Shown here: in pieces, positions 1 through 64,000 of the stretch
How positions within the stretch are numbered: the stretch's first letter is position 1
Layout: every line of letters starts with the position of its first letter
NCBI RefSeq assembly: GCF_000723205.1
Contig: NZ_HG315671.1
Coordinates: 1,461,351 to 1,525,350 of the forward strand
DNA from: Formosa agariphila KMM 3901
GTDB taxonomy: Bacteria > Bacteroidota > Bacteroidia > Flavobacteriales > Flavobacteriaceae
DNA: 64,000 nt
Direction of reading: 5' to 3'
Program-made: the position numbers and the translations under genes
Notes under the pieces: generated by a model
Databases searched by the model: none
Told to the model about the DNA's origin: nothing
The model's input: only the letters and a program-made list of their open reading frames with translations

Positions 1-1525
1 TGCCATCGGTCCATAATCTTGATGCCGCATAATACGGCGATACTTGTTTGTCGTATCTTGATTTTATTTCATTAAAAAGTTCTGCTTCTTTTTCGGGTGT
101 AATCGTTTCACCTTTTGCTTTTAAAGAAGCCGTCTCTATTTGTAACAAAACTTTTGCTGCCGAATTTCCACTCATAACCGCTAGTTCTGCACTTGGCCAA
201 GCTACAATTAATCTTGGGTCGTATGCTTTTCCACACATGGCATAGTTTCCCGCGCCATAGCTGTTACCTATAATAATGGTGAATTTTGGTACAACCGAAT
301 TACTAACAGCATTTACCATTTTAGCACCATCTTTAATAATACCACCGTGTTCAGATTTAGAGCCCACCATAAAACCCGTAACATCTTGTAAAAACACTAA
401 AGGAATTTTTTTCTGATTACAATTGGCAATAAAACGTGTCGCTTTATCGGCGCTGTCGTTATAAATAACACCACCAAACTGCATTTCGCCTTGTTTAGTT
501 TTTACTAACTGCCTCTGATTTGCCACTATACCAACAGCCCAACCATCAATTCTAGCATAAGCTGTGATAATTGTTTTTCCGTAACCTTCTTTATATTCTT
601 CAAATTCGGAATTGTCTACCAAACGAGAAATAATTGCCTTCATGTCATATTGGTCAGATCTTCCTTTTGGAAGTAAACCATAAATTTCTTCAGGATTTTC
701 TTTTGGATCTAAAGCTTCTGCACGATTAAATCCGGCAGTATCGTAATCACCAATTTTATCAATTATAAATTTTATTTTATCAAGTGCATCTTTATCATCT
801 TTAGCTTTATAGTCGGTTACACCACTTATTTCACAATGTGTAGTTGCTCCGCCTAATGTTTCATTATCTATAGATTCGCCTATGGCTGCTTTTACTAAAT
901 AACTACCAGCTAAAAAAATACTCGCAGTTTTATCTACGATTAGAGCTTCGTCGCTCATAATTGGTAAATACGCACCACCAGCAACACAACTCCCCATAAC
1001 AGCAGAAATTTGGGTAATCCCCATACTACTCATTATTGCATTGTTTCTAAAAATACGACCGAAGTGTTCTTTGTCAGGAAATATTTCGTCCTGTAGCGGT
1101 AAATAAACACCTGCACTGTCTACCAAGTAAATAATTGGCAATTTGTTTTCAATAGAAATTTCTTGAGCACGTAAGTTTTTCTTCCCTGTAATAGGGAACC
1201 AAGCACCCGCTTTTACAGTGGCATCATTAGCAACCACAATACATTGTTTTCCTTTTATATATCCTATTTTTACAACAACTCCACCAGAAGGGCATCCGCC
1301 GTGTTCTTCATACATGTCTTCGCCAGCAAACGCACCAATTTCTATACTTTTAGAATTAGAGTCTAGTAAATAATCAATACGTTCTCGGGCAGTAAGCTTT
1401 CCTTTGCTGTGTAATTTTTCTATACGTTTTAATCCTCCACCAAGGCTTACTTTAGCAAATCTTCGTTTTAAATCGGATAGTAAAAGTTTATTGTAATCTT
1501 CGTTTTTATTGAAGTTGATATCCAT
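1..1525 (-). CDS. Acyl-CoA carboxylase, carboxyltransferase (beta) subunit, 3' end cut by window
   Basis: This cytoplasmic subunit would move the carboxyl group from carboxybiotin to an acyl-CoA. The ATG lies at 1523-1525, the protein begins MDINFNKNED, and 508 codons are visible before the window edge. Family proteins of this type have about 540 residues, so only a few dozen are missing. Visible landmarks are GGGLKRIEKLHSKGKLTARERIDYLL cut short here as GGGLKRIEKLH, the acyl-CoA site DSAGVYLPLQDE, GSCVAGGAYLPIMSDE, and NSYGAGNYAMCGKAYDP in the C-terminal half. The last resembles methylcrotonyl-CoA carboxylase more than propionyl-CoA carboxylase. It differs from the beta subunit at 20133-21674, so the genome has at least two acyl-CoA carboxylases. 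The acyl specificity is inferred. It is transcribed away from the DoxX/MarR module. Confidence 0.9.
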   Translation of the reverse strand, partial: MDINFNKNEDYNKLLLSDLKRRFAKVSLGGGLKRIEKLHSKGKLTARERIDYLLDSNSKSIEIGAFAGEDMYEEHGGCPSGGVVVKIGYIKGKQCIVVANDATVKAGAWFPITGKKNLRAQEISIENKLPIIYLVDSAGVYLPLQDEIFPDKEHFGRIFRNNAIMSSMGITQISAVMGSCVAGGAYLPIMSDEALIVDKTASIFLAGSYLVKAAIGESIDNETLGGATTHCEISGVTDYKAKDDKDALDKIKFIIDKIGDYDTAGFNRAEALDPKENPEEIYGLLPKGRSDQYDMKAIISRLVDNSEFEEYKEGYGKTIITAYARIDGWAVGIVANQRQLVKTKQGEMQFGGVIYNDSADKATRFIANCNQKKIPLVFLQDVTGFMVGSKSEHGGIIKDGAKMVNAVSNSVVPKFTIIIGNSYGAGNYAMCGKAYDPRLIVAWPSAELAVMSGNSAAKVLLQIETASLKAKGETITPEKEAELFNEIKSRYDKQVSPYYAASRLWTDG

Positions 1526-1613
1526 GTAAAATCAATTTGTCGCTAAAGTACGAAAGTTTAAAAATATTTGCTATTAAATCCGTTACATGATATTTTATAT
1601 TACATGGATATAT

Positions 1614-1625
1614 TTACCTAGGTAA
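1614..1625. promoter_or_regulatory. Perfect 12-bp palindrome, candidate MarR operator
   Basis: TTACCTAGGTAA is a perfect palindrome. It lies just upstream of two TAnnTTTG-like -7 boxes (TAAATTTG at 1632-1639 and TATATTTG at 1643-1650) that would drive the DoxX-like gene starting at 1673. A site here would overlap the -33 region, where a repressor would block polymerase. The MarR-family gene at 2583 in the same transcription unit is the obvious candidate regulator. Its role is inferred from position and symmetry. Confidence 0.4.
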
Positions 1626-1672
1626 TTAAAATAAATTTGTTGTATATTTGCTTTTATATAAATTCAATTAAA

Positions 1673-2035
1673 ATGAAAAGAGACAAAATTATTTTTTATG
1701 TAGCTACAGGATTATTATCTGTAATCGTGTTATTTTCGGTAAGCATGTATTTTTTTAAACATGATGATGTTGCTTTAATGTTTACCAATTTTGGGTATCC
1801 ATCGTATATTATTTACCCTTATGCAGTAGCCAAACTATTAGGATTATTTGCAATATGGAATCCGAATTTTAAAACCATAAAGGAGTGGTCCTATTCTGGA
1901 TTTTTCTTTGCTTTTATCTTAGCATTTTTTGCACACGTTATGATTGGTGATGGAGGACAATTCACGGCATTATTAGCTTTAATCTTATTAATAGTATCTT
2001 ATATATTTAATAAAAAAAACTCAGATTTAATATGA
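1673..2035 (+). CDS. DoxX-like family membrane protein
   Basis: A 120-residue integral membrane protein with four predicted helices. The segment FGYPSYIIYPYAVAKLLGLF and the following AIWNP fit the DoxX-like (DoxX_2) family, whose members often sit beside oxidoreductases. The start is taken at ATG 1673. An in-frame TTG at 1637 would add 12 residues, but it lies inside the probable promoter. The stop overlaps the ATG of the FMN reductase (ATGA), so the two are translationally coupled. It is the first gene of a four-gene run with the reductase, MarR and pirin genes. The biochemical role is unknown. Confidence 0.75.
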   Translation: MKRDKIIFYVATGLLSVIVLFSVSMYFFKHDDVALMFTNFGYPSYIIYPYAVAKLLGLFAIWNPNFKTIKEWSYSGFFFAFILAFFAHVMIGDGGQFTALLALILLIVSYIFNKKNSDLI

Positions 2036-2562
2036 AACAGATCATCGCATTTGCAGGAAGTAACAGTAAACAATCTATAAATAAGCAATTAGTTAGTTAT
2101 GCTTCCAGTCTATTACAAGAGGCGGAAGTAACCGTTTTAGATTTAAACGATTTTAAATTACCATTGTATGGTGTAGACCTTGAAGTTGAGTCAGGTATTC
2201 CAGAATCAGTCAATCGTATGATAGATGCTATTAAAAGCGCCGACGGACTTATTATATCGTTAGCAGAACATAATGGTGCATACACTACTGTATTTAAAAA
2301 TTTATTTGATTGGATGTCTAGAGCAGAACCCAAAACATTTCATAACAAACCAATGTTGTTAATGGCAACTTCTCCTGGAGCACGAGGTGGGGCTTCTGTT
2401 TTAGAAATAGCTAAAGATAGGTTTCCACGTCATGATGCTAATATAGTAGCGGAGTTTTCTCTACCGTCATTTTATGAGAATTTTTCTGAAGGAAAACTGA
2501 TTAATACCGCGTTAAACACCCAATTATTAAATGAAGTAAAACAGCTTGAAGCTGCTTTGTAA
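2032..2562 (+). CDS. NADPH-dependent FMN reductase family protein
   Basis: A 176-residue flavodoxin-fold oxidoreductase that would use NAD(P)H to reduce FMN or a quinone-like substrate in the cytoplasm. The phosphate-binding loop FAGSNSKQSINKQL is at residues 7-20. EHNGAYTTVFKNLFDW near residue 85 is the family's flavin-contact segment. The ATG overlaps the upstream stop by the ATGA arrangement. With a MarR regulator and a pirin next door, the likely task is detoxifying quinones or electrophiles; this is inferred from context. Confidence 0.85.
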   Translation: MKQIIAFAGSNSKQSINKQLVSYASSLLQEAEVTVLDLNDFKLPLYGVDLEVESGIPESVNRMIDAIKSADGLIISLAEHNGAYTTVFKNLFDWMSRAEPKTFHNKPMLLMATSPGARGGASVLEIAKDRFPRHDANIVAEFSLPSFYENFSEGKLINTALNTQLLNEVKQLEAAL

Positions 2563-2582
2563 CTATATAAATACCTGTAATT

Positions 2583-3020
2583 ATGGGAGATTTTTCTAAA
2601 GACATCAATTCTACTTTTCCAAATAATAAGGTAAAAGCGATGTTAAACATAATGTTTACCGCAAATTGGATTAGTAGTTACCAAAATTCATTTTTTAAAC
2701 CTTTTAAAATATCATCTCAACAATACAATATTTTAAGAATTTTAAAAGGAGCAGGAGAACCTTTAAAGGTACAAACAATAAAAGAACGCATGATTGAAAG
2801 GTCTCCAAATACCACACGTTTAATGGATAAATTGTATGCGAAACAATTAATAGACCGCATACCCTGTCCTACAGACCGCAGAGTGGTTCATGTAAAAATT
2901 ACCGAGGAAGGTTTAGTGTTGCTAGAGCATATATCGAAAACTCAAAGAACAGATATTTTGAAAAATTTATCCGAAGATGAAGCAGAACAACTGAGTATGT
3001 TGTTAGATAAAATTAGGTAA
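2583..3020 (+). CDS. MarR family transcriptional regulator
   Basis: A 145-residue winged-helix regulator. The recognition-helix region KERMIERSPNTTRLMDKLYAKQLIDRIPCPTDRRVVHVKI is typical of MarR proteins; the wing is DRRVVHVKITEEG. MarR proteins usually repress their own operon and release DNA when they meet phenolic ligands or oxidants. A single Cys (in IPCPTDRR) lies at the base of the wing, where redox-sensing members of the family carry reactive cysteines, but that use here is speculative. It lies 20 bp after the FMN reductase and 35 bp before pirin, so it is probably part of one operon controlled through the palindrome at 1614-1625. Confidence 0.88.
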   Translation: MGDFSKDINSTFPNNKVKAMLNIMFTANWISSYQNSFFKPFKISSQQYNILRILKGAGEPLKVQTIKERMIERSPNTTRLMDKLYAKQLIDRIPCPTDRRVVHVKITEEGLVLLEHISKTQRTDILKNLSEDEAEQLSMLLDKIR

Positions 3021-3055
3021 ACACAAATACGTTTTTAATTTAAAAGACAAATAAG

Positions 3056-3778
3056 ATGAAAACAATAGTTCATAAATCAGATACAAGAGGATTCTCAAAT
3101 CATGGTTGGTTACAAGCAAATCATTCGTTTAGTTTTGCAAATTGGTATAATGAAGATCGCGTTCATTTTGGCGCATTACGTGTCTTGAATGACGATGTTA
3201 TTGCTCCTAAAATGGGGTTTGGAACACATCCGCATAAAAACATGGAAATAATTACCATTCCATTAGAGGGCGAATTGAAGCATAGGGACTCTATGGGGAA
3301 TAAGTGGGAATCTGTTTTGCCTGGCGAAGTTCAAATTATGAGTGCGGGAACTGGTGTAGAGCATTCTGAAATTAATGGCTCGACGGATTCTCATTTAAGT
3401 TTATTTCAAATTTGGGTAATTCCGAATAAAGAAAATGTAGATCCACGTTACGATCAAAAAGCTTTTGAGGCTTCAGAACGTCGAAATTCATTACAAGTAT
3501 TAGTATCGTCTATAGGTGATGATTTGGAAGGACCTTTAAAAATCTATCAAGATGCTTTAATTTCTAGAGTAGACTTAGATGAAAATCATGAGATAACTTA
3601 TCAATTGAAAAGTAATAATCATGGTGTCTATGTAATGCTTATAAATGGTCGTGTAAATGTTTTAGATACTGAATTAAATACACGTGATGCTATTGGAATA
3701 AGTGAATTAACTGAGTTTAAAGTCAATGCAGAAGAGACATCTAGTCTTTTATTTATAGAAATTCCTATGCAATTTTAG
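3056..3778 (+). CDS. Pirin family protein (bicupin)
   Basis: A 240-residue pirin of the YhhW type, whose bacterial members can act as quercetin 2,3-dioxygenases. The N-terminal cupin keeps the metal ligands: FGTHPHKNMEIITIPLEGEL gives two His and a following Glu near residues 57-70, and GTGVEHSEIN gives the third His with the Glu. The opening DTRGFSNHGWLQANHSFSFA is the pirin signature. It is the last gene of the DoxX/reductase/MarR group. Combined with the reductase, it suggests handling of flavonoid- or quinone-like compounds, perhaps from algae; the substrate is inferred. Confidence 0.88.
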   Translation: MKTIVHKSDTRGFSNHGWLQANHSFSFANWYNEDRVHFGALRVLNDDVIAPKMGFGTHPHKNMEIITIPLEGELKHRDSMGNKWESVLPGEVQIMSAGTGVEHSEINGSTDSHLSLFQIWVIPNKENVDPRYDQKAFEASERRNSLQVLVSSIGDDLEGPLKIYQDALISRVDLDENHEITYQLKSNNHGVYVMLINGRVNVLDTELNTRDAIGISELTEFKVNAEETSSLLFIEIPMQF

Positions 3779-3919
3779 TCGTAACAGCTGTTTTTTAGGG
3801 TTATATGACCTCAAAAAATGGACGTTAATCTTAACATCGAATTTTTATACATTTCAAAGTTTTTATTGTTAGAGGATTGTGTATTTATTTAATTTTATTC
3901 CATAAATATCCCCAAACCT

Positions 3920-5113
3920 ATGAAACTAAAAAGAAAAATGTTATTCGTTTTTTTTGTTGCGCTCACGTATGCAACATATTCGCAAAATTCAAAAATTACT
4001 GAAATCCCAGACATTACAGAAATGGATTCTACTAGGGTAAGTTCCTGGATTATTGGAATTGGATTTAATGCTGTCGATGATACAGGAACTGTATTTGATG
4101 ATGTGTTTGATGTCAATGAAGGTTGGAACGCTGTTCCATATCCGTCTAGATTAAGTTTTGGTCGCTATTATAAAAGTGGATTAGGACTAGAAGGTATCTT
4201 TACATATAATAGATACAAGGCTGGAAAGTTAGTCGATAATTTTCCTCTTGAAGAAGATGCCAACTATTTTGGTTTAGACACGAGACTGAGTTACGATTTA
4301 AATAAAATTATAGGAGAAACCGGTTGGTTTGACCCTTATGTTGGAGCAGGAGTTGGTTTTACAAGTGCAAATAAGAAATCGCGAGGAACTATCAACGCTG
4401 TAGTTGGTTTTAGAATATGGTTTACTGAAAATTTTGGAATGGATGTTAACTCCACTGGTAAATGGGGTATGAATCAAAATTATAAAAATCATAAGCAACA
4501 CGCTATAGGTTTAGTTTATAGATTTATTGATGAAAAAGAATTAAGTAGAAAGAATCAAAAATTATTAGCTCTTCAAGAAGAATTGGCACTGGAGCAGATA
4601 AAAATAGAAGATTCTATTGCTCTTGTTAATCAACAGCAAGAAGAAGCTTTATTGTTAGCTCAGCAAGCAGCTAAACAAAAAGAAGATGAAGCAGAACAAG
4701 CTAGACTGGTGCAACTTGAGCAAGATAAACTAGAAGCTAAAAATATGGTACAGGGTGAAATTGATAGTCTAGAAAATTTATACTTTGCTTTTGACTCATA
4801 TCAATTAACAAACACATCTAAAACAGAATTAAATAAATTAATTGGTATATTAAATACATACCCTGAAATAACTTTAGAAATTACGTCTCATACAGATTCT
4901 AGAGGTTCCAGAGCATATAACCAAACACTTTCAGAATCGCGGTTAAAAAGTACACTCGATTATTTATTTGATAATAGTATTGATGAGGATAGAATAGAAG
5001 GTAAAGCTTTTGGAGAAGATCAATTAATCAATTCGTGTAACGACGGTACAAAATGCTCGGAAGAAATGCATAAAGCAAATCGACGTTCCGAAATAAATAT
5101 TGTTAAGTTTTAA
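3920..5113 (+). CDS. OmpA family outer-membrane protein
   Basis: A 397-residue protein with a signal peptide (MKLKRKMLFVFFVALTYATYS), an N-terminal OmpA-type beta-barrel to about residue 210, and an alpha-helical coiled-coil linker rich in Glu and Gln from about 215 to 285. The C-terminal OmpA domain binds peptidoglycan (YFAFDSYQLTN near 295, SHTDSRGSRAYNQTLSESR, then ANRRSEINI at the end). It would anchor the outer membrane to the wall. It is a single gene that converges on the MFS gene and shares a terminator with it. Specific function is unknown. Confidence 0.88.
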   Translation: MKLKRKMLFVFFVALTYATYSQNSKITEIPDITEMDSTRVSSWIIGIGFNAVDDTGTVFDDVFDVNEGWNAVPYPSRLSFGRYYKSGLGLEGIFTYNRYKAGKLVDNFPLEEDANYFGLDTRLSYDLNKIIGETGWFDPYVGAGVGFTSANKKSRGTINAVVGFRIWFTENFGMDVNSTGKWGMNQNYKNHKQHAIGLVYRFIDEKELSRKNQKLLALQEELALEQIKIEDSIALVNQQQEEALLLAQQAAKQKEDEAEQARLVQLEQDKLEAKNMVQGEIDSLENLYFAFDSYQLTNTSKTELNKLIGILNTYPEITLEITSHTDSRGSRAYNQTLSESRLKSTLDYLFDNSIDEDRIEGKAFGEDQLINSCNDGTKCSEEMHKANRRSEINIVKF

Positions 5114-5133
5114 TTACATTATATAATATAAAG

Positions 5134-5167
5134 AACCCCTAAGGATTACTTGTAATTTTTAGGGGTT
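5134..5167. terminator. Bidirectional terminator between ompA-like and MFS genes
   Basis: The arms AACCCCTAA (5134-5142) and TTAGGGGTT (5159-5167) form a 9-bp stem followed by a T run on the plus strand, and the A-rich flank gives a T run on the minus strand. It lies between two convergent genes. Confidence 0.8.
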
Positions 5168-5175
5168 TTTCTTTA

Positions 5176-6348
5176 TTATGAAGTTACTATCTGATTTTTA
5201 GAACGGTGTTTTCGCAAGAGAATAATACAAAATGCAATTAAAACACCAGATGCAGCCATTGCAGCTCCAACCCAATCGGCAGAGGTAAATCCATATCCCA
5301 TGGCTATAGGAATTCCTGCAAAATATGCTCCAGAAGCATTACCTATATTAAAGGCACTTTGGTTTAAAGACGACCCTAAAGTTTCTGAACCCTTAGATGC
5401 GTTTATAATGGCAACCTGAATAGGAGTAGATAGGCAAAAAGTTACTGCGCCTATAATAAATGTCATGACAAGAACCATAACCTTATCTGATGCTAATATG
5501 GTATTTAAAGACAGACAAATTACCATGCAAACTAATGTAATAATAATAGCATATATTGGTGAAAATTTTTCAGCCAGTTTTGCTCCTATAAAATTACCGA
5601 TAACCATACCTAATCCGGCTAAAATCATAGCGACAGAAACCATTTCTGCGGAGTGTCCTGCAACATCTGTAATTAATGGAGATATATAACTATACCAAGC
5701 AAAAAAGCCTCCGGTACCAATAGTGGTTAAGATTATAATTAACCATAACTCAAGGCGTTTGAAAATTTTTAAATCCTCTAAAAAATGCGTCTCAGATGAT
5801 TGTTTCAATACAGGCATCCAGAGTTTTATGCTTAAAACGACTAATACACCTACAAAACCAACCAACAAGAAGGAGAGATTCCAACTAAAGTGTTTTCCTA
5901 AATATGTACCTAAAGGCACTCCTAAAAGATTTGCAAAAGTTAATCCACTAAACATAATAGCAATACCTTGAGCAGATTTTCCTTCTTTAGATAATTTTCC
6001 GGCAACAACGGCTCCAATTCCAAAGAAAGCACCATGAGGTAATCCCGATAAAAAGCGTAAAATTATAAAGGAGTTGTAACCTGTGGCAAATGCCGATAAT
6101 GTATTGAAAACAGTAAACCAAACCATAAGTGCCATTAGAACCTTATGTGCAGGCCATTTACTGGCGATACTCGTTAAAATGGGGGCACCAACAACAACAC
6201 CTAAAGCATAAGCTGAAATAAAATGGCCCGCTTTAGGGATGCTTATGTCGAATGCGATAGCTATTTCGGGCAAAATTCCCATAATTACAAACTCGGTTAA
6301 ACCAATTCCGAATCCTCCTATAGCCAAAGAAAGTAGAGCTTTATTCAT
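5176..6348 (-). CDS. MFS transporter, AraJ/drug-exporter type
   Basis: A 390-residue inner-membrane transporter with about 12 hydrophobic helices, beginning MNKALLSLAIGGFGIGLTEFVIMG. TEFVIMGILPEIA in helix 1 and LPHGAFFGIGAVVAG in the middle of the N half are typical of the AraJ/YdhP/Cml group of the drug:H+ antiporter-1 family, which exports sugars or small drugs. The start is the ATG at 6346-6348. It is a single gene, upstream of a 524-bp AT-rich intergenic region. The substrate cannot be read from sequence. Confidence 0.85.
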   Translation of the reverse strand: MNKALLSLAIGGFGIGLTEFVIMGILPEIAIAFDISIPKAGHFISAYALGVVVGAPILTSIASKWPAHKVLMALMVWFTVFNTLSAFATGYNSFIILRFLSGLPHGAFFGIGAVVAGKLSKEGKSAQGIAIMFSGLTFANLLGVPLGTYLGKHFSWNLSFLLVGFVGVLVVLSIKLWMPVLKQSSETHFLEDLKIFKRLELWLIIILTTIGTGGFFAWYSYISPLITDVAGHSAEMVSVAMILAGLGMVIGNFIGAKLAEKFSPIYAIIITLVCMVICLSLNTILASDKVMVLVMTFIIGAVTFCLSTPIQVAIINASKGSETLGSSLNQSAFNIGNASGAYFAGIPIAMGYGFTSADWVGAAMAASGVLIAFCIILLRKHRSKNQIVTS

Positions 6349-6743
6349 TTAATATTAATCTGAAAATAAACATTTATATAATGTTCAAATGTAAGTTGAC
6401 TAATACAGAATTGATACCCGATAAACATAAAATATATGTTAATTCGTAAACTGTGAATTTAAATCCTAATATGGTATTGAATTATTAAATAATGTTTTAT
6501 TGATTTGCATTTATTCTAGTTCTGGAATTGTCTGTTTTAGCGATTTTGTTTTTCAGCTATAGGTTTCTAATAAAATAAATAGACAATTAAATAATGGATA
6601 GCATAGTGGTAATGAAAGTGTAAAGAAACTAAGAACGAATAATTTAATATTAAATAATATGTAGAGATGTTAATTTAATATGATAATGTTAATACAAATA
6701 ATCTAATTTTAGTCTTAAAAATACGATATTTGTATTTGAATTT

Positions 6744-6846
6744 GCGCAAAGGATAGAAGTGGCATCCTTTTTTAATGCTTTTTAATTAAAAAAAGATATA
6801 ACGGATAGCCTGACTTTTTTAGTGGTTATTACTAAAAAAGATGCGC
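6744..6846 (+). ncRNA. Structured RNA-like element, copy A
   Basis: This is about 103 nt with nested pairing. GCGCA (6744-6748) pairs with TGCGC (6842-6846). AAAGGAT (6748-6754) can pair with ATCCTTT (6764-6770). CTTTTTTAGT (6814-6823) pairs perfectly with ACTAAAAAAG (6831-6840). Alternatively GGCATCC (6761-6767) pairs with GGATAGCC (6803-6810), giving one long bulged hairpin. The core GGATnGnAGnGGCATCC, AAAAAGATATA, AGCCnGACTTTTTT and the tail CCCTAAAA recur on the minus strand at 15666-15757. It may be a known flavobacterial RNA (Flavo-1 or 6S-Flavo type) or a dispersed repeat. The rest of the gap 6349-6743 is AT-rich with nothing recognisable. Confidence 0.45.
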
Positions 6847-6872
6847 CCTAAAAGAAATAAGATTTACATATT

Positions 6873-7055
6873 ATGGCAATGAATAAAAATACAGTTTTAG
6901 CTTGGGCAACAACTATTATGATTATAGTAGGATTAGGTTTAATAGCACTTGGGGCTTTTAGGTATAACGATGTCGCAGGTTGGGGATTTGCCGCGGTTGG
7001 CGTGGGATTTTTTGCTATTGCTTGGGTATTTAACGCATTAAAAGGTAGAGTATAA
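6873..7055 (+). CDS. CAL67264-type small membrane protein
   Basis: A 60-residue protein with two predicted transmembrane helices (about residues 7-27 and 33-54) joined by a short loop RYNDVAGWG. I recognise it as the small flavobacterial family named after Gramella CAL67264. Function is unknown. Its stop is 2 bp before the ettA ATG, so the two are almost certainly cotranscribed, and perhaps linked to translation under energy stress. The structured element 6744-6846 ends 26 bp upstream and would lie in its leader or act as a separate RNA. Confidence 0.75.
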   Translation: MAMNKNTVLAWATTIMIIVGLGLIALGAFRYNDVAGWGFAAVGVGFFAIAWVFNALKGRV

Positions 7056-7057
7056 TT

Positions 7058-8749
7058 ATGAGCGACGATAAGAAAGTCATTTTTTCAATGTCTGGTTTAA
7101 CCAAGACATTTCCGGGAGCTAATACACCGGTTTTAAAGAATATTTATTTAAGTTTTTTCTACGGAGCAAAAATTGGGATTTTAGGTCTTAATGGTTCTGG
7201 TAAATCTACGTTATTAAAAATTATAGCTGGAGTTGATAAAAATTTCCAAGGTGATGTTACTTTCCTTCAGGATTATTCTGTTGGATATTTAGAGCAAGAA
7301 CCACAACTTGACGAAGATAAAACGGTAATAGAAATTGTTCGTGAAGGTGCAGCAGAAACAGTTGCTATTCTTGACGAATACAATAAAATAAACGACATGT
7401 TTGGGTTAGAAGAAGTTTATTCTGATGCAGACAAAATGGATAAATTAATGGCACGCCAAGCAGAGCTTCAAGATCAGATTGATGCCTCGGATGCTTGGGA
7501 ATTAGATACCAAATTAGAAATTGCCATGGATGCCTTACGTACTCCAGACGGTGATAAAAAAATTAGTGTGCTTTCTGGAGGGGAACGTAGACGTGTAGCG
7601 CTTTGTCGTTTACTATTACAAGAACCAGATGTATTACTTTTAGATGAGCCTACCAACCACTTAGATGCAGAATCTGTGCATTGGTTAGAGCATCATTTAG
7701 CGCAATATAAAGGAACTGTAATTGCTGTAACGCACGATAGATATTTCTTAGATAATGTTGCTGGTTGGATTTTAGAACTGGATAGAGGTGAAGGAATTCC
7801 TTGGAAAGGAAATTATTCATCTTGGTTAGACCAAAAATCTAAACGTATGGCTCAAGAAAACAAAACAGCTTCTAAACGTCAGAAAACTTTAGAACGTGAA
7901 TTAGATTGGGTACGTCAGGGAGCTAAAGGTCGCCAGACGAAACAAAAGGCACGTTTAAAGAATTACGATAAAATGATGAGTCAGGATCAGAAACAACTTG
8001 ACGAAAAATTAGAAATCTATATTCCTAATGGGCCACGTTTAGGTACCAACGTTATTGAGGCTAAAGGCATCAGCAAAGGATTTGATGATAAATTGTTATA
8101 TGAAGATTTAAACTTCAATTTACCTCAAGCTGGAATTGTTGGAATTATTGGTCCGAATGGTGCTGGTAAAACAACTATTTTCAGAATGATTATGGGAGAA
8201 CAGGAACCTGATAAAGGTTCTTTTGAAGTAGGAGAGACTGCTAAAATTGCATACGTGGATCAAAGTCATACAAATATTGATCCTGAGAAAACCATTTGGC
8301 AAAACTTTAGCGATGAGCAAGAGCTTGTTTTAATGGGCGGAAAAGAAGTTAATTCTAGAGCCTATTTAAGTCGATTTAATTTCTCTGGTGGCGAGCAAAA
8401 TAAGAAGGTGAAGTTACTATCTGGAGGAGAACGTAACCGCTTACATTTAGCAATGACACTTAAAGAAGAAGGTAACGTGTTACTTTTAGATGAGCCTACC
8501 AACGATTTAGATGTAAATACATTACGTGCGTTAGAAGAAGGTTTAGAGAATTTTGCTGGTTGTGCGGTAGTAATTAGTCACGACAGATGGTTCTTAGATA
8601 GAATTTGTACACACATTTTAGCATTCGAAGGCGATAGTCAAGTATATTTCTTTGAAGGTAGTTTTAGTGAATACGAAGAAAATAAGAAAAAACGTTTGGG
8701 TGGTGATTTAATGCCAAAACGTATTAAGTATAAAAAATTAGTGAGATAA
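7058..8749 (+). CDS. ettA: Energy-dependent translational throttle protein EttA (ABC-F)
   Basis: A 563-residue cytoplasmic ABC-F ATPase without membrane segments that binds the ribosomal E site and gates early elongation according to the ATP/ADP ratio. The first ABC domain has Walker A GLNGSGKS at 43-50, signature LSGGE at 172-176 and Walker B LLLDEPTN at 193-200. A linker rich in Lys/Arg follows (about 270-330, the P-site tRNA interaction motif). The second domain has GPNGAGKTT, LSGGERNRLHLAM and LLLDEPTNDLD. Length matches the family (about 555). Cotranscribed with the 60-residue protein upstream; a strong terminator follows. Confidence 0.95.
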   Translation: MSDDKKVIFSMSGLTKTFPGANTPVLKNIYLSFFYGAKIGILGLNGSGKSTLLKIIAGVDKNFQGDVTFLQDYSVGYLEQEPQLDEDKTVIEIVREGAAETVAILDEYNKINDMFGLEEVYSDADKMDKLMARQAELQDQIDASDAWELDTKLEIAMDALRTPDGDKKISVLSGGERRRVALCRLLLQEPDVLLLDEPTNHLDAESVHWLEHHLAQYKGTVIAVTHDRYFLDNVAGWILELDRGEGIPWKGNYSSWLDQKSKRMAQENKTASKRQKTLERELDWVRQGAKGRQTKQKARLKNYDKMMSQDQKQLDEKLEIYIPNGPRLGTNVIEAKGISKGFDDKLLYEDLNFNLPQAGIVGIIGPNGAGKTTIFRMIMGEQEPDKGSFEVGETAKIAYVDQSHTNIDPEKTIWQNFSDEQELVLMGGKEVNSRAYLSRFNFSGGEQNKKVKLLSGGERNRLHLAMTLKEEGNVLLLDEPTNDLDVNTLRALEEGLENFAGCAVVISHDRWFLDRICTHILAFEGDSQVYFFEGSFSEYEENKKKRLGGDLMPKRIKYKKLVR

Positions 8750-8772
8750 TAGTATCTCAATAAAGTTAGAAT

Positions 8773-8810
8773 AAAAACAGCCAACTGATATGAATCGGTT
8801 GGCTGTTTTT
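8773..8810. terminator. Strong terminator after ettA
   Basis: Thirteen-bp perfect stem AAAAACAGCCAAC (8773-8785) / GTTGGCTGTTTTT (8798-8810) with a 12-nt loop. It is flanked by A and T runs on both sides, so it can serve both ettA and the convergent small gene at 8830. Confidence 0.88.
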
Positions 8811-8829
8811 GGTTTTTACAATTTCCGTA

Positions 8830-9066
8830 TTAGTTAGAACTATATAAATGTCCTGAAGTAAAATTGGAATGTTTAAAATTTTTATCGTCTGTGTCTAAAA
8901 CGTTAAAATTTGAAAGACGTTCGTTTTCGGCTTTTAATTTATAGGTATTTCGTATTCCTAAAATTAATAATACTAAAAAGATTATTACAGATAGGGCTAA
9001 CCCAATTATAATAGTCTTTTCTACAGTTAAAAGCCCGATTTTGGTTAATAGTTCGGTTTGAAACAT
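8830..9066 (-). CDS. Small single-pass membrane protein of unknown function
   Basis: A 78-residue protein with one strong transmembrane helix (about residues 17-40, TIIIGLALSVIIFLVLLILGI) and a polar, probably cytoplasmic tail (TYKLKAENERLSNFNVLD...). I recognise no domain. The start is the ATG at 9064-9066. It reads in the same direction as the metallo-hydrolase upstream, 76 bp away, and shares the terminator at 8773-8810. It has a coherent membrane-protein pattern, so it is probably real. Confidence 0.55.
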   Translation of the reverse strand: MFQTELLTKIGLLTVEKTIIIGLALSVIIFLVLLILGIRNTYKLKAENERLSNFNVLDTDDKNFKHSNFTSGHLYSSN

Positions 9067-9142
9067 GATAGGTTATTTTATATTAGACTAATAGCGAGGT
9101 AAATATAAAATAAAATATCTAAAACATAAAAATTATAAAGAC

Positions 9143-9913
9143 TTAATTTTCTGGATACCAGTTAAGTAATGTAACTTTTATAGATTTATTCTTAGCATCT
9201 ATTAATGTTTTAAATTGATTAACATCGCTTAAACCATTAGTACCACGATAATGGTAAGGAATAACTTCTTTTGGTTTAAAATCTAATACCGCACTTGCTG
9301 CACTTTCTACAGGCATGGTATACGGTAAATTCATACAAACAAAAGCGATATCAATATTTTTTAAGCTACGCATTTCTGGAATATCTTCTGTATCACCCGA
9401 AATATAAATACGTTCGTCGTAATTGTTTAAAATGTATCCATTTCCACGACCTTTAGCATGAAATTTAAGCGCTTCTGGTCGCAAATTGTACATTGGGATA
9501 GCTTCAATTTTTAAGTGAGCATACTGTTTGGTTTCACCATTACTAATAACTATAGTTTGCTGTCTTAAGTTATCGGTGAATTTATCGGCTACAGCTTGAG
9601 GAGCAAAAATTTTGGTATGTTGCTTGACAATTCCTTCTACAGTTTCTAAATTTAAATGATCTCCATGAATATCTGTAATCAAAATTAAATCGGGTTCGTT
9701 TTGTCCTTTAAAAGCATCTACACCTCCAACAGGATCTACGTAGATGGTTTTATCGTCTATTTGCAAAATATAAGTAGCGTGAGAAATGGGAGTGATTTTA
9801 GTATTATGCTCTTGTTCAAGCATTGTTTCAGGCTCTGTGAATTGAGTTGCAGGCTTAAAGCTGATTAATGTTGCTGCAACAATAAATAAGCTAAATAGAT
9901 ATTTGTGTTTCAT
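9143..9913 (-). CDS. Exported MBL-fold metal-dependent hydrolase
   Basis: A 256-residue metallo-beta-lactamase-fold protein related to the UPF0173/UlaG group. An N-terminal signal peptide (MKHKYLFSLFIVAATLISF) suggests export to the periplasm. The metal motif is TDIHGDHL in place of the usual THxHxDH, so the first His of the HxHxDH pattern is changed to Asp, while the second His, Asp and last His remain. Later ligand segments are YISGDTEDIPE (Asp) and EVIPYHYRGTNG (His). The substrate is unknown. It lies 38 bp after the arginase-fold gene on the same strand. Confidence 0.8.
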   Translation of the reverse strand: MKHKYLFSLFIVAATLISFKPATQFTEPETMLEQEHNTKITPISHATYILQIDDKTIYVDPVGGVDAFKGQNEPDLILITDIHGDHLNLETVEGIVKQHTKIFAPQAVADKFTDNLRQQTIVISNGETKQYAHLKIEAIPMYNLRPEALKFHAKGRGNGYILNNYDERIYISGDTEDIPEMRSLKNIDIAFVCMNLPYTMPVESAASAVLDFKPKEVIPYHYRGTNGLSDVNQFKTLIDAKNKSIKVTLLNWYPEN

Positions 9914-9951
9914 GATTTTAAGATTTAAATAATAGATGAATACTGTGCGAC

Positions 9952-10971
9952 TTATTTGGAATGTGCTTGAATAAAATCTGTAATTAAATAGGTGTTTAAA
10001 CTACCAATGTGTTCGGTGTTTAGATCTGTTACTTGAGTTTTATAGATGTGCAAATATTGAACATGTTCTTGCTTTCCAAAGTAATGTACAAATTGCCGTA
10101 CTTTTTTTAAACTAAATCCTCCAATGCATGTTGGTTTATTTGTTACTTCTTCTATGGTGTTACAATCTATTTCAATTCCAATTGGTTTGTCTTCCACATA
10201 AGATAATGCCCGTTTCATTTCTTTTTTGAAAGATGTGGTTTGTCTTATTTCCATAGCATCATAAGAACTAAAATGAATATGATTCAATTTCGTTATAGTT
10301 TTTAAAATGGTATTGGAGAGGTGAATTTCTTGTAAACCAAACATAAAGTAGGTGTCTAGAAATCCTTCAGAAAATGCGTAAGTAAAGCCGTTTCTGCTGT
10401 GTCTGCCTTCTTCTGGTTTAAAATTACTATGTGTGTCTAAATTTATAGCACTTATTTGTGTGTTTGCCGCAAGTGCACTACCTTTAATATTACCATAAGC
10501 ATTATTAGGACCGCCACCAATAACAATAGGTGTTTTACCTGCTTTTTTTATGGTATAAATTAAATGGGTTACATGTTTATCTATTTTAGATACAATTTTT
10601 CTAGCTTTAGAGAGTTGTTTATCTATGGAGCAATCTAACTCATTAATTTTAGTAAGTTCTTTTTCGAAACATAAATGTCCTAGAATTAATACATGCTCTG
10701 GATTAGTAAATTCGTTTTTTTGAATATTTAAGAGAGATTTTAAGGTGTCTTCCCAAATAGACGATGTTTTTCTAGTACCAAGGTTAGCGAAATCACCAAT
10801 GGTTTCTGGTAATCCAATTAAAACGTATTTAACATCTAAAGTTTCCAAATGCTCGTATATATTGCAGGCTGGAGGACATAAGTGAACATGCTCTCCAAAT
10901 TTAGATTCGAAAGCACGAATGTTTAAAAGTCTTGAAAGATCAGAATTGTTAAAAAAAACAAGTTTATCCAT
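9952..10971 (-). CDS. Formimidoylglutamase-like protein (arginase fold) lacking several metal ligands
   Basis: A 339-residue protein of the arginase/agmatinase/formimidoylglutamase superfamily. Overall pattern and the nearby hutI suggest an origin in histidine degradation (HutG releases glutamate and formamide). The three metal-binding blocks are degenerate. GGGP at 152-155 has Pro where the family has the ligand His. DTHSN at 179-183 keeps Asp179 and His181 but has Asn183 for Asp. EIDCN at 267-271 keeps Asp269 but has Asn271 for Asp. Three of the six dimanganese ligands are therefore lost and catalysis is doubtful. The frame is intact, so it is a maintained protein, not a pseudogene. It may be a regulatory or binding paralogue. 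Confidence 0.75.
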   Translation of the reverse strand: MDKLVFFNNSDLSRLLNIRAFESKFGEHVHLCPPACNIYEHLETLDVKYVLIGLPETIGDFANLGTRKTSSIWEDTLKSLLNIQKNEFTNPEHVLILGHLCFEKELTKINELDCSIDKQLSKARKIVSKIDKHVTHLIYTIKKAGKTPIVIGGGPNNAYGNIKGSALAANTQISAINLDTHSNFKPEEGRHSRNGFTYAFSEGFLDTYFMFGLQEIHLSNTILKTITKLNHIHFSSYDAMEIRQTTSFKKEMKRALSYVEDKPIGIEIDCNTIEEVTNKPTCIGGFSLKKVRQFVHYFGKQEHVQYLHIYKTQVTDLNTEHIGSLNTYLITDFIQAHSK

Positions 10972-11102
10972 TATAAATACGGTTAATTAAAACTTAAAAA
11001 TAAAGTTTTTTTTGTTTTAAGAACTTAAATTTAATATTATTAAAAATAATTAAAACCAAGAACTGAATAAGCAGTTAGAAATTAAGAAATTATAAACAAA
11101 CT

Positions 11103-11987
11103 ATGGAACAAAATACATCTAATAACGGATTAAAAGTAGCTTTAGGGATCGCTTTAGTTTTATTTTTAGGAACTGCGTTTTATACCTTCGATTTAATGAA
11201 GAAGAAGAATGAAACAGAGGCACAACTTAAAGAAGAGAAGCAATTGGTGATGACAGATTTAAGTAATATGGCTAAGCAATACGACCAAGCTATAAGCGAG
11301 AACGACATAGCTAATAATAATTTAATTGAGGCTAGAGGTCGTATTCAAGGATTAATGGATTCTCTTGAAATTTCTGAAACTAACGTAAAAAGCTTATGGA
11401 AATACAAGCAACAATATTTAAATATGCAAAAGGAGATGAATGCCTTGTTAGCAGAAAACGATAAGTTAAAATCTGAAAACAATATGCTAGCGACTTCTTT
11501 AGACAGCACGCGAACTCGATTGGAAGAACGCAATGTATTTACAGACTCATTACTTGTTCAAAATACTGCATTAGCAGAAGTCATGGAAAGTGCTGCTGTT
11601 TTAAATACTGTTGGTTTAAAAGGTTTTGGAGTTATAGAACGTAATTCAGGAAAATTAATACCAACAGAACGTGCTAGACGTACCGATAAACTTCGTGTTT
11701 GTTTTACAATTGCACAAAATAATCTTGTACAATCTGGAGATCAAGAATTATATATACAGGTTATTGATCCAAATAATAATGTATTAGGTGTTAATGAACA
11801 AGTTATTTTTGGAGAGAAATCTTTAAATTATAGTATGATTAGTCGATTTAATTATGAGAGTACAAGTTTAGATGTTTGCGAATTTGTTACTTCTAGAGAT
11901 GATGAGAAGTTTGGCGAAGGACGTTATATTGTTAACGTTTTTAATGCTAAATCTTTAGTGTCTTCAACAGAATTTACGCTTAAATAA
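11103..11987 (+). CDS. Membrane-anchored coiled-coil protein, conserved unknown
   Basis: A 294-residue protein with one transmembrane helix (about residues 9-30, GLKVALGIALVLFLGTAFYTF), a long coiled coil from about 33 to 160 rich in Glu, Lys and Leu, and a C-terminal beta-rich domain from about 165 with no family I can name (KGFGVIERNSGKLIPTERAR, then a segment RVCFTIAQNN). The architecture suggests an envelope protein with the C-terminal domain in the periplasm. It is a single gene ending at a strong terminator shared with hutI and divergent from the arginase-fold gene. Confidence 0.7.
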   Translation: MEQNTSNNGLKVALGIALVLFLGTAFYTFDLMKKKNETEAQLKEEKQLVMTDLSNMAKQYDQAISENDIANNNLIEARGRIQGLMDSLEISETNVKSLWKYKQQYLNMQKEMNALLAENDKLKSENNMLATSLDSTRTRLEERNVFTDSLLVQNTALAEVMESAAVLNTVGLKGFGVIERNSGKLIPTERARRTDKLRVCFTIAQNNLVQSGDQELYIQVIDPNNNVLGVNEQVIFGEKSLNYSMISRFNYESTSLDVCEFVTSRDDEKFGEGRYIVNVFNAKSLVSSTEFTLK

Positions 11988-12006
11988 AACCTAAATAAGA
12001 TTATAA

Positions 12007-12042
12007 AAAAATCCCGATTGCTGACTAGCAATCGGGATTTTT
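12007..12042. terminator. Bidirectional terminator, 16-bp stem
   Basis: AAAAATCCCGATTGCT (12007-12022) pairs perfectly with AGCAATCGGGATTTTT (12027-12042) around a GACT loop. It serves the plus-strand coiled-coil gene and minus-strand hutI. Confidence 0.9.
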
Positions 12043-12061
12043 AAGTTTGTACCTATTATTT

Positions 12062-13300
12062 TTATTCTACAATGATTCCGTTAATAATTACGGTTTCAAT
12101 ATTGTTACTTCCAAAGGCATAAGTTAAATGGTTGTATCCAGGTATTTCTTTAGTAATTATAATGTTAGCTTTTTTTCCTCGAGTAATACTTCCAAACATT
12201 TTATGAGCTCCCATAGCATATGCTCCATTAACCGTAGCTGCGTTTATAGCTTCTTCAGGTGTCATCTTCATTTTTATACATGCCGTGCTTACTACAAAAT
12301 TCATGTTTCCACTTGGTGTAGAACTAGGATTAAAATTACTAGCTATTGCTAAAGGTAAACCAGAATCTATAATTTCTCTTGCAGGAGCATATGGTGTGTT
12401 TAAAAAATATGATGATGCAGGTAAAGTAACCGGCATAGTTCTACTACTTTTTAATGCTTTTATATCTTCAGCTGTAATAAACTCAAGGTGGTCTACAGAA
12501 CGTGCATTGTATTTAACTCCCAATTCAACACCTCCCGAGGCTTTAAATTGATTTACATGTAGTTTAGGAACCATGTTGTGCTTAACACCGGCCTCTAGAA
12601 TTCTATCGGTTTCTTCTAAAGAAAAATAACCTTCCTCACAAAAAACGTCTATATATTTAGCCAATTGTTCTTTAGCAACTTCTGGTATTATGGTATTAAT
12701 AATCTCGTGTACATATCCAGATGTATTATCTTTAAAGGCTTTAGGAACTGCATGTGCACCTAAAAATGTAGGCCTAACTAAAATATTAAAATCATGTTTT
12801 AAACGTTTTATTACACGAAGCATTTTTAATTCAGATTCTAAAGTTAAACCGTAACCCGATTTAATTTCAATAGCACCTGTACCTAAACGCATAATTTCAT
12901 GTAAACGCTTTACAGATTGCTCGTACAATTCATCTTCACTTATGTGTTCAATTAATTCAGCAGAATTTAAAATATCATCGCCACTGTTAGCGGTTACTTT
13001 GTTATTTAACCCATTTATTCTATTTATAAATTCTTCTTCTCTATGTCCTGCATAAACAAGATGGGTATGAGAATCGCACCAAGCAGGTAATACCACTTTG
13101 CCAGTTGCGTCTATAGTTTTTTCTGCAATAATACCTCCAAGATTTACCATTGAACCGTATTCTACAATAGTGTCGTGTTCAATAAGAAGGTAGGCATTTT
13201 CAATTAAAGGTAACTCCTGCATGTCTTTTCCAGAAACTTTAGAAATTCCATGAGTTCGTGTTTGTATTAATTGTTTTATGTTGGTTATAAGTATAGACAT
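12062..13300 (-). CDS. hutI: Imidazolonepropionase HutI
   Basis: A 412-residue cytoplasmic amidohydrolase that opens 4-imidazolone-5-propionate to N-formimino-L-glutamate, the third step of histidine degradation. The metal site WCDSHTHLVYAGHREEEF carries His78 and His80; ALMOST all further family blocks are present, including EIKSGYGLT, LGAHAVP, HVNQFKASGGVELG, SVDHLEF and ASNFNPSSTPSGNM. Length matches the family (about 410). The product is the substrate expected of the arginase-fold gene at 9952, two genes away, but that protein looks catalytically impaired. No hutH or hutU is in the window. Confidence 0.95.
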   Translation of the reverse strand: MSILITNIKQLIQTRTHGISKVSGKDMQELPLIENAYLLIEHDTIVEYGSMVNLGGIIAEKTIDATGKVVLPAWCDSHTHLVYAGHREEEFINRINGLNNKVTANSGDDILNSAELIEHISEDELYEQSVKRLHEIMRLGTGAIEIKSGYGLTLESELKMLRVIKRLKHDFNILVRPTFLGAHAVPKAFKDNTSGYVHEIINTIIPEVAKEQLAKYIDVFCEEGYFSLEETDRILEAGVKHNMVPKLHVNQFKASGGVELGVKYNARSVDHLEFITAEDIKALKSSRTMPVTLPASSYFLNTPYAPAREIIDSGLPLAIASNFNPSSTPSGNMNFVVSTACIKMKMTPEEAINAATVNGAYAMGAHKMFGSITRGKKANIIITKEIPGYNHLTYAFGSNNIETVIINGIIVE

Positions 13301-13555
13301 TAAATTTAATTTTTATTGCTCCATAAATTTATAAAAATATATTTACTTATAGTGAATTACTAGGCATTAGGTTTTAATAAATACATGCTTTTTATCCCTT
13401 CTTTTTCAACTATAAGCTTTGAAATATTTTTTCTGAATTAATCGCTGTATAAAATATTTTATTTTCTAATATAAAATAGAATATATAAGGTCTTAAAATA
13501 AGATGAAATTCATAAATTTATCCATTGTTATAAAAGAGAAATTTGTTAGTGGTAC

Positions 13556-14128
13556 ATGATTAAAATTAGGGATTATATTGAATCTACAGTGTCTATAAGT
13601 GATGCAGATTGGAAGTTATTTTCTTCGAAGCTTAAAACAAGAACATTTAAAAAGCGAGAACGTATTTTAAATGTAGGGGAGACCGAACATTATATTTCAT
13701 TTATAAGTTCTGGTATTGCACGTTTCTTAATTCCTAACGAAGATGAAGAAAAGGATGTTACTTTCGGGTTTTGTTTCGAAAACGAATTTGTTAGTGCTTA
13801 CGATTCTTTTCTAACTAAGAAACCTTCATTATATGCGCTTGAAGCTTTATCCGATTTAACTGTTTGGAGTGTGTCTTATTCAGATCTACAAGAAGTGTAT
13901 AACAAAACTGAAGTTGGGAATCTAATTGGAAGATTATCTTCAGAACGCCTATTTTTAATAAAGTCTAAACGCGAACAATCACTTTTAAATGAAACAGCAG
14001 AACAGCGCTATCTTAATTTATTTACAGAACGACCTAATCTTATTAAGGAAATTCCTTTAAAATATATCGCTTCATATATTGGAGTAACAGCACAAGCATT
14101 AAGCAGAATAAGAAAACGAATTTCTTAA
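13556..14128 (+). CDS. Crp/Fnr family cyclic-nucleotide-binding regulator
   Basis: A 190-residue protein with an N-terminal cNMP-binding beta-roll (about 25-115) and a C-terminal helical part ending IPLKYIASYIGVTAQALSRIRKRIS, a helix-turn-helix typical of flavobacterial Crp-like regulators. The RERILNVGETEHYISFISSGIARFLI segment is the family hallmark. The phosphate-binding cassette that holds cAMP is not conserved, so it probably senses another ligand or none. It lies 59 bp upstream of the desaturase and reads the same way; regulation of that gene is plausible but not shown. Confidence 0.85.
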   Translation: MIKIRDYIESTVSISDADWKLFSSKLKTRTFKKRERILNVGETEHYISFISSGIARFLIPNEDEEKDVTFGFCFENEFVSAYDSFLTKKPSLYALEALSDLTVWSVSYSDLQEVYNKTEVGNLIGRLSSERLFLIKSKREQSLLNETAEQRYLNLFTERPNLIKEIPLKYIASYIGVTAQALSRIRKRIS

Positions 14129-14187
14129 CCTATGTTCAGAATAAAATCTTAATTATTTTGGTTCTTTGTTATTATAAAATATAGCAA

Positions 14188-14946
14188 ATGACAATTATTA
14201 TCTTCATGATTATTCTATGGTATTCAGGTTTGTTTTTTCAGACGTTTTTCCTTCATAGATATGCAGCACATCAAACATATAAAATGTCTCGTTTAGGCGA
14301 AAAAGTGTGTTTTGTATTAACTTGGGTGTGTCAAGGTTCAAACTATTTAAGTGCTTATGGTTATGGTGTTATGCACCGTATGCATCATGCTTACGCAGAT
14401 ACAGAAAAAGATCCACATTCACCAAAATACGATAGTAATGTATTTTCAATGATGTGGCGTACTAAGAATATTTATCAAGATATTAATAATCAACGTGTAG
14501 ATGTAGATGCTAAATTCACCAAGAATGTACCGCAGTGGAAACGCTTCGATACTTTTGCAAGTTCTCGTGTGTCGCGATTAGTTTGGGCAGGTTTATATGT
14601 GGCGTTTTTTGTGTTTTTTGCAGACGCATGGTGGCAGTGGTTGTTTTTGCCAGTGGCTTTCTTTATGGCGCCTATTCACGGTGTAATTATTAATTGGTTT
14701 GCACACATTTACGGCTATGTAAACTTTAAAGTAAGCGATACATCTAAAAATTTATTCCCTTTCGATTTTTTAATGATGGGTGAAGGCTACCATAATAATC
14801 ACCATAAATTTGGTGGTCGTGCTAACTTTGGTGGCGTACGTTGGTACGAATTAGATGTTACTTATGGTATAATGAAAGTGCTTAATGCTTTTGGATTTAT
14901 TAAGATTAAGAAAAGTGCCTTAGTTCCTGTTAAGCGCGAAGTATAA
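14188..14946 (+). CDS. Acyl-CoA/fatty-acid desaturase (delta-9 type)
   Basis: A 252-residue integral-membrane di-iron desaturase that would introduce a double bond into acyl chains to adjust membrane fluidity. All three histidine boxes are present: HRYAAH at 23-28, HRMHH at 63-67 and HNNHH near residue 200 (in GEGYHNNHHKFGG). About four hydrophobic helices are visible. It is shorter than eukaryotic relatives but normal for Bacteroidota. It may form an operon with the Crp-like gene upstream. It ends directly against the convergent lipoprotein gene (stops adjoin at 14946/14947). Confidence 0.9.
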   Translation: MTIIIFMIILWYSGLFFQTFFLHRYAAHQTYKMSRLGEKVCFVLTWVCQGSNYLSAYGYGVMHRMHHAYADTEKDPHSPKYDSNVFSMMWRTKNIYQDINNQRVDVDAKFTKNVPQWKRFDTFASSRVSRLVWAGLYVAFFVFFADAWWQWLFLPVAFFMAPIHGVIINWFAHIYGYVNFKVSDTSKNLFPFDFLMMGEGYHNNHHKFGGRANFGGVRWYELDVTYGIMKVLNAFGFIKIKKSALVPVKREV

Positions 14947-15582
14947 TTAATACGTTATTTGTCTGTAAACTCTAAGTATACTATCAGATTTTGTATGCCT
15001 TTTTTCTAAAGTAATACAGTTGTTCTTTTCATCAGTTTTCAGACAGGTAATCGCAATAGAATCTATAACCGTATCTGTTGTATCTTTAATAACAATACTC
15101 TGTAAGGTTTCATTATTATAATTATAATAGTGCGTATTAAAAGTTTTAAAATGGTCTACTTCCTTTAAAATCTTACCATTTTTAGAATAGTATACTATTT
15201 TCTCATTTTGCTTATACTTCTTTTGCGAGTAACAACTTATGCGTTCTCTATGTTTTGTTTTCCATCGGGTTTTACAATAATAATTAGGTAAATCTGGATG
15301 CGTTTGTTTTTCAAAAAACAATTTCTTTTCTGTGGTTTGTATAGTATCCTTATTGTTATTTAATGTAAAAGACGACTCAACCCTTCCGTTTTTTGTAAAG
15401 TTTAAATGTTTTTCTGTGTGTAAAATTGAGTCTGTATTGCCGGTTATCAGTACGGTTTTTTCAACCATATATTGAACCTCTTGTAAATTATGTTTCTTAA
15501 AATAAGATACAGAACTACACGAATAGAGACTTGTAAGTACTATTAGTAATAGACTTGAAATATGTAATCTATTCCGTTTCAT
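14947..15582 (-). CDS. Lipoprotein of unknown function
   Basis: A 211-residue protein with a signal peptide ending in a lipobox (LTSLYSC, lipidated Cys22). The mature part is rich in Lys, Thr and beta-forming segments with repeats of a TEKxLxF pattern, which suggests a toast-rack or MORN-like repeat protein, but I recognise no family. The start is the ATG at 15580-15582. It is a single gene. Its stop adjoins the desaturase stop without any intergenic terminator. Confidence 0.65.
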   Translation of the reverse strand: MKRNRLHISSLLLIVLTSLYSCSSVSYFKKHNLQEVQYMVEKTVLITGNTDSILHTEKHLNFTKNGRVESSFTLNNNKDTIQTTEKKLFFEKQTHPDLPNYYCKTRWKTKHRERISCYSQKKYKQNEKIVYYSKNGKILKEVDHFKTFNTHYYNYNNETLQSIVIKDTTDTVIDSIAITCLKTDEKNNCITLEKRHTKSDSILRVYRQITY

Positions 15583-15665
15583 AATTATAAATATAACGGA
15601 AATTATTTACATGACACACCTTAAAATTAGACCTATAATACTCTAGTTCCGTTTTATGATTTGTT

Positions 15666-15757
15666 TTAGGGAGTTCCTTTTTTTGAATAAAAAAGTCGGG
15701 CTTTACGCTATATCTTTTTATTGAAAAGTATAAAAAGGATGCCGCTGCAATCCCTAA
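15666..15757 (-). ncRNA. Structured RNA-like element, copy B
   Basis: On the minus strand the element starts TTAGGGA (15757-15751) and ends TCCCTAA (15672-15666), a perfect 7-bp closing stem. Inside are GGATTGCAGCGGCATCC (15753-15737), then AAAAAGATATA, then AAAGCCCGACTTTTTT. All match the core of the element at 6744-6846, while the closing stems differ in sequence but both still pair, which argues for a conserved structure. It begins about 2 bp after the stop of the MFS gene 15759-16982 and may be its 3' UTR or terminator. Confidence 0.45.
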
Positions 15758-15758
15758 C

Positions 15759-16982
15759 TCAATGCCATTTAAGATTAAATCGTCTGTATAAAATATGGCG
15801 TTTCATTAAAATAAATGTTGCGAGAGATAAACTACCGCAAATAGAAAACCCTAAAAATAGAGGTAAGGCTGTATCCGTCATAAAACTACCAATAAACGTT
15901 GCAATAGGAATAGCAATTAATGTGGCCATAAAGCCCGTTATAGCTGCTCCAATACCAGCAATATGCCCAATAGGCTCCATGGCAATAGCTCTAATATTTC
16001 CAAAAATAAAACCTAACGAAAAGAATATTCCAACCAAAAATGGTAATAACACTGTTAATTCAGGATTAGGTTTGTTCCAGAATAGAATGGCATATATAGT
16101 AGATATTAAACTAAATATACATAACGCTATAAAAGCTAAGCGACGCATTCCAATACGTACTACTAACGTACCGTTCAATAAAGTAGATAAACCTATAGAT
16201 GTTGCCAGACCAGCAAACACATACGGGAATTTATCTCCCAAACCATATTGGTCTTCAAACACGTGTTGAGACGAACTCAAATAGACCATAAAAGCACCGG
16301 TAATAAAACCAGAAACCACTGTAAAAGCCATAGCTTCTTTGTGTCTCACTAATTCTTTAAAACCTTTTACATAAACGTGTCTGTTAAAAGGGATTTTAAA
16401 CTCAGGATGTAAGGTTTCTTTCTGTCGTTTCCAAAACCAAATGGTAACCACAATAGCAAAAAAGATTTGCGTATAAAATATAGTTTGCCAATTGAAATGA
16501 GACAAGATAAACTGTCCTAGCGCTGGTGCAATTACTGGAACGAGAATAAAAAAAGCGGTTACAAACGACATCATCCGTGCCATATAATCTCCTTTATGAG
16601 AATCTCTAATTATAGAAATACAAATTGTTCTTGGTGCAGCTAATCCAATACCTTGAAATACACGTCCAATTAGCATCGCTTCTAAAGACGTGGAAAATAT
16701 ACAAACCAAACTAGCTATAATAAAAATACCGAAACCGGCATACATTAACGGCTTTCTTCCAAAACTGTCAGATAAAGGACCTAGAATTAACTGTCCAATT
16801 CCAAACCCAAGAAAAATCATGGTAACTAACGACTGTAAATCGGTACTGTTTTGATTACCAATTGCTATCCCGATTTCTGGAAAAGCAGGTAATAATGCGT
16901 CTATAGCAAGTGCTACAATAGACATTAGGGAAGCCATTAACGCAACAAACTCAAATTGGTATTTCTTTGTGGTATTTTGCAT
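15759..16982 (-). CDS. Bcr/CflA-family multidrug efflux MFS transporter
   Basis: A 407-residue inner-membrane drug:H+ antiporter with about 12 helices. ALAIDALLPAFPEIG in helix 1, then GQLILGPLSDSFGRKPLMYAG (the loop 2-3 motif GPLSDxxGRKP) and GLAAPRTICISIIRD match the Bcr/CflA group, which exports bicyclomycin, chloramphenicol and similar compounds. The start is the ATG at 16980-16982. The stop (TGA, 15759-15761) adjoins the structured element copy B. The physiological substrate is unknown. Confidence 0.88.
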   Translation of the reverse strand: MQNTTKKYQFEFVALMASLMSIVALAIDALLPAFPEIGIAIGNQNSTDLQSLVTMIFLGFGIGQLILGPLSDSFGRKPLMYAGFGIFIIASLVCIFSTSLEAMLIGRVFQGIGLAAPRTICISIIRDSHKGDYMARMMSFVTAFFILVPVIAPALGQFILSHFNWQTIFYTQIFFAIVVTIWFWKRQKETLHPEFKIPFNRHVYVKGFKELVRHKEAMAFTVVSGFITGAFMVYLSSSQHVFEDQYGLGDKFPYVFAGLATSIGLSTLLNGTLVVRIGMRRLAFIALCIFSLISTIYAILFWNKPNPELTVLLPFLVGIFFSLGFIFGNIRAIAMEPIGHIAGIGAAITGFMATLIAIPIATFIGSFMTDTALPLFLGFSICGSLSLATFILMKRHILYRRFNLKWH

Positions 16983-17147
16983 CAGGCAAAAGTAGTGTTT
17001 CCACTGCTTTTAAATAGATAATTTTACTTTATTAGTTAGTCGCTTTACAATTAATAATTTAAATGCATTTTGAATTGCTCTTTTATAAAAAAATAAAATT
17101 AAATGTTCTTAAAATTTAAAAAATCGACAATTAGAAAGTGTGCGTTT

Positions 17148-18143
17148 CTATAAGTCTAATTTTAATTCGTTAAGATTTTTGTTTATAAATTGTAATTCTT
17201 CAGCAGATAATTTTACATCAATAGCTTTAGCATTAGAAATAGATTGTTCTGCATTTCTAGCACCTGCCAATGCAATAGTAATTCCTGGTTGTTCTATGGT
17301 CCATCTTAAAACTAATTGCGATAATGAAATATTTTTATCTTCGGCTAACGGTCTTAACGTGTCTAAAAAATGAGCCGTTTGTTTTATATTTTCATCTTTA
17401 AAGAATGCTAATCCTTTTCTATGGTCACCTTCAGAAAAGGTATGACCAGCCTTCATTTTGCCAGTTAGTAGACCACGTTGCAGCGGACTATAAGCTAAAA
17501 TAGAGGTGTTGTTTTTTAGTACATAAGGTATTAGTTCCGACTCAATTCCACGATTTACCATACTATATGGTACTTGGTTCGACACAATATCGACATACTG
17601 TTTTGCTTCTTTAAGTTGGTCTACATTGTAATTGGAAACACCTGCATAACGTACTTTACCGTCTTTTATAAGTTGAGCAACAGCCTCCATAGTTTCTTGA
17701 ATTTTGGTGGTTTTATCAGGCCAATGAATTTGGTATAAATCGATATAATCTGTGCCTAAACGTTTTAAACTATCTTCGCATTCTTTTATAATACTGGCTT
17801 TACTCGAGTTTTTATAAATAGCAATGTCTTTACCATCATTATCTTGAGAGTTTACATAAAATTCACCATCGGTAGCGTCCCAACGCAATCCGTATTTGGT
17901 TACAATTTGTACTTGGTCTCTCGGTAAATCTTTAATAGCTTCACCTACAATTTTTTCACTATGTCCCATACCATAAATGGGCGCAGTATCTATAGATGTT
18001 ACAGCATAATCGAATGCCGATTGCATGGCTTTTACGGCATCATTTTGTTCTGTGCCACCCCACATCCAACCACCGGCAGCCCAAGCTCCAAAAGTGATTG
18101 CTGATAATTTTAAATCTGAATTTCCAAGTGTTCTATACTCCAT
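17148..18143 (-). CDS. Aldo/keto reductase
   Basis: A 331-residue NADPH-dependent TIM-barrel oxidoreductase. The catalytic tetrad is visible: Asp and Tyr in SIDTAPIYGMGHSE (near 52 and 57), Lys in QIVTKYGLRWD (near 84) and His in DLYQIHWPDK (near 140). The C-terminal cofactor segment IALAGARNAEQSISNAKA is also present. It resembles the YghZ/Tas/IolS group of general aldehyde reductases. It is a single gene, divergent from the ABC exporter. The substrate is unknown. Confidence 0.9.
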   Translation of the reverse strand: MEYRTLGNSDLKLSAITFGAWAAGGWMWGGTEQNDAVKAMQSAFDYAVTSIDTAPIYGMGHSEKIVGEAIKDLPRDQVQIVTKYGLRWDATDGEFYVNSQDNDGKDIAIYKNSSKASIIKECEDSLKRLGTDYIDLYQIHWPDKTTKIQETMEAVAQLIKDGKVRYAGVSNYNVDQLKEAKQYVDIVSNQVPYSMVNRGIESELIPYVLKNNTSILAYSPLQRGLLTGKMKAGHTFSEGDHRKGLAFFKDENIKQTAHFLDTLRPLAEDKNISLSQLVLRWTIEQPGITIALAGARNAEQSISNAKAIDVKLSAEELQFINKNLNELKLDL

Positions 18144-18286
18144 AATAAGTGATTTGTTTAAGACGGTTCAAGTTAATAATTACATTATAAACATGTAAGC
18201 CTTTTATGAAACTCTTAATATTAATTTTCTTCTTTAATGCTAAATAGTTTAGTCAGTAAAATTATCTTTACACCCTAAATAAAAAT

Positions 18287-20059
18287 ATGAGACATTATAA
18301 ACAACCCATAAAAGGGGATAAAAAAAAGGCTTCAAAAGTCAGTATGGCGCAAGCCTTTAAGACTATTATTTGGCCAAAGCGAAATCTAGTATTTATAGGC
18401 TTAGTTTTAATTGTTTTAAGCCGATTGGCAAGTTTAATATTGCCTTGGAAAAGTAAAGTATTACTAGATGATATTATTCCAAATAAAGACTACAATCAGT
18501 TATATTCTATGCTGGCTGTTGTTGGAGGAGCAATACTGGTTCAAGCTGTAACTTCGTTTTTATTGACTAAAATTTTAAGTGTTCAAGCGCAGTATTTAAT
18601 ATCGGAATTACGAGCAAAAGTTCAGAAAAAAGTACTATCTCTACCTATAAGTTTTTTCGATAATACAAAGTCTGGCGTATTAGTTTCCCGAATTATGACT
18701 GATGTAGAAGGTGTTCGAAACTTAATAGGTACAGGTCTAGTACAACTAGTAGGTGGGACGTTTACAGCTGTAATTTCATTGATATTACTAATACGAATTA
18801 GTCCATCTATGACACTTTTTGTTTTGGTTCCTGTAGCTGTTTTCGGGGTACTTGCCATGAAAGCATTTAAATATATTAGACCTATATTTAGAAAACGTGG
18901 TGTAATTAATGCTGAAGTTACTGGGCGTTTAACTGAAACTTTAGCAGGCGTTCGCGTGATTAAAGCATTTAATGCCGAAGATCAAGAAAATAAAGCGTTT
19001 GAAGAAGGCGTCGATAAATTGTTTCAAAATGTAAAAAAGAGTTTAACAGCTACTGCAGTTATGACGAGTTCTTCTACATTTCTTTTAGGAATAGCTTCTA
19101 CTGGAATTATGGGAATTGGTGGTTATAAAATTATGCAAGGCGAATTAACAATTGGAGACTTTATGTTTTTTACATTGCTTCTCGGGTTTATGATTGCGCC
19201 AATTGTACAAATGAGTAATATTGGAAGTCAGCTAACAGAAGCTTTAGCGGGATTAGATCGTACTGAAGAATTAATGAATTTGGAAACTGAAGAAGATGAT
19301 GCAAATAGAACGTTAGAAATTGAAAACATGAAAGGCGACTTAGTGTTTAACGATGTTTCGTTTGCCTACGATGAAGGTAAAGACGTGCTGCACAACATTA
19401 GTTTTAATGCACCATCTGGATCTGTAGTTGCATTGGTAGGAAGTTCTGGATCTGGTAAATCTACAATTGCAGGTTTATCTGCTACCTTTTTAAATCCTAA
19501 ATCGGGAGTAGTTTCTGTAGATGGTTACGATTTAACTAAAGTGAAATTACAAAGTTTTAGAAAGCATTTAGGAGTTGTACTTCAAGACGAATTTTTATTT
19601 GAAGGTACCATTCGTGAAAATATTTTATTTCCGAGACCAAACGCTTCTGAAGCAGAACTCATAAAAGCTGTCGACTCAGCCTACGTGAGTGAGTTTACAG
19701 ACCGTTTTGACGATGGTTTAGATACGTTAATAGGGGAGCGCGGTGTTAAATTATCCGGAGGTCAACGTCAGCGTATCGCCATTGCAAGAGCAATTTTAGC
19801 AAATCCGAAAGTAATTATTTTAGATGAAGCAACATCTAATTTAGATACAGAAAGTGAAGGCTTTATTCAGAAAAGTTTAAATGAATTAACAAAAGACAGA
19901 ACAACTATTGTTATAGCGCACCGTTTAAGTACAATTAGAAAAGCAGATCAGATTTTAGTGATTGAAGAGGGACGAATAAAAGAACGTGGTACGCATGATG
20001 AGCTTATTGCAAGTCAAGGGCGTTATTATGATTTATATACTTTTCAAGCCAAAATTTAA
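18287..20059 (+). CDS. ABC exporter, fused membrane and ATPase domains (MsbA-like)
   Basis: A 590-residue half-transporter that would work as a homodimer. The N-terminal transmembrane domain has six helices (about residues 30-330). The ATPase domain has Walker A VGSSGSGKST (near 387), a Q-loop, signature LSGGQRQRIAIARAIL, Walker B VIILDEATSNLD, and the H-loop IAHRLSTI. This is the type I exporter family of lipid A, drugs and peptides. It is a single gene ending in an 18-bp-stem terminator. The substrate cannot be assigned. Confidence 0.92.
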   Translation: MRHYKQPIKGDKKKASKVSMAQAFKTIIWPKRNLVFIGLVLIVLSRLASLILPWKSKVLLDDIIPNKDYNQLYSMLAVVGGAILVQAVTSFLLTKILSVQAQYLISELRAKVQKKVLSLPISFFDNTKSGVLVSRIMTDVEGVRNLIGTGLVQLVGGTFTAVISLILLIRISPSMTLFVLVPVAVFGVLAMKAFKYIRPIFRKRGVINAEVTGRLTETLAGVRVIKAFNAEDQENKAFEEGVDKLFQNVKKSLTATAVMTSSSTFLLGIASTGIMGIGGYKIMQGELTIGDFMFFTLLLGFMIAPIVQMSNIGSQLTEALAGLDRTEELMNLETEEDDANRTLEIENMKGDLVFNDVSFAYDEGKDVLHNISFNAPSGSVVALVGSSGSGKSTIAGLSATFLNPKSGVVSVDGYDLTKVKLQSFRKHLGVVLQDEFLFEGTIRENILFPRPNASEAELIKAVDSAYVSEFTDRFDDGLDTLIGERGVKLSGGQRQRIAIARAILANPKVIILDEATSNLDTESEGFIQKSLNELTKDRTTIVIAHRLSTIRKADQILVIEEGRIKERGTHDELIASQGRYYDLYTFQAKI

Positions 20060-20074
20060 AACCGTTAACTAATC

Positions 20075-20113
20075 AGAAAGCCTTCAAAATGTATAACATT
20101 TTGAAGGCTTTCT
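20075..20113. terminator. Bidirectional terminator, 18-bp stem
   Basis: The arms at 20075-20092 (AGAAAGCCTTCAAAATGT) and 20096-20113 pair perfectly over a 3-nt loop and are followed by TTGTTTTT. It separates the convergent ABC exporter and acyl-CoA carboxylase genes. Confidence 0.9.
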
Positions 20114-20132
20114 TGTTTTTTAGACCTTACGT

Positions 20133-21674
20133 TTATAGTGGAATGTTTCCGTGTTTACGTTTTGGTAAGTCTACTTTTTTATCTTCAAGCATACTAAATG
20201 CTTTAAGTAATTTTCGTCTTGTATCTTGAGGTAAGATTACTTCATCTATAAACCCTCGTTGAGCAGCCCGATACGGATTTGCAAACGCATTGGCATATTC
20301 TGTTTCTTTTTCTGCTAATTTTGCATGAGGGTCTTTAGCTTCTAGAATTTCTTTTCTAAAGATAATTTCACTAGCACCTTTAGCGCCCATAACAGCTATT
20401 TCTGCACTTGGCCATGCAAAATTCATATCGGCTCCTATGTGTTTAGAGTTCATAACATCGTATGCACCACCATAGGCTTTTCTAGTAATTACGGTTACTC
20501 GTGGTACTGTAGCTTCGCTTAAAGCATATAATAATTTAGCGCCGTTAGAAATTATACCGTTCCATTCTTGATCTGTTCCAGGTAAAAATCCAGGAACATC
20601 TACTAAAACTAATAAAGGAATATTAAAACTGTCACAGAATCGTGTAAATCGTGCCGCTTTTTTTGAACTGTTTACATCTAAAACACCTGCTAAAATTAAA
20701 GGTTGGTTAGCAATAATACCAATACTTCTACCTCCAAGTCGCGCAAATCCAACAATTATATTTTGTGCATACTCTTTATGAATTTCAAAAAATGAATCAT
20801 CATCAATTATACCATTTATAACGTGATGCATATCGTATGGCTTATTTGCATTCTCAGGAACAATAGTAGCAAGTTCAGCTCTTATTTCATCTTGTAATTC
20901 AAACGGAATTTTATCTGTTGTTTGTGTATTGTTTTGTGGTAGATAACTTAACAACGTTTTTATATTGTCTAGGCATTCTATATCGTTTGTAGAGGTAATA
21001 TGTGCTACTCCAGACTTTGTAGCATGTGTATGTGCGCCTCCTAGTTCTTCAGATGTTACTTCTTCGTTGGTTACTGTTTTTACCACATTTGGTCCTGTAA
21101 CAAACATATAACTGCTATGTTCTACCATCATTGTAAAATCTGTCATCGCAGGCGAGTACACGGCACCACCAGCACAAGGTCCCATGATAGCAGAAATTTG
21201 AGGAATGATACCTGAGGATTGCACGTTTTTGTAAAAGATGTCTGCATATCCGCCAAGCGATCGTACACCTTCCTGAATCCGTGCTCCACCAGAATCGTTT
21301 AAACCAATAAGTGGCGCTCCCATTTTTAAAGCCAAGTCCATAATTTTACAAATCTTTTCGGCATGTGTTTCAGATAAAGAACCTCCAAAAACAGTAAAAT
21401 CTTGTGCGAATACGTATACCAATCTATTGTTAATTGTACCATATCCCGTAATTACACCATCGCCATAATATAGTTCCTTATCCATATTAAAATCGGTGGT
21501 ACGGTGGGTTACTAAGATGCCTATTTCTTCAAAAGAACTCGAGTCTAATAAGTAGTCTACACGTTCTCTTGCAGTTAGTTTTTTCTTGCTATGTTGTTTT
21601 TCTATGCGATGCGTTCCGCCTCCAAGATGAGCTTTAGCTAATTTATCGGATAGTATTTTTGTTTTAGAATCCAT
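20133..21674 (-). CDS. Acyl-CoA carboxylase beta subunit (propionyl-CoA carboxylase type)
   Basis: A 513-residue carboxyltransferase subunit. Landmarks are [22 protein letters not shown] cut to [15 protein letters not shown] here, [19 protein letters not shown] for the acyl-CoA oxyanion region, [32 protein letters not shown] and [17 protein letters not shown]. These match propionyl-CoA carboxylase beta (PccB/AccD5 group). The family normally has about 510 residues. It is the last gene of an operon with biotin carboxylase and biotin carrier genes upstream (10-bp gap). It would make methylmalonyl-CoA from odd-chain or branched amino-acid breakdown. Confidence 0.93.
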
Positions 21675-21684
21675 AAACTTTAAA

Positions 21685-23127
21685 TTAATGTTTGGGTAAT
21701 CTTACTTGTTTTAAGTCCTTTTCGTATTGCTTTAAAGCAACTAAAGCAGCAAGTCTAGCTTCTTTTTCAGCTTGAATTTTTAAAACGTCTTTGGAGTAAT
21801 AGATGTTTACAAAATTAGTATCGAAGTTTCCTTCTTGGAACGCAGCATTCTGAAAAACGAATTTCCCAAAGCTTAAAGTGGTGCTAATACCTTCTATTTT
21901 ATAATCATGTATGGCTTCTAACATATTTTCAATAGCCTCTTCACGAGTTTTACCGTATGCTATTAACTTAGCTAACATGGGATCGTAATATATTGGTACA
22001 TCAGCACCTTCATTAATACCGTTATCCACACGTATATTTTTTCCTTCTGGTAATTTGTACACATCTAATTTGCCAATACTTGGTAGAAAATCGTTTAGAG
22101 GATCTTCTGCATAAATACGCAATTCCATAGCGTGCCCTAGAATTTCTAAATGAGCCTGTACTAAATGTAAAGCTTCACCACGTGCTATTTTTATTTGTAA
22201 TTCTACTAAATCTAAACCTGTAATTAACTCTGTAACGGGATGCTCGACTTGCAAACGGGTATTCATTTCTAAAAAATAAAACTTATCGTTATCATCTAAC
22301 AAAAACTCTACAGTACCTGCACCAATATAATTGCATGCTTTGGCAACTTTAATCGCAGCATCACCCATTTTATCTCGTAGACTAGGAGTGAGAATGGCAG
22401 ATGGGGCTTCTTCAATAACTTTTTGATGACGCCTTTGAATGCTGCAATCTCGTTCGAATAAATGTACGGTATGACCTAAAGTATCAGCTAATATTTGTAT
22501 TTCTATATGTCGGGGAGAAGCAATATATTTCTCAATAAAAACAGAACCATCTCCAAATGCATTTTTTGCCTCGCTTATTGCGCGTTTCATTTGCACTTCT
22601 AATTCATGTTTATTTTGAACGATACGCATGCCTTTTCCTCCACCACCGGCCGAAGCTTTTATAAGAATTGGAAAGCCTATTTTTTCAGCTATAAGTTCTG
22701 CTTCTTTAATATCTGTTATAGCATCTTTGGTTCCAGGAACCATAGGGATATTGTAGTGTTTAACTGCTTCTTTAGCTGCTAGCTTACTTCCCATGATTCT
22801 AATAGACTCCGATTTAGGGCCTATAAAAACAATATTGTTTGCTTCTACTTGTTCTGCAAACTCTGCATTTTCACTTAAAAATCCGTATCCAGGATGAATG
22901 GCGTCTACATGCAACTTTTTTGCAAATTCTATAATCTTGTCGCCTAATAAATACGATTGATTTGAAGGTGGTTCTCCGATACATATGGCTTCATCTGCAT
23001 AGGTTACATGTGGCGATTCTCTATCGGCAGTAGAATAAATAGCCACGGTTTTAATGCCCATTTTCTTTGCCGTTTTCATAATTCGAAGTGCGATTTCCCC
23101 ACGATTTGCTACTAAAATTTTTTTCAT
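21685..23127 (-). CDS. Biotin carboxylase subunit of acyl-CoA carboxylase
   Basis: A 480-residue ATP-grasp enzyme that carboxylates biotin using bicarbonate and ATP. It starts [20 protein letters not shown] from the ATG at 23125-23127; an in-frame TTG at 23151 would add eight residues and overlap the preceding gene, and is less likely. ATP-grasp landmarks are [48 protein letters not shown] and [13 protein letters not shown]. It is the middle gene of the three-gene operon, 16 bp after the biotin carrier and 10 bp before the beta subunit. Confidence 0.93.
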
Positions 23128-23143
23128 AATAAAGTGGTTTTCG

Positions 23144-23629
23144 TTATTCAAATTCTATTAAAAGATCACCTTTATTAACTGTGGATCCTTTTTCTATGGC
23201 AATCGCTTTTATAATTCCATCGCGTGGAGAAACTATACTATTTTCCATTTTCATGGCCTCTAAAACAAGTAAAGGTGTATTTGTTTTTATATGGTCGCCT
23301 ACATTGACTGTAATATGTAAAATAAGTCCAGGCATTGGCGCCTTAATAACATCGGTCTGTTTTAAAGTCTTATTATTAAGTCCCATACTTTTAATAAGTT
23401 CGTCTAATTCTGTAGCTATATCTACTTGATACGAGGTATTATTTATATGTACGGTATAAGATTTATTCTGAAAATCTGCATTGGAGATTTCAGCATGATA
23501 AGAAATTTGATCCTGAATTATGTGGAACTGGTTAGTTGTTGTTTCCACACTATCTAAAACATTCAAATCATTTTTAGAAAGACTAAAATGATGAATATCG
23601 TTTACAATTACTTTGGTTAATTTACTCAT
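23144..23629 (-). CDS. Biotin carboxyl carrier protein of acyl-CoA carboxylase
   Basis: A 161-residue carrier with the biotinylation motif LVLEAMKMENSIVSP near its C-terminus, where the central Lys carries biotin, on a lipoyl/biotinyl beta-barrel preceded by KAPMPGLILHI. The N-terminal 80 residues are an extension seen in carriers of the propionyl-CoA carboxylase type. The start is the ATG at 23627-23629; an in-frame TTG at 23659 adds ten residues. It is the first gene of the operon running down to 20133. The separate carrier and carboxylase genes distinguish this enzyme from fused PccA. Confidence 0.9.
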   Translation of the reverse strand: MSKLTKVIVNDIHHFSLSKNDLNVLDSVETTTNQFHIIQDQISYHAEISNADFQNKSYTVHINNTSYQVDIATELDELIKSMGLNNKTLKQTDVIKAPMPGLILHITVNVGDHIKTNTPLLVLEAMKMENSIVSPRDGIIKAIAIEKGSTVNKGDLLIEFE

Positions 23630-23696
23630 AGATGTCTGTTTGTCTTGTAAATATAACAAATAAGACGACGATGAGTAAAGTTTAGAAAAGAGTTAT

Positions 23697-24359
23697 TTAT
23701 AGTTTAAAAAGTTCTTTTAAAGTATAATTCTTAGTCTTTATTAAAAAGTGAATCGATTTTAAAAATGCTAAAGCTGTAATTAAAGCATCTCCTGAAGCGG
23801 TATGTCTATCGCTTAAATCGATATCATAGTGCTCTGCTAAATCCTCTAAAGAGTAAGTCTTTTTAGGAGGAATTACTGTAGATTTTGTACGTGTTGCACG
23901 AAACAAATGCATTGTATCTAACACTTTGTTTTTTAGTTCTGGAAGGCCATGACGTTTAAATGCAGCATTAATCATTCCGATATCGAAATAAGCATTATGT
24001 GCTACTAAAATAGAATCTTTAATATAGTCTAGAAATAAAACAATAGCTTCGTCTTCGGTAACAGTTTCGAATTTATCGTTTTTAAGAATACCGTGGATTT
24101 GCACGGTATTCTCATCAAAATAATCTTGTTTTATATAGATTTCGAAAGCAGTGCTTATGTCTATATAGCCATTTATTATTTTTACAGCACCAATACTTAG
24201 CATTCTATCTTTATCGTAGTTAAACCCTGTAGTTTCAGTGTCTAAAATAACGTAAGTTGAAGCTGTAATATCACCTTCTTTTTGTTCTAAAAAAAGAGAT
24301 TCGTAATTGGTCCAAAATTCTGGATGTGTGTTTTCAGTTTTATTGAAAAGCCATTTCAT
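23697..24359 (-). CDS. DnaQ-like 3'-5' exonuclease (DEDDh)
   Basis: A 220-residue exonuclease domain. The DEDDh residues are visible: VILDTETTGF (ExoI with Asp and Glu), HNAYFDIGMIN (ExoII Asp) and DRHTASGDALIT (ExoIII His and Asp). It resembles the PolC/DnaQ epsilon domain and may trim nucleic acids in repair or proofreading. Its ATG overlaps the stop of the DUF294 gene upstream by one base (24359), so the two are translationally coupled, a pairing also seen in other Bacteroidota. An accessory nuclease role is inferred. Confidence 0.85.
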   Translation of the reverse strand: MKWLFNKTENTHPEFWTNYESLFLEQKEGDITASTYVILDTETTGFNYDKDRMLSIGAVKIINGYIDISTAFEIYIKQDYFDENTVQIHGILKNDKFETVTEDEAIVLFLDYIKDSILVAHNAYFDIGMINAAFKRHGLPELKNKVLDTMHLFRATRTKSTVIPPKKTYSLEDLAEHYDIDLSDRHTASGDALITALAFLKSIHFLIKTKNYTLKELFKL

Positions 24360-26284
24360 TAAATGAAATTCTTAAGATTAAATTTTAATTTAACAAGTTC
24401 TTGAACTTTACTCACTGCTTTAAAACAACGTTTAAGTTTCATTTTTTCTTCCTTAGAAAGTTCAGCTAAAGCAATAAAGCGTCCGCTGTCGTGATGACGT
24501 ATTCCGCGTTTGGTTCTAAACTTTAATAAGGCTTTAGAAGCATAGGCGCAAGAATAAAATAATTCTTGATCCTCAGGAAGTAATTCAGCCAACTTCTCGA
24601 AACGTTCTGCAGTGTTGTTAATATGTTTTATTTGGTAATGTATCGCTAATAATCTTCCAGCATCTGTAAGTGGCATGATTGCTCTTTTCTTGATGTCGAA
24701 ATGATCTTTATATTCACCATCTTGTTCTACTAAAAATTGTCTGAAGAATCCTAATGGGGAAGGGTTTCTTAAAGAAGAAGCTCCTAATTTAGATTGAAAA
24801 ATTAAATTATTTTTAGTGATTTCTATAACGTAATCAGACAATTGATTGGTTAGATTAATATCGCCATAAGTAATATCGAAATCGAAAAAGATTGAACATA
24901 AAAGTAATTCATCTTCTTCTGTTTCTCTAGTCCAAGCAGAAAATTGATTTTCCCATTCATCAATACTTAAACAGTATTTAGGGTTTTTTGCCATCATTTC
25001 GCCAGGGCAATATTCGAAACCAATAGTTTTTAAACGCTTATTTACTTTTTTAGCTAAGGTTAAGAAATAACTTCTAACCTCTTCTAGATGATCATCGTCT
25101 GTGTTTTCAAAAACAAGAGCGTTATCTTGATCTGTATGTAAAAGTTGCTCTTTTCTTCCTTGGCTTCCCAAAGACATCCAAGCAAATTTAACTGGCGGTA
25201 CTTGATCCATTTTTTCGACGCAACGTTCTATAACACGTTTAATCGTGGCATCGTTTAGTTCGAATATAATGTTGTTAATATGCGTAAGTGGAATATTTTG
25301 TTGAATATACCCATCTAAAAGCATCATGATTTTTTCGCGTATACGTTTTAATTCTTTAGTAGAATCTGAACGTTTAATCGCTTTCATTAACACTGAAGGG
25401 TTTGTTCCTTTCATTACAATAATATCATGCTCAGAAAAGACTCCTAAAATTTTAGAATTAGGCGTACCATCTTTTGTTACCACAATTTGATTGATTTTAT
25501 GTTTCATCAATGTGGTTTGTGCTTGAGCTATAGTAATGTTTTTCTTGTAACACAATACTGGAGAATTCATGATTTTAGAAACATCCTCATCAATCGCATA
25601 ATTTCCAGTGGCTACATGTAATCTAAGGTCTTTATCGGTAATAATTCCGATTGGACATTCTTTCTCTTCAATAATTAAAGACCCAATATTGTGTTCTGCC
25701 ATTAATTTAGCAGCATCCTGAATGCTCGATGTCTTTTTAGTTGTAATTACATTTTTAACAAGTCGAACAGGTTGCATTTCGAACATGTCTTTAGACAGGT
25801 CTAATTTAACATCATCTTCTAGTAATTTCTTCTGAAATTCGTTAGAAAATGGGTTCTCTGTATTCGATGCAAAACTCTCAATTAAATACTGACGAAAATC
25901 TTTATTATTATCGATGAATGGATGGAACATTTCAATAGGAATACAATATAAAATAGTCTCCTCTTCGGTAACAGAAGTTATTGCATAATTCTCTTTTGCA
26001 AATAATGGACGCAATCCGAATACATCTCCTTCATCAAATTGATCAATAGTTTCTAATTTTTCATTGATATATTTCTTAAGCTTTACAGCTCCTTTGTATA
26101 TCATATAGAACTGATCATGTAAAGGGTCATTGATGTTATAAATAACACTTTCTTTGTCTAAATACTTGATTTTTACTTCTTTAGAAATATCGAGCAATTG
26201 CTCTTTATCGAGTAAATCGAAAGGAGGGAAGTTCTTTATAAAGTCAGCTACGCGTTCTGCTATCGTATTCTTCATCGTGTTCAT
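24359..26284 (-). CDS. cNMP-binding/CBS-pair/DUF294 nucleotidyltransferase-like protein
   Basis: A 641-residue cytoplasmic protein in three parts. A cNMP-binding beta-roll covers about residues 15-140. A CBS pair follows at about 170-295 (PVRLVKNVITTKKTSSIQDAA, then GIITDKDLRLHVATGNY and HDIIVMKG). The DUF294 nucleotidyltransferase-like domain then runs to the end, with MSLGSQGRKEQLLHTDQDNAL near residue 365 holding the GS and DxD of the fold. The family is often linked to acetate or nucleotide metabolism, but the reaction is unknown. Start ATG at 26282-26284, with another ATG three codons on. Coupled with the exonuclease gene. Confidence 0.85.
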   Translation of the reverse strand: MNTMKNTIAERVADFIKNFPPFDLLDKEQLLDISKEVKIKYLDKESVIYNINDPLHDQFYMIYKGAVKLKKYINEKLETIDQFDEGDVFGLRPLFAKENYAITSVTEEETILYCIPIEMFHPFIDNNKDFRQYLIESFASNTENPFSNEFQKKLLEDDVKLDLSKDMFEMQPVRLVKNVITTKKTSSIQDAAKLMAEHNIGSLIIEEKECPIGIITDKDLRLHVATGNYAIDEDVSKIMNSPVLCYKKNITIAQAQTTLMKHKINQIVVTKDGTPNSKILGVFSEHDIIVMKGTNPSVLMKAIKRSDSTKELKRIREKIMMLLDGYIQQNIPLTHINNIIFELNDATIKRVIERCVEKMDQVPPVKFAWMSLGSQGRKEQLLHTDQDNALVFENTDDDHLEEVRSYFLTLAKKVNKRLKTIGFEYCPGEMMAKNPKYCLSIDEWENQFSAWTRETEEDELLLCSIFFDFDITYGDINLTNQLSDYVIEITKNNLIFQSKLGASSLRNPSPLGFFRQFLVEQDGEYKDHFDIKKRAIMPLTDAGRLLAIHYQIKHINNTAERFEKLAELLPEDQELFYSCAYASKALLKFRTKRGIRHHDSGRFIALAELSKEEKMKLKRCFKAVSKVQELVKLKFNLKNFI

Positions 26285-26318
26285 TTAATGAGATTTTCGG
26301 GAAATAAAGATAGTACTA

Positions 26319-26987
26319 TTATTTAAAATATGATTTCTCTTGATGTTTTTTTATTCCTTTTCTTGCTAATACAATTCCTACACCAAGAGAAATGAATGCA
26401 CCCACCCAAATCCCTGGTATAAAATTAATAAAGAGGAAGAAATCGTAACTTCCGTGAAAGATTACGGCCAATAATAATCCCGTTAAATTGTGTTTAATTC
26501 GGTTATTAGAAAACTTAGCCTTTCCCATAAAATACCCCATTAAGATTCCGAAAGTCGCATGAGCTGGTACAGCCGTAAATGCTCTTAAAATTCCAGAACT
26601 AACGCCACCTTCTAATACGTAAAAAATATTTTCTGTAGCGGCAAATCCCATAGATACCATAACGGCGTACATAATTCCATCGAACGGTTCGTTAAATGCT
26701 TTATTTGGTTGTGCAAAATAACGAACAATAAAATATTTGCTAAATTCTTCTGTAAATGCAACTACAAAGAAAGCTTTTATAATCAAGTGTAGCAGACTCG
26801 AATCGTCTGTAGGGATAATACTATTAAATATTAAGGAAATAATTGTTGTAATTAATATACTAACAAAAGCTCCTAACAAGAAGTTGTATAATAGTAAACG
26901 CTTTGGTTCTTTTTCATACTTATCCTTATTATAAATGTAAACAATAATTACAACAATTGGGGCGAGAGCTAAAAGGAGTAAATGCAT
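26319..26987 (-). CDS. PrsW-type intramembrane metalloprotease
   Basis: A 222-residue polytopic protein with about seven helices. The active-site features are FTEEFSKYFIVRY (the EE motif), FDGIMYAVMVSMGFAATENIFYV, AHATFGILMGYF and HGSYDFF, which match the PrsW/CPBP-like family that cleaves anti-sigma factors and other membrane proteins. It lies 34 bp upstream of the DUF294 gene on the same strand and 3 bp after the flippase gene, so it may share their transcript. The target protein is unknown. Confidence 0.85.
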   Translation of the reverse strand: MHLLLLALAPIVVIIVYIYNKDKYEKEPKRLLLYNFLLGAFVSILITTIISLIFNSIIPTDDSSLLHLIIKAFFVVAFTEEFSKYFIVRYFAQPNKAFNEPFDGIMYAVMVSMGFAATENIFYVLEGGVSSGILRAFTAVPAHATFGILMGYFMGKAKFSNNRIKHNLTGLLLAVIFHGSYDFFLFINFIPGIWVGAFISLGVGIVLARKGIKKHQEKSYFK

Positions 26988-26990
26988 GAG

Positions 26991-28256
26991 TTACTTTAGA
27001 TTTAAGATAAATAATCTTCGATTTTTAATAGATAATTGTACTAATGGATATATAATGTTAGTAACTAAATGACTTAATAATACAGCCGCTGCAGCACCAT
27101 TTAAATAATATATTGGAATTAAATAATAACACAGCACAAGGTTGGTTACACAGCCTAAAGCAAAACGATAAACCTCGTGTTCTAATTGGTTAATTGTAAG
27201 TAAATGCTTCTCGTATAACATCCCAATAAACACAAGTAAAGGTGACCAACAAAAGATTTTTAAGGGAGATTTAGCCTCGGTATATTGTTCTAAAAAATAA
27301 GTGTTTAAAATGTAGTTACCAAAAACCGTATAAAATAGACCAATCCCAATACCTAGTAGAATCATGGCAGAAGTTAATTGCCTAAATTTAGAAATATACC
27401 CTTGATTATCGTCTTTATAAGATTCTGCCAAAGACGGATATAAAGCATTAATAATAGCAAATCCTAAAGTCCAACTTAAGCCAATAACCAAGTATTGAAC
27501 ACTTCCAAAAACACCGTTAGCATGGTCGTTATAAAAATATTTCAGAAACATTTCATCTATTCCAATATACAGCATCACTAAACCACTCGAAATCATTAAT
27601 GGAATAGCCATGATTAATAATTCTTTTCCTAGAAGCAGTGATATCGACAATTTTTTTAAGCTAAAGCTTTTATTGGTTAGTAACGCAATTCCGTAAATTA
27701 TACCTTGAATTAGAAAATCTAAAGCTAAAACTTTAGCAAAGTAAAGTACATCTAGATTGTGTTTTACACCATAATACTGAAGTAAAATAATAATTATGAG
27801 ACTGGTTATTTTACTTATAAATATGAATTTAGCTTGTTTTTTTGCTAAGAAAAAACTTTCAAAAACATCGGTTAGTCTAAATAAATAACTAAGTAATAAT
27901 ATAATATAAAGATTGAATAAAGCCGTGTTTTTAGTAAACAATAAATATCCTAAAATTCCGGTACTTAATAGCAACCAACTAATTAAGCGGATGAAAAATG
28001 TAGTGGCTACAATTTTTTCAGACTGTTTGGGTTTAAGCACCATCTCGCGGATAGAAATAGCTGTAAGACCTAGAAAAAAAACAGGTGCAAACATGCCTAA
28101 GAGCGCTTCAACAAAATGTAACTTACCAATATCTACAGTGCCTAATGTGTTAAATATTTTAGGTATAATAAATACGCCAGCAAAAAGTTGAATAAGCTTC
28201 TCTAATGAAAACCAAGCGGTCGAATTTAAATCTTTTCTGCTAAAAGCAATTGGCAT
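26991..28256 (-). CDS. Oligosaccharide flippase (MATE/MviN-like, Wzx type)
   Basis: A 421-residue membrane protein with about 12 to 14 helices. MPIAFSRKDLNSTAWFSLEKLIQLFAGVFIIPKI at the start, cut to FSRKDLNSTAWFSLEKL here, with a C-terminal polysaccharide-biosynthesis half, fits the polysaccharide transporter/Wzx group of lipid-linked sugar flippases. Start is the ATG at 28254-28256. It is followed by PrsW after 3 bp. No glycosyltransferases are adjacent, so it is not part of an obvious surface-polysaccharide cluster. The substrate is unknown. Confidence 0.82.
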   Translation of the reverse strand: MPIAFSRKDLNSTAWFSLEKLIQLFAGVFIIPKIFNTLGTVDIGKLHFVEALLGMFAPVFFLGLTAISIREMVLKPKQSEKIVATTFFIRLISWLLLSTGILGYLLFTKNTALFNLYIILLLSYLFRLTDVFESFFLAKKQAKFIFISKITSLIIIILLQYYGVKHNLDVLYFAKVLALDFLIQGIIYGIALLTNKSFSLKKLSISLLLGKELLIMAIPLMISSGLVMLYIGIDEMFLKYFYNDHANGVFGSVQYLVIGLSWTLGFAIINALYPSLAESYKDDNQGYISKFRQLTSAMILLGIGIGLFYTVFGNYILNTYFLEQYTEAKSPLKIFCWSPLLVFIGMLYEKHLLTINQLEHEVYRFALGCVTNLVLCYYLIPIYYLNGAAAAVLLSHLVTNIIYPLVQLSIKNRRLFILNLK

Positions 28257-28349
28257 AGATATATAAATAAGGAGCCAAATATATAAAATACTCTTGTGTA
28301 AAGAAGTTTGCTTCTAATTTATTATTTTGCCTATCTATAATCATCTTTT

Positions 28350-29333
28350 ATGACTTCAGAATTTCTTCGACGCTATTATGTTTTACGAATTATTAAAAGT
28401 CCAGAACTATATGGGCTTTCTAAACCTTATGTTACTTACGAAGAATTGAAACGTGCTTTAGATTTTATAGTGGAAAGAAACTATGAAGATAGACTTTACG
28501 AAAAACTGGAATCGAATAGTAAAAAAACGATTAAACGCGATTTAGAAGATATTAAATCTTTTTACCACATCGATATTAAGCTGAAACGTAATCATGGGTA
28601 TTATATTTTGGAGCAGGATTTCGTTATGTCGGATAAGCTGAAAGAAGTTTTCGAAAAAACAGAGCTCTATTTATTACATCATCACGCACATGCTTGGAAA
28701 CAATTTGTGACGATATCCAGAACCTCGTTAAGTGCGTATGTGGATATGGTAGCGTTAATTAATGCTATAGAATGTAAGTATTTTGTAGAGATAGATTATA
28801 AAGGTTGGTATGATGATAATAGATTTGAGAAATTAAAAAATGTGTTTCAACCGTTACATATTAAAGAAATAAATAACGCTTGGTATTTAATAGCGCATAA
28901 TCCTGACGTTGGTATATATTCGATGTGTTTGGATAGTAGAATTAGTAGTTTATTTATAACCAATAGAGTCTGTAAAGACCCCATTACTTTTAATGAATCG
29001 GACTATTTTAAGAATTCAATAGGAATTTTAAAATCAGACTTACAAGCGGTTTGGATCCATATAAAAGTGGCAAATCATCACTTTAAATATCTTGAAAATA
29101 ATTTTTTGCATCATTCGCAGGTTATAACGGCCCGCCCAATAGATTTAGACACTGAAGATTTAGATTACAGTAACGAACGCATTTGGGGAGTACTTAAAAT
29201 TTATGTAGAACCCACTTACGAGTTTTTTATGCAAATACTAAAATATAATCGCTGGGTTAAAATTGTTTCTCCTGCTCATGTAGTAAACGATATTAAGTCG
29301 ACATTAAATAAGATGTCTGCGTATTACAATTAA
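28350..29333 (+). CDS. WYL-domain transcriptional regulator
   Basis: A 327-residue regulator with an N-terminal winged helix-turn-helix (to about residue 90; SKKTIKRDLEDIKSFYHIDI is the recognition segment) and a WYL domain (about 130-230; VEIDYKGWYDDNRFEKLKNVFQPLHIKEINNAWYLIAHNP contains the IxY and the NxWYL core), followed by a WCX-like C-terminal region. WYL proteins bind nucleic-acid or small ligands and often regulate DNA-damage or defence genes. Two identical dyads that could be its operators lie directly downstream (29409 and 29599). No operator is seen at its own start. Confidence 0.85.
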   Translation: MTSEFLRRYYVLRIIKSPELYGLSKPYVTYEELKRALDFIVERNYEDRLYEKLESNSKKTIKRDLEDIKSFYHIDIKLKRNHGYYILEQDFVMSDKLKEVFEKTELYLLHHHAHAWKQFVTISRTSLSAYVDMVALINAIECKYFVEIDYKGWYDDNRFEKLKNVFQPLHIKEINNAWYLIAHNPDVGIYSMCLDSRISSLFITNRVCKDPITFNESDYFKNSIGILKSDLQAVWIHIKVANHHFKYLENNFLHHSQVITARPIDLDTEDLDYSNERIWGVLKIYVEPTYEFFMQILKYNRWVKIVSPAHVVNDIKSTLNKMSAYYN

Positions 29334-29408
29334 CACATTATCTTTTTTTTTAATATCACCTCACGTTTTTTTCTTTTTATTTAAAATTTGAATTTCAACG
29401 AAATTATT

Positions 29409-29447
29409 TGAAACAGACATATTTTGTCTTCTTGGTAAATAAATTTG
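29409..29447 (+). promoter_or_regulatory. Promoter P1 with AGACA-N5-TGTCT dyad
   Basis: The dyad AGACATATTTTGTCT (29415-29429) sits in a 21-bp block that is exactly repeated at 29599-29619. Ten bases later comes TAAATTTG (29440-29447), a -7 box. The dyad occupies the -33 region in place of the usual TTG, so the promoter is probably controlled by a factor bound here, perhaps the WYL protein encoded upstream. Confidence 0.5.
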
Positions 29448-29452
29448 GTTTA

Positions 29453-29587
29453 ATATTATTTATTAATTGTATTTATAACAATAACTAATTTTTTGAGAAA
29501 GAAATAAATTAATGAAAGTGCTATTGTCAATATGAAATATAGGCTGTTATTAGATGTAATAATTTACACTAAAAACAGCCTTTTTTC
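29453..29587 (+). ncRNA. Candidate small RNA or leader transcript between the twin promoters
   Basis: A transcript from P1 would start near 29453 and end at the hairpin 29541-29587. It would contain a seven-codon open frame (ATG 29512, peptide MKVLLSI, stop 29533-29535) after the A/G-rich GAAAGAAATAAATTA. There is no longer frame that does not run through the terminator. Expression is untested; the call rests on a promoter and a terminator bracketing 135 nt. Confidence 0.3.
29541..29587 (+). terminator. Intrinsic terminator upstream of P2
   Basis: AGGCTGTT (29541-29548) pairs with AACAGCCT (29574-29581) and a run of T follows to 29586. It separates the P1 transcript from the P2 promoter. Confidence 0.65.
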
Positions 29588-29598
29588 TTACAAAAAAA

Positions 29599-29637
29599 TG
29601 AAACAGACATATTTTGTCTATTTCAGAACTATCTTTG
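29599..29637 (+). promoter_or_regulatory. Promoter P2 with AGACA-N5-TGTCT dyad
   Basis: A second exact copy of the 21-bp block (dyad 29605-29619) is followed, again after exactly ten bases, by TATCTTTG (29630-29637), a match to TAnnTTTG. Spacing is identical to P1. It would drive the membrane-protein gene at 29713 with a 5' leader of about 70 nt. Confidence 0.5.
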
Positions 29638-29669
29638 AAATATCAAAAATTTAATATCGCTATAACCTA

Positions 29670-29706
29670 GAGGTGGTGTTAAATCGCTATTAACTAACCA
29701 AACCTC
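29670..29706 (+). promoter_or_regulatory. Hairpin in the 5' leader of the orphan membrane protein
   Basis: GAGGT (29670-29674) pairs with ACCTC (29702-29706), GGT (29675-29677) with ACC, and GTTAA (29678-29682) with TTAAC (29690-29694). It ends six bases before the ATG at 29713, so it could limit ribosome access or stabilise the mRNA. Confidence 0.4.
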
Positions 29707-29712
29707 CTAAAC

Positions 29713-30378
29713 ATGAAACATATCCTACTATGTGTTCTTTGCTTATTTTGTATTAATTTTAGTCATGCAAAATCTACTTACAGTTTTTCTAATAATTCCC
29801 CTGCAGAAAAACAATTTAATCCCATTTTAATTGAAAGTGATTATCTGTCTGAACAAAGTCAGAAATTCATTAAAGAAGAAATTAACTTTGTTAGAGTTTG
29901 TGAAGAAGCCACTAAATTTTGGCAGTCTGATGAAACCCGTGAAGCCCGGTGGGAACCTAGAGTCGAAAAATACTTTAATACCTCTAGTTATGCTACTTTC
30001 GAAAAAAAATCAATAAGAGAGCAATTAAGTATTCAGCAATCTCAATCCGATTTAGATAAAATAATAAACATTGTTACTCAAGAAAGCGTTTCTGAATTTA
30101 CTACAGAATTAACTCTATTTGGATTTTCATTATTTTTAATGGGAGGTATTGTGGTTTATACTAAAGGTAAGTATATTGCTGTAAATGTACTACTTACCAC
30201 AGTAATTTGTGTGTGGTTTAGTTTAAAAAGTCAGATAATTAAAGATAATCTTGAAGATTTTTTAATCTTAAAAAATACGCGATTAACAGAAAAGGTTTAT
30301 GGTATAAATTCTAATATACAGAAAACTAAAAGTCTAAGAATTCCTAAAGATTTAGAAAGCTTACTTGTTTTTGAATAG
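29713..30378 (+). CDS. Exported two-helix membrane protein of unknown function
   Basis: A 221-residue protein with a signal peptide (about 1-19, ending SHA), a soluble part from about 20 to 130 rich in Glu, Lys and Trp/aromatic residues (EEATKFWQSDETREARWEP), two close transmembrane helices (about 133-149 and 153-171) and a C-terminal polar tail. I recognise no domain. It is transcribed from the dyad promoter P2 behind the WYL regulator. Its last 35 bp overlap the 3' end of the convergent Nudix gene (30344-30378), so the two messages are antisense to each other there. Confidence 0.7.
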   Translation: MKHILLCVLCLFCINFSHAKSTYSFSNNSPAEKQFNPILIESDYLSEQSQKFIKEEINFVRVCEEATKFWQSDETREARWEPRVEKYFNTSSYATFEKKSIREQLSIQQSQSDLDKIINIVTQESVSEFTTELTLFGFSLFLMGGIVVYTKGKYIAVNVLLTTVICVWFSLKSQIIKDNLEDFLILKNTRLTEKVYGINSNIQKTKSLRIPKDLESLLVFE

Positions 30379-30907
30379 CATTTAAAACCGTGTTATAATA
30401 TGGTCTATTAGAGGGGACAAAATAGTCGTTTGTTTCGCTCTGTGCTAAAAGGGTTTTAAACGTTGAAATGCTTACAAGTTGTAACGCTTCAACTTCTTCA
30501 GGTTGCGGCGTTAATGTGTTTAAGGGTGATTTTAATTCGGCTATATATGTATGATGAAATTCATTGTCTTGTATTCCTGAATCATAACTTTGAAAACACT
30601 CGAAAACACCTATTTTTTGTAAGTTTTCTATTGCTAGTTTCAAACTAAGTTCTTCTTGCATTTCGCGTAATGCAGCAGTTTCAATGCTTTCGCCTGCATC
30701 TACATGCCCAGCTACTGAAACATCCCACATGCCGGGGCAAATCGCTTTTTTATAACTGCGTTGTGCTAAAAGTATCTCTCCAGACTTAGTATATAACCAA
30801 ACATGAGCTGTGTTGTGAAAATACCCTTTTGCATGAATTTCAGATTTCAATGCAATTTCTCCAGTTGGTTTACCGTCTTTAGTAACAATGTCTATTAATT
30901 CGTCCAT
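30344..30907 (-). CDS. Nudix hydrolase, isopentenyl-diphosphate-isomerase-like
   Basis: A 187-residue Nudix protein. The Nudix box GHVDAGESIETAALREMQEELSL matches GX5EX7REUXEEXGU apart from the final Gly. The opening MDELIDIVTKDGKPTGEIAL and FHNTAHVWLYTKSGEILLAQRSYKKAICPGMWDVSVAGH resemble IPP isomerase and YfcD-type hydrolases, which act on nucleotide or isoprenoid diphosphates. The start is taken at ATG 30905-30907; a GTG two codons upstream (30913) is possible. It overlaps the convergent gene by 35 bp at its 3' end. Confidence 0.87.
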   Translation of the reverse strand: MDELIDIVTKDGKPTGEIALKSEIHAKGYFHNTAHVWLYTKSGEILLAQRSYKKAICPGMWDVSVAGHVDAGESIETAALREMQEELSLKLAIENLQKIGVFECFQSYDSGIQDNEFHHTYIAELKSPLNTLTPQPEEVEALQLVSISTFKTLLAQSETNDYFVPSNRPYYNTVLNAIQKQVSFLNL

Positions 30908-30920
30908 ATGCACTATTAAA

Positions 30921-30949
30921 AAGTAATCCCGCCAATGGCGGGATTACTT
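30921..30949 (-). terminator. Terminator of the M42 peptidase gene
   Basis: AAGTAATCCCGCC (30921-30933) and GGCGGGATTACTT (30937-30949) form a 13-bp stem with an AAT loop. On the minus strand it follows the M42 stop by 6 bp and is followed by TTTTTAATAG. Confidence 0.8.
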
Positions 30950-30955
30950 GAATTT

Positions 30956-32044
30956 TTATTTAAAATAACTAAAAGTTTCACCTGCTTTTATGTTTAAAAG
31001 CGATTCATAAATTAATTTAATTACATGTTCTACGTCTTCACGGTGTACCATTTCAACCGTAGTATGCATATAACGTAGCGGTAAAGAAATTAGGGCAGAA
31101 GCCACACCACCATTACTATATGCAAAAGCATCTGTGTCTGTACCTGTTGCACGAGATAGGGCAGAACGCTGAAAAGGAATTTTATTCTCTTCTGCTGTAT
31201 CTGTAATTAAATCTCTTAATTTTTGTTGTACAGCAGGAGCATAAGCGATTACAGGTCCTAAACCTAATTCTAAATGACCTTCTTTTTTTCTATCGATCAT
31301 TGGCGTAGTAGTATCGTGTGTTACATCTGTAACAATAGCAACATTAGGTTTAATGGTTTGTGTAATCATTTCTGCGCCACGAAGTCCAATTTCTTCTTGC
31401 ACAGAGTTTGTAATATATAATCCAAAAGGAAGTTCTTTCTTATTTTCTTTTAATAAACGAGCCACTTCAGCAATCATGAAACCACCCATTCTATTATCTA
31501 AAGCGCGACACACAAATTTGTCTCCGTTTAAAATATGGAATTCGTCTGGATAGGTGATTACACAACCCACATGAACGCCCATTTTTTCAACTTCTTCTTT
31601 GTCTTTTGCTCCTACATCGATAGTAATATTTTCTACTTTAGGAGTTTCTTCTTTAGATTTATCTCTTGTATGAATTGCTGGCCAACCAAATACACCTTTA
31701 ACAATGCCTTTTTTAGTGTGAATGTTAACTAATTTACTTGGTGCAATTTGGTGATCACTACCACCATTTCTAACAACGTAAATTAATCCATTATCCGAAA
31801 TGTAATTTACATACCATGAAATTTCATCGGCATGTCCTTCAATAACAACCTTGTAAGGAGCATCTGGATTTATAACACCAACAGCTGTTCCATAGGTATC
31901 TGTTATAAACTCATCTACATAAGGTTTTAAATAATCCATCCACAACTTTTGCCCAGTCCATTCGTAACCAGTAGGCGCTGCATTATTTAAATATGTTTCT
32001 AGAAAGTCTAACGATTTTTTATTTAATATACTCTTCTTTGCCAT
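30956..32044 (-). CDS. M42 family metallo-aminopeptidase
   Basis: A 362-residue cytoplasmic peptidase of the FrvX/PepA-like M42 group, which forms dodecameric tetrahedral particles. Dinuclear metal ligands are seen in VIEGHADEISWYV (His and Asp), CRALDNRMGGFM (Asp), NSVQEEIGLRGAE (catalytic Glu and ligand Glu) and VTDVTHDTTTP (Asp), with a late His in RYMHTTVEMVH. Start is the ATG at 32042-32044. It would trim peptides for amino-acid recycling. Single gene. Confidence 0.93.
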   Translation of the reverse strand: MAKKSILNKKSLDFLETYLNNAAPTGYEWTGQKLWMDYLKPYVDEFITDTYGTAVGVINPDAPYKVVIEGHADEISWYVNYISDNGLIYVVRNGGSDHQIAPSKLVNIHTKKGIVKGVFGWPAIHTRDKSKEETPKVENITIDVGAKDKEEVEKMGVHVGCVITYPDEFHILNGDKFVCRALDNRMGGFMIAEVARLLKENKKELPFGLYITNSVQEEIGLRGAEMITQTIKPNVAIVTDVTHDTTTPMIDRKKEGHLELGLGPVIAYAPAVQQKLRDLITDTAEENKIPFQRSALSRATGTDTDAFAYSNGGVASALISLPLRYMHTTVEMVHREDVEHVIKLIYESLLNIKAGETFSYFK

Positions 32045-32145
32045 TTGAAATAATTTTCCATAAAAATAATAATATTAATAAGATTTTAGGGTTAATAGAA
32101 CTCTAAATTATTAATTTTGGAATAGTTTTTGGCTTCAATAATTAT

Positions 32146-32853
32146 ATGAAATTTTTCCTGTTAACTTTATTACTTTTCCCATGTTTTGCTTGGACTCAAA
32201 TAGAAGGTCCTGTGCAAGATAGTATACAAGATATGTATATTATTATAGAGGGAGATTCTATTGTTAGAACGAGTATTGATTTAGATGAAGTCATGATTCT
32301 TAATAAAATAGAATTTGTTGATAAAAAGGAACATTATCAATATTTAATTCTACGCAGAAAGACACTTAAAGTCTATCCGTATGCAAAATTGGCAGCCGAT
32401 AGATTACAAGCATTAAAGTCTAGATTAGATGAGTTAGATAAAACTCGGTTACAAAAGCGATATATAAAACAGGTACAAAAGTATTTAGAAGACGAATTTT
32501 CTGCCGAACTAAAAAAAATGACGCGTACCGAAGGTCAGATTTTAGTTAAATTAATCCATAGACAAACGGGAATTACCACGTTCGATTTAATTAAAGATTT
32601 ACGAAGTGGGTGGCGTGCGTTTTGGTTTAATAACACCGCTAAAATTTTCGATATTTCTTTAAAAGAAGAATTTAATCCTATGAATTCTAAAGAAGATTAT
32701 TTTATTGAAGATATTTTAGAACGGAATTTCCAAAACGGTAAATTGGAACGACAAAATTCTGTTTTAGATTTCGATTTTTATGAAGCAGAAAATAAATGGT
32801 CTAAACGATTGGATGTACCAAAACCCACAGTAGCAAAACGTTCTGAGAAATGA
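32146..32853 (+). CDS. DUF4294 domain-containing protein
   Basis: A 235-residue exported protein with a signal peptide (MKFFLLTLLLFPCFAWTQ). The core LDEVMILNKIEFVDKKEHYQ and RRKTLKVYPYAKLAADRLQAL mark the DUF4294 family of Bacteroidota, followed by TRTEGQILVKLIHRQTGITTFDLIKDLRSGWRAFWFNNTAKI. Function is unknown; family members sit beside hemolysin III or metallopeptidase genes. The stop overlaps the ATG of the hemolysin III gene (ATGA), so the pair is coupled. Confidence 0.85.
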   Translation: MKFFLLTLLLFPCFAWTQIEGPVQDSIQDMYIIIEGDSIVRTSIDLDEVMILNKIEFVDKKEHYQYLILRRKTLKVYPYAKLAADRLQALKSRLDELDKTRLQKRYIKQVQKYLEDEFSAELKKMTRTEGQILVKLIHRQTGITTFDLIKDLRSGWRAFWFNNTAKIFDISLKEEFNPMNSKEDYFIEDILERNFQNGKLERQNSVLDFDFYEAENKWSKRLDVPKPTVAKRSEK

Positions 32854-33476
32854 AAATTCAATCACCTTTTGAAGAAAAACTAAATACCTTAACACATGCC
32901 TTTGGAGCTGTTTTAGGTGTACTTGGTTTCGTATTACTGTTATATTATAATGAACAAAAAACGGCTTGGACAACCTTTAGTGTTGTTGTTTATGGAATTT
33001 CGGTAATTGTGTTATTTTCTGCATCGGCCTTATATCATTATGTAACAGAAGAAAAGCAAAAACGGTATTTGCGTATTGTAGATCATATTAGTATATACTT
33101 GCTAATTGCAGGTACCTATTCGCCTGTACTCTTAATATCTTTAAAACACAGTTTAGGATGGGAATTGTTTTTTGTTGTTTGGGGCATCGCCGCGTTTGGG
33201 TTAATACTAAAACTATTCTTTACAGGTAAATTCGAATTGTTTTCTACGCTTTTGTATTTGGTAATGGGTTGGTTGGTTGTGTTCGATTTTTCTAATCTTG
33301 CAGAAGTTATAGGCGAACAAGGCGTGTATTTATTATTTGCTGGAGGCTTATTTTATACTGTAGGGATTATTTTCTATGCTTTCGATAGAATACCATATAA
33401 TCATGTAATATGGCATTTATTTGTATTGGCAGGCGCCATTAGTCATTTCTTAATGATATTTTTATACGTTATTTAA
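32850..33476 (+). CDS. trhA: Hemolysin III family membrane protein (PAQR/YqfA type)
   Basis: A 208-residue protein with seven transmembrane helices. The family residues are visible: EEKLNTLTHAFGAVLGVLGF at the start, SALYHYVTEEKQKRYLRIVDHISIYLLIAGTY in the middle (His and Asp of the putative metal site) and VIWHLFVLAGAISHF near the end. TrhA proteins tune membrane energetics and fatty-acid composition in bacteria. The ATG overlaps the DUF4294 stop. It converges with the DUF4268 gene, only 7 bp away, with no terminator between. Confidence 0.85.
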   Translation: MKIQSPFEEKLNTLTHAFGAVLGVLGFVLLLYYNEQKTAWTTFSVVVYGISVIVLFSASALYHYVTEEKQKRYLRIVDHISIYLLIAGTYSPVLLISLKHSLGWELFFVVWGIAAFGLILKLFFTGKFELFSTLLYLVMGWLVVFDFSNLAEVIGEQGVYLLFAGGLFYTVGIIFYAFDRIPYNHVIWHLFVLAGAISHFLMIFLYVI

Positions 33477-33483
33477 AAGCCTT

Positions 33484-33915
33484 CTAATCATCTTTTAAAA
33501 TATCGGCGTAATCTTCAAAAAACATTTCAAATTTATCCATTTTGTCGTTGAAGAATTCCATAACTTCTTGCCAAGTATTCTTATTATGTATAGATACTTT
33601 TTGCTCAAGAGGTACGTAAATTCTTGAGATTTCTTTTCCGTTATCTAGCAGAAATTCTTCTTCAAAAATAGCATCAGGTAAATAATCTTCTTTTAAAATA
33701 GATTTTAAAGATTCTAATTTTTCCCAGTGTTTAATACGATTTTCCAAATCTTCTTCCACATCTAAAGTCACAAAAGCAGTTTTAGTATCGAAATGAAATT
33801 TAAAGCTAAAACCTTTAATTTTTGTATCGTAAAGCACCCATTTCCTTGGAAAAGATTTCCCGAAACTGGTCCAAAATAATTCTCTTAACTGTCTAGATTC
33901 TTCTTTACTGAACAT
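33484..33915 (-). CDS. DUF4268 domain-containing protein
   Basis: A 143-residue cytoplasmic protein. LRELFWTSFGKSFPRKWVLYDTKIKGFSFKFHFDTKTAFVTLDVE is the DUF4268 core, and the C-terminus is acidic and helical. The family is associated with restriction or nuclease-like proteins in other contexts, but this stand-alone form is a flavobacterial conserved gene of unknown role. It lies 3 bp after the ZIP transporter gene on the same strand, and before that the methyltransferase gene, so they form a three-gene operon starting at 35324. Confidence 0.8.
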   Translation of the reverse strand: MFSKEESRQLRELFWTSFGKSFPRKWVLYDTKIKGFSFKFHFDTKTAFVTLDVEEDLENRIKHWEKLESLKSILKEDYLPDAIFEEEFLLDNGKEISRIYVPLEQKVSIHNKNTWQEVMEFFNDKMDKFEMFFEDYADILKDD

Positions 33916-33918
33916 AAT

Positions 33919-34593
33919 TTAAATGGCATAAGCTGCGGCAACTCCCGCAAAAATTGAAATGAGTTTGGTGAGGTTGAATTTGTGGCCTTCGCTACTTTCA
34001 AATAAAATGGTTGTAGAAATATGGAAAAATATTCCGATTACAATCGCGTTTATAAAATGGATGTAATCTTCTACTAACGAGACGTGATTCGATATAAAAG
34101 TCCCAAGCGGTGTCATGATTGCAAATAATCCAAGAAATCCTAACGTTTGTAATTTAGTATAATGCGACTGAATTAAAAACGTTGTAATTAAAGCTGCAAT
34201 GGGAATTTTATGAATTAATACACCGTACACCATATCGTTGTGATGATGAATTGGAAAACCTTCTAAGAAACTATGAATACATAAACTAATAAACAATAAC
34301 CAAGGAAAAGTGGTATCGTGTTTATGTACATGCACATGGCCATGTTCTGCACCTTTAGAAAAGAATTCTAATACAATTTGCAATAGAATTCCAATCATAA
34401 TAAAGAGTCCAGTTTGTCTAGCAGGCAAATGGTGATAGACTTCAGGAAGCAATTCGAATAAGGTTAATGCCAATAAAAAGGCACCACTAAACGATAATAA
34501 TATTTTGGTGTTTAAGGCCGGTCTATTTTTACTAAAAAAAGCTAAACCTATACCTAAAATAACGGCAACAAAGGGAAGTAAATACGAATTCAT
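33919..34593 (-). CDS. ZIP family divalent metal transporter
   Basis: A 224-residue membrane protein with about eight helices. The transport-site helices carry SLCIHSFLEGFPIHH (HSxxEG, the metal-binding helix IV) and IHKIPIAALITTFLI (helix V HKxPxA), as in ZIP proteins for Zn, Fe or Mn uptake. A His-rich loop (AEHGHVHVHKHD) lies before helix IV and could gather metal. Its start overlaps the stop of the methyltransferase gene at 34593. Confidence 0.88.
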   Translation of the reverse strand: MNSYLLPFVAVILGIGLAFFSKNRPALNTKILLSFSGAFLLALTLFELLPEVYHHLPARQTGLFIMIGILLQIVLEFFSKGAEHGHVHVHKHDTTFPWLLFISLCIHSFLEGFPIHHHNDMVYGVLIHKIPIAALITTFLIQSHYTKLQTLGFLGLFAIMTPLGTFISNHVSLVEDYIHFINAIVIGIFFHISTTILFESSEGHKFNLTKLISIFAGVAAAYAI

Positions 34594-35324
34594 TATTTAA
34601 TAAGCATAACTAAACGATCTGATGTTTTTGCATCAAATTTTTGTAATTTATAATTTCCAAAAACTTCTAATAAGTTTACATCTGCAGCTTCAAAAAGCAA
34701 TTCAAAGTCTTTTAGGGTAAAGGCCCTTACGCGTTCTTGAAAGTTATAATCTTCGCCTTCAAAAGTAAACGATATGTCTTTAATAATGTGGCCATCTTCA
34801 ACATAACGCTTTAAGTTAAAAGTAATACCATCTACCACTTTTGTGTCTTCAGGAACTAAATTTGCAATAACATGGTCGGAATTCATAAAATCGATAACAC
34901 CTATGCCGTATTCATTTAAATCACTTTTAATAGATTTTATAGTATTTAGGTTGTCCTCATCTTTATCGAAATAGCCAAAGCTGGTAAATAAATTAAAGAC
35001 CGCATCGAAAGTGCCAGGAAAAGGTTTACACATGTCGTGAACCTCGAATTTTAACGTATCATTTTCAAACTGCTTGGCATGATTAATACTATTTTCCGAT
35101 AAATCGGCACCAGTAACTTGATATCCTAAAGAATTTAGATAGACCGAGTGTCTCCCTTTTCCGCAGGCTAAATCTAAAATATGACTGTTTTCGTCGATAT
35201 TTAAATATTGTGTTAGGTTATCCATGAACATTTGTGCTTCACGGTCGTCCCTATCTTTATATAAAATGTGGTAAAAAGGCGTATCAAACCACGATACATA
35301 CCAGGTTGTGTTATCTTTTATCAT
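34593..35324 (-). CDS. Class I SAM-dependent methyltransferase
   Basis: A 243-residue Rossmann-fold enzyme. Motif I is HILDLACGKGRHSVYLNSLGYQVTGADLS (cut to DLACGKGRHSVYL), with the acidic SAM-ribose residue in TGADLS. A second-half insertion YNFQERVRAFTLKDFELLFEAADVNLLEVFGNY fits the methyltransferase-11/25 families. The acceptor substrate is unknown. Start is the ATG at 35322-35324. It is divergent from the THUMP methyltransferase gene, 58 bp away. Confidence 0.85.
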   Translation of the reverse strand: MIKDNTTWYVSWFDTPFYHILYKDRDDREAQMFMDNLTQYLNIDENSHILDLACGKGRHSVYLNSLGYQVTGADLSENSINHAKQFENDTLKFEVHDMCKPFPGTFDAVFNLFTSFGYFDKDEDNLNTIKSIKSDLNEYGIGVIDFMNSDHVIANLVPEDTKVVDGITFNLKRYVEDGHIIKDISFTFEGEDYNFQERVRAFTLKDFELLFEAADVNLLEVFGNYKLQKFDAKTSDRLVMLIK

Positions 35325-35354
35325 TTCTAAACTATGTAGGGTGCAAAAATACTG

Positions 35355-35362
35355 TATTTTTG
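35355..35362 (+). promoter_or_regulatory. -7 box for the THUMP methyltransferase gene
   Basis: TATTTTTG matches TAnnTTTG and lies 20 bp before the ATG at 35383. A clear -33 TTG was not found, so support is moderate. Confidence 0.35.
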
Positions 35363-35382
35363 TAATCTATTTAAAGTAAATA

Positions 35383-36540
35383 ATGGAGAATAATTTTAAA
35401 ATGGTTGCCAAGACCTTATTTGGCTTTGAAGAATTATTAGCAAACGAATTAACTCAGCTTGGTGCGCAACAAGTTGAAATAGGTGTAAGAAACGTAAGTT
35501 TTGTTGGAGATAAAGGCTTTATGTATAAGGCAAATTTATCGCTTAGAACAGCTATTAAAATTCTAAAACCTATACGTACTTTTCGTGTGGTTACAGAGCA
35601 AGATATTTACGATAATGTTTATAAAATGCAATGGGAAAACTACATGAAACCTACGGGTACTTTAGCTATAGATGCTACTGTAAACTCTACGGTATTTACG
35701 CATTCATTATATATTGCTCAGAAAACTAAAGATGCAATTGTAGATAAATTTAGAAATACATCGGGAATACGACCTAACGTAGATTTAAAATTTCCTGACT
35801 TAAAAATTAACGTACATATAGACAGAGAAAAGTGTACACTTTCGTTAGATACGTCTGGGGATTCTTTACATAAGCGTGGCTATAAAACGGCAACAAATAT
35901 TGCGCCTATAAACGAAGTGTTGGCAGCTGGTTTAATAATGCTTTCTGGTTGGGACGGACAAAGTGATTTTATGGATCCGATGTGTGGTTCTGGAACTATT
36001 TTGGCAGAAGCCGCTATGATTGCTTGTAATATTCCGCCAAACTTAATGCGTAAAGAATTTGCATTTGAACGTTGGGAAGATTGGGATGTTGAACTGTTTG
36101 AGAAAATTGAAGAATCGCTTTTAGGAAAAACTCGAGATTTCCATCATAAAATTATTGGGTACGATAAATCGCCATCTGCAGTAACTAAAGCCATTGAAAA
36201 TGTAAAAAATGCACATTTAGATGAATTTGTAACTGTTAAGCACGAAGATTTCTTTAAAACTCAAAAAGGAGGAAGCGAGAAATTACATATGTTATTTAAT
36301 CCGCCTTATGGGGAACGATTAAATATTGAAATGGAAGATTTTTATAAAAGTATAGGGGACACGTTAAAACAGAATTACCCAGGAACAGATGCTTGGTTAA
36401 TTACCTCTAATTTAGAAGCTTTAAAACATGTTGGATTAAGACCATCTAGAAAGATAAAATTATTTAATGCCAAATTAGAATCTCGTTTAGTAAAATACGT
36501 GATGTATGAAGGTAGTAAGAAAGCAAAAAAGCAAGTGTAA
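35383..36540 (+). CDS. THUMP-domain class I RNA methyltransferase (RlmL N-terminal type)
   Basis: A 385-residue protein with an N-terminal THUMP domain (about 40-155, RNA binding), the UPF0020 methyltransferase domain with DPMCGSGTILAEAAM (SAM motif I), and the catalytic motif LFNPPYGERL near residue 306. It resembles the N-terminal half of E. coli RlmL, which makes m2G2445 in 23S rRNA; the Bacteroidota form lacks the second RlmK domain. The target is therefore most likely a guanine N2 in rRNA. Terminated by a hairpin that includes the stop codon. Confidence 0.9.
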   Translation: MENNFKMVAKTLFGFEELLANELTQLGAQQVEIGVRNVSFVGDKGFMYKANLSLRTAIKILKPIRTFRVVTEQDIYDNVYKMQWENYMKPTGTLAIDATVNSTVFTHSLYIAQKTKDAIVDKFRNTSGIRPNVDLKFPDLKINVHIDREKCTLSLDTSGDSLHKRGYKTATNIAPINEVLAAGLIMLSGWDGQSDFMDPMCGSGTILAEAAMIACNIPPNLMRKEFAFERWEDWDVELFEKIEESLLGKTRDFHHKIIGYDKSPSAVTKAIENVKNAHLDEFVTVKHEDFFKTQKGGSEKLHMLFNPPYGERLNIEMEDFYKSIGDTLKQNYPGTDAWLITSNLEALKHVGLRPSRKIKLFNAKLESRLVKYVMYEGSKKAKKQV

Positions 36541-36557
36541 CACACTTGCTTTTTTTT
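36525..36557 (+). terminator. Terminator overlapping the stop codon
   Basis: GCAAGTGT (36531-36538) pairs with ACACTTGC (36542-36549), extended by six A against the T run. The stop codon TAA (36538-36540) lies in the stem and loop. Confidence 0.85.
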
Positions 36558-36575
36558 ATTTTAAAAGTATAAAGG

Positions 36576-37115
36576 TTATTTAAACGCTTTATATTTAAAT
36601 TTTTGTCCACCTACAGAAATATCTGCCATTAAACCACCTTTGGTTTGTGTAAACACGGCAACTCCTTCAGAATATTTAGCATTAAATGATTCTCCAGATT
36701 TAATAGCTGTTGCTGACGCACCTGCATCGAATTTAAATTTTCCTTTCTGGAATTCTTCTAATTCTTTATCTGTTTCAAAGAAAATGACTTCAATTATAGC
36801 TTCTCCACCGGCTTGAAGTCCAACGTTAAGCTTTTTAAGACTTGCCATTCCTATTTTAGCACCGTTTTTTTTGTAAACAACTCCATTACCTGAAGCTCCA
36901 CCTACAATAAATGCTGCTTTACCAACATTAGGGAAAATAACATATCCTGCAGCATTATCAAAGAATTTGTTCAAATCAGGATTTGTTTCAATAAGTGTTT
37001 TTTTTGCAGTATCTGCATCTTTAATTATGGCCTGATCTTTCTCGCTTTGAGCAGTAGCAGAAAACGCCATTAGCCCGATAGTAAGAACCATTACTATTTT
37101 TTTTAAGTTATTCAT
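36576..37115 (-). CDS. SYLF-domain (YSC84-like) exported protein
   Basis: A 179-residue protein with a signal peptide (MNNLKKIVMVLTIGLMAFSATA). The SYLF (YSC84-like) lipid-binding domain is read from AAGYVIFPNVGKAAFIVGGASGNGVVYK, ASLKKLNVGLQAGGEAIIEVIFF and AVFTQTKGGLMADISVGGQKF. The family binds phosphoinositides in eukaryotes; the bacterial role is unknown, perhaps in outer-membrane lipids. Start is the ATG at 37113-37115. Single gene. Confidence 0.88.
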   Translation of the reverse strand: MNNLKKIVMVLTIGLMAFSATAQSEKDQAIIKDADTAKKTLIETNPDLNKFFDNAAGYVIFPNVGKAAFIVGGASGNGVVYKKNGAKIGMASLKKLNVGLQAGGEAIIEVIFFETDKELEEFQKGKFKFDAGASATAIKSGESFNAKYSEGVAVFTQTKGGLMADISVGGQKFKYKAFK

Positions 37116-37241
37116 GATTGTTAAATGTTTTAATTATTAAGTTAAAATTAAAGTTAAATAAAAATTTAATACCCCATGTGTTTAATTCAGTTTATTGTTA
37201 ACTCTACTGAATTTGAATAGATTGCCAAACGATTATAATAA

Positions 37242-38000
37242 TTATTTATCTTTTTTATACAACGGAATTAAATACGAAATGGAATACCCATATCCTGTTC
37301 CTATGCCTAGACTGTCGTAGGTTTTATTAAAGCCAGGGATATAAAGATTTTCAAAATTATCAGGTTCACTTTGTGTAATTAAACCTTTAATTTCTACATG
37401 AGCACCTAGGTATAGATTATTAAGAATTTCAACCTTAAATCCAATAATTAGTTCTGCCCACAGTGCTGTTAATCCGTTGTAATCTTTAATGTCTGAGGAT
37501 GAAAATTGCGGTGCCCAATATTGATTTTTGGTATAAATAGAATAACTATTTAAAGTTTGACTGAATGCACTTGCACCAATTCTAAATCCGCCGTAAATCA
37601 TATTTTCCATGTCTAACCAATTTCGGTAGGCATTATAATCTACACCAACTTTAAAATAACTTCCTTTGGTGGTTGCATTATAAAAATCGTTGAATTCAGT
37701 GTTGTTTTCTGCACCAAATTCACCTGCGAGGTAAATAAATTTAGTTAACCTATAATCTCCAACTACTTCAAAACCTTCGTAATCTTCTTCAAACGCGGTA
37801 CGTACCAATTTACTTAAATCGACACCTACGCGTAGTCCATACTTCTCTTTTATTTGAGTAGAATCTTGAGCTTGAGCTGCCACAATAGAATCTTTAGTGG
37901 CAAGTTTTCCTAATTCGGATTGAGCAAGAATCGAACCACTAAAGCAAAGTATGGCAATAAGGGTTTTAATGGTATAGTTTAAATTGTTCTTCATTCTCAT
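37242..38000 (-). CDS. DUF6048 family outer-membrane-like protein
   Basis: A 252-residue exported protein with a signal peptide ending SGSILAQ and then a beta-strand-rich sequence (RVGVDLSKLVRTAFEEDYEGFEVVGDYRLTKFIYLAGEFG cut to RVGVDLSKLVRTAFEED) typical of small beta-barrels. I recognise the DUF6048 family by its position after DUF6452 and rlmD. Two ATG starts exist (38000 and 37994), and both overlap the end of the DUF6452 gene by about 30 bp, so the genes are coupled. Role unknown. Confidence 0.75.
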   Translation of the reverse strand: MRMKNNLNYTIKTLIAILCFSGSILAQSELGKLATKDSIVAAQAQDSTQIKEKYGLRVGVDLSKLVRTAFEEDYEGFEVVGDYRLTKFIYLAGEFGAENNTEFNDFYNATTKGSYFKVGVDYNAYRNWLDMENMIYGGFRIGASAFSQTLNSYSIYTKNQYWAPQFSSSDIKDYNGLTALWAELIIGFKVEILNNLYLGAHVEIKGLITQSEPDNFENLYIPGFNKTYDSLGIGTGYGYSISYLIPLYKKDK

Positions 38001-38505
38001 CCTCTACAGATTGGTTATCGTTTACTGATCGAATTAGTTGGATCCAATTATCGTCATCTTCAACTAAATTGATACTTACATTTCTATATACTGTTTTATA
38101 GCCACAAGCACGAGAGACATAAATTTCTTCCATATCGTAACTAATTGTAATTATATCTTCATTTCCTGTTACAGTATCATCAGAATCATCGTCTGGTGTG
38201 TCATTATCGTCTAGAACATATTCCTCGTAAAGCGAGTATTGTGTAACGGTATCGGTAGTCTTTAAAGGAATGGCAATAGAATCTGTTGCAACAACATCAT
38301 ATCCAGGAAGCACCTCGTCGTTACCCACACCTTGTACTCTAAGGTTGGTTACGCTGTATAACACATCTGTATTAGGATTTGTAACATCGTAAAACCTAAT
38401 AATTAAACTTGGCGTAGTGGGCGTGTCGTTAGAACAAATATCATCTTTTTCACATCCTAAAAAGCAAAATGCAATTAAAAGTATAATGACAAATGAATAT
38501 TTCAT
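37966..38505 (-). CDS. DUF6452 family lipoprotein
   Basis: A 179-residue lipoprotein (signal MKYSFVIILLIAFCFLGC, lipidated Cys18, then EKDDIC). The beta-rich sequence TPTTPSLIIRFYDVTNPNTD and a conserved Cys pair (DDIC, RACGY) match DUF6452. It contains a highly acidic, Asp-rich low-complexity stretch (DDNDTPDDDSDD) in the middle. It sits 6 bp after rlmD and overlaps the DUF6048 gene. Function unknown, probably an envelope protein. Confidence 0.75.
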   Translation of the reverse strand: MKYSFVIILLIAFCFLGCEKDDICSNDTPTTPSLIIRFYDVTNPNTDVLYSVTNLRVQGVGNDEVLPGYDVVATDSIAIPLKTTDTVTQYSLYEEYVLDDNDTPDDDSDDTVTGNEDIITISYDMEEIYVSRACGYKTVYRNVSINLVEDDDNWIQLIRSVNDNQSVEDENEEQFKLYH

Positions 38506-38511
38506 AACTGA

Positions 38512-39921
38512 TTATCTTTTTTCTAAAAGTACAATATTCTCTACGTGATGCGTTTGTGGAAACATATCTACAGCTTGTACTTTGGTCACTTTATAAACAG
38601 CATCCATTAATTGTAAATCTCTAGCTTGTGTAGCACTATTACAACTTACATATACAATTTTTTCTGGCGAAACATTTAATAACATTTGTACCACGTCTTT
38701 ATGCATTCCATCTCGTGGTGGATCTGTAATAATAACATCTGGATGCCCATGAGTGTTTATAAACGCTGTGTTAAACACATTTTTCATGTCGCCCACATAG
38801 AAATCTACATTGTCTATATTATTGGCTTTTGCGTTTTCTTTAGCTGCTAAAATTGCATCTGGAACAGCTTCTACACCAACTACCTTTTTAGCGTTTTTAG
38901 CCACAAATTGAGCAATAGTTCCTGTTCCTGTGTATAAATCGTAAACCAATTCGTTTCCGGTTAATCCAGCAAATTCACGTGTTAATTTATATAACTGGTA
39001 CGCCTGATCAGAATTTGTTTGATAGAAAGATTTTGCATTAATTTTAAATTTTAAACCTTCCATTTCTTCAAAGATATGATCACGACCACTAAAACATACA
39101 ATCTCTTGGTCGTAAATGGTATCGTTTGCCTTGGTGTTAATCACGTATAATAAAGAGGTAATTTCCGGGAATGTTTCAGCTAAATAATTTAATAATAATT
39201 CACGTTTCTCTTTATCTTCTTTAAAGAACTGAATTAAAATCATTAATTCTCCTGTAGATGCTGTACGTATCATTAAAGTACGTAGTAATCCGGTTTGGTT
39301 TCTTGTATTAAAAAATTCCAAATCGTTTTCAATAGCAAATGCTTTTACGGCATTTCTAATAGCATTAGAAGGATCCGCTTGTAAATGACATTTATTGATG
39401 TCTAAAATCTTATCCCACATGCCTGGAATATGAAATCCTAATGCGTTTTTGTCTTCTAAATTTATATCAGACTGAATTTCTTCAAGAGTTAACCAACGGC
39501 TATCACTAAAAGAGAATTCCATTTTGTTTCTGTAAAAATACTGTTCGGCAGATCCTAAAATAGGCGTAACCTCGGGCAATTCGATATGACCTAAACGACG
39601 TAAGTTGTTTTCAGTTTCTTTTTGTTTGTAATGCAATTGCCATTTATAATCCATATCCTGCCATTTACAACCGCCACAAACGCCAAAATGTTCGCATTCT
39701 GGTGTAGTACGTTTATCAGACAATTTATGGAAAACGGTAGCTTTCCCTTCGTAATAAGCTTTACGCTTTTTGTAGGTTTGAATATCTACCACATCGCCTG
39801 GTACAGCATTTGGTAAAAAAATAACTGCTCCTTCTGGAGATTTTGCGATGGTTTTCCCTTTTGCTCCTGCATCAAGGACTTCTATATTTGTAAAAACTTG
39901 TTTTCTATTTCTTCTTGACAT
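38512..39921 (-). CDS. rlmD: 23S rRNA (uracil-1939-C5)-methyltransferase RlmD
   Basis: A 469-residue enzyme that makes m5U1939 in 23S rRNA. The start is taken at ATG 39921 (MSRRNRKQVFTN); 33 more in-frame codons to 40020 have no family character. It has an N-terminal TRAM domain, the iron-sulfur Cys cluster CEHFGVCGGCKW with a further Cys in NKCHLQ, and the catalytic motifs DLYTGTGTIAQFV, TDPPRDGMHKDVV and YVSCNSATQARDL. First gene of an operon with DUF6452 and DUF6048. Confidence 0.93.
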   Translation of the reverse strand: MSRRNRKQVFTNIEVLDAGAKGKTIAKSPEGAVIFLPNAVPGDVVDIQTYKKRKAYYEGKATVFHKLSDKRTTPECEHFGVCGGCKWQDMDYKWQLHYKQKETENNLRRLGHIELPEVTPILGSAEQYFYRNKMEFSFSDSRWLTLEEIQSDINLEDKNALGFHIPGMWDKILDINKCHLQADPSNAIRNAVKAFAIENDLEFFNTRNQTGLLRTLMIRTASTGELMILIQFFKEDKEKRELLLNYLAETFPEITSLLYVINTKANDTIYDQEIVCFSGRDHIFEEMEGLKFKINAKSFYQTNSDQAYQLYKLTREFAGLTGNELVYDLYTGTGTIAQFVAKNAKKVVGVEAVPDAILAAKENAKANNIDNVDFYVGDMKNVFNTAFINTHGHPDVIITDPPRDGMHKDVVQMLLNVSPEKIVYVSCNSATQARDLQLMDAVYKVTKVQAVDMFPQTHHVENIVLLEKR

Positions 39922-40168
39922 GCGACAAAAATAAGGTGTTTTTAGCTTTTGTTTACACGTCTTTACATATTTTTTAGAAACGAATTGCATTTTTAAAATG
40001 AATATAGAAGTAGAATGCATTTAAAAATGTAACATATTATTTTAATCCGCTTTTTATATTTAGTAATTTGCAAACAGTTTAATGGGTGATTTCTCTCCAT
40101 TTCAAAATTTTATAATTAAGTTAGAGACAAGTTAGGAATAGAAAATTATCAATTTAAAATATATTAAA

Positions 40169-41413
40169 ATGGCTGTTTTAGACCAATTAACTTCTCAGCA
40201 AGCAATTGACTTAGAAAACCAGTACGGTGCACACAATTATCATCCGTTACCTGTAGTGCTAACAAAAGGCGAAGGCGTTTTTGTTTGGGACGTTGAAGGA
40301 AAAAAGTATTACGATTTCTTATCGGCATACTCTGCGGTAAACCAAGGACACTGTCACCCTAAAATTGTGGGCGCAATGATAGAGCAAGCCCAGAAATTAA
40401 CTTTAACATCTCGTGCATTTTATAATGATATGTTAGGGAAATACGAAAAATTTGCATGCGAATATTTCGGTTTCGATAAATTATTACCCATGAATACTGG
40501 TGCCGAAGCTGTAGAAACAGCCTTAAAACTATGTAGAAAATGGGCCTACGAAGTTAAAGGTGTTGATGAAAATGATGCTGAAATTATTGTTTGTGAAAAC
40601 AACTTCCACGGACGAACGACAACCATCATATCATTTTCTAATGATCCTGTAGCACGTAAAAATTTTGGTCCATATACAGATGGGTTTATAAAAATTGAAT
40701 ATGATAACCTAAAGGATTTAGAAGCCGCTCTAAAAAATAATCCGAATGTAGCAGGATTTTTAGTGGAACCTATTCAAGGTGAAGCTGGTGTGTATGTTCC
40801 AAGTGAAGGGTATTTAACACAAGCCAAAGCGTTGTGCGAAAAATATAATGTATTGTTTATTGCAGACGAAGTACAAACGGGAATAGCTAGAACAGGACAA
40901 TTGTTGGCTGTAAATCATGAAAATGTAAAACCAGATGTATTAATTTTAGGTAAAGCATTAAGTGGAGGTGCGTATCCAGTAAGTGCTGTGTTTGCAGATA
41001 ACGCAGTTATGGATGTTATTAAACCAGGAAACCATGGAAGTACGTTTGGAGGTAACCCTATTGCAGCAGCAGTTGCTATTGCCGCTCTTACGGTTGTTAA
41101 AGACGAAAAGTTAGCAGAAAATGCAGAAACACTAGGACAGTTATTCCGTAGCGAATTAGATAAATATATAGCTACAAGTTCCATTGCAAATTTAGTGAGA
41201 GGAAAAGGGTTGTTAAATGCTATTGTAATTAATGAAGATGAAGATAGCGATACGGCTTGGAATATTTGTTTAGCACTTCGCGATAACGGATTATTAGCAA
41301 AACCTACACACGGAAATATTATTCGTTTTGCTCCGCCATTAGTAATGACTGAAGCACAATTATTAGATTGTGTAGCAATTATAATTAAGACATTAAAGCA
41401 GTTTGAAAAATAA
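40169..41413 (+). CDS. rocD: Ornithine aminotransferase
   Basis: A 414-residue PLP enzyme that turns ornithine plus 2-oxoglutarate into glutamate-5-semialdehyde and glutamate, in arginine and proline breakdown. Recognisable blocks are [62 protein letters not shown] and [16 protein letters not shown], where the Lys binds PLP. Length matches the family. Single gene with a terminator shared with the CCC-motif gene. Confidence 0.93.
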
Positions 41414-41430
41414 GCTTTTTAAATACACTA

Positions 41431-41465
41431 AAAAAGCGATTCTTTAAAATAAGGAATCGCTTTTT
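41431..41465. terminator. Terminator after rocD
   Basis: AAAAAGCGATTC (41431-41442) pairs with GAATCGCTTTTT (41454-41465) and further T residues follow. It probably also serves the convergent CCC-motif gene. Confidence 0.85.
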
Positions 41466-41494
41466 TTATATCTAACATTTGAGTTTAAGTTAAC

Positions 41495-41818
41495 TTAATA
41501 ATCGTAACCACTCTGTCTCATAATTTCGTTAGTTTGCTCAATCATTACATCCCAATCTGTAGTAGCAAGAGTGTACACGGTGTACAATAAATACAATGCA
41601 TTTATAATAAGAATAACTAAAGCTACTGTTTTAGCATCATTCATTCCTTTAAAATTCTCGTAACGTTCTGGGTCTAACTCTACATCTTTTAATTTAGAAT
41701 GCGCCATGTAAAATGCAATTCCTGCAGGAATTACACCCATTCCGCCTAGACAACAACATAGCAATCCTAATCCAGATAATACGTAAACAGTTGTGGTTTT
41801 TAAGTAAATTCTTTCCAT
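41495..41818 (-). CDS. CCC-motif membrane protein
   Basis: A 107-residue protein with two hydrophobic helices and the motif GLLCCCLGGMGVIPAGIAFYMAHSKLK, a run of three Cys in helix 1, which names this Bacteroidota family. A second helix lies at about 64-86. Function unknown. It lies 5 bp after the DUF2752 gene on the same strand. The pair is often seen together and may form a membrane complex or metal or lipid-related unit. Confidence 0.8.
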   Translation of the reverse strand: MERIYLKTTTVYVLSGLGLLCCCLGGMGVIPAGIAFYMAHSKLKDVELDPERYENFKGMNDAKTVALVILIINALYLLYTVYTLATTDWDVMIEQTNEIMRQSGYDY

Positions 41819-41823
41819 ATAAT

Positions 41824-42120
41824 TTATTGAATATTAGTGGTCGATAATTTTATAAAATAGCTTATTACAATAATAGCGATATTAACTATAAAAAGCCATT
41901 TTTTTATTGATTCTTGGTGTTTAAAAGACATAAATATGTTTAAAACAAGCACTATTGCTAAGAGTATAAGTGTGTAAACGGCTGGATACATTTTAAAAGC
42001 ATCAATAAAATGCCCTTGAAAAATTAAAGCTATGGCGCGCTGTAATCCACAACCTAGACAGTCGAAACCAAAAAGTTGTTTGTTTATACACGGTAGCATG
42101 TAATCTTCAATAGAAGACAT
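41824..42120 (-). CDS. DUF2752 membrane protein
   Basis: A 98-residue membrane protein. YMLPCINKQLFGFDCLGCGLQRAIALIFQGHF carries the DUF2752 core with Cys residues CxxCG, and two helices follow. The start is taken at ATG 42120 because a -7 box (TATATTTG, 42141-42148 on the minus strand) lies between it and an upstream in-frame ATG at 42165. Cotranscribed with the CCC-motif gene (5-bp gap). Function unknown. Confidence 0.78.
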   Translation of the reverse strand: MSSIEDYMLPCINKQLFGFDCLGCGLQRAIALIFQGHFIDAFKMYPAVYTLILLAIVLVLNIFMSFKHQESIKKWLFIVNIAIIVISYFIKLSTTNIQ

Positions 42121-42140
42121 AAGGTTTAAAATTTGGAATA

Positions 42141-42148
42141 CAAATATA
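42141..42148 (-). promoter_or_regulatory. -7 box for the DUF2752/CCC-motif genes
   Basis: On the minus strand TATATTTG matches TAnnTTTG, about 21 bp before the ATG at 42120. It decides between the two possible starts of the DUF2752 gene. Confidence 0.4.
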
Positions 42149-42204
42149 GTATTATATGGATGCATTTTATAGAGAAGAATATGAAAGTACTTTATTTAAA
42201 ATTG

Positions 42205-42212
42205 TAATTTTG
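42205..42212 (+). promoter_or_regulatory. -7 box for the small membrane protein and Smr genes
   Basis: TAATTTTG matches TAnnTTTG. It lies only 11 bp before the first in-frame ATG (42223), which suggests that translation begins at a later ATG (42238 or 42244). Confidence 0.35.
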
Positions 42213-42222
42213 AATTTTTAAA

Positions 42223-42438
42223 ATGAAAACTAAAATCATGAAAATGTCCCAAACCCTAAATTATATACTCATTGTCTTCGGAATTATAGTAGCAATGTAT
42301 GCTAAAGTAGATGATTCTGAAAACACCTATCTTTTAATTTTGGGAATTTGTAGTTTACTTTTTGGTGTATTTAAAATTTCGCAAACCATACCGAGTAAAA
42401 AACAAAATGAAGACGAGTTTAACACTGAAGACGAATAA
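42223..42438 (+). CDS. Small two-helix membrane protein of unknown function
   Basis: Up to 71 residues, with two hydrophobic segments (about residues 12-27 and 35-52) and a polar acidic tail. ATGs at 42223, 42238 and 42244 are all possible, and the nearby -7 box favours the later ones. Its stop is one base before the ATG of the Smr protein, so the two are cotranscribed. I recognise no family. Confidence 0.55.
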   Translation: MKTKIMKMSQTLNYILIVFGIIVAMYAKVDDSENTYLLILGICSLLFGVFKISQTIPSKKQNEDEFNTEDE

Positions 42439-42439
42439 C

Positions 42440-42997
42440 ATGAATTTTAAAAAAGGAGATACTGTTTCTGTTTTAGATGAAGACATGTCTGGAATTGTTT
42501 TAAAAATTGAAGGACAGTCTGTTTCTGTAGAAACTACAGACGGTTTTATTTTAAATTTTGAAGCTCATGAGCTTATTAAAATTAAGTCAGAAAAAGCTTT
42601 AGACTCAGATTTGTTTTTTAATAATCCTTCTCATAAAGTCATTTCTGAAAAAGAAGAATATAAACCTAGAAAATCGGTTCGCGTAAAACCTAAAGAGCGT
42701 TTTGAGCCGACTATGGAAGTCGATTTACATATCCACAATCTTACTAAATCGACACGAAATATGGGGAACTACGATATGCTATCCTTACAATTAGATACGG
42801 CGAAGCATAAATTGGAATTTGCTATGAAAAACAGAATCCAAAAAATAGTGTTTATACATGGAGTAGGAGAAGGCGTGCTTAAAATGGAATTGGAGTACTT
42901 ATTTAACCACTACGATAATTTAAAGTATTACGATGCTAATTATCAAAAATACGGTGTAGGCGCTACCGAAGTTTATATTTTTCAGAATGTTAAATAA
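42440..42997 (+). CDS. Smr/MutS2-type domain protein
   Basis: A 185-residue cytoplasmic protein. The N-terminus (MNFKKGDTVSVLDEDMSGIV) is a beta-barrel-like domain as in DUF2027 proteins. The C-terminal half holds an Smr domain with EVDLHIHNLT and IQKIVFIHGVGEGVLKMELEYLF near residues 95-155, including the conserved GxG. Smr domains of MutS2 nick DNA or RNA at stalled ribosomes; this stand-alone form probably processes nucleic acid. The start is the ATG at 42440, one base after the preceding gene; upstream in-frame codons are TTG-initiated and less likely. Confidence 0.85.
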   Translation: MNFKKGDTVSVLDEDMSGIVLKIEGQSVSVETTDGFILNFEAHELIKIKSEKALDSDLFFNNPSHKVISEKEEYKPRKSVRVKPKERFEPTMEVDLHIHNLTKSTRNMGNYDMLSLQLDTAKHKLEFAMKNRIQKIVFIHGVGEGVLKMELEYLFNHYDNLKYYDANYQKYGVGATEVYIFQNVK

Positions 42998-43025
42998 TCA
43001 GTCTTTAAAATAGAATACATAGGTA

Positions 43026-43478
43026 ATGGTTAAACAACGGTTAGTTTCAAATTTTGACTCGATATTTAGAGCAAAATTATATTTTTTTCTTAAAAAGTCA
43101 CTTTGGAAGTATTTAATCTTTACACTTATTATGGGGTTTTCATTACCAATAAACAAAATGAATCCTGTAGTATCTGGTTTAATATATTTTGCAGCTGTTA
43201 TGCTTTTATTATGGCCTTTACAGTATTTAAGCGCCAAACGATTTAGTAAGTTAATTAATTTTGATGCTTTAGTAGAATTCAAAGAAGATGAAATTAAACT
43301 GAATCATAACATTACTAACACCACCGAAATACACAATTGGAATTGGGTAAATACTATTGATATAAAAAAAGATAAGATTTGGTTAACTCTAAATGAAGCA
43401 CGACCTTTTGCGGTTTCAATACCAAAATCTAAATTAACTCAGTCTGAAATCGATTTTTTTAAATCTAAAATGGCTTAA
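43026..43478 (+). CDS. Membrane protein with YcxB-like C-terminal domain
   Basis: A 150-residue protein with two transmembrane helices (about 28-46 and 50-68) followed by a soluble part like the YcxB-like domain (EFKEDEIKLNHNITNTTEIHNWNWVNTIDI, cut to FKEDEIKLNHNITNTTEI, with an ending AVSIPKSKLTQSEIDFFKSKM). It may sense or regulate an envelope condition, but family function is unknown. It lies 28 bp after the Smr gene and reads the same way. Confidence 0.7.
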   Translation: MVKQRLVSNFDSIFRAKLYFFLKKSLWKYLIFTLIMGFSLPINKMNPVVSGLIYFAAVMLLLWPLQYLSAKRFSKLINFDALVEFKEDEIKLNHNITNTTEIHNWNWVNTIDIKKDKIWLTLNEARPFAVSIPKSKLTQSEIDFFKSKMA

Positions 43479-43522
43479 AATATAATCGCCTCAAGTTCCC
43501 CTTATACGCTTTAAAATAAAAA

Positions 43523-43544
43523 CTCCACCTGATAAGGGGTGGAG
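43523..43544 (-). terminator. Terminator of the CsbD-like gene
   Basis: CTCCACC (43523-43529) and GGTGGAG (43538-43544) form a 7-bp stem. On the minus strand it is followed by TTTTTATTTT, downstream of the gene that stops at 43574. Confidence 0.65.
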
Positions 43545-43573
43545 CATTAATAAAAGGAGATTAATTAGTGTTT

Positions 43574-43834
43574 TCAATCCCAGTTTTTAATTTCTTTTTG
43601 AATCTCTTCCTGACTTCTATTCGTACGTTTTGCTACACGTTCTGTCATTAAAGTAAATTCTCCTGAACGATAATCTACATCTTCCGATGTAAGTGAAGGA
43701 TACTTTTTCCGGTATTCCTTTTGGATTTCATTCCATTTCTTTTGTAAATCGTCCAAATTTAATGGTCCATTTTGTGCTCTATATTCTTGTTCTTGTTTCC
43801 GATTGTTATCGTGTTCATCATTTGTATTTTCCAT
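43574..43834 (-). CDS. CsbD-like stress protein
   Basis: An 86-residue charged soluble protein. The pattern LNLDDLQKKWNEIQKEYRKKYPSLTSEDVDYRSGEFTLM and RTNRSQEEIQKEIKNW resembles CsbD-type general stress proteins of Bacteroidota, with an extra acidic N-terminal tail. CsbD family members are induced by envelope or osmotic stress but the activity is unknown. Start is the ATG at 43832-43834. Confidence 0.7.
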   Translation of the reverse strand: MENTNDEHDNNRKQEQEYRAQNGPLNLDDLQKKWNEIQKEYRKKYPSLTSEDVDYRSGEFTLMTERVAKRTNRSQEEIQKEIKNWD

Positions 43835-43991
43835 AATTCATAATGATTTAAATAATTGTACTCTAAATTACAATTAGTAGTATTGATATGTTAATCTTAA
43901 ACAAACGAAAATTAACCGTATTGAATTTTTAATACAAAACGTTTAAGTGATTTACATACAGGTAATTATTTTAATAATAATTCGTTTTCTG

Positions 43992-44141
43992 TTATTGCGG
44001 AATCTTTTCATGCTCTTCTTCCTGTTTGTCTTTAATATAGGTGTATGCTAAATAACCTAACTGTAAGGCAACAAATACAATTTTTGCTTTTCTGCTTTTC
44101 ATTAAAGCGCTTCCTAATCCTAATAGTGTTGTGGGTTTCAT
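43992..44141 (-). CDS. Small 49-residue protein of unknown function
   Basis: The ATG is at 44139-44141 and the TAA at 43992-43994. The protein starts MKPTTLLGLGSALMKSRKAK and continues with KIVFVALQLGYLAYTYIKDK and an acidic end. It has one amphipathic or weakly hydrophobic helix (about residues 20-36). It lies upstream of the CsbD-like gene on the same strand with 157 bp between. Similar short stress-related membrane peptides occur beside CsbD genes in Bacteroidota. Coding is inferred from its clean composition and start. Confidence 0.5.
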   Translation of the reverse strand: MKPTTLLGLGSALMKSRKAKIVFVALQLGYLAYTYIKDKQEEEHEKIPQ

Positions 44142-44438
44142 ATATGTATATTTTAAGTGATGAATTCATTCGTGTTAATACAAGATTTATTATAAACGAA
44201 AGAATTCTGTAGTATTTCTTTCTTCTAAGGTAATGTGTTTATACAAGTTGGGTTAACCGAAAGGATTACATTTTTATCTCATATAAATTCTCGTACTTCA
44301 TATTATATTAAAGACTTAGCATGCTTAAATACGTTATAAGCCTATATGATTTAAGTATGCGAAAGAGGTCAAAATTTTATTTTTTGAATTAATACATCTG
44401 CTTGTTGTGTTATACTTTTATTGATAAATACATCCATT

Positions 44439-44957
44439 ATGACACTCACAGAATTTTTTTTATTGATTTTATCAATTTTCGGAATATTCAGTATTATTAT
44501 CTTAATAACACGTTTATTCGGACTTAGAACTTTTGCTAAAATGTCTAGTTTCGATTTCGCGTCTACAGTCGCCATTGGATCTGTATTAGCATCTATAATC
44601 TTAAATAGTGATTACTCTATACTAAAAGGAGCTATTGCATTAGGAACCATTATTGGATTTCAAACCTTGTTCGCATTTTTGGTAAGAAAAAGCGATTTTT
44701 TTAGAACATTATTTACAAACAAACCACAAATTATTATGTGGAATGGAAAAATACTTCATAGTAAATTGAAATCGTGTAATGTGAGTGAAGGCGATCTTAT
44801 TGCAAAATTAAGAGAAGCCAATGTTCATGATTTTAGCGAGGTAAAAGCGGTAATTTTTGAAAGCACAGGCGATGTTTCAGTCATTCACAATAGTGAACAA
44901 AAAGCAGTTGAATATAGAATGTTTCAAGATGTAAGTACAGAAAATTTGAATGTTTAA
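44439..44957 (+). CDS. DUF421 domain membrane protein
   Basis: A 172-residue protein beginning MTLTEFFLLILSIFGIFS. It has about three helices in the first 85 residues, then a cytoplasmic domain with the DUF421 core (SFDFASTVAIGSVLASIIL and IIMWNGKILHSKLKSCNVSEGDLIAKLREANVHDFSEVKAVIFESTGDVSVI cut here). The family (YetF/YrbG type) is found near stress and sporulation genes. The start is the ATG at 44439; a TTG at 44421 adds six residues. Divergent from the small stress genes. Confidence 0.82.
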   Translation: MTLTEFFLLILSIFGIFSIIILITRLFGLRTFAKMSSFDFASTVAIGSVLASIILNSDYSILKGAIALGTIIGFQTLFAFLVRKSDFFRTLFTNKPQIIMWNGKILHSKLKSCNVSEGDLIAKLREANVHDFSEVKAVIFESTGDVSVIHNSEQKAVEYRMFQDVSTENLNV

Positions 44958-44991
44958 TTTTTTTAAGAATACATTAAAGACAAACTGAACA

Positions 44992-46002
44992 TTACTCTGC
45001 ATACTTACCATAATACGTTTTAATCAAATTTTCAACAGGTTTGTTTTGAGGGGTAAATCTAGAATCTTGTTCTCCACCAGAAGTATCATGATTAATAAAC
45101 CATTTCCAAACAAATCCACCAGCAAACCACTCTTCATGCCAGAAGGATTCAAACAATGCTTGGCTACAGTTTAGCTGAGCTTCAAGATTAACTTGAGTCA
45201 TATTTCTATCACTTTTCCAAGGTTCTTTACCTGCATAATCTACACTTCGGTAACCGTATTCTGTAAATAAAATAGGTTTATTGTAAGTGTTATAATAATC
45301 ATGAATAAATTTTTTATGAGAAGACCAACCAGCTAATGCATCCTCAAAAGTTGGTGTCTGGTTTTTACTTAAAGGAAAATAAGCATCAATACCAATATAA
45401 TCTAGATTGCTCCAAAATGGAGTGTATTTAAATTCATCCCAATTCGCAGCATACGTCAATTTCCCTGAGTACACGTCTTTAATTTTTAAAATTAAATTCT
45501 GCCAATATTCTGGTCTGTGTTTAATAAATTGTTCTAATTCAGTTCCAATACAAAATAAATCTACGTGAGCGTCTTCAGCCAATTTAGCATATTCTAAAAT
45601 GAATTTGGTATAAGAATCTTCTAAAATTCTCCAGTTGTTTTCGGTTTCCATTAATATGTTTCCCGTAAATGCACCATGACTAATCCAAATTTGTGGCTTT
45701 AGCATAATGTGAATATTTTGTTTCTGAAGAGCTTGTATATAATGTTTTGCTCCAGACTTTGTTTCGCCGTACCATTGGCGGTCACTATTATATTTAATCT
45801 CAGGATGATTTATATTTCTAATAAATCCGAAAGGCATTATCGCGGCGTAATTGGCATTTAAATTCACTATAGGTTTAATATGGCTATCGTGAATAGTATC
45901 TCTAGAAGCTACAAAACTTACGCCGTTAATTTTTTGAGATTGAGATTGGCAAGACAGTATCGTAATTAGTAATAGTAATACTAGTGTATGTTTCGATTTC
46001 AT
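44992..46002 (-). CDS. GH113-like glycoside hydrolase lipoprotein
   Basis: A 336-residue lipoprotein (signal MKSKHTLVLLLLITILSC, lipidated Cys18) with a TIM-barrel of the GH113 family, whose members are beta-1,4-mannanases. The candidate acid/base is Glu in DLFCIGTELEQF and the nucleophile is Glu in PILFTEYGYRSVDYAG; the WKWFINHDTSGGEQDSRFTPQ end fits the family. It would act at the cell surface. There are no SusCD or other GH genes nearby, so it is not in a polysaccharide locus here. Start is the ATG at 46000-46002. Confidence 0.82.
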   Translation of the reverse strand: MKSKHTLVLLLLITILSCQSQSQKINGVSFVASRDTIHDSHIKPIVNLNANYAAIMPFGFIRNINHPEIKYNSDRQWYGETKSGAKHYIQALQKQNIHIMLKPQIWISHGAFTGNILMETENNWRILEDSYTKFILEYAKLAEDAHVDLFCIGTELEQFIKHRPEYWQNLILKIKDVYSGKLTYAANWDEFKYTPFWSNLDYIGIDAYFPLSKNQTPTFEDALAGWSSHKKFIHDYYNTYNKPILFTEYGYRSVDYAGKEPWKSDRNMTQVNLEAQLNCSQALFESFWHEEWFAGGFVWKWFINHDTSGGEQDSRFTPQNKPVENLIKTYYGKYAE

Positions 46003-46394
46003 ATAGAGAGATTCAAACTTCTAAATTAGTATAAATTGAAAATATAAAACGATTTTAATGTTAATTATAATACCGAATTGCGATTTGAAATTCATAATGC
46101 TTAAAACTTAGATGTTTATCATACGGTTTTAACCTCTAAATTAAAATACTAAAATTATGGACAGGTGTTTAATCCTAAATAGAATATAATTGTATTGTCT
46201 GATTTTATTGAAATGGATTATCTCTTTTAGGATTTGTATATCGATTAATTAAATTATAAATGCAAACCATGACTTACTTTTTGGTGCAATATGCATTCAT
46301 TTTTAAATATTACAAATTAATCTGAAAAAGATAATTATTGTAGATAAATGTTACTAAATTTAAGTGAAAAATAACAAACTAAAAACCAAACAAA
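46003..46394. other. Intergenic region, nothing identified
   Basis: This 392-bp AT-rich gap separates the divergent GH113-like and pyruvate carboxylase genes. I see no RNA, repeat or strict TAnnTTTG promoter. Both genes must have promoters here. Confidence 0.5.
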
Positions 46395-49300
46395 TTGAAA
46401 ATCAAAACAGTACTTGTCGCCAATCGCGGTGAAATAGCCATAAGAATCTTTAGGGCTTGCACAGAAATTAACGTTAAAACTATTGGAATATACACCTTCG
46501 AGGATCGGTATTCGTTACACCGTTATAAAGCCGATGAATCGTATCAAATAGGCGAAGATAACGAACCATTAAAACCCTATTTAAATATTGAAGGTATTAT
46601 AAAGGTGGCTATTGAAAATGGTGCAGATGCTATTCATCCGGGCTATGGCTTTTTATCAGAAAACGCCAATTTCGCTAAAGCTTGCGAAGACAATGGTATT
46701 ATTTTTATCGGACCAAAAGTTTCGGTATTGCAATCGTTGGGCGATAAAATTATGGCAAAAACGGTCGCCGTAGAAAACAATATTCCTATAATACGAAGTA
46801 ATAGTAAACCATTAACCGATATAGATATAGCCTTATCTGAAGCCGAAATTATTGGGTATCCCATAATGCTAAAAGCGGCTTCTGGTGGTGGCGGACGAGG
46901 AATGCGAGTGATAAGAAAAGCCGATGAATTAAAAAGTGCTTTTAACGAAAGTAAACGGGAAGCCTTAAATGCCTTTGGTGATGATACGGTGTTTCTAGAA
47001 AAATATGTAGAGAATCCGAAACATATAGAAATTCAAATTGTAGCCGATAACCATGGTAATATGGTGCATTTGTTTGAACGCGATTGCTCGGTACAACGGC
47101 GTTATCAAAAAGTAATCGAGTTTGCACCTTCTTTTGATTTGAGTGAAGAAACAAAACAGGCACTTTACAATTATGCACTTAAAATATGTAAAGCCGTAAA
47201 TTATAATAATATTGGTACGGTTGAATTTTTAGTTGAAAATGACGAAATCTATTTTATAGAAGTTAACCCAAGAGTTCAAGTAGAACATACGGTTACCGAA
47301 GTTGTAACAAATATAGATTTAATAAAGGCACAGCTTTTTATAGCTGGTGGTTATAAACTATCTGACGAGCAAATTAAAATCCCGAGTCAAGATGCCATAA
47401 AAATAAGTGGCTATGCGTTACAGTGCCGAATTACAACAGAAGACCCTAAAAACGATTTCAAACCCGATTATGGAACGGTGTCTGCCTACCGGAGCGCCGC
47501 TGGGTTTGGAATTCGCTTAGATGCAGGAAGTATTTATCAGGGTGCTGTAATATCGCCTTTCTTCGATTCTATGCTGGTTAAAGTAACGGCACATGGAAGA
47601 ACATTAGACGGTGCAAGTCGTAAAATTCGTCGTGCTTTAGCCGAGTTTAGAATTCGTGGTGTTAAAACCAACATGCCTTTTCTTGATAATATTTTAAAAC
47701 ATGAAACCTTTAGGCAAGGAAAGGTAACGGTAAATTTCATTAAAGCAAACTCTGATTTATTTGTATTTAAAGCACCTAAAAATAGAGCCACAAAGTTAAT
47801 TACGTACTTAGGCGATGTTGTAGTTAATGGAAATGCCGATGTTAAAAAAGTAGAATTAGGTAAAACATTTATAAAACCTAAAGTGCCGAAATTCGATTCT
47901 AATGCAGCATATCCAGAAGGTACAAAAGATCTTTTAACCAAGTTAGGTCCAGATAAATTTTCGGAATGGTTAAAAAACGAAAAACAGGTACATTTTACAG
48001 ATACTACCATGCGAGATGCACACCAAAGTCTGTTGGCTACACGTATGCGAACATTTGATATGCTAAAAGTAGCGGAAGGTTATGCTAAGAACCATCCTGA
48101 AATTTTTAGTATGGAAGTTTGGGGTGGTGCCACTTTTGATGTGTGCTTACGTTTCCTTCAGGAAAACCCTTGGGAAAGATTGCAATTGTTGCGTAAAGCC
48201 ATGCCTAATGTCCTGTTACAAATGCTTATTCGAGGTTCAAACGGTGTAGGCTATAAAGCCTATTCAGATAATTTAATAGGTGAATTTGTAGAACAGTCTT
48301 GGGAAAATGGCGTAGATGTATTTAGAATTTTTGATTCGTTGAATTGGATGAAATCCTTAGCACCATGTATAGAACATGTACGCACTAGAACTGGCGGATT
48401 AGCAGAAGGTTCTATTTGTTATACTAACGATATTTTAAATCCAGAAAACACAAAATACAACCTGAACTATTATATTAATCTAGCTAAAGAAATTGAAGGA
48501 GCCGGCGCTCATATTTTAGGTGTAAAAGACATGGCTGGTTTATTAAAACCTTATGCGGCTTACGAGTTAATTTCGGCTTTAAAATCGGAGATTAATATTC
48601 CTATTCATTTACATACACATGATACATCGTCTATTCAATCTGCGACGTATTTAAAAGCGATTGAAGCGGGTGTAGATGTGGTAGATGTGGCTTTAGGTGG
48701 TTTGTCTGGCTTAACGTCGCAGCCTAATTTTAATTCGGTTGTAGAGATGTTAAAATATCAAGATCGTGCAAGTCCAATTAATATCGATTCTTTAAACGAA
48801 TATTCTAACTATTGGGAAACTGTTAGAACTTATTATTATCCGTTCGAGTCGGGATTAAAGTCGGGCTCGGGCGATGTGTTTAAACATGAAATTCCAGGTG
48901 GACAATATTCTAATTTAAAACCGCAAGCTCAAGCCTTAGGATTGGAAAGTCGTTTTCATGAAATCACTAAAATGTACGGGGAAGTGAATACCCTTTTTGG
49001 AGATATAGTTAAAGTTACTCCAAGTTCTAAAGTCGTGGGTGATATGGCACAATATCTAGTAAGTAATAATTTAACTATTCAGGATGTTTTAGAAAAAGGA
49101 GAAAATATATCTTTTCCTCAATCTGTAGTCGATTTTTTTAAAGGGGATCTCGGTCAACCCGTTGGTGGTTTTCCTAAAAAGATTCAACAAATTATTTTAA
49201 AAGATCAAGTGCCATATACAGACCGTCCCAATGCTCATATACCACCATTAGATTTAGAAGAAGAATATAAAGCGTTTAAAAAGACTTTCGAGCAAGAGTT

Positions 49301-49844
49301 AAGTAGAAAAATAAATTATACAGATTTCTTATCGTATCAACTCTATCCAAAGGTATTTACAGATGCATTTAATAAGCATTTAAAATATGATAACCTGATG
49401 AATTTACCGACTAAAAATTTCTTTTATGGTATGGATTTGGGAGAGGAAATTATTGTAGAATTAGATAAGGGAAAGACGCTGTTAATTACATTAGAATCTA
49501 TAGGAAAACCTAATTATGAAGGCCTCGTTACGGTATACTTTAAAGTGAACGGGCAGGGGAGAACGGTACAGATAAAAGATGATTCTATTAAGGTGGATAA
49601 AATTGAACATGTAAAAGTAGATAAATCCGATAGCAAACAGATAGGCGCCCCATTACAAGGTATGTTATCTACTATATTAGTGAAAGCGGGTGATAAAGTC
49701 ATTAAAAATCAACCCTTGTTTATTATTGAAGCGATGAAAATGGAAACCACAATGACGGCAGCTACAGATGCTGTAGTAAAAAAGGTTATTATAAAACCAG
49801 GAATTATGGTTAATTCCGACGACTTAGTTATTGTAATGGAATAA
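46395..49844 (+). CDS. pyc: Pyruvate carboxylase
   Basis: A 1149-residue biotin enzyme that converts pyruvate to oxaloacetate. The N-terminal biotin carboxylase domain covers about 1-455 ([56 protein letters not shown]). The carboxyltransferase domain runs from about 530 (VHFTDTTMRDAHQSLLATRMRTFDM cut to FTDTTMRDAHQSLLATRM) to 1000. The C-terminal biotinyl domain ends with FIIEAMKMETTM. The start is TTG (46395-46397): an in-frame TAA at 46380-46382 and no ATG or GTG between show that no other start exists. Sits upstream of nrdBA, convergent, with a terminator between. Confidence 0.95.
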   Translation: MKIKTVLVANRGEIAIRIFRACTEINVKTIGIYTFEDRYSLHRYKADESYQIGEDNEPLKPYLNIEGIIKVAIENGADAIHPGYGFLSENANFAKACEDNGIIFIGPKVSVLQSLGDKIMAKTVAVENNIPIIRSNSKPLTDIDIALSEAEIIGYPIMLKAASGGGGRGMRVIRKADELKSAFNESKREALNAFGDDTVFLEKYVENPKHIEIQIVADNHGNMVHLFERDCSVQRRYQKVIEFAPSFDLSEETKQALYNYALKICKAVNYNNIGTVEFLVENDEIYFIEVNPRVQVEHTVTEVVTNIDLIKAQLFIAGGYKLSDEQIKIPSQDAIKISGYALQCRITTEDPKNDFKPDYGTVSAYRSAAGFGIRLDAGSIYQGAVISPFFDSMLVKVTAHGRTLDGASRKIRRALAEFRIRGVKTNMPFLDNILKHETFRQGKVTVNFIKANSDLFVFKAPKNRATKLITYLGDVVVNGNADVKKVELGKTFIKPKVPKFDSNAAYPEGTKDLLTKLGPDKFSEWLKNEKQVHFTDTTMRDAHQSLLATRMRTFDMLKVAEGYAKNHPEIFSMEVWGGATFDVCLRFLQENPWERLQLLRKAMPNVLLQMLIRGSNGVGYKAYSDNLIGEFVEQSWENGVDVFRIFDSLNWMKSLAPCIEHVRTRTGGLAEGSICYTNDILNPENTKYNLNYYINLAKEIEGAGAHILGVKDMAGLLKPYAAYELISALKSEINIPIHLHTHDTSSIQSATYLKAIEAGVDVVDVALGGLSGLTSQPNFNSVVEMLKYQDRASPINIDSLNEYSNYWETVRTYYYPFESGLKSGSGDVFKHEIPGGQYSNLKPQAQALGLESRFHEITKMYGEVNTLFGDIVKVTPSSKVVGDMAQYLVSNNLTIQDVLEKGENISFPQSVVDFFKGDLGQPVGGFPKKIQQIILKDQVPYTDRPNAHIPPLDLEEEYKAFKKTFEQELSRKINYTDFLSYQLYPKVFTDAFNKHLKYDNLMNLPTKNFFYGMDLGEEIIVELDKGKTLLITLESIGKPNYEGLVTVYFKVNGQGRTVQIKDDSIKVDKIEHVKVDKSDSKQIGAPLQGMLSTILVKAGDKVIKNQPLFIIEAMKMETTMTAATDAVVKKVIIKPGIMVNSDDLVIVME

Positions 49845-49860
49845 GTAAGTCTATATAAAT

Positions 49861-49900
49861 AAAACACCCTCAGACGTTATATTAGTCTAAGGGTGTTTTT
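49861..49900. terminator. Bidirectional terminator between pyc and nrdA
   Basis: AAAACACCC (49861-49869) pairs with GGGTGTTTT, and CAGAC with GTCT(A), with one mismatch. A T run follows on the plus strand and an A run precedes it, so both convergent genes can use it. Confidence 0.8.
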
Positions 49901-49932
49901 ATGTCGTATTTGTTTCTATAAACTAAGTTAAA

Positions 49933-51729
49933 TTACGCTTCGCAACTTGCACAATCTTTCTTTTGTTTGAATTTCTGCGCCGCATTCATACTATGTTGAT
50001 AATACAATGATTTTAATCCTAATTTCCAAGCATTAATATGTATTTTATTAATGTCTTTTGTTGGCATATCTGGATGTACAATAATGTTTAAAGATTGTCC
50101 TTGGTCGATATGGTTTTGTCTGTTCGCTGCTTGGTAAATAATATCCATTTGGTCTATTTCCGAATAGGTTTTAAATACCGCCTTTTCATGGTCTGATAAG
50201 AAATCTAAGTGCTGTACAGAACCATCTCTACTTCTAATGTCGTTCCAAACTTCAGGAGTATTCATACCTTTTTCTTCTAGAAGATTAACCAAGTATGGAT
50301 TTTTAATAGTGGTTTTAATTTTAGCAATATCCTTTACATAAATGTTAGACCAAATTGGTTCTATACCTTGAGATACTTGTCCTAAAATAAATGCTGAAGA
50401 TGTAGTTGGTGCAATCGCATTTAGAGTCGCATTTCTACGTCCGTATCCTTTAAGAAGGTCTGGTTCTCCTAATGCTGTAGCAAGTTCTTCTGAAGCTTTA
50501 TAAGAACGCTCTTTTATGGTTTTAAATATCTCACTATTTAAGTTAAACGCTTCTTGACTGTCAAAAGACAACGATTTAGATTGTAATAACGAATGCCATC
50601 CTAAAACCCCTAAACCTAAAGCTCTGTTTTCTTTAGCGAAGTTATAAGCGCGCTCCATAAATAAGAACGTTTGGCGGTCTTCACGGCTGTCGGAATCTCT
50701 ATAAGATTCTAATTTTTCTAAAAATTCTGAAATTACAGCATCTAAAAAGTACACCATAGTTTCTACGGCGTCTGTATCTTTCCACTTGTCGTAATTAAGT
50801 AAATTTATACTAGAAAGTACACAAACAAACGACCAGTTTTCGTCTGACGGCAACATGATTTCTGTACATAAATTACTCGCGTAAATCGGATGATTTTTGT
50901 CTTTGTACACATCTACAGAACCTTCATTAGCATTATCTGTAAAGAAGATATATGGGTAACCCATTTCACCTCTACTTTGTAATACTTTCGCCCAAACTGT
51001 ACGTTTTTCAACATCACCATCAATCATAGACTGCATCCACGCATTGGTTACCGTAACCCCGTGCGTTAACTCTTGGATAGCATTTCCTTCAGACCCAATT
51101 TCTAAAAACTCCATAATATCTTTATGGTCTATTGGTAAGTACGGAGAGAAACGACCACGACGTACAGAACCTTGACTTACAACATCGACCATAGATTCGA
51201 AAAGACGCATAATATGCACAGCTCCTGATGCTGTTCCGTTATTCTTTACTTCGGCTCCTCTGTGACGGATTTTACCAAAGTATCCAGATGTTCCACCACC
51301 AAGTTTAGACATCATTCCAATTTCAGATTGGGTAAACAAGATGTTTCCCATATCGTCGTCTATATGCGAACCAAAACAGCTAATCGGTAAGCCACGTTTT
51401 TGTCCGAAATTAGACCAAACAGGAGAGGCTAGCGAATAAAAACCTTGAGACATATAGTTGTAAAATTTATCGCTAAAGCCAGGCATTTTTAAAATGTCTT
51501 GCGCGCAATCTGCAATTTCTCTAATACGCTCTTCTGGATTTACACCTTCTGTAAGGTATCCCGATTCTAAAAATTTACGGCTATTTTCGTTTAACCACCC
51601 AAAGGAATCATTTTCTATGGTACCGTTTTTAGTGTGTAATGCCGCGTGCCTAGCATCGACTAAATTTTGAGCATTATTTTTTTCTGATGTTGTTGTAACA
51701 GGGTCTTGATTGTAAGTGTTGTTTTCCAT
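49933..51729 (-). CDS. nrdA: Ribonucleoside-diphosphate reductase, alpha subunit (no ATP-cone)
   Basis: A 598-residue catalytic subunit of class I RNR. Landmarks are LPISCFGSH (first redox Cys), SNLCTEI (second Cys), ENWSFVCVLSSINL (thiyl-radical Cys region), the allosteric and substrate loops GSVRRGRFSPYLPIDHKDI and ATLNAIAPTTSSAFI, and the C-terminal DCASCEA tail that reduces the active-site disulfide. The N-terminal ATP-cone of typical NrdA (about 100 residues) is missing and instead sits on NrdB. It is the second gene, 3 bp after nrdB, under the upstream B12 riboswitch. Confidence 0.93.
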   Translation of the reverse strand: MENNTYNQDPVTTTSEKNNAQNLVDARHAALHTKNGTIENDSFGWLNENSRKFLESGYLTEGVNPEERIREIADCAQDILKMPGFSDKFYNYMSQGFYSLASPVWSNFGQKRGLPISCFGSHIDDDMGNILFTQSEIGMMSKLGGGTSGYFGKIRHRGAEVKNNGTASGAVHIMRLFESMVDVVSQGSVRRGRFSPYLPIDHKDIMEFLEIGSEGNAIQELTHGVTVTNAWMQSMIDGDVEKRTVWAKVLQSRGEMGYPYIFFTDNANEGSVDVYKDKNHPIYASNLCTEIMLPSDENWSFVCVLSSINLLNYDKWKDTDAVETMVYFLDAVISEFLEKLESYRDSDSREDRQTFLFMERAYNFAKENRALGLGVLGWHSLLQSKSLSFDSQEAFNLNSEIFKTIKERSYKASEELATALGEPDLLKGYGRRNATLNAIAPTTSSAFILGQVSQGIEPIWSNIYVKDIAKIKTTIKNPYLVNLLEEKGMNTPEVWNDIRSRDGSVQHLDFLSDHEKAVFKTYSEIDQMDIIYQAANRQNHIDQGQSLNIIVHPDMPTKDINKIHINAWKLGLKSLYYQHSMNAAQKFKQKKDCASCEA

Positions 51730-51732
51730 TTT

Positions 51733-53016
51733 TTAAAATAAGTCGTCGCTAGTTATACTTTGGGCTCTTTTACTGTAATTTATTGAACGTTTAACAAAGA
51801 AGTCTCCATGTTTTGTTCCAATTATTTCGTCATCAAACCATTCCGTTTGAGCTAATAATTTCTGATCAATTTCAAATATTTTATTAATTCCAATACTCTC
51901 TAAAGAGTTATTAAATCGATTTTTAATGAATTCGTTTATTACCGCTTTCGGAATAAAATCTAATTCACCTTTTTCGAAAATCCAATCTATAATTTTACTT
52001 TCAGAACTATACGCTTCTTCACATAGTTGCTGAATCATAATCTTATACGTATCGTTAAACCATTCTGGGTGTTCGTCTTTAATGATATTGATAAGGTCGA
52101 TACCAAAATCGCCATGAATTTGTTCTTCTTTAGAGGTTGCTTCTACAACATTCGAAATTCCTTTAAGCATGTTTTTATGCTTGTTAAAAGCCATTATGAT
52201 AAGGAACTGAGAGAATAAAGACACATGTTCTATAAACAAAGAGAATAATAATACAGATTCTGCATACTCTTCGTTATTTTCGCTTTTTGCATTTTTTAAA
52301 GCCGTCTCTAAATACTGGACACGCTTCATTATTGCAGGCTTCTTCTTTAATTTTTCGAACTCACTATTTAATCCTAAAATTTCTAATAAGTGAGAATAGG
52401 CATCGTGATGTCTTACTTCACTTTCTGCAAATGTAGCACCTACAGATCCTATTTCTGGCTTAGGCATACGGTGATAAATATCACCCCAAAACGTTTTAAC
52501 AGCCACTTCTATTTGAGATATAGCAAGCATGGTGTTTTTAATAGCACTTTGTTCTACAGGTGTTAAAGCCGATTTAAAATCTTGGATGTCACTTGTGAAA
52601 TTAAATTCGGTATGAATCCAGTAGGAATGACGAATAGCTGGTACATATTCGTATAGTTGAGGGTACTCGTAAGGTTTTAAATTGATACGTTTTTCGAAAA
52701 TATTACTTTTTCTACTTTGCGTTTGGTTGTTTCTATAAATGATATACGCTTTGGCAACATCTACAAACTCACTATGCATTAGTTTTTTCTCGACAATATC
52801 TTGTACTTCTTCTACAGTAGGTACGTAATCTTTGTCTTGATCGCGACGCTCTAAAAGCTCGGCATATACATTTTTTGCTATTAATTCGGCATCATCACTT
52901 GTACCATGGTTAACGGCTTGCATTGCTTTTGTAACGGCAGCTGTAATTTTCTGAAGGTCAAAAGGTTTTGACTTAAAATTTCTTTTAATAATTTGAATTA
53001 TTTCCATGTTTACCAT
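51733..53016 (-). CDS. nrdB: Ribonucleoside-diphosphate reductase, beta subunit with N-terminal ATP-cone
   Basis: A 427-residue radical-generating subunit. An ATP-cone covers about residues 4-95 (IIKRNFKSKPFDLQKITAAV and the end HSEFVDVAKAYIIYRNN), which normally belongs to NrdA; this matches the NrdB type described from Leeuwenhoekiella blandensis, where the beta subunit carries the allosteric on/off switch. The dimetal ligands are Glu170, Glu200, His203, Glu263, Glu298 and His301, and a Tyr occupies the radical position (Tyr207). The ATG at 53016 is taken; another is 53007. First gene of the pair. Confidence 0.93.
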   Translation of the reverse strand: MVNMEIIQIIKRNFKSKPFDLQKITAAVTKAMQAVNHGTSDDAELIAKNVYAELLERRDQDKDYVPTVEEVQDIVEKKLMHSEFVDVAKAYIIYRNNQTQSRKSNIFEKRINLKPYEYPQLYEYVPAIRHSYWIHTEFNFTSDIQDFKSALTPVEQSAIKNTMLAISQIEVAVKTFWGDIYHRMPKPEIGSVGATFAESEVRHHDAYSHLLEILGLNSEFEKLKKKPAIMKRVQYLETALKNAKSENNEEYAESVLLFSLFIEHVSLFSQFLIIMAFNKHKNMLKGISNVVEATSKEEQIHGDFGIDLINIIKDEHPEWFNDTYKIMIQQLCEEAYSSESKIIDWIFEKGELDFIPKAVINEFIKNRFNNSLESIGINKIFEIDQKLLAQTEWFDDEIIGTKHGDFFVKRSINYSKRAQSITSDDLF

Positions 53017-53096
53017 ATTAAGTAGATTTAATAATCTTAAATAACCAATGTCTTGAACTCTAAAATAGCTTTAGATACAGGCATGAAACTTATTCT

Positions 53097-53240
53097 TCAG
53101 ATTTTAAACCATGAGTTGTTAATCCTAAATTTATTCGGTGCTGTAATAATTTTGGAAAAGAAGATAGAAGTAGATATGATAACTAGACATAAATGACCAT
53201 AGTAATCTTCTAATTCTTGCTTCAATCCCCGAAAGCACAT
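53097..53240 (-). CDS. Possible 47-residue protein downstream of the riboswitch
   Basis: An open frame starts at ATG 53238-53240, inside the last bases of the cobalamin riboswitch, and ends at TGA 53097-53099. The protein starts MCFRGLKQELEDYYGHLCL and ends with a hydrophobic then basic segment. No family is known to me. It could be a leader peptide linking riboswitch state to nrdB, or chance. The spacing between riboswitch and nrdB (226 bp) is otherwise unexplained. Confidence 0.25.
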   Translation of the reverse strand: MCFRGLKQELEDYYGHLCLVIISTSIFFSKIITAPNKFRINNSWFKI

Positions 53241-53242
53241 TG

Positions 53243-53418
53243 AATTAATGTTAAATGGCAGGTCTTCTGACTTACTCTGTTAACCCGGCCTTCCCATTCT
53301 ATTAAACAGTGACCATTATTGGGTTTCGTTTGTTGAGCATACAGCTGCGGGACAGTTCCGGATTTTCACCGAATTCCCTTTTAATATCAAGTTGTTAAAC
53401 TTAATAACCATTAATAAT
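53243..53418 (-). promoter_or_regulatory. Cobalamin (B12) riboswitch upstream of nrdBA
   Basis: Read on the minus strand the region contains the conserved series GGGAATTCGGTGAAAATCCG, ACTGTCCCGCAGCTGTATGC, GGGAAGGCCGGGT, ACAGAGTAAGTCAGAAGACC and TGCC, the core of the cobalamin riboswitch (B12 box and the CxGCCxxTGCxA-like loop region). ATTAATGG at 53408-53415 and CATTAAT at 53244-53250 can pair as the closing stem. The next gene on this strand is nrdB. Cobalamin binding would reduce nrdBA expression; the mechanism (termination or translation) cannot be read. Confidence 0.92.
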
Positions 53419-53424
53419 TGGATG

Positions 53425-53432
53425 CAAATTTA
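53425..53432 (-). promoter_or_regulatory. -7 box of the riboswitch-nrdBA transcript
   Basis: On the minus strand TAAATTTG matches TAnnTTTG. A start about seven bases later (near 53417) coincides with the 5' edge of the riboswitch. A -33 TTG at the right distance was not seen. Confidence 0.5.
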
Positions 53433-53559
53433 TCTACTATAAACAAGTTTTAATAATTAACTTATCATAACTTATTGACAATTTTAAAAAATAGTGTGAT
53501 AACCGTTTTAGTTTATTCAATTAGTAGATTACAAAGAGTATGTAAAGACTGAGTTACCT

Positions 53560-53979
53560 TTACTTTTGTTGTAACAAGTGTATGATGGTTTGTTGTAATG
53601 TGTGACCTAAATTTTTATCGTTTTTATGCTTTTTTATTTTACCAATTACTTTTATAAACTCATCACTATCTATTGGTTTTAATATATGTTCTAACGAGTT
53701 TTTATTAAAAATATTAGACGCGTAATGCGTATAAGTCGTGGTAATAACTAAATCGAAACCTTTAAAATTAAGTTGGTTTAAAAAAGGAAGTAATTCTTCT
53801 TTAGGCGTTTCTATATCTAAAAAGACACAGTCTGGCTTTAATTTGTTTATGGCAGAAATTGATTCTAAAGGATTAGAGAACATGTCACAGATGTTAACCT
53901 CGGGACAAAAAAGTTCAATTTCCCATTTTAGGTTTGTAAGAGCATTAAATTCATAATCAATAAGAATTGCATTAATCAT
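53560..53979 (-). CDS. Stand-alone receiver domain of LytTR type
   Basis: A 139-residue protein that is just a response-regulator receiver domain, like that of LytTR-family regulators. The phosphoacceptor is Asp55 (CVFLDIETP), a Thr follows near 80-81 and Lys100 precedes Pro in HILKPID. The acidic pair at the N-terminus is incomplete (ILIDYE: Asp8 then Tyr9 instead of Asp-Asp), so metal binding may be weak. No LytTR DNA-binding domain follows and no kinase is adjacent. It may act as a competitor or phosphate sink. Confidence 0.75.
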   Translation of the reverse strand: MINAILIDYEFNALTNLKWEIELFCPEVNICDMFSNPLESISAINKLKPDCVFLDIETPKEELLPFLNQLNFKGFDLVITTTYTHYASNIFNKNSLEHILKPIDSDEFIKVIGKIKKHKNDKNLGHTLQQTIIHLLQQK

Positions 53980-54263
53980 GGTAGTGTGGACAATTTTGAA
54001 TAAAAGTAATGTATAATTAATAAGTTCCAGTTTGTCTTTTTATATGTTGTGTAAATCTTAGTGCCGATGGGAGTAATTAGATTGTAATTGGTAGAATGAG
54101 TATACAGCGTTTTTTAAAAAACTAGCAGTAAGATTGAATATCATATTTTAAATTTTTAACGAAGGGCCTTTTGTAATGTGAACAAAAAGTAAAAAGATAG
54201 CAGATTCCCTTTCCCGATTCTATTTCTTACATTAGCAAAAGATTATGGATCATAATAAGCGGT

Positions 54264-55199
54264 ATGCATTTAATACAAGAAGAGGTGAATTTTAAAGCGG
54301 TAGTTCAGAATATTTATAAAGACGTTAAGGATATAGAAGATAAAGGAGAACTCGCTTCCTATATTCCAGAATTAGCGCGGATTGACTCTAAAAATTTTGG
54401 TGTGCACATTTCTACTATGGATCATTCTAATTTTGGAGTGGGTAACTGTTACGATAAATTCTCAATTCAAAGTATTGCCAAAGTATTGTCTTTAATTATG
54501 GCTTATAAAATTTTAGGTAAAAAAATATGGGAACGTGTCGATGTAGAGCCTTCAGGAAATGCGTTTAATTCACTTGTGCAGTTGGAAGCTGAAAATGGTA
54601 TCCCTAGAAATCCGTTTATTAATGCTGGAGCATTAGTTATATCTGATATCTTATTGAGTGAACTGGAACATCCTAAAGAAGAATTTTTAGCATTTGTAAG
54701 AGATATTGCCAATCAGCCAGAAATAGACTATTCAAGTAAGATTGCTGCCTCAGAAAAGAAAGTTGGGTATAGAAATATCGCGTTATGTAACTATATTAAA
54801 TCTTTAGGAAATATTAAAAATGAACCTGAAGATGTGTTAGATTTTTATTTTAATCTATGTTCTTTAGAAATGAACTGTATGGAACTGTCTCAATTATTTT
54901 TATTTCTAGCCAACAACGGTTGCAGAATTTCTGACCAACATCCTATATTAACAGAACAGCAATCTAAACGTATAAATGCACTCATGCAAACCTGTGGATT
55001 TTACGACGAATCTGGAGAATTTGCTTTTAGAGTGGGTTTGCCAGGAAAAAGTGGAGTTGGTGGCGGTATCGTTGCGGTACATCCCGATCGTTACGCTATT
55101 GCTGTGTGGAGTCCTAAACTGAATAAAAAAGGGAATTCTTATAAAGGCATGAAATTTCTAGAAGCTTTTACTACAGAATCTAAACAATCTATATTTTAA
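54264..55199 (+). CDS. glsA: Glutaminase
   Basis: A 311-residue serine-dependent beta-lactamase-fold enzyme that hydrolyses glutamine to glutamate and ammonia. The Ser-x-x-Lys motif is FSIQSIAKVLSL (Ser and Lys near 73 and 76). Further family blocks are EPSGNAFNSLVQLE, NPFINAGALVISD, CSLEMNCMELSQLF and GLPGKSGVGGGIVAV. Start is the ATG at 54264. Single gene, convergent to nothing, followed 200 bp later by the alginate lyase promoter. Confidence 0.93.
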   Translation: MHLIQEEVNFKAVVQNIYKDVKDIEDKGELASYIPELARIDSKNFGVHISTMDHSNFGVGNCYDKFSIQSIAKVLSLIMAYKILGKKIWERVDVEPSGNAFNSLVQLEAENGIPRNPFINAGALVISDILLSELEHPKEEFLAFVRDIANQPEIDYSSKIAASEKKVGYRNIALCNYIKSLGNIKNEPEDVLDFYFNLCSLEMNCMELSQLFLFLANNGCRISDQHPILTEQQSKRINALMQTCGFYDESGEFAFRVGLPGKSGVGGGIVAVHPDRYAIAVWSPKLNKKGNSYKGMKFLEAFTTESKQSIF

Positions 55200-55330
55200 T
55201 TTACACGTCTACATTACGTAAGTTCTCCAGTCTATATATTTAATTTAAGATCTAATACGCAATTCGTCTGTAATTTTATTTGTTTTTAAGCTTAAACAGT
55301 CATTATTAAGATAATTTTCATAGTTTCCTT

Positions 55331-55386
55331 TTGAATAGGAGTGTTTAAATTCGTACTTTTGGTTCACCAAATTGGTTAACCAATTT
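55331..55386 (+). promoter_or_regulatory. Alginate-lyase promoter with tandem TTGGTnnACCAA operator
   Basis: TTG (55331-55333), a 20-bp spacer and TACTTTTG (55354-55361) form a full Bacteroidota promoter. Two dyads overlap it: TTGGTTCACCAA (55359-55370) over the -7 box and TSS, and TTGGTTAACCAA (55372-55383), which is part of the 18-bp palindrome at 55369-55386. They lie 13 bp apart. A bound repressor would block initiation. Confidence 0.65.
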
Positions 55387-55399
55387 AATCTAAAAACAA

Positions 55400-57721
55400 A
55401 TGAACAAAATTAAAAGTACGATTTCAATTTTAATTCTTTCAGTTTTATTTACAGTTCATGCTAACGCACAAGCAGGAAAGACAATTGTAAACAATGCGAA
55501 AGAATTAGACCAAGCCATTAAAGCTGCAAAACCAGGAGACCATTTAGTAATGGCTAACGGTGTATGGACAGACATTATTATTAAATTTAAAGGAGTAGGT
55601 ACAGAAGCCCAGCCTATTGTTTTGGAAGCCGAAACACCAGGTAAAGTATTTATTGAAGGACAATCTAGACTTAGATTATCTGGAGAATATTTAGAAGTTT
55701 CTGGATTATACTTCAGAAATGGGTTTACACCTAAAAGCACCATTATCGATTTTAGAACCGATAACGAAAGTGTAGCAAACCACAGTAAAATTACTAACTG
55801 TGTTATCGAAGGATTTACTCAACCAGATCGTGAAGAGAAAGATAACTGGGTTCAATTCTACGGAAGACATAACGAATTAAGTAATTGTTACATTGCTGGT
55901 AAATCTAACCCTGGACCAACATTAAGAATATACTTAAACGGTAACGAAAACATTAATAATCACCATAAAATTATAAATAACTATTTTGGTGAAAGACCAA
56001 GAGCTGGAGGACCTCACGGAGAAACTATACAGTTAGGAGATAGTTATACGTCTATGACGCCTTCATACACTCAGGTGTCAAATAATCTATTTGAAAGATG
56101 TAATGGTGAAGTAGAGATAATTTCTAGTAAATCTAACTTTAACGAATTTACAAATAACATCTTTTTTGAAAGTGAAGGTTCTTTAGTGTTACGTCACGGA
56201 AACTATGCAAAAGTAGATGGAAATGTATTTATCGGAAATGAAAACTCTACAGCAATTGGTGGTGTTCGTGTTGTAAATACAGGACACTGGGTAACAAATA
56301 ACTATTTCTACAAAATTATTGGTAGCGATTTTAGAAGTGCCATTGCAGTGATGAACGGAATACCTAAATCACCTTTAAACCGTTACAACCAAGTTACAGA
56401 TGTTGTCATTGCTTATAACTCATTTATCGATTGTATCTCACCTTTACAATTTAGTGTAGGAAACAATTCTGATAAAAGTGATGTACTTCCTGCAACCGAA
56501 TTACGTTCTGCAAGACCAACGCGTACTATTGTTGCAAACAACTTAATTTATAATCACGATGTAAATGAGACTAAGCCAATTTTTGCTTACGATGAGGTTG
56601 ATGGTGTAAGTTTTTACAATAACATTTTAAATACTAATGATGTAAGTGGTATTGATACTAATGGCGGTTTAACACAAGAAGATTTTACAGTAAACAAAGT
56701 AACTGATTGGTTTTATACGCCTTCAAAATCATTTTCTGATGTATATAACGGATTCGATTTCGAACAAATATCTAAAGATCTTGTAGGAAACGACAGAACA
56801 GATAATAGTGCTATAGGTGCAGTAACATTCCCTTTTGATGATAAAGGTAAAGTTGAAATCAATAAATCACAATACGGACCAAAATGGTTAGACCGTAGCG
56901 GTAAGAAAGCAAAGTCTAAAACTATTAAAGTAACATCTGCAGAAGCGCTAGCTAAAGCAGTAAAAGAGGCTAATTCTGGAGATGTTTTAGAATTAAAATC
57001 AGGAACATTTAAAGTGTCTGAAACTATGAAAATAGACAAAGACATTACAATTAAATCTGCTGGAAAGAAAAAAGTTAAGATTGTATATAGTGGTGCTGCA
57101 AATACAGCGTTATTCCAAATGTTACCTAAAGGAAACTTAAATTTAGATAATGTCGCTATCGAAGGATCTAAAACTCAAGATGCATTCGCAACCTTAGAGA
57201 AAAACATGTCGACTGTTTATAAGTTGAAAATTAACAACAGTGAAGTATCTAAATTCTCTAGTGTTTTAAGAACGTATAAAGGATCTTTAGCCGATTCTCT
57301 TGTCGTTTCAAATTCAACTATTAAAGATTGTACAAACGGTATTCTATTAGCAGGAGAAGATGACGATAAAGGAGATTACAGTGCAGAATTTGTAACGATT
57401 GAAAATTCAACTTTCGATAATGTAGACCAAAACGTCCTAAACTACTATAGAGGTGGTTACGACGAGTCTAGTATTGGTGGTACTTTAGTACTAAGAAACA
57501 ATACATTTAAAAACAGTGGATCTAAAGAGGAAAGTAAAATATTATTACAAACTCGTGGAATCGTAAACATCGATTTTAATGGAAATACGTTTAAAGACAA
57601 TGCGGTTTCTTACATTATAGTGCTTTGGGGAGAAAAAGGACAAGTGTCTGTAAACAATACTATTGATAACTCTGGTGAAGTTAAAACAGAGCAAAATCTA
57701 AAAATGAAATTGATGTACTAA
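55400..57721 (+). CDS. Alginate lyase, polysaccharide lyase family 6, two-domain
   Basis: A 773-residue exported lyase with a signal peptide (to about 24, ending ANAQA) and two right-handed beta-helices. The N-terminal domain (about 25-480) holds the catalytic pair Lys244 (EVEIISSKSNFN) and Arg265 (SLVLRHGNY) and the Ca-binding Glu237/Glu239, as in chondroitinase B-type PL6. The C-terminal beta-helix (about 500-770; KTIKVTSAEALAKAVKEANSGDVLELKSGTF cut to TIKVTSAEALAKAVKEA) is a second domain seen in longer PL6 members. It would cleave alginate by beta-elimination outside the cell. No PL7/PL17 or SusCD is adjacent. Confidence 0.92.
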   Translation: MNKIKSTISILILSVLFTVHANAQAGKTIVNNAKELDQAIKAAKPGDHLVMANGVWTDIIIKFKGVGTEAQPIVLEAETPGKVFIEGQSRLRLSGEYLEVSGLYFRNGFTPKSTIIDFRTDNESVANHSKITNCVIEGFTQPDREEKDNWVQFYGRHNELSNCYIAGKSNPGPTLRIYLNGNENINNHHKIINNYFGERPRAGGPHGETIQLGDSYTSMTPSYTQVSNNLFERCNGEVEIISSKSNFNEFTNNIFFESEGSLVLRHGNYAKVDGNVFIGNENSTAIGGVRVVNTGHWVTNNYFYKIIGSDFRSAIAVMNGIPKSPLNRYNQVTDVVIAYNSFIDCISPLQFSVGNNSDKSDVLPATELRSARPTRTIVANNLIYNHDVNETKPIFAYDEVDGVSFYNNILNTNDVSGIDTNGGLTQEDFTVNKVTDWFYTPSKSFSDVYNGFDFEQISKDLVGNDRTDNSAIGAVTFPFDDKGKVEINKSQYGPKWLDRSGKKAKSKTIKVTSAEALAKAVKEANSGDVLELKSGTFKVSETMKIDKDITIKSAGKKKVKIVYSGAANTALFQMLPKGNLNLDNVAIEGSKTQDAFATLEKNMSTVYKLKINNSEVSKFSSVLRTYKGSLADSLVVSNSTIKDCTNGILLAGEDDDKGDYSAEFVTIENSTFDNVDQNVLNYYRGGYDESSIGGTLVLRNNTFKNSGSKEESKILLQTRGIVNIDFNGNTFKDNAVSYIIVLWGEKGQVSVNNTIDNSGEVKTEQNLKMKLMY

Positions 57722-57755
57722 TTGCTTTAGTAAATCATTTTTCACTTTTAATATC

Positions 57756-57788
57756 AAAGAGCTTACGATAATCGTAAGCTCTTTTTTT
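57756..57788 (+). terminator. Terminator after the alginate lyase
   Basis: GAGCTTACGAT (57759-57769) pairs with ATCGTAAGCTC (57771-57781) and is followed by CTTTTTTTG on the plus strand. Confidence 0.8.
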
Positions 57789-57851
57789 GTTTAGTATAAA
57801 TATGATTTAATTTTTATAAGGGTTATAGATGTAGAGATACTTTTTGATGGA

Positions 57852-57985
57852 TTCTCGACTCCGCTCGAATACCTTATTCTTAATAGTATGCTGATTGAAT
57901 TTCAATGGTTAACCTTCTAACATTTCTTCGGAATTAGGTTTAGTAAAGAGCCTTTATATCCAGTGTGAGTAAGCGAAGTCGAGAA
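57852..57985. repeat. Inverted-repeat element (REP/MITE-like)
   Basis: TTCTCGACTCCGCT (57852-57865) is inverted with one mismatch as AGCGAAGTCGAGAA (57972-57985). The interior of about 106 bp has no frame. Similar CTCGACT...AGTCGAG elements are common dispersed repeats in Flavobacteriaceae. No other copy is in the window. The flanks of this 422-bp gap are otherwise two terminators. Confidence 0.55.
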
Positions 57986-58063
57986 CAACTATCACCTTCA
58001 CATAATTTATTTATTTAAATACATATTTTCAATCAAGAAATTTAAACTAAAAGTTATAAAATA

Positions 58064-58093
58064 AAAGTGGCTTTGATTTATCAAAGCCACTTT
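58064..58093 (-). terminator. Terminator of the porin gene
   Basis: AAAGTGGCTTTGA (58064-58076) pairs perfectly with TCAAAGCCACTTT (58081-58093) around a 4-nt loop. On the minus strand it lies 50 bp after the porin stop. Confidence 0.75.
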
Positions 58094-58143
58094 CTTAAAT
58101 ACAAGACAGAAATTGAAAACTGAAAAAATCTATTTCATCTTGT

Positions 58144-59541
58144 TTAATGTAAAATATATTGATATTGCAAAATGCACATGTATTTTCTATCTGTTTCTTT
58201 ATAAGTTGTGTTCGAGAAAATAGGACGATTTTGAACATCTAAACTTATTTTAGAGTAATGATCTTTTAAATACCAGCTTACACCTAAATTTCCAATAACC
58301 ATATTTTCTTTTAAAGCATCAAAATTACTTGTTTGTATTACGGCATAAGGTTCCAATTGACCCCAGTTGGTTTGGGTTCCCATTTTATTAAAAAGCACAC
58401 CAAAATGTGCATATACACTTTCACCAGATCCCATAAATGGAAAATAATTTCCACTACCATTTAAATTATCATAACCGTTATCCATGCCATAAGCAGGATT
58501 ATTTACACCTATATTTCTTAAATAATTTGGCCCAAAATCATAATTAAAATACCCTATGTAAGCACTTGTTGCTGCCACAAATGCTGAGGTTACAGGATGG
58601 TCCCAATAGAGGTCTGCCGACCATAAATTCATATCGTGATAGTTTGTTGAGGTATTTTCAATAGAATACAACGCATCATGCTGATATTTTGCTCCTACAC
58701 CTAGGGACAATATTTTTTTAGCTCCCAAATAAGTTCCTCTAAAATTTGGTCCGCGGTTATTTTCTTTTTCAAGAAAATCGTATTTTATGTAGGTCGCGTA
58801 TTGTAGGTTATTAAATTCATCTGTAAATTGAGAAGCACCTGGTTTAGGTTCTGCTGGATGTGCTCCTGTATAAGAAAAACTAAACGGATGTATAAATACC
58901 ATGCGGTAGTTTAGTTTACCAATATCACCTAAAAACACTAAACTTAATTCACGAGTTAAGTCGTCTGTGTAATTTAAATTCGGAAGTGCAATTAACGGCA
59001 AATCGGTTTGCATCATTGTCGATGTCGATGTGGCTGTATAACGAGACAATCCATCGTAAGTCGATTTCCCAAACGCTACTGCAAATGGTTTCGATATATT
59101 GTAGGTTGCGTATAAATCTAGAATTTTTAAAAATGGAAAAGTCTTACCCTTTGCATTAAAATTATTTTCTCCGAGACCAAAATTTAATTTTACTTTTTTT
59201 CCAAAAGTAAATGCCGTACCTAATCTTAAACGTCTTACAGACATTCCTACATCGCTAGTTTTAACTTCACCAGCTTCGTTGGTGCTTCCAGGATTCCACT
59301 GTGCGTATTGAATCCAAGGTTGTATGTAGCCACCAACTTTCATCTTAATCTTTGGATTTTTAAATAATGTATATTCAAAGCGTTCCTTGTTTGCTTTAGC
59401 TGTTTCAGCATCTTTAGTTTGACTGTAAATAAGCGATGGAAAAAATAAAATTTCAAACAAAAATAATGTAGCCCATTTTACCACATTATTAGGGTATACA
59501 GTGTTGTTCGATTTATAAAAATCGAGTTTAAGATTAAACAT
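58144..59541 (-). CDS. Phosphate-selective porin O/P-like outer-membrane protein
   Basis: A 465-residue outer-membrane beta-barrel with a signal peptide ending SLIYSQ. The KMKVGGYIQPWIQYAQWNP and DVGMSVRRLRLGTAFTFGKKVKLNFGLGENN parts are typical of the OprO/OprP porin family, and the C-terminus ends in aromatic YQYILH. Substrate may be phosphate, pyrophosphate or another anion. Start is the ATG at 59539-59541. It is divergent from the universal stress gene, with a 157-bp gap. Confidence 0.82.
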   Translation of the reverse strand: MFNLKLDFYKSNNTVYPNNVVKWATLFLFEILFFPSLIYSQTKDAETAKANKERFEYTLFKNPKIKMKVGGYIQPWIQYAQWNPGSTNEAGEVKTSDVGMSVRRLRLGTAFTFGKKVKLNFGLGENNFNAKGKTFPFLKILDLYATYNISKPFAVAFGKSTYDGLSRYTATSTSTMMQTDLPLIALPNLNYTDDLTRELSLVFLGDIGKLNYRMVFIHPFSFSYTGAHPAEPKPGASQFTDEFNNLQYATYIKYDFLEKENNRGPNFRGTYLGAKKILSLGVGAKYQHDALYSIENTSTNYHDMNLWSADLYWDHPVTSAFVAATSAYIGYFNYDFGPNYLRNIGVNNPAYGMDNGYDNLNGSGNYFPFMGSGESVYAHFGVLFNKMGTQTNWGQLEPYAVIQTSNFDALKENMVIGNLGVSWYLKDHYSKISLDVQNRPIFSNTTYKETDRKYMCILQYQYILH

Positions 59542-59698
59542 TATTAAGAGATTCTATAGAAATTAAAAATTAAATTAATTTCTGTTTTTCAGTTTTACTC
59601 TGTAAAAGTCCAACTTAAAAGTTGTTGATACAATGATATATGTCATGTTTATTAATTCTGTTTTTCGTAACTTTATTGAGTTGTAAAAAAATTAATAC

Positions 59699-60475
59699 AT
59701 GAAAAAGTTGTTTAAAATCTTGGTGCCTTTTGACTTTTCTGAAACAGCTAATAATGCACTCAATTATGCGAAGAATTTTGTTGCGAACGATAGTGATACA
59801 GAAATTATATTAGTCTATGTAAATGAAGTTGAAGACGAAACTGCAGCAGAAAAATTAGAAGCTGTAAGAGCAGAAGCTCATGAAAGTTGTGCAAGTAATG
59901 TAAGCGCTATTGTAAAAAAAGGGTTGCTTCAAACGTCTTTATTAGAAGTAGAGAAGGCCGAACAAGTAGATCTTATTTTTATGGGAACAAGCCTAGTTAA
60001 TAATAAAAAATTAAATACAAACACATCTTCTTTTGTGCTTGTAGCAGATTGTCCTGTTATTGTAATTCCTAAAGATTATGAAAACTTTAAAATACAAAAA
60101 ATAGCCTTAGTTATAGGTGAAGATTTAATTCACGATAGTAAACTATTAGAAGTATTATTACAAGTTGCTAGACGATTTAAAGCTAAAGTAGATGTGCTTA
60201 CAGTTAAGCAAGGCGTGGCAGAATATGGTTATACCATTGTAGACGAAAAGAATGAAAATGCGATAATGTATTATCTAGAAAACTTTTATTCGCATCACCA
60301 TTTTGTCGATGGTCCAGATATTCCAACAAGTATTTTTAAATATGCTGAAGAAAAAAATATAGACCTAATTAGTATCTTACCACGTAACCATACTAAAGGA
60401 AAAACATCATCTGAAGGCGCTTTAACTAAAGCGTTATCTGAAGTTTCTAAAACACCATTATTGGTTATAGATTAA
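59699..60475 (+). CDS. Universal stress protein, two tandem domains
   Basis: A 258-residue cytoplasmic protein of two fused UspA-like domains. The first begins KILVPFDFSETANNALNYA and ends with VDLIFMGTSLVNNKK, and the second is degenerate (QKIALVIGEDLIHDSKLLEVLLQVARRF, cut to QKIALVIGEDLIHD, ending SEVSKTPLLVID). The ATP loop G2xG9xGS of classical UspA is not clear in either. It would protect under starvation or oxidative stress. Terminated by a 15-bp stem. Confidence 0.85.
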   Translation: MKKLFKILVPFDFSETANNALNYAKNFVANDSDTEIILVYVNEVEDETAAEKLEAVRAEAHESCASNVSAIVKKGLLQTSLLEVEKAEQVDLIFMGTSLVNNKKLNTNTSSFVLVADCPVIVIPKDYENFKIQKIALVIGEDLIHDSKLLEVLLQVARRFKAKVDVLTVKQGVAEYGYTIVDEKNENAIMYYLENFYSHHHFVDGPDIPTSIFKYAEEKNIDLISILPRNHTKGKTSSEGALTKALSEVSKTPLLVID

Positions 60476-60515
60476 ATGTTATAAAATTGGTGCTTAGCAT
60501 CAATGTATTTATATA

Positions 60516-60553
60516 AAAGAGAAAGACCGTTAGTTTAGACGGTCTTTCTCTTT
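60516..60553 (+). terminator. Terminator after the universal stress protein
   Basis: AAAGAGAAAGACCGT (60516-60530) pairs with ACGGTCTTTCTCTTT (60539-60553), a 15-bp stem. The rest of the 356-bp gap 60476-60831 holds nothing recognisable. Confidence 0.85.
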
Positions 60554-60831
60554 ATATACTAGAATTTTTTTTAAAAAAAATATTTATAATTTATGAGGAT
60601 GTTTTTTAAAGATTTAAAGTTTTTCTACACAAAAAAATATGTGATGCTTTAATATGAATGAGAATATTTAGTTATTTATTAAATTTCATTAATTAGTCGT
60701 ATTTCAGAAATGATTCTCGTCCTCAAAATAGTTTCAGATTGTAACATATAATAGTAAATTAGCATTTTATTGAAAGCATAGCAAATAATTAACTGTGCTG
60801 CTTTCTTATAAATCGTAAACGAGAACAATCA

Positions 60832-62328
60832 ATGAGTAAGATAACAGATGTAGATGCCAATATAAAATTAGAGACTTATTTTCAAAGTTTTAAAGAAGGT
60901 GTCATTGGAGATAATTACACTTTTAAAAGCAGAGTCGGGAATCAGCAATTATTATATGCAGATTGGATTGCAAGTGGTCGCTTATATGCCCCAATTGAAA
61001 CGATCATGCAAGAACAGATTGGACCAATGGTTGCCAATACGCATTCGTTTTCTAGTGAAACAGGAAAAGCTTCAACCTACGCATATAAACATGCTCGTGC
61101 TATTATAAAAGAACATGTAAATGCCAACGAAGACGATGTGTTAGTCACTGCAAATACAGGAATGACAGGTGTTTTATCTCACTTACAACGTGTAATGGGA
61201 TTGCGTTTTCCAGATGCAAAACAGAAAAAAGCACAATTATCTGAAAATGATCGTCCGGTGGTTTTTATCTCTCATATGGAGCACCATTCTAATCATGTGC
61301 CTTGGCATGAAACCATTGCTGATGTTGTTATTTTAAAATGTAACGATCAAAAATTAATTTGTCCAGAAACATTAGAAAAAGCATTACTTCAGTATAAAGA
61401 TAGAACAACCAAGATAGGGTCATTTACAGCTTGTTCTAACGTTACAGGTATTATTACACCATTTTACGATTTAGCTAAAATCATGCATAAACATGGTGGA
61501 TATTGTTTTGTCGATTTTGCAGCTTCTGCTCCTTATGTCGATGTCGATATGCACCCCGTAGATGTAGAGGCGCGTTTAGATGCTATTTTCTTTTCTCCGC
61601 ATAAATTTTTAGGAGGCCCTGGAACTTGTGGTGTTTTAGTTTTTAATAAAGTATTATATACGGCTAACTGTCCAGATGTTCCTGGTGGTGGAAATGTTCA
61701 ATGGACTAACCCTTGGGGAGAATATGCTTATTTTAAAGATATTGAAGTGCGTGAAGATGGTGGAACTCCAGGGTTTTTACAAGTTATGCGTACAGCTTTA
61801 GCGATGCGTTTAAAAGATAAAATGGATACCGAAAAAATAGCTGCTCGAGAAGAAGAATTATTAGCGTATTGCTTCGAGAGATTGAATAAAATTCCAAATT
61901 TATTTATTTTAGGATCTACAGAAGTAAAACGTATTGGTTGTGTGTCCTTCGGAATTAAGAATGTACATTACAATTTAATTGTTAGATTGTTAAACGACCG
62001 TTTCGGAATTCAAGTACGTGGTGGTTGGTCTTGTGCTAGTACGTATGGACATTATTTATTCGATTATGATGAGAATAAATCTTTAGAAATGGTTGAAGAT
62101 TTAAACTCTAAAAATTTAACAAATAAACCGGGTTGGGTTCGTTTATCATTGCATCCTATTACGTCTAATAAAGAGTTAGAATTTATTTGTGATGCCATAG
62201 AACAAGTCGCAGAAAACCATGAAGCTTGGAGTAAAGATTATATTTATAATAAAATGAATAATGAATTTGAAGATTCTAGTAAAGATGTAGAAATTATTCA
62301 AAAAGTTCAAGATTGGTTTAAAATATAA
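60832..62328 (+). CDS. Aminotransferase class V (cysteine desulfurase-like) PLP enzyme
   Basis: A 498-residue PLP-dependent enzyme. VTANTGMTGVLSHLQRVMGL, SHMEHHSNHVPWHE and FVDFAASAPYVDVDMHP mark the fold, and the PLP Lys lies in FFSPHKFLGGPGTCGVLV. Later RGGWSCASTYGHYLF aligns with the segment holding the active-site Cys of SufS/NifS-like enzymes. It is about 90 residues longer than SufS. The substrate is unknown; a cysteine desulfurase, kynureninase or selenocysteine lyase activity is possible. Start is the ATG at 60832. Terminated by a hairpin. Confidence 0.85.
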   Translation: MSKITDVDANIKLETYFQSFKEGVIGDNYTFKSRVGNQQLLYADWIASGRLYAPIETIMQEQIGPMVANTHSFSSETGKASTYAYKHARAIIKEHVNANEDDVLVTANTGMTGVLSHLQRVMGLRFPDAKQKKAQLSENDRPVVFISHMEHHSNHVPWHETIADVVILKCNDQKLICPETLEKALLQYKDRTTKIGSFTACSNVTGIITPFYDLAKIMHKHGGYCFVDFAASAPYVDVDMHPVDVEARLDAIFFSPHKFLGGPGTCGVLVFNKVLYTANCPDVPGGGNVQWTNPWGEYAYFKDIEVREDGGTPGFLQVMRTALAMRLKDKMDTEKIAAREEELLAYCFERLNKIPNLFILGSTEVKRIGCVSFGIKNVHYNLIVRLLNDRFGIQVRGGWSCASTYGHYLFDYDENKSLEMVEDLNSKNLTNKPGWVRLSLHPITSNKELEFICDAIEQVAENHEAWSKDYIYNKMNNEFEDSSKDVEIIQKVQDWFKI

Positions 62329-62371
62329 TCAGAACATATAACTTCAATTTAAAATTGAAGAACATAATACT

Positions 62372-62407
62372 AAAACTTCATCTCTATCATCTAGATGAAG
62401 TTTTTTT
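62372..62407 (+). terminator. Terminator after the class V aminotransferase
   Basis: AAAACTTCATCT (62372-62383) pairs with AGATGAAGTTTT (62393-62404), followed by TTTTTTATT. Confidence 0.85.
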
Positions 62408-62500
62408 ATTTAGAATAAAATGGAAACCTTAAAATAAAAGTTGATTAGAGCGAATTAAAAAACTTTAGTTGATATAAATTTGTATTCAAAATTATAATGT

Positions 62501-63478
62501 ATGAAATTTAAAATAGATCGCTTTATTCTTGCGATTATAGCAACTATAATATTTGCGTATTTTTTCCCACAATGGGGAATAGAAGGGAGCCCTTTTCCTA
62601 TTTCAACAGTAAGTTCTATAGGATTCTTTTTAATTTTTTTCTTCTACGGATTAAAACTGAGTCCGAAACAAATTAAGTCTGGATTATACAATTGGAAACT
62701 ACACGTTCTGGTGCAGTTGTCTACATTTTTATTGTTTCCGCTATTAATTTTAATGTTTTATCCTTTTGTCCAAACAGAGGAACAACATAGTTTTTGGTTA
62801 GCACTCTTGTTTATGGCTGCTTTACCGTCTACAGTTTCGTCGTCTGTTGTTATGGTATCTGTAGCTCGAGGAAATGTACCTGCGGCTATTTTTAATGCAA
62901 GTATATCTGGAATTATTGGTATTTTAATTACGCCACTTTGGGTTGGTTTATTTATAGAAAAAGCAGGAGCAGATTTCGATTATGGTTCTATATACATGAA
63001 TTTGATTCTCGGAATTATTTTACCTGTAATTTTAGGACTTATGCTACAGAAGTACGGTCATGAACTAGCCATGAAATACAGTAAACAACTAACGCTTTTC
63101 GATAAATCTGTAATTCTGCTTATCATTTATAAAAGCTTCTCTGACTCCTTTTATAATAATATTTTTATTGATATTAATTGGTTTGATTTGGCACTGCTTT
63201 TTGGTATTGTAATTCTTATCTTTTTTATTGTTTTCTATATCATCGGACTTATTGCAACCAAATTAAAATTTAGTGTAGAAGATAAAATTACAGCACAATT
63301 TTGTGGAACTAAAAAGTCGTTAGTTCATGGAACAATATTTTATAAAATCTTATTCAAAAATGTCGCAGCATCGAGCGTAATTTTATTGCCTTTAATGGTT
63401 TTTCATGCTTCACAAATATTTATTATCAGCATTATAGCTTCAAAATTAGCAAGACGTGAAGAACATATAATTCAATAA
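62501..63478 (+). CDS. SBF-like (bile acid:sodium symporter-type) transporter
   Basis: A 325-residue inner-membrane protein with about ten helices. FILAIIATIIFAYFFPQWG, then FFFYGLKLSPKQIKSGLYNWKLHVLVQ and ALPSTVSSSVVMVSVARGNVPAAIFN match the SBF-like family (YfeH type). The substrate is unknown, perhaps organic anions taken up with sodium. Start is the ATG at 62501. It is followed 105 bp later by the aldolase gene. Confidence 0.85.
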   Translation: MKFKIDRFILAIIATIIFAYFFPQWGIEGSPFPISTVSSIGFFLIFFFYGLKLSPKQIKSGLYNWKLHVLVQLSTFLLFPLLILMFYPFVQTEEQHSFWLALLFMAALPSTVSSSVVMVSVARGNVPAAIFNASISGIIGILITPLWVGLFIEKAGADFDYGSIYMNLILGIILPVILGLMLQKYGHELAMKYSKQLTLFDKSVILLIIYKSFSDSFYNNIFIDINWFDLALLFGIVILIFFIVFYIIGLIATKLKFSVEDKITAQFCGTKKSLVHGTIFYKILFKNVAASSVILLPLMVFHASQIFIISIIASKLARREEHIIQ

Positions 63479-63583
63479 AATTTAACTGATTTTAAGACCT
63501 GTTTTGTTGTTGAACAATTTAACTTTTTGCATCTTTATAAATAACAAAAAGTCTGTTTTTATTAATGTTTAAATAAGAAGATC

Positions 63584-64000
63584 ATGTATACATTTCAGCA
63601 ACAATTACAACACATACAAGACGGAAAAGGTTTTATAGCAGCCTTAGATCAAAGCGGAGGAAGTACACCTAAGGCACTTTTGGGATATGGTATAGACGAG
63701 AGTCAATATAAAGACGAAACCGAAATGTTTCAATTAATTCATGAGATGCGTACCAGAGTCATTTCAAATAAAAATTTCACCGAAGATAAAATTCTAGGAG
63801 TGATTCTTTTTGAGAATACTATGAAAGGTACAATCGATACAAAACCGGTTCCAACGTATTTGTTAGAAAAAAACATTGTACCTTTTTTAAAGGTCGATAA
63901 AGGCTTAGAAGATTTAAACCATGGTGTTAAATTGATGAAGCCAATACCAAATCTTGAAGCTAGATTATTAGAAGCTAAAAAACTTGGTGTTTTTGGTACT
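63584..64000 (+). CDS. Fructose-bisphosphate aldolase class I, 3' end cut by window
   Basis: The ATG is at 63584 and 139 codons are visible before the window edge. The opening YTFQQQLQHIQDGKGFIAAL, DQSGGSTPKALLGYGI and GVILFENTMKGTIDTKPVPTYLLEKNIVPFLKVDKGLEDL (cut here) match class I aldolases of the short bacterial type (about 300 residues). It splits fructose-1,6-bisphosphate into two triose phosphates in glycolysis and gluconeogenesis. The active-site Schiff-base Lys lies beyond the window. Confidence 0.9.
   Translation, partial: MYTFQQQLQHIQDGKGFIAALDQSGGSTPKALLGYGIDESQYKDETEMFQLIHEMRTRVISNKNFTEDKILGVILFENTMKGTIDTKPVPTYLLEKNIVPFLKVDKGLEDLNHGVKLMKPIPNLEARLLEAKKLGVFGT

Follow-up and report, generated by a model that had tools for sequence, protein, structure and literature searches.

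Why should a riboswitch that senses vitamin B12 precede the genes of a ribonucleotide reductase that works without B12? Cells cannot do without ribonucleotide reductase, and the metal cofactor it uses makes DNA synthesis dependent on what the surroundings supply. The locus in question lies in a stretch of 64,000 nucleotides of Formosa agariphila KMM 3901 DNA, which was analysed as a whole and is referred to as the window.

The riboswitch, the reductase and the B12-related genes of the genome

A scan of the whole window with the Rfam covariance models located a single cobalamin riboswitch (RF00174) on the minus strand, at positions 53427-53240. The match scores 111.4 bits (E 4.5e-27) against a gathering score of 31.5 bits and spans model positions 1-189 of 189, with both ends matched, which confirms the earlier claim that the riboswitch is complete; its first delimitation, 53243-53418, fell nine bases short at the 5' side and three at the 3' side. 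A chance or mis-called motif is ruled out by this score together with the conservation of the element in Formosa and Arenibacter. Two Flavo-1 RNAs (RF01705) also occur in the window, at 6739-6819 on the plus strand (60.9 bits) and at 15690-15763 on the minus strand (58.8 bits).

The open reading frame list and family matches agree with the original observation that the next genes on the same strand are nrdB and nrdA. nrdB (51733-53007, minus strand) encodes the radical-generating subunit and belongs to the NrdBi type with an N-terminal ATP-cone (PF03477, 78.0 bits) ahead of the R2 core (PF00268, 208.8 bits). Its start is set at 53016 in the open reading frame list, while the in-frame ATG at 53007 is the one that is conserved when five Formosa leaders are aligned and is therefore preferred. 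The closest solved chain to NrdB is 5olk (E 7.5e-217, residues 3-427). nrdA (49933-51729, minus strand) encodes the catalytic subunit, which matches TIGR02510 (NrdE-prime) at 762.9 bits against a cut-off of 602.25; a Pfam search found no PF03477 ATP-cone in this protein, and its closest solved chain is 6dqx. Judged by these matches, the nrdBA product is an oxygen-dependent, B12-independent class I reductase of the NrdAi/NrdBi type, kin to class Id. From the kinship of NrdB to 5olk and 6sf4, both of which we take to be chains from Leeuwenhoekiella blandensis, we infer a dimanganese cofactor.

A second, B12-dependent reductase had been predicted for this genome and was found. The assembly (G000), which is complete (4.23 Mb) and holds RF00174 riboswitches in three places, carries nrdJ at C1:805513-808068; its product of 851 amino acids scores 556.1 bits against the TIGR02504 cut-off of 399.95. 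A PF02867 search of the genome returned two large subunits only, the NrdA of the window and NrdJ. A same-strand riboswitch upstream of a B12-independent reductase and NrdJ are thus both present in one genome.

The other two RF00174 riboswitches precede genes for TonB-dependent receptors. The best NCBIfam match of both receptors is the B12 receptor family TIGR01779, at 108.8 and 104.2 bits against a cut-off of 599.7 bits, and the two proteins are likely BtuB. Beside one of these riboswitches, on the opposite strand, lie genes for a periplasmic binding protein (PF01497, with a weak BtuF match) and a FecCD-type permease. The corrin-synthesis marker CbiC, present in two of the six Formosa genomes, was not found in the genome of the window, and B12 is therefore probably acquired by uptake in this bacterium. 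The two Formosa genomes with CbiC have a further cobalamin riboswitch (L090 in G151, L094 in G013), about 5 kb from CbiC and in front of a gene with a thioredoxin-like [2Fe-2S] ferredoxin domain, the domain having been tested at L090.

Anatomy of the nrdBA leader

In the alignment of Formosa nrd loci, the box TAAATTTG (53432-53425, minus strand) resembles TAnnTTTG, the motif at -7 in promoters of Bacteroidota. It is identical in four of the five aligned loci, and in G013 it differs at the last base. The box lies at the 5' edge of the aptamer, and the nrdBA transcript therefore probably begins there.

Just 3' of the aptamer stands a P13-like hairpin (53247-53211, minus strand; inner stem-loop 53219-53236) with TTTCGGGGATT as its loop region. 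The P13 element of cobalamin riboswitches is a downstream regulatory hairpin whose loop is able to dock on L5. Across 11 related riboswitches, the six pairs of the inner stem are paired in 66 of 66 cells and two of them have changes on both sides, so that the hairpin is supported by covariation in this alignment; the outer stem, TAATTC/GAATTA, was recognised by eye only. Similar stem-loops trail most of the other riboswitches compared, and in the btuB1 type an ATG follows immediately 3' of the stem-loop. By eye, the P13-like loop is complementary to L5 in some loci and not across all, and given this inconsistency we do not claim an L5-L13 pairing in every riboswitch. A P5 stem of CGTG, rather than a CCGG-like one, accompanies a P13 loop of TTCGCG, rather than TTCGGG, at L158, L173, L177, L195, L107, L112, L115, L129 and L118; this paired sequence change hints at contact between the P5 stem and the P13 loop.

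The remainder of the leader (53210-53008, minus strand) was aligned and scanned for terminators. In the window, the end of the P13-like hairpin lies about 200 nt upstream of the nrdB start. Between B12 box and nrdB start, the Formosa loci have 148-249 nt, which are poorly conserved past the hairpin; in Arenibacter, this distance amounts to 548-565 nt at three loci and about 0.7 kb in G201. Two scans returned no terminator-like site in the window leader, and a looser hairpin scan gave two weak hairpins of -5.6 and -4.1 kcal/mol. An intrinsic terminator that could serve as the platform was thus not found in the window, and only some of the relatives have terminator-like hairpins. When up to 140 nt from the B12 box were compared with shuffled sequences, such hairpins stood out in three of nine nrd leaders: in G013, one of 60 shuffles was as low, and in A. 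certesii and A. amylolyticus none of 60 was; the other six gave no convincing terminator-like hairpin in this comparison. After the btuB2-type riboswitches, a terminator-like hairpin was found in three of four cases, for which 0, 1 and 5 of 60 shuffles reached an equally low value, as compared to 40 of 60 for the fourth; it stands out in G013 and G150, less clearly in G149, and not in G000.

A gene between riboswitch and nrdB was also considered and dismissed: the Arenibacter leaders of L158, L173 and L177 contain no same-strand open reading frame of at least 60 amino acids with an ATG start. In these three and in five Formosa leaders, ATG frames that end before nrdB reach 47 codons at most, and the longest of them, compared by eye, are not common between leaders. 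On the nrdB strand of the L195 leader, there are only TTG-start frames, of 53 and 60 amino acids.

Distribution, association with NrdJ and origin

Four of the six Formosa genomes have this nrdBA, and the riboswitch stands in front of it in all four, which argues that its placement is not due to chance; with L102 as the fifth, it precedes nrdB in 5/5 Formosa nrdBA loci found. NrdJ exceeds the TIGR02504 cut-off in all six genomes, the five others scoring 554.4-559.6 bits. G150 and G152 are without this nrdBA; the class I NrdA that they do have is a different one, 825-829 amino acids long. G149 carries all three enzymes, and its other class I NrdA has an ATP-cone and passes TIGR02506. None of the listed riboswitches adjoins these other class I genes of the Formosa genomes.

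The chromosomal site of the operon varies. In the window (46395-55199), nrdBA lies between genes for pyruvate carboxylase and glutaminase. At L102, L182 and L183, it is found about 0.5-3 kb from a tRNA-Leu, and these three loci share the same two downstream genes with L184, where a phage-integrase-family gene adjoins nrdBA. The riboswitch-nrdBA unit seems to have been relocated in Formosa chromosomes.

Beyond the genus, the arrangement is rare. Of 149 sampled genomes of the family, 41 have an NrdB match, which in 35 extends over the ATP-cone, and 30 of these 35 loci were scanned to about 1.5 kb on either side. A riboswitch was detected at two (G000 and G013, both Formosa), and the other 28 have none within 1.5 kb. 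In four of the five remaining genomes (G041 aside), riboswitch listings, one of them made with stricter filters, place the element on a different contig or at a distance of over 1 Mb. A set of named loci, the best 80 of 557 NrdB loci, was searched by sequence pattern, a method that retrieves 44 of 44 loci at which the covariance model places a riboswitch. Ten of the 80 have a riboswitch, each confirmed by the covariance model; the other 70 were covered by the pattern scan only, a few of them with short upstream flanks. The ten comprise two Formosa loci, three Arenibacter loci where a same-strand riboswitch lies about 550 nt upstream, and five loci at which it faces away from nrdBA. In the genus of A. 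certesii, this nrdB is present in 4 of 18 genomes, and by covariance model 4/4 Arenibacter nrdBA loci have a same-strand upstream riboswitch. A riboswitch before nrdBA is accordingly rare outside Formosa and Arenibacter.

Similar to the Formosa element, the riboswitch of the Muricauda group belongs to RF00174 and lies near nrdBA; unlike it, the element points to metE. At L107, L112 and L115, it faces away from nrdBA toward a family-confirmed metE, about 0.3 kb upstream of nrdB. At L129, it is directed toward metE (recognised from the sequence start only), about 2.4 kb from nrdB with one gene between. At L118, a riboswitch facing away from nrdBA points to a thioesterase-superfamily gene.

If the riboswitch serves a choice between two reductases, NrdJ should accompany it. 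The search for NrdJ in the named set covered 47 genomes from 50 of the 80 loci. NrdJ was found in the three Arenibacter genomes and the one Formosa genome with riboswitch-nrdBA, in none of the five genomes with divergent riboswitches (L107, L112, L115, L129 and L118; close NrdJ counted), and in 11 of the 38 others, among which three further matches of 33-34% identity were not counted. Altogether, each of the seven distinct riboswitch-nrdBA genomes searched (G201 left out) has NrdJ, as compared to 12 of 28 riboswitch-free genomes with ATP-cone nrdB in the family sample (at least 53% identity); Fisher's test gives p 0.0075 for this difference, with the seven representing two genera only. Counted by lineage, the chance of both genera having NrdJ is 0.18 at the background rate. 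The association goes in the expected direction and is not proof. A general rule by which NrdJ plus nrdBA would imply a riboswitch is ruled out by the same 12 of 28 riboswitch-free genomes.

The riboswitches themselves bear on how this arrangement arose. Trees were built from 54 riboswitches, and separate IQ-TREE runs kept 51 of them, three long-branch rows being left out. The Formosa nrd riboswitches form a clade (99/94) within a group that also holds the btuB2 copies of Formosa together with two other riboswitches from genomes of the family (100/99), and the separate runs agree on placing Formosa nrd with Formosa btuB2. The Arenibacter nrd copies group with the Muricauda metE copies in the full alignment (97/98), as they also do when IQ-TREE is run on the full alignment; this grouping is absent from the free aptamer-only tree, in which enforcing it costs almost nothing (p 0.614). 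A single origin of the nrd riboswitches was not rejected by an AU test on 286 columns (p 0.494); in the IQ-TREE runs, it was rejected on the aptamer columns (AU p 0.029) and not on the full alignment (p 0.153). On balance, the trees favour two captures for the Formosa and Arenibacter nrd riboswitches, with one old origin of all of them as the weaker reading. We also lean, if only slightly, towards the broader view that class Id nrdBA came under B12 control at least twice in the Flavobacteriaceae, with Formosa capturing a btuB-like riboswitch and Arenibacter a metE-like one, both in the presence of NrdJ. Two captures would amount to a convergent choice between a manganese-type and a cobalt (B12) enzyme for making DNA precursors where B12 supply varies, and the capture of different riboswitches by the two genera would provide a natural replicate of regulatory evolution.

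Proposed control of nrdBA and its alternatives

We consider it probable that the riboswitch in the 5' leader controls the two-gene nrdBA operon and lowers its expression when B12 is plentiful. Under such control, abundant adenosylcobalamin would bind the aptamer, the P13 loop would dock on the ligand-bound aptamer and nrdBA output would fall, leaving deoxyribonucleotide synthesis to NrdJ. When B12 is scarce, NrdJ would be without its cofactor and nrdBA would be switched on. Support for this control comes from the full-length RF00174 match, the identity of nrdBA, the presence of NrdJ, the 5/5 Formosa and 4/4 Arenibacter loci, the covariation of the P13-like hairpin, the riboswitches at the receptor genes, the terminator-like hairpins of the btuB2 type, and precedents in Streptomyces and delta-proteobacteria. 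Counting against it are the window leader without a terminator, a P13 hairpin that, unlike that of the btuB1 type, lies far from the start, the many riboswitch-free relatives with both NrdJ and nrdBA (12/28 in the family sample, 11/38 in the named set), and the restriction of the NrdJ link to two genera.

How the switch would act on nrdBA depends on the leader. With some 200 nt between the end of the P13 hairpin and the nrdB start, we slightly prefer premature termination in the leader over a direct masking of the start site. A variant of the same control would be translational, with the start region sequestered over this distance and no termination involved. The window leader without a terminator suits this variant, as does the position of the btuB1-type P13 right at the ATG in the same genus, which suggests translation as one default of the family; yet the distance between hairpin and nrdB, as well as the terminator-like hairpins that stand out in 3/9 nrd leaders, speak against it, and we regard it as possible while inclining towards termination. 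More remote from B12 control is the idea that the riboswitch is a passenger, which arrived when part of a btuB promoter region was duplicated; it would still fold but hardly affect nrdBA, given a long leader that has no functional platform. Its clustering with the btuB2 riboswitches of Formosa would fit such an origin, and so would the missing terminator and the 148-249 nt between B12 box and nrdB with their poor conservation past the hairpin. However, aptamer and P13-like hairpin have been kept in 5/5 Formosa loci, including the differing chromosomal site of the window, the promoter-like box is exact in four of the five (again including the window), and the same arrangement recurs in a second genus, all of which makes a passenger improbable. 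We give very little credence to a short B12-dependent leader RNA acting in trans, or to a response to another cobamide form, with control of nrdBA being secondary: the length of the leader would fit, and the accessible text of PMC4991794 mentions a B12 riboswitch that acts on EutV, the eut response regulator, but a simple cis arrangement repeated in two genera argues otherwise.

If B12 control of nrdBA is indeed at work, a genome with B12-uptake-like genes appears to choose between a class Id-like enzyme and the cobalt-based NrdJ through one RNA, and cells lacking nrdJ would be expected to grow more slowly on added B12. The B12 riboswitch of Streptomyces coelicolor nrdABS was reportedly described by Borovok in 2006. 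According to the accessible text of one source (PMC4991794), it precedes the operon of a class I reductase, and NrdJ is encoded by the same genome. The Streptomyces system thus resembles that of Formosa in placing a class I operon beside NrdJ under a B12 riboswitch; it differs in that its enzyme is of class Ia with an AraC-like nrdS, whereas Formosa, a member of the Bacteroidota, has NrdAi/NrdBi with the ATP-cone on NrdB and the gene order nrdB-nrdA. The nrdDG genes encode a class III enzyme. B12-elements have been noted before nrdDG in Desulfovibrio vulgaris and Desulfuromonas, with NrdJ present (PMC545781, accessible text). These delta-proteobacteria belong to another phylum, but share with Formosa a B12-independent reductase under a B12 element, NrdJ and the same proposed logic.

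The nearest characterised relative of the nrdBA product is NrdAi/NrdBi of L. blandensis, an organism that likewise has a class II reductase (PMC5794259, accessible text); the words "riboswitch" and "B12" are absent from the main text of that paper. The accessible text of PMC3766115 recognises, as one class of genes in cobalamin regulons, those for isozymes of B12-dependent enzymes. Our search, which mostly did not extend to subscription journals, found no publication that connects the ATP-cone type of NrdB with a riboswitch and none joining Formosa, riboswitch and vitamin B12, and the accessible text of PMC2667541, PMC5962746 and PMC6461909 makes no mention of the arrangement in Bacteroidota. 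A B12 riboswitch on a B12-independent reductase beside NrdJ is already in print, and the Formosa case adds a well-supported example.

Upstream of the promoter-like box, four of the five Formosa loci have the palindrome ATGTTATTAACAT (L182:9015, L183:9552, L184:6473 and L102:3506), with a degenerate copy in the window. Allowing up to one mismatch, it is absent from ten stretches around nrdJ or other class I genes, and it may be a binding site of a second regulator. Directly upstream of the riboswitch, the window encodes a protein of 139 amino acids (53560-53979) that matches the first half of the response regulator BtsR, its Pfam receiver match being below cut-off. In G149, G150 and G152, longer relatives of this protein, with 244 amino acids (34-37% identity over about half the length), are encoded next to the other class I nrdAB genes.
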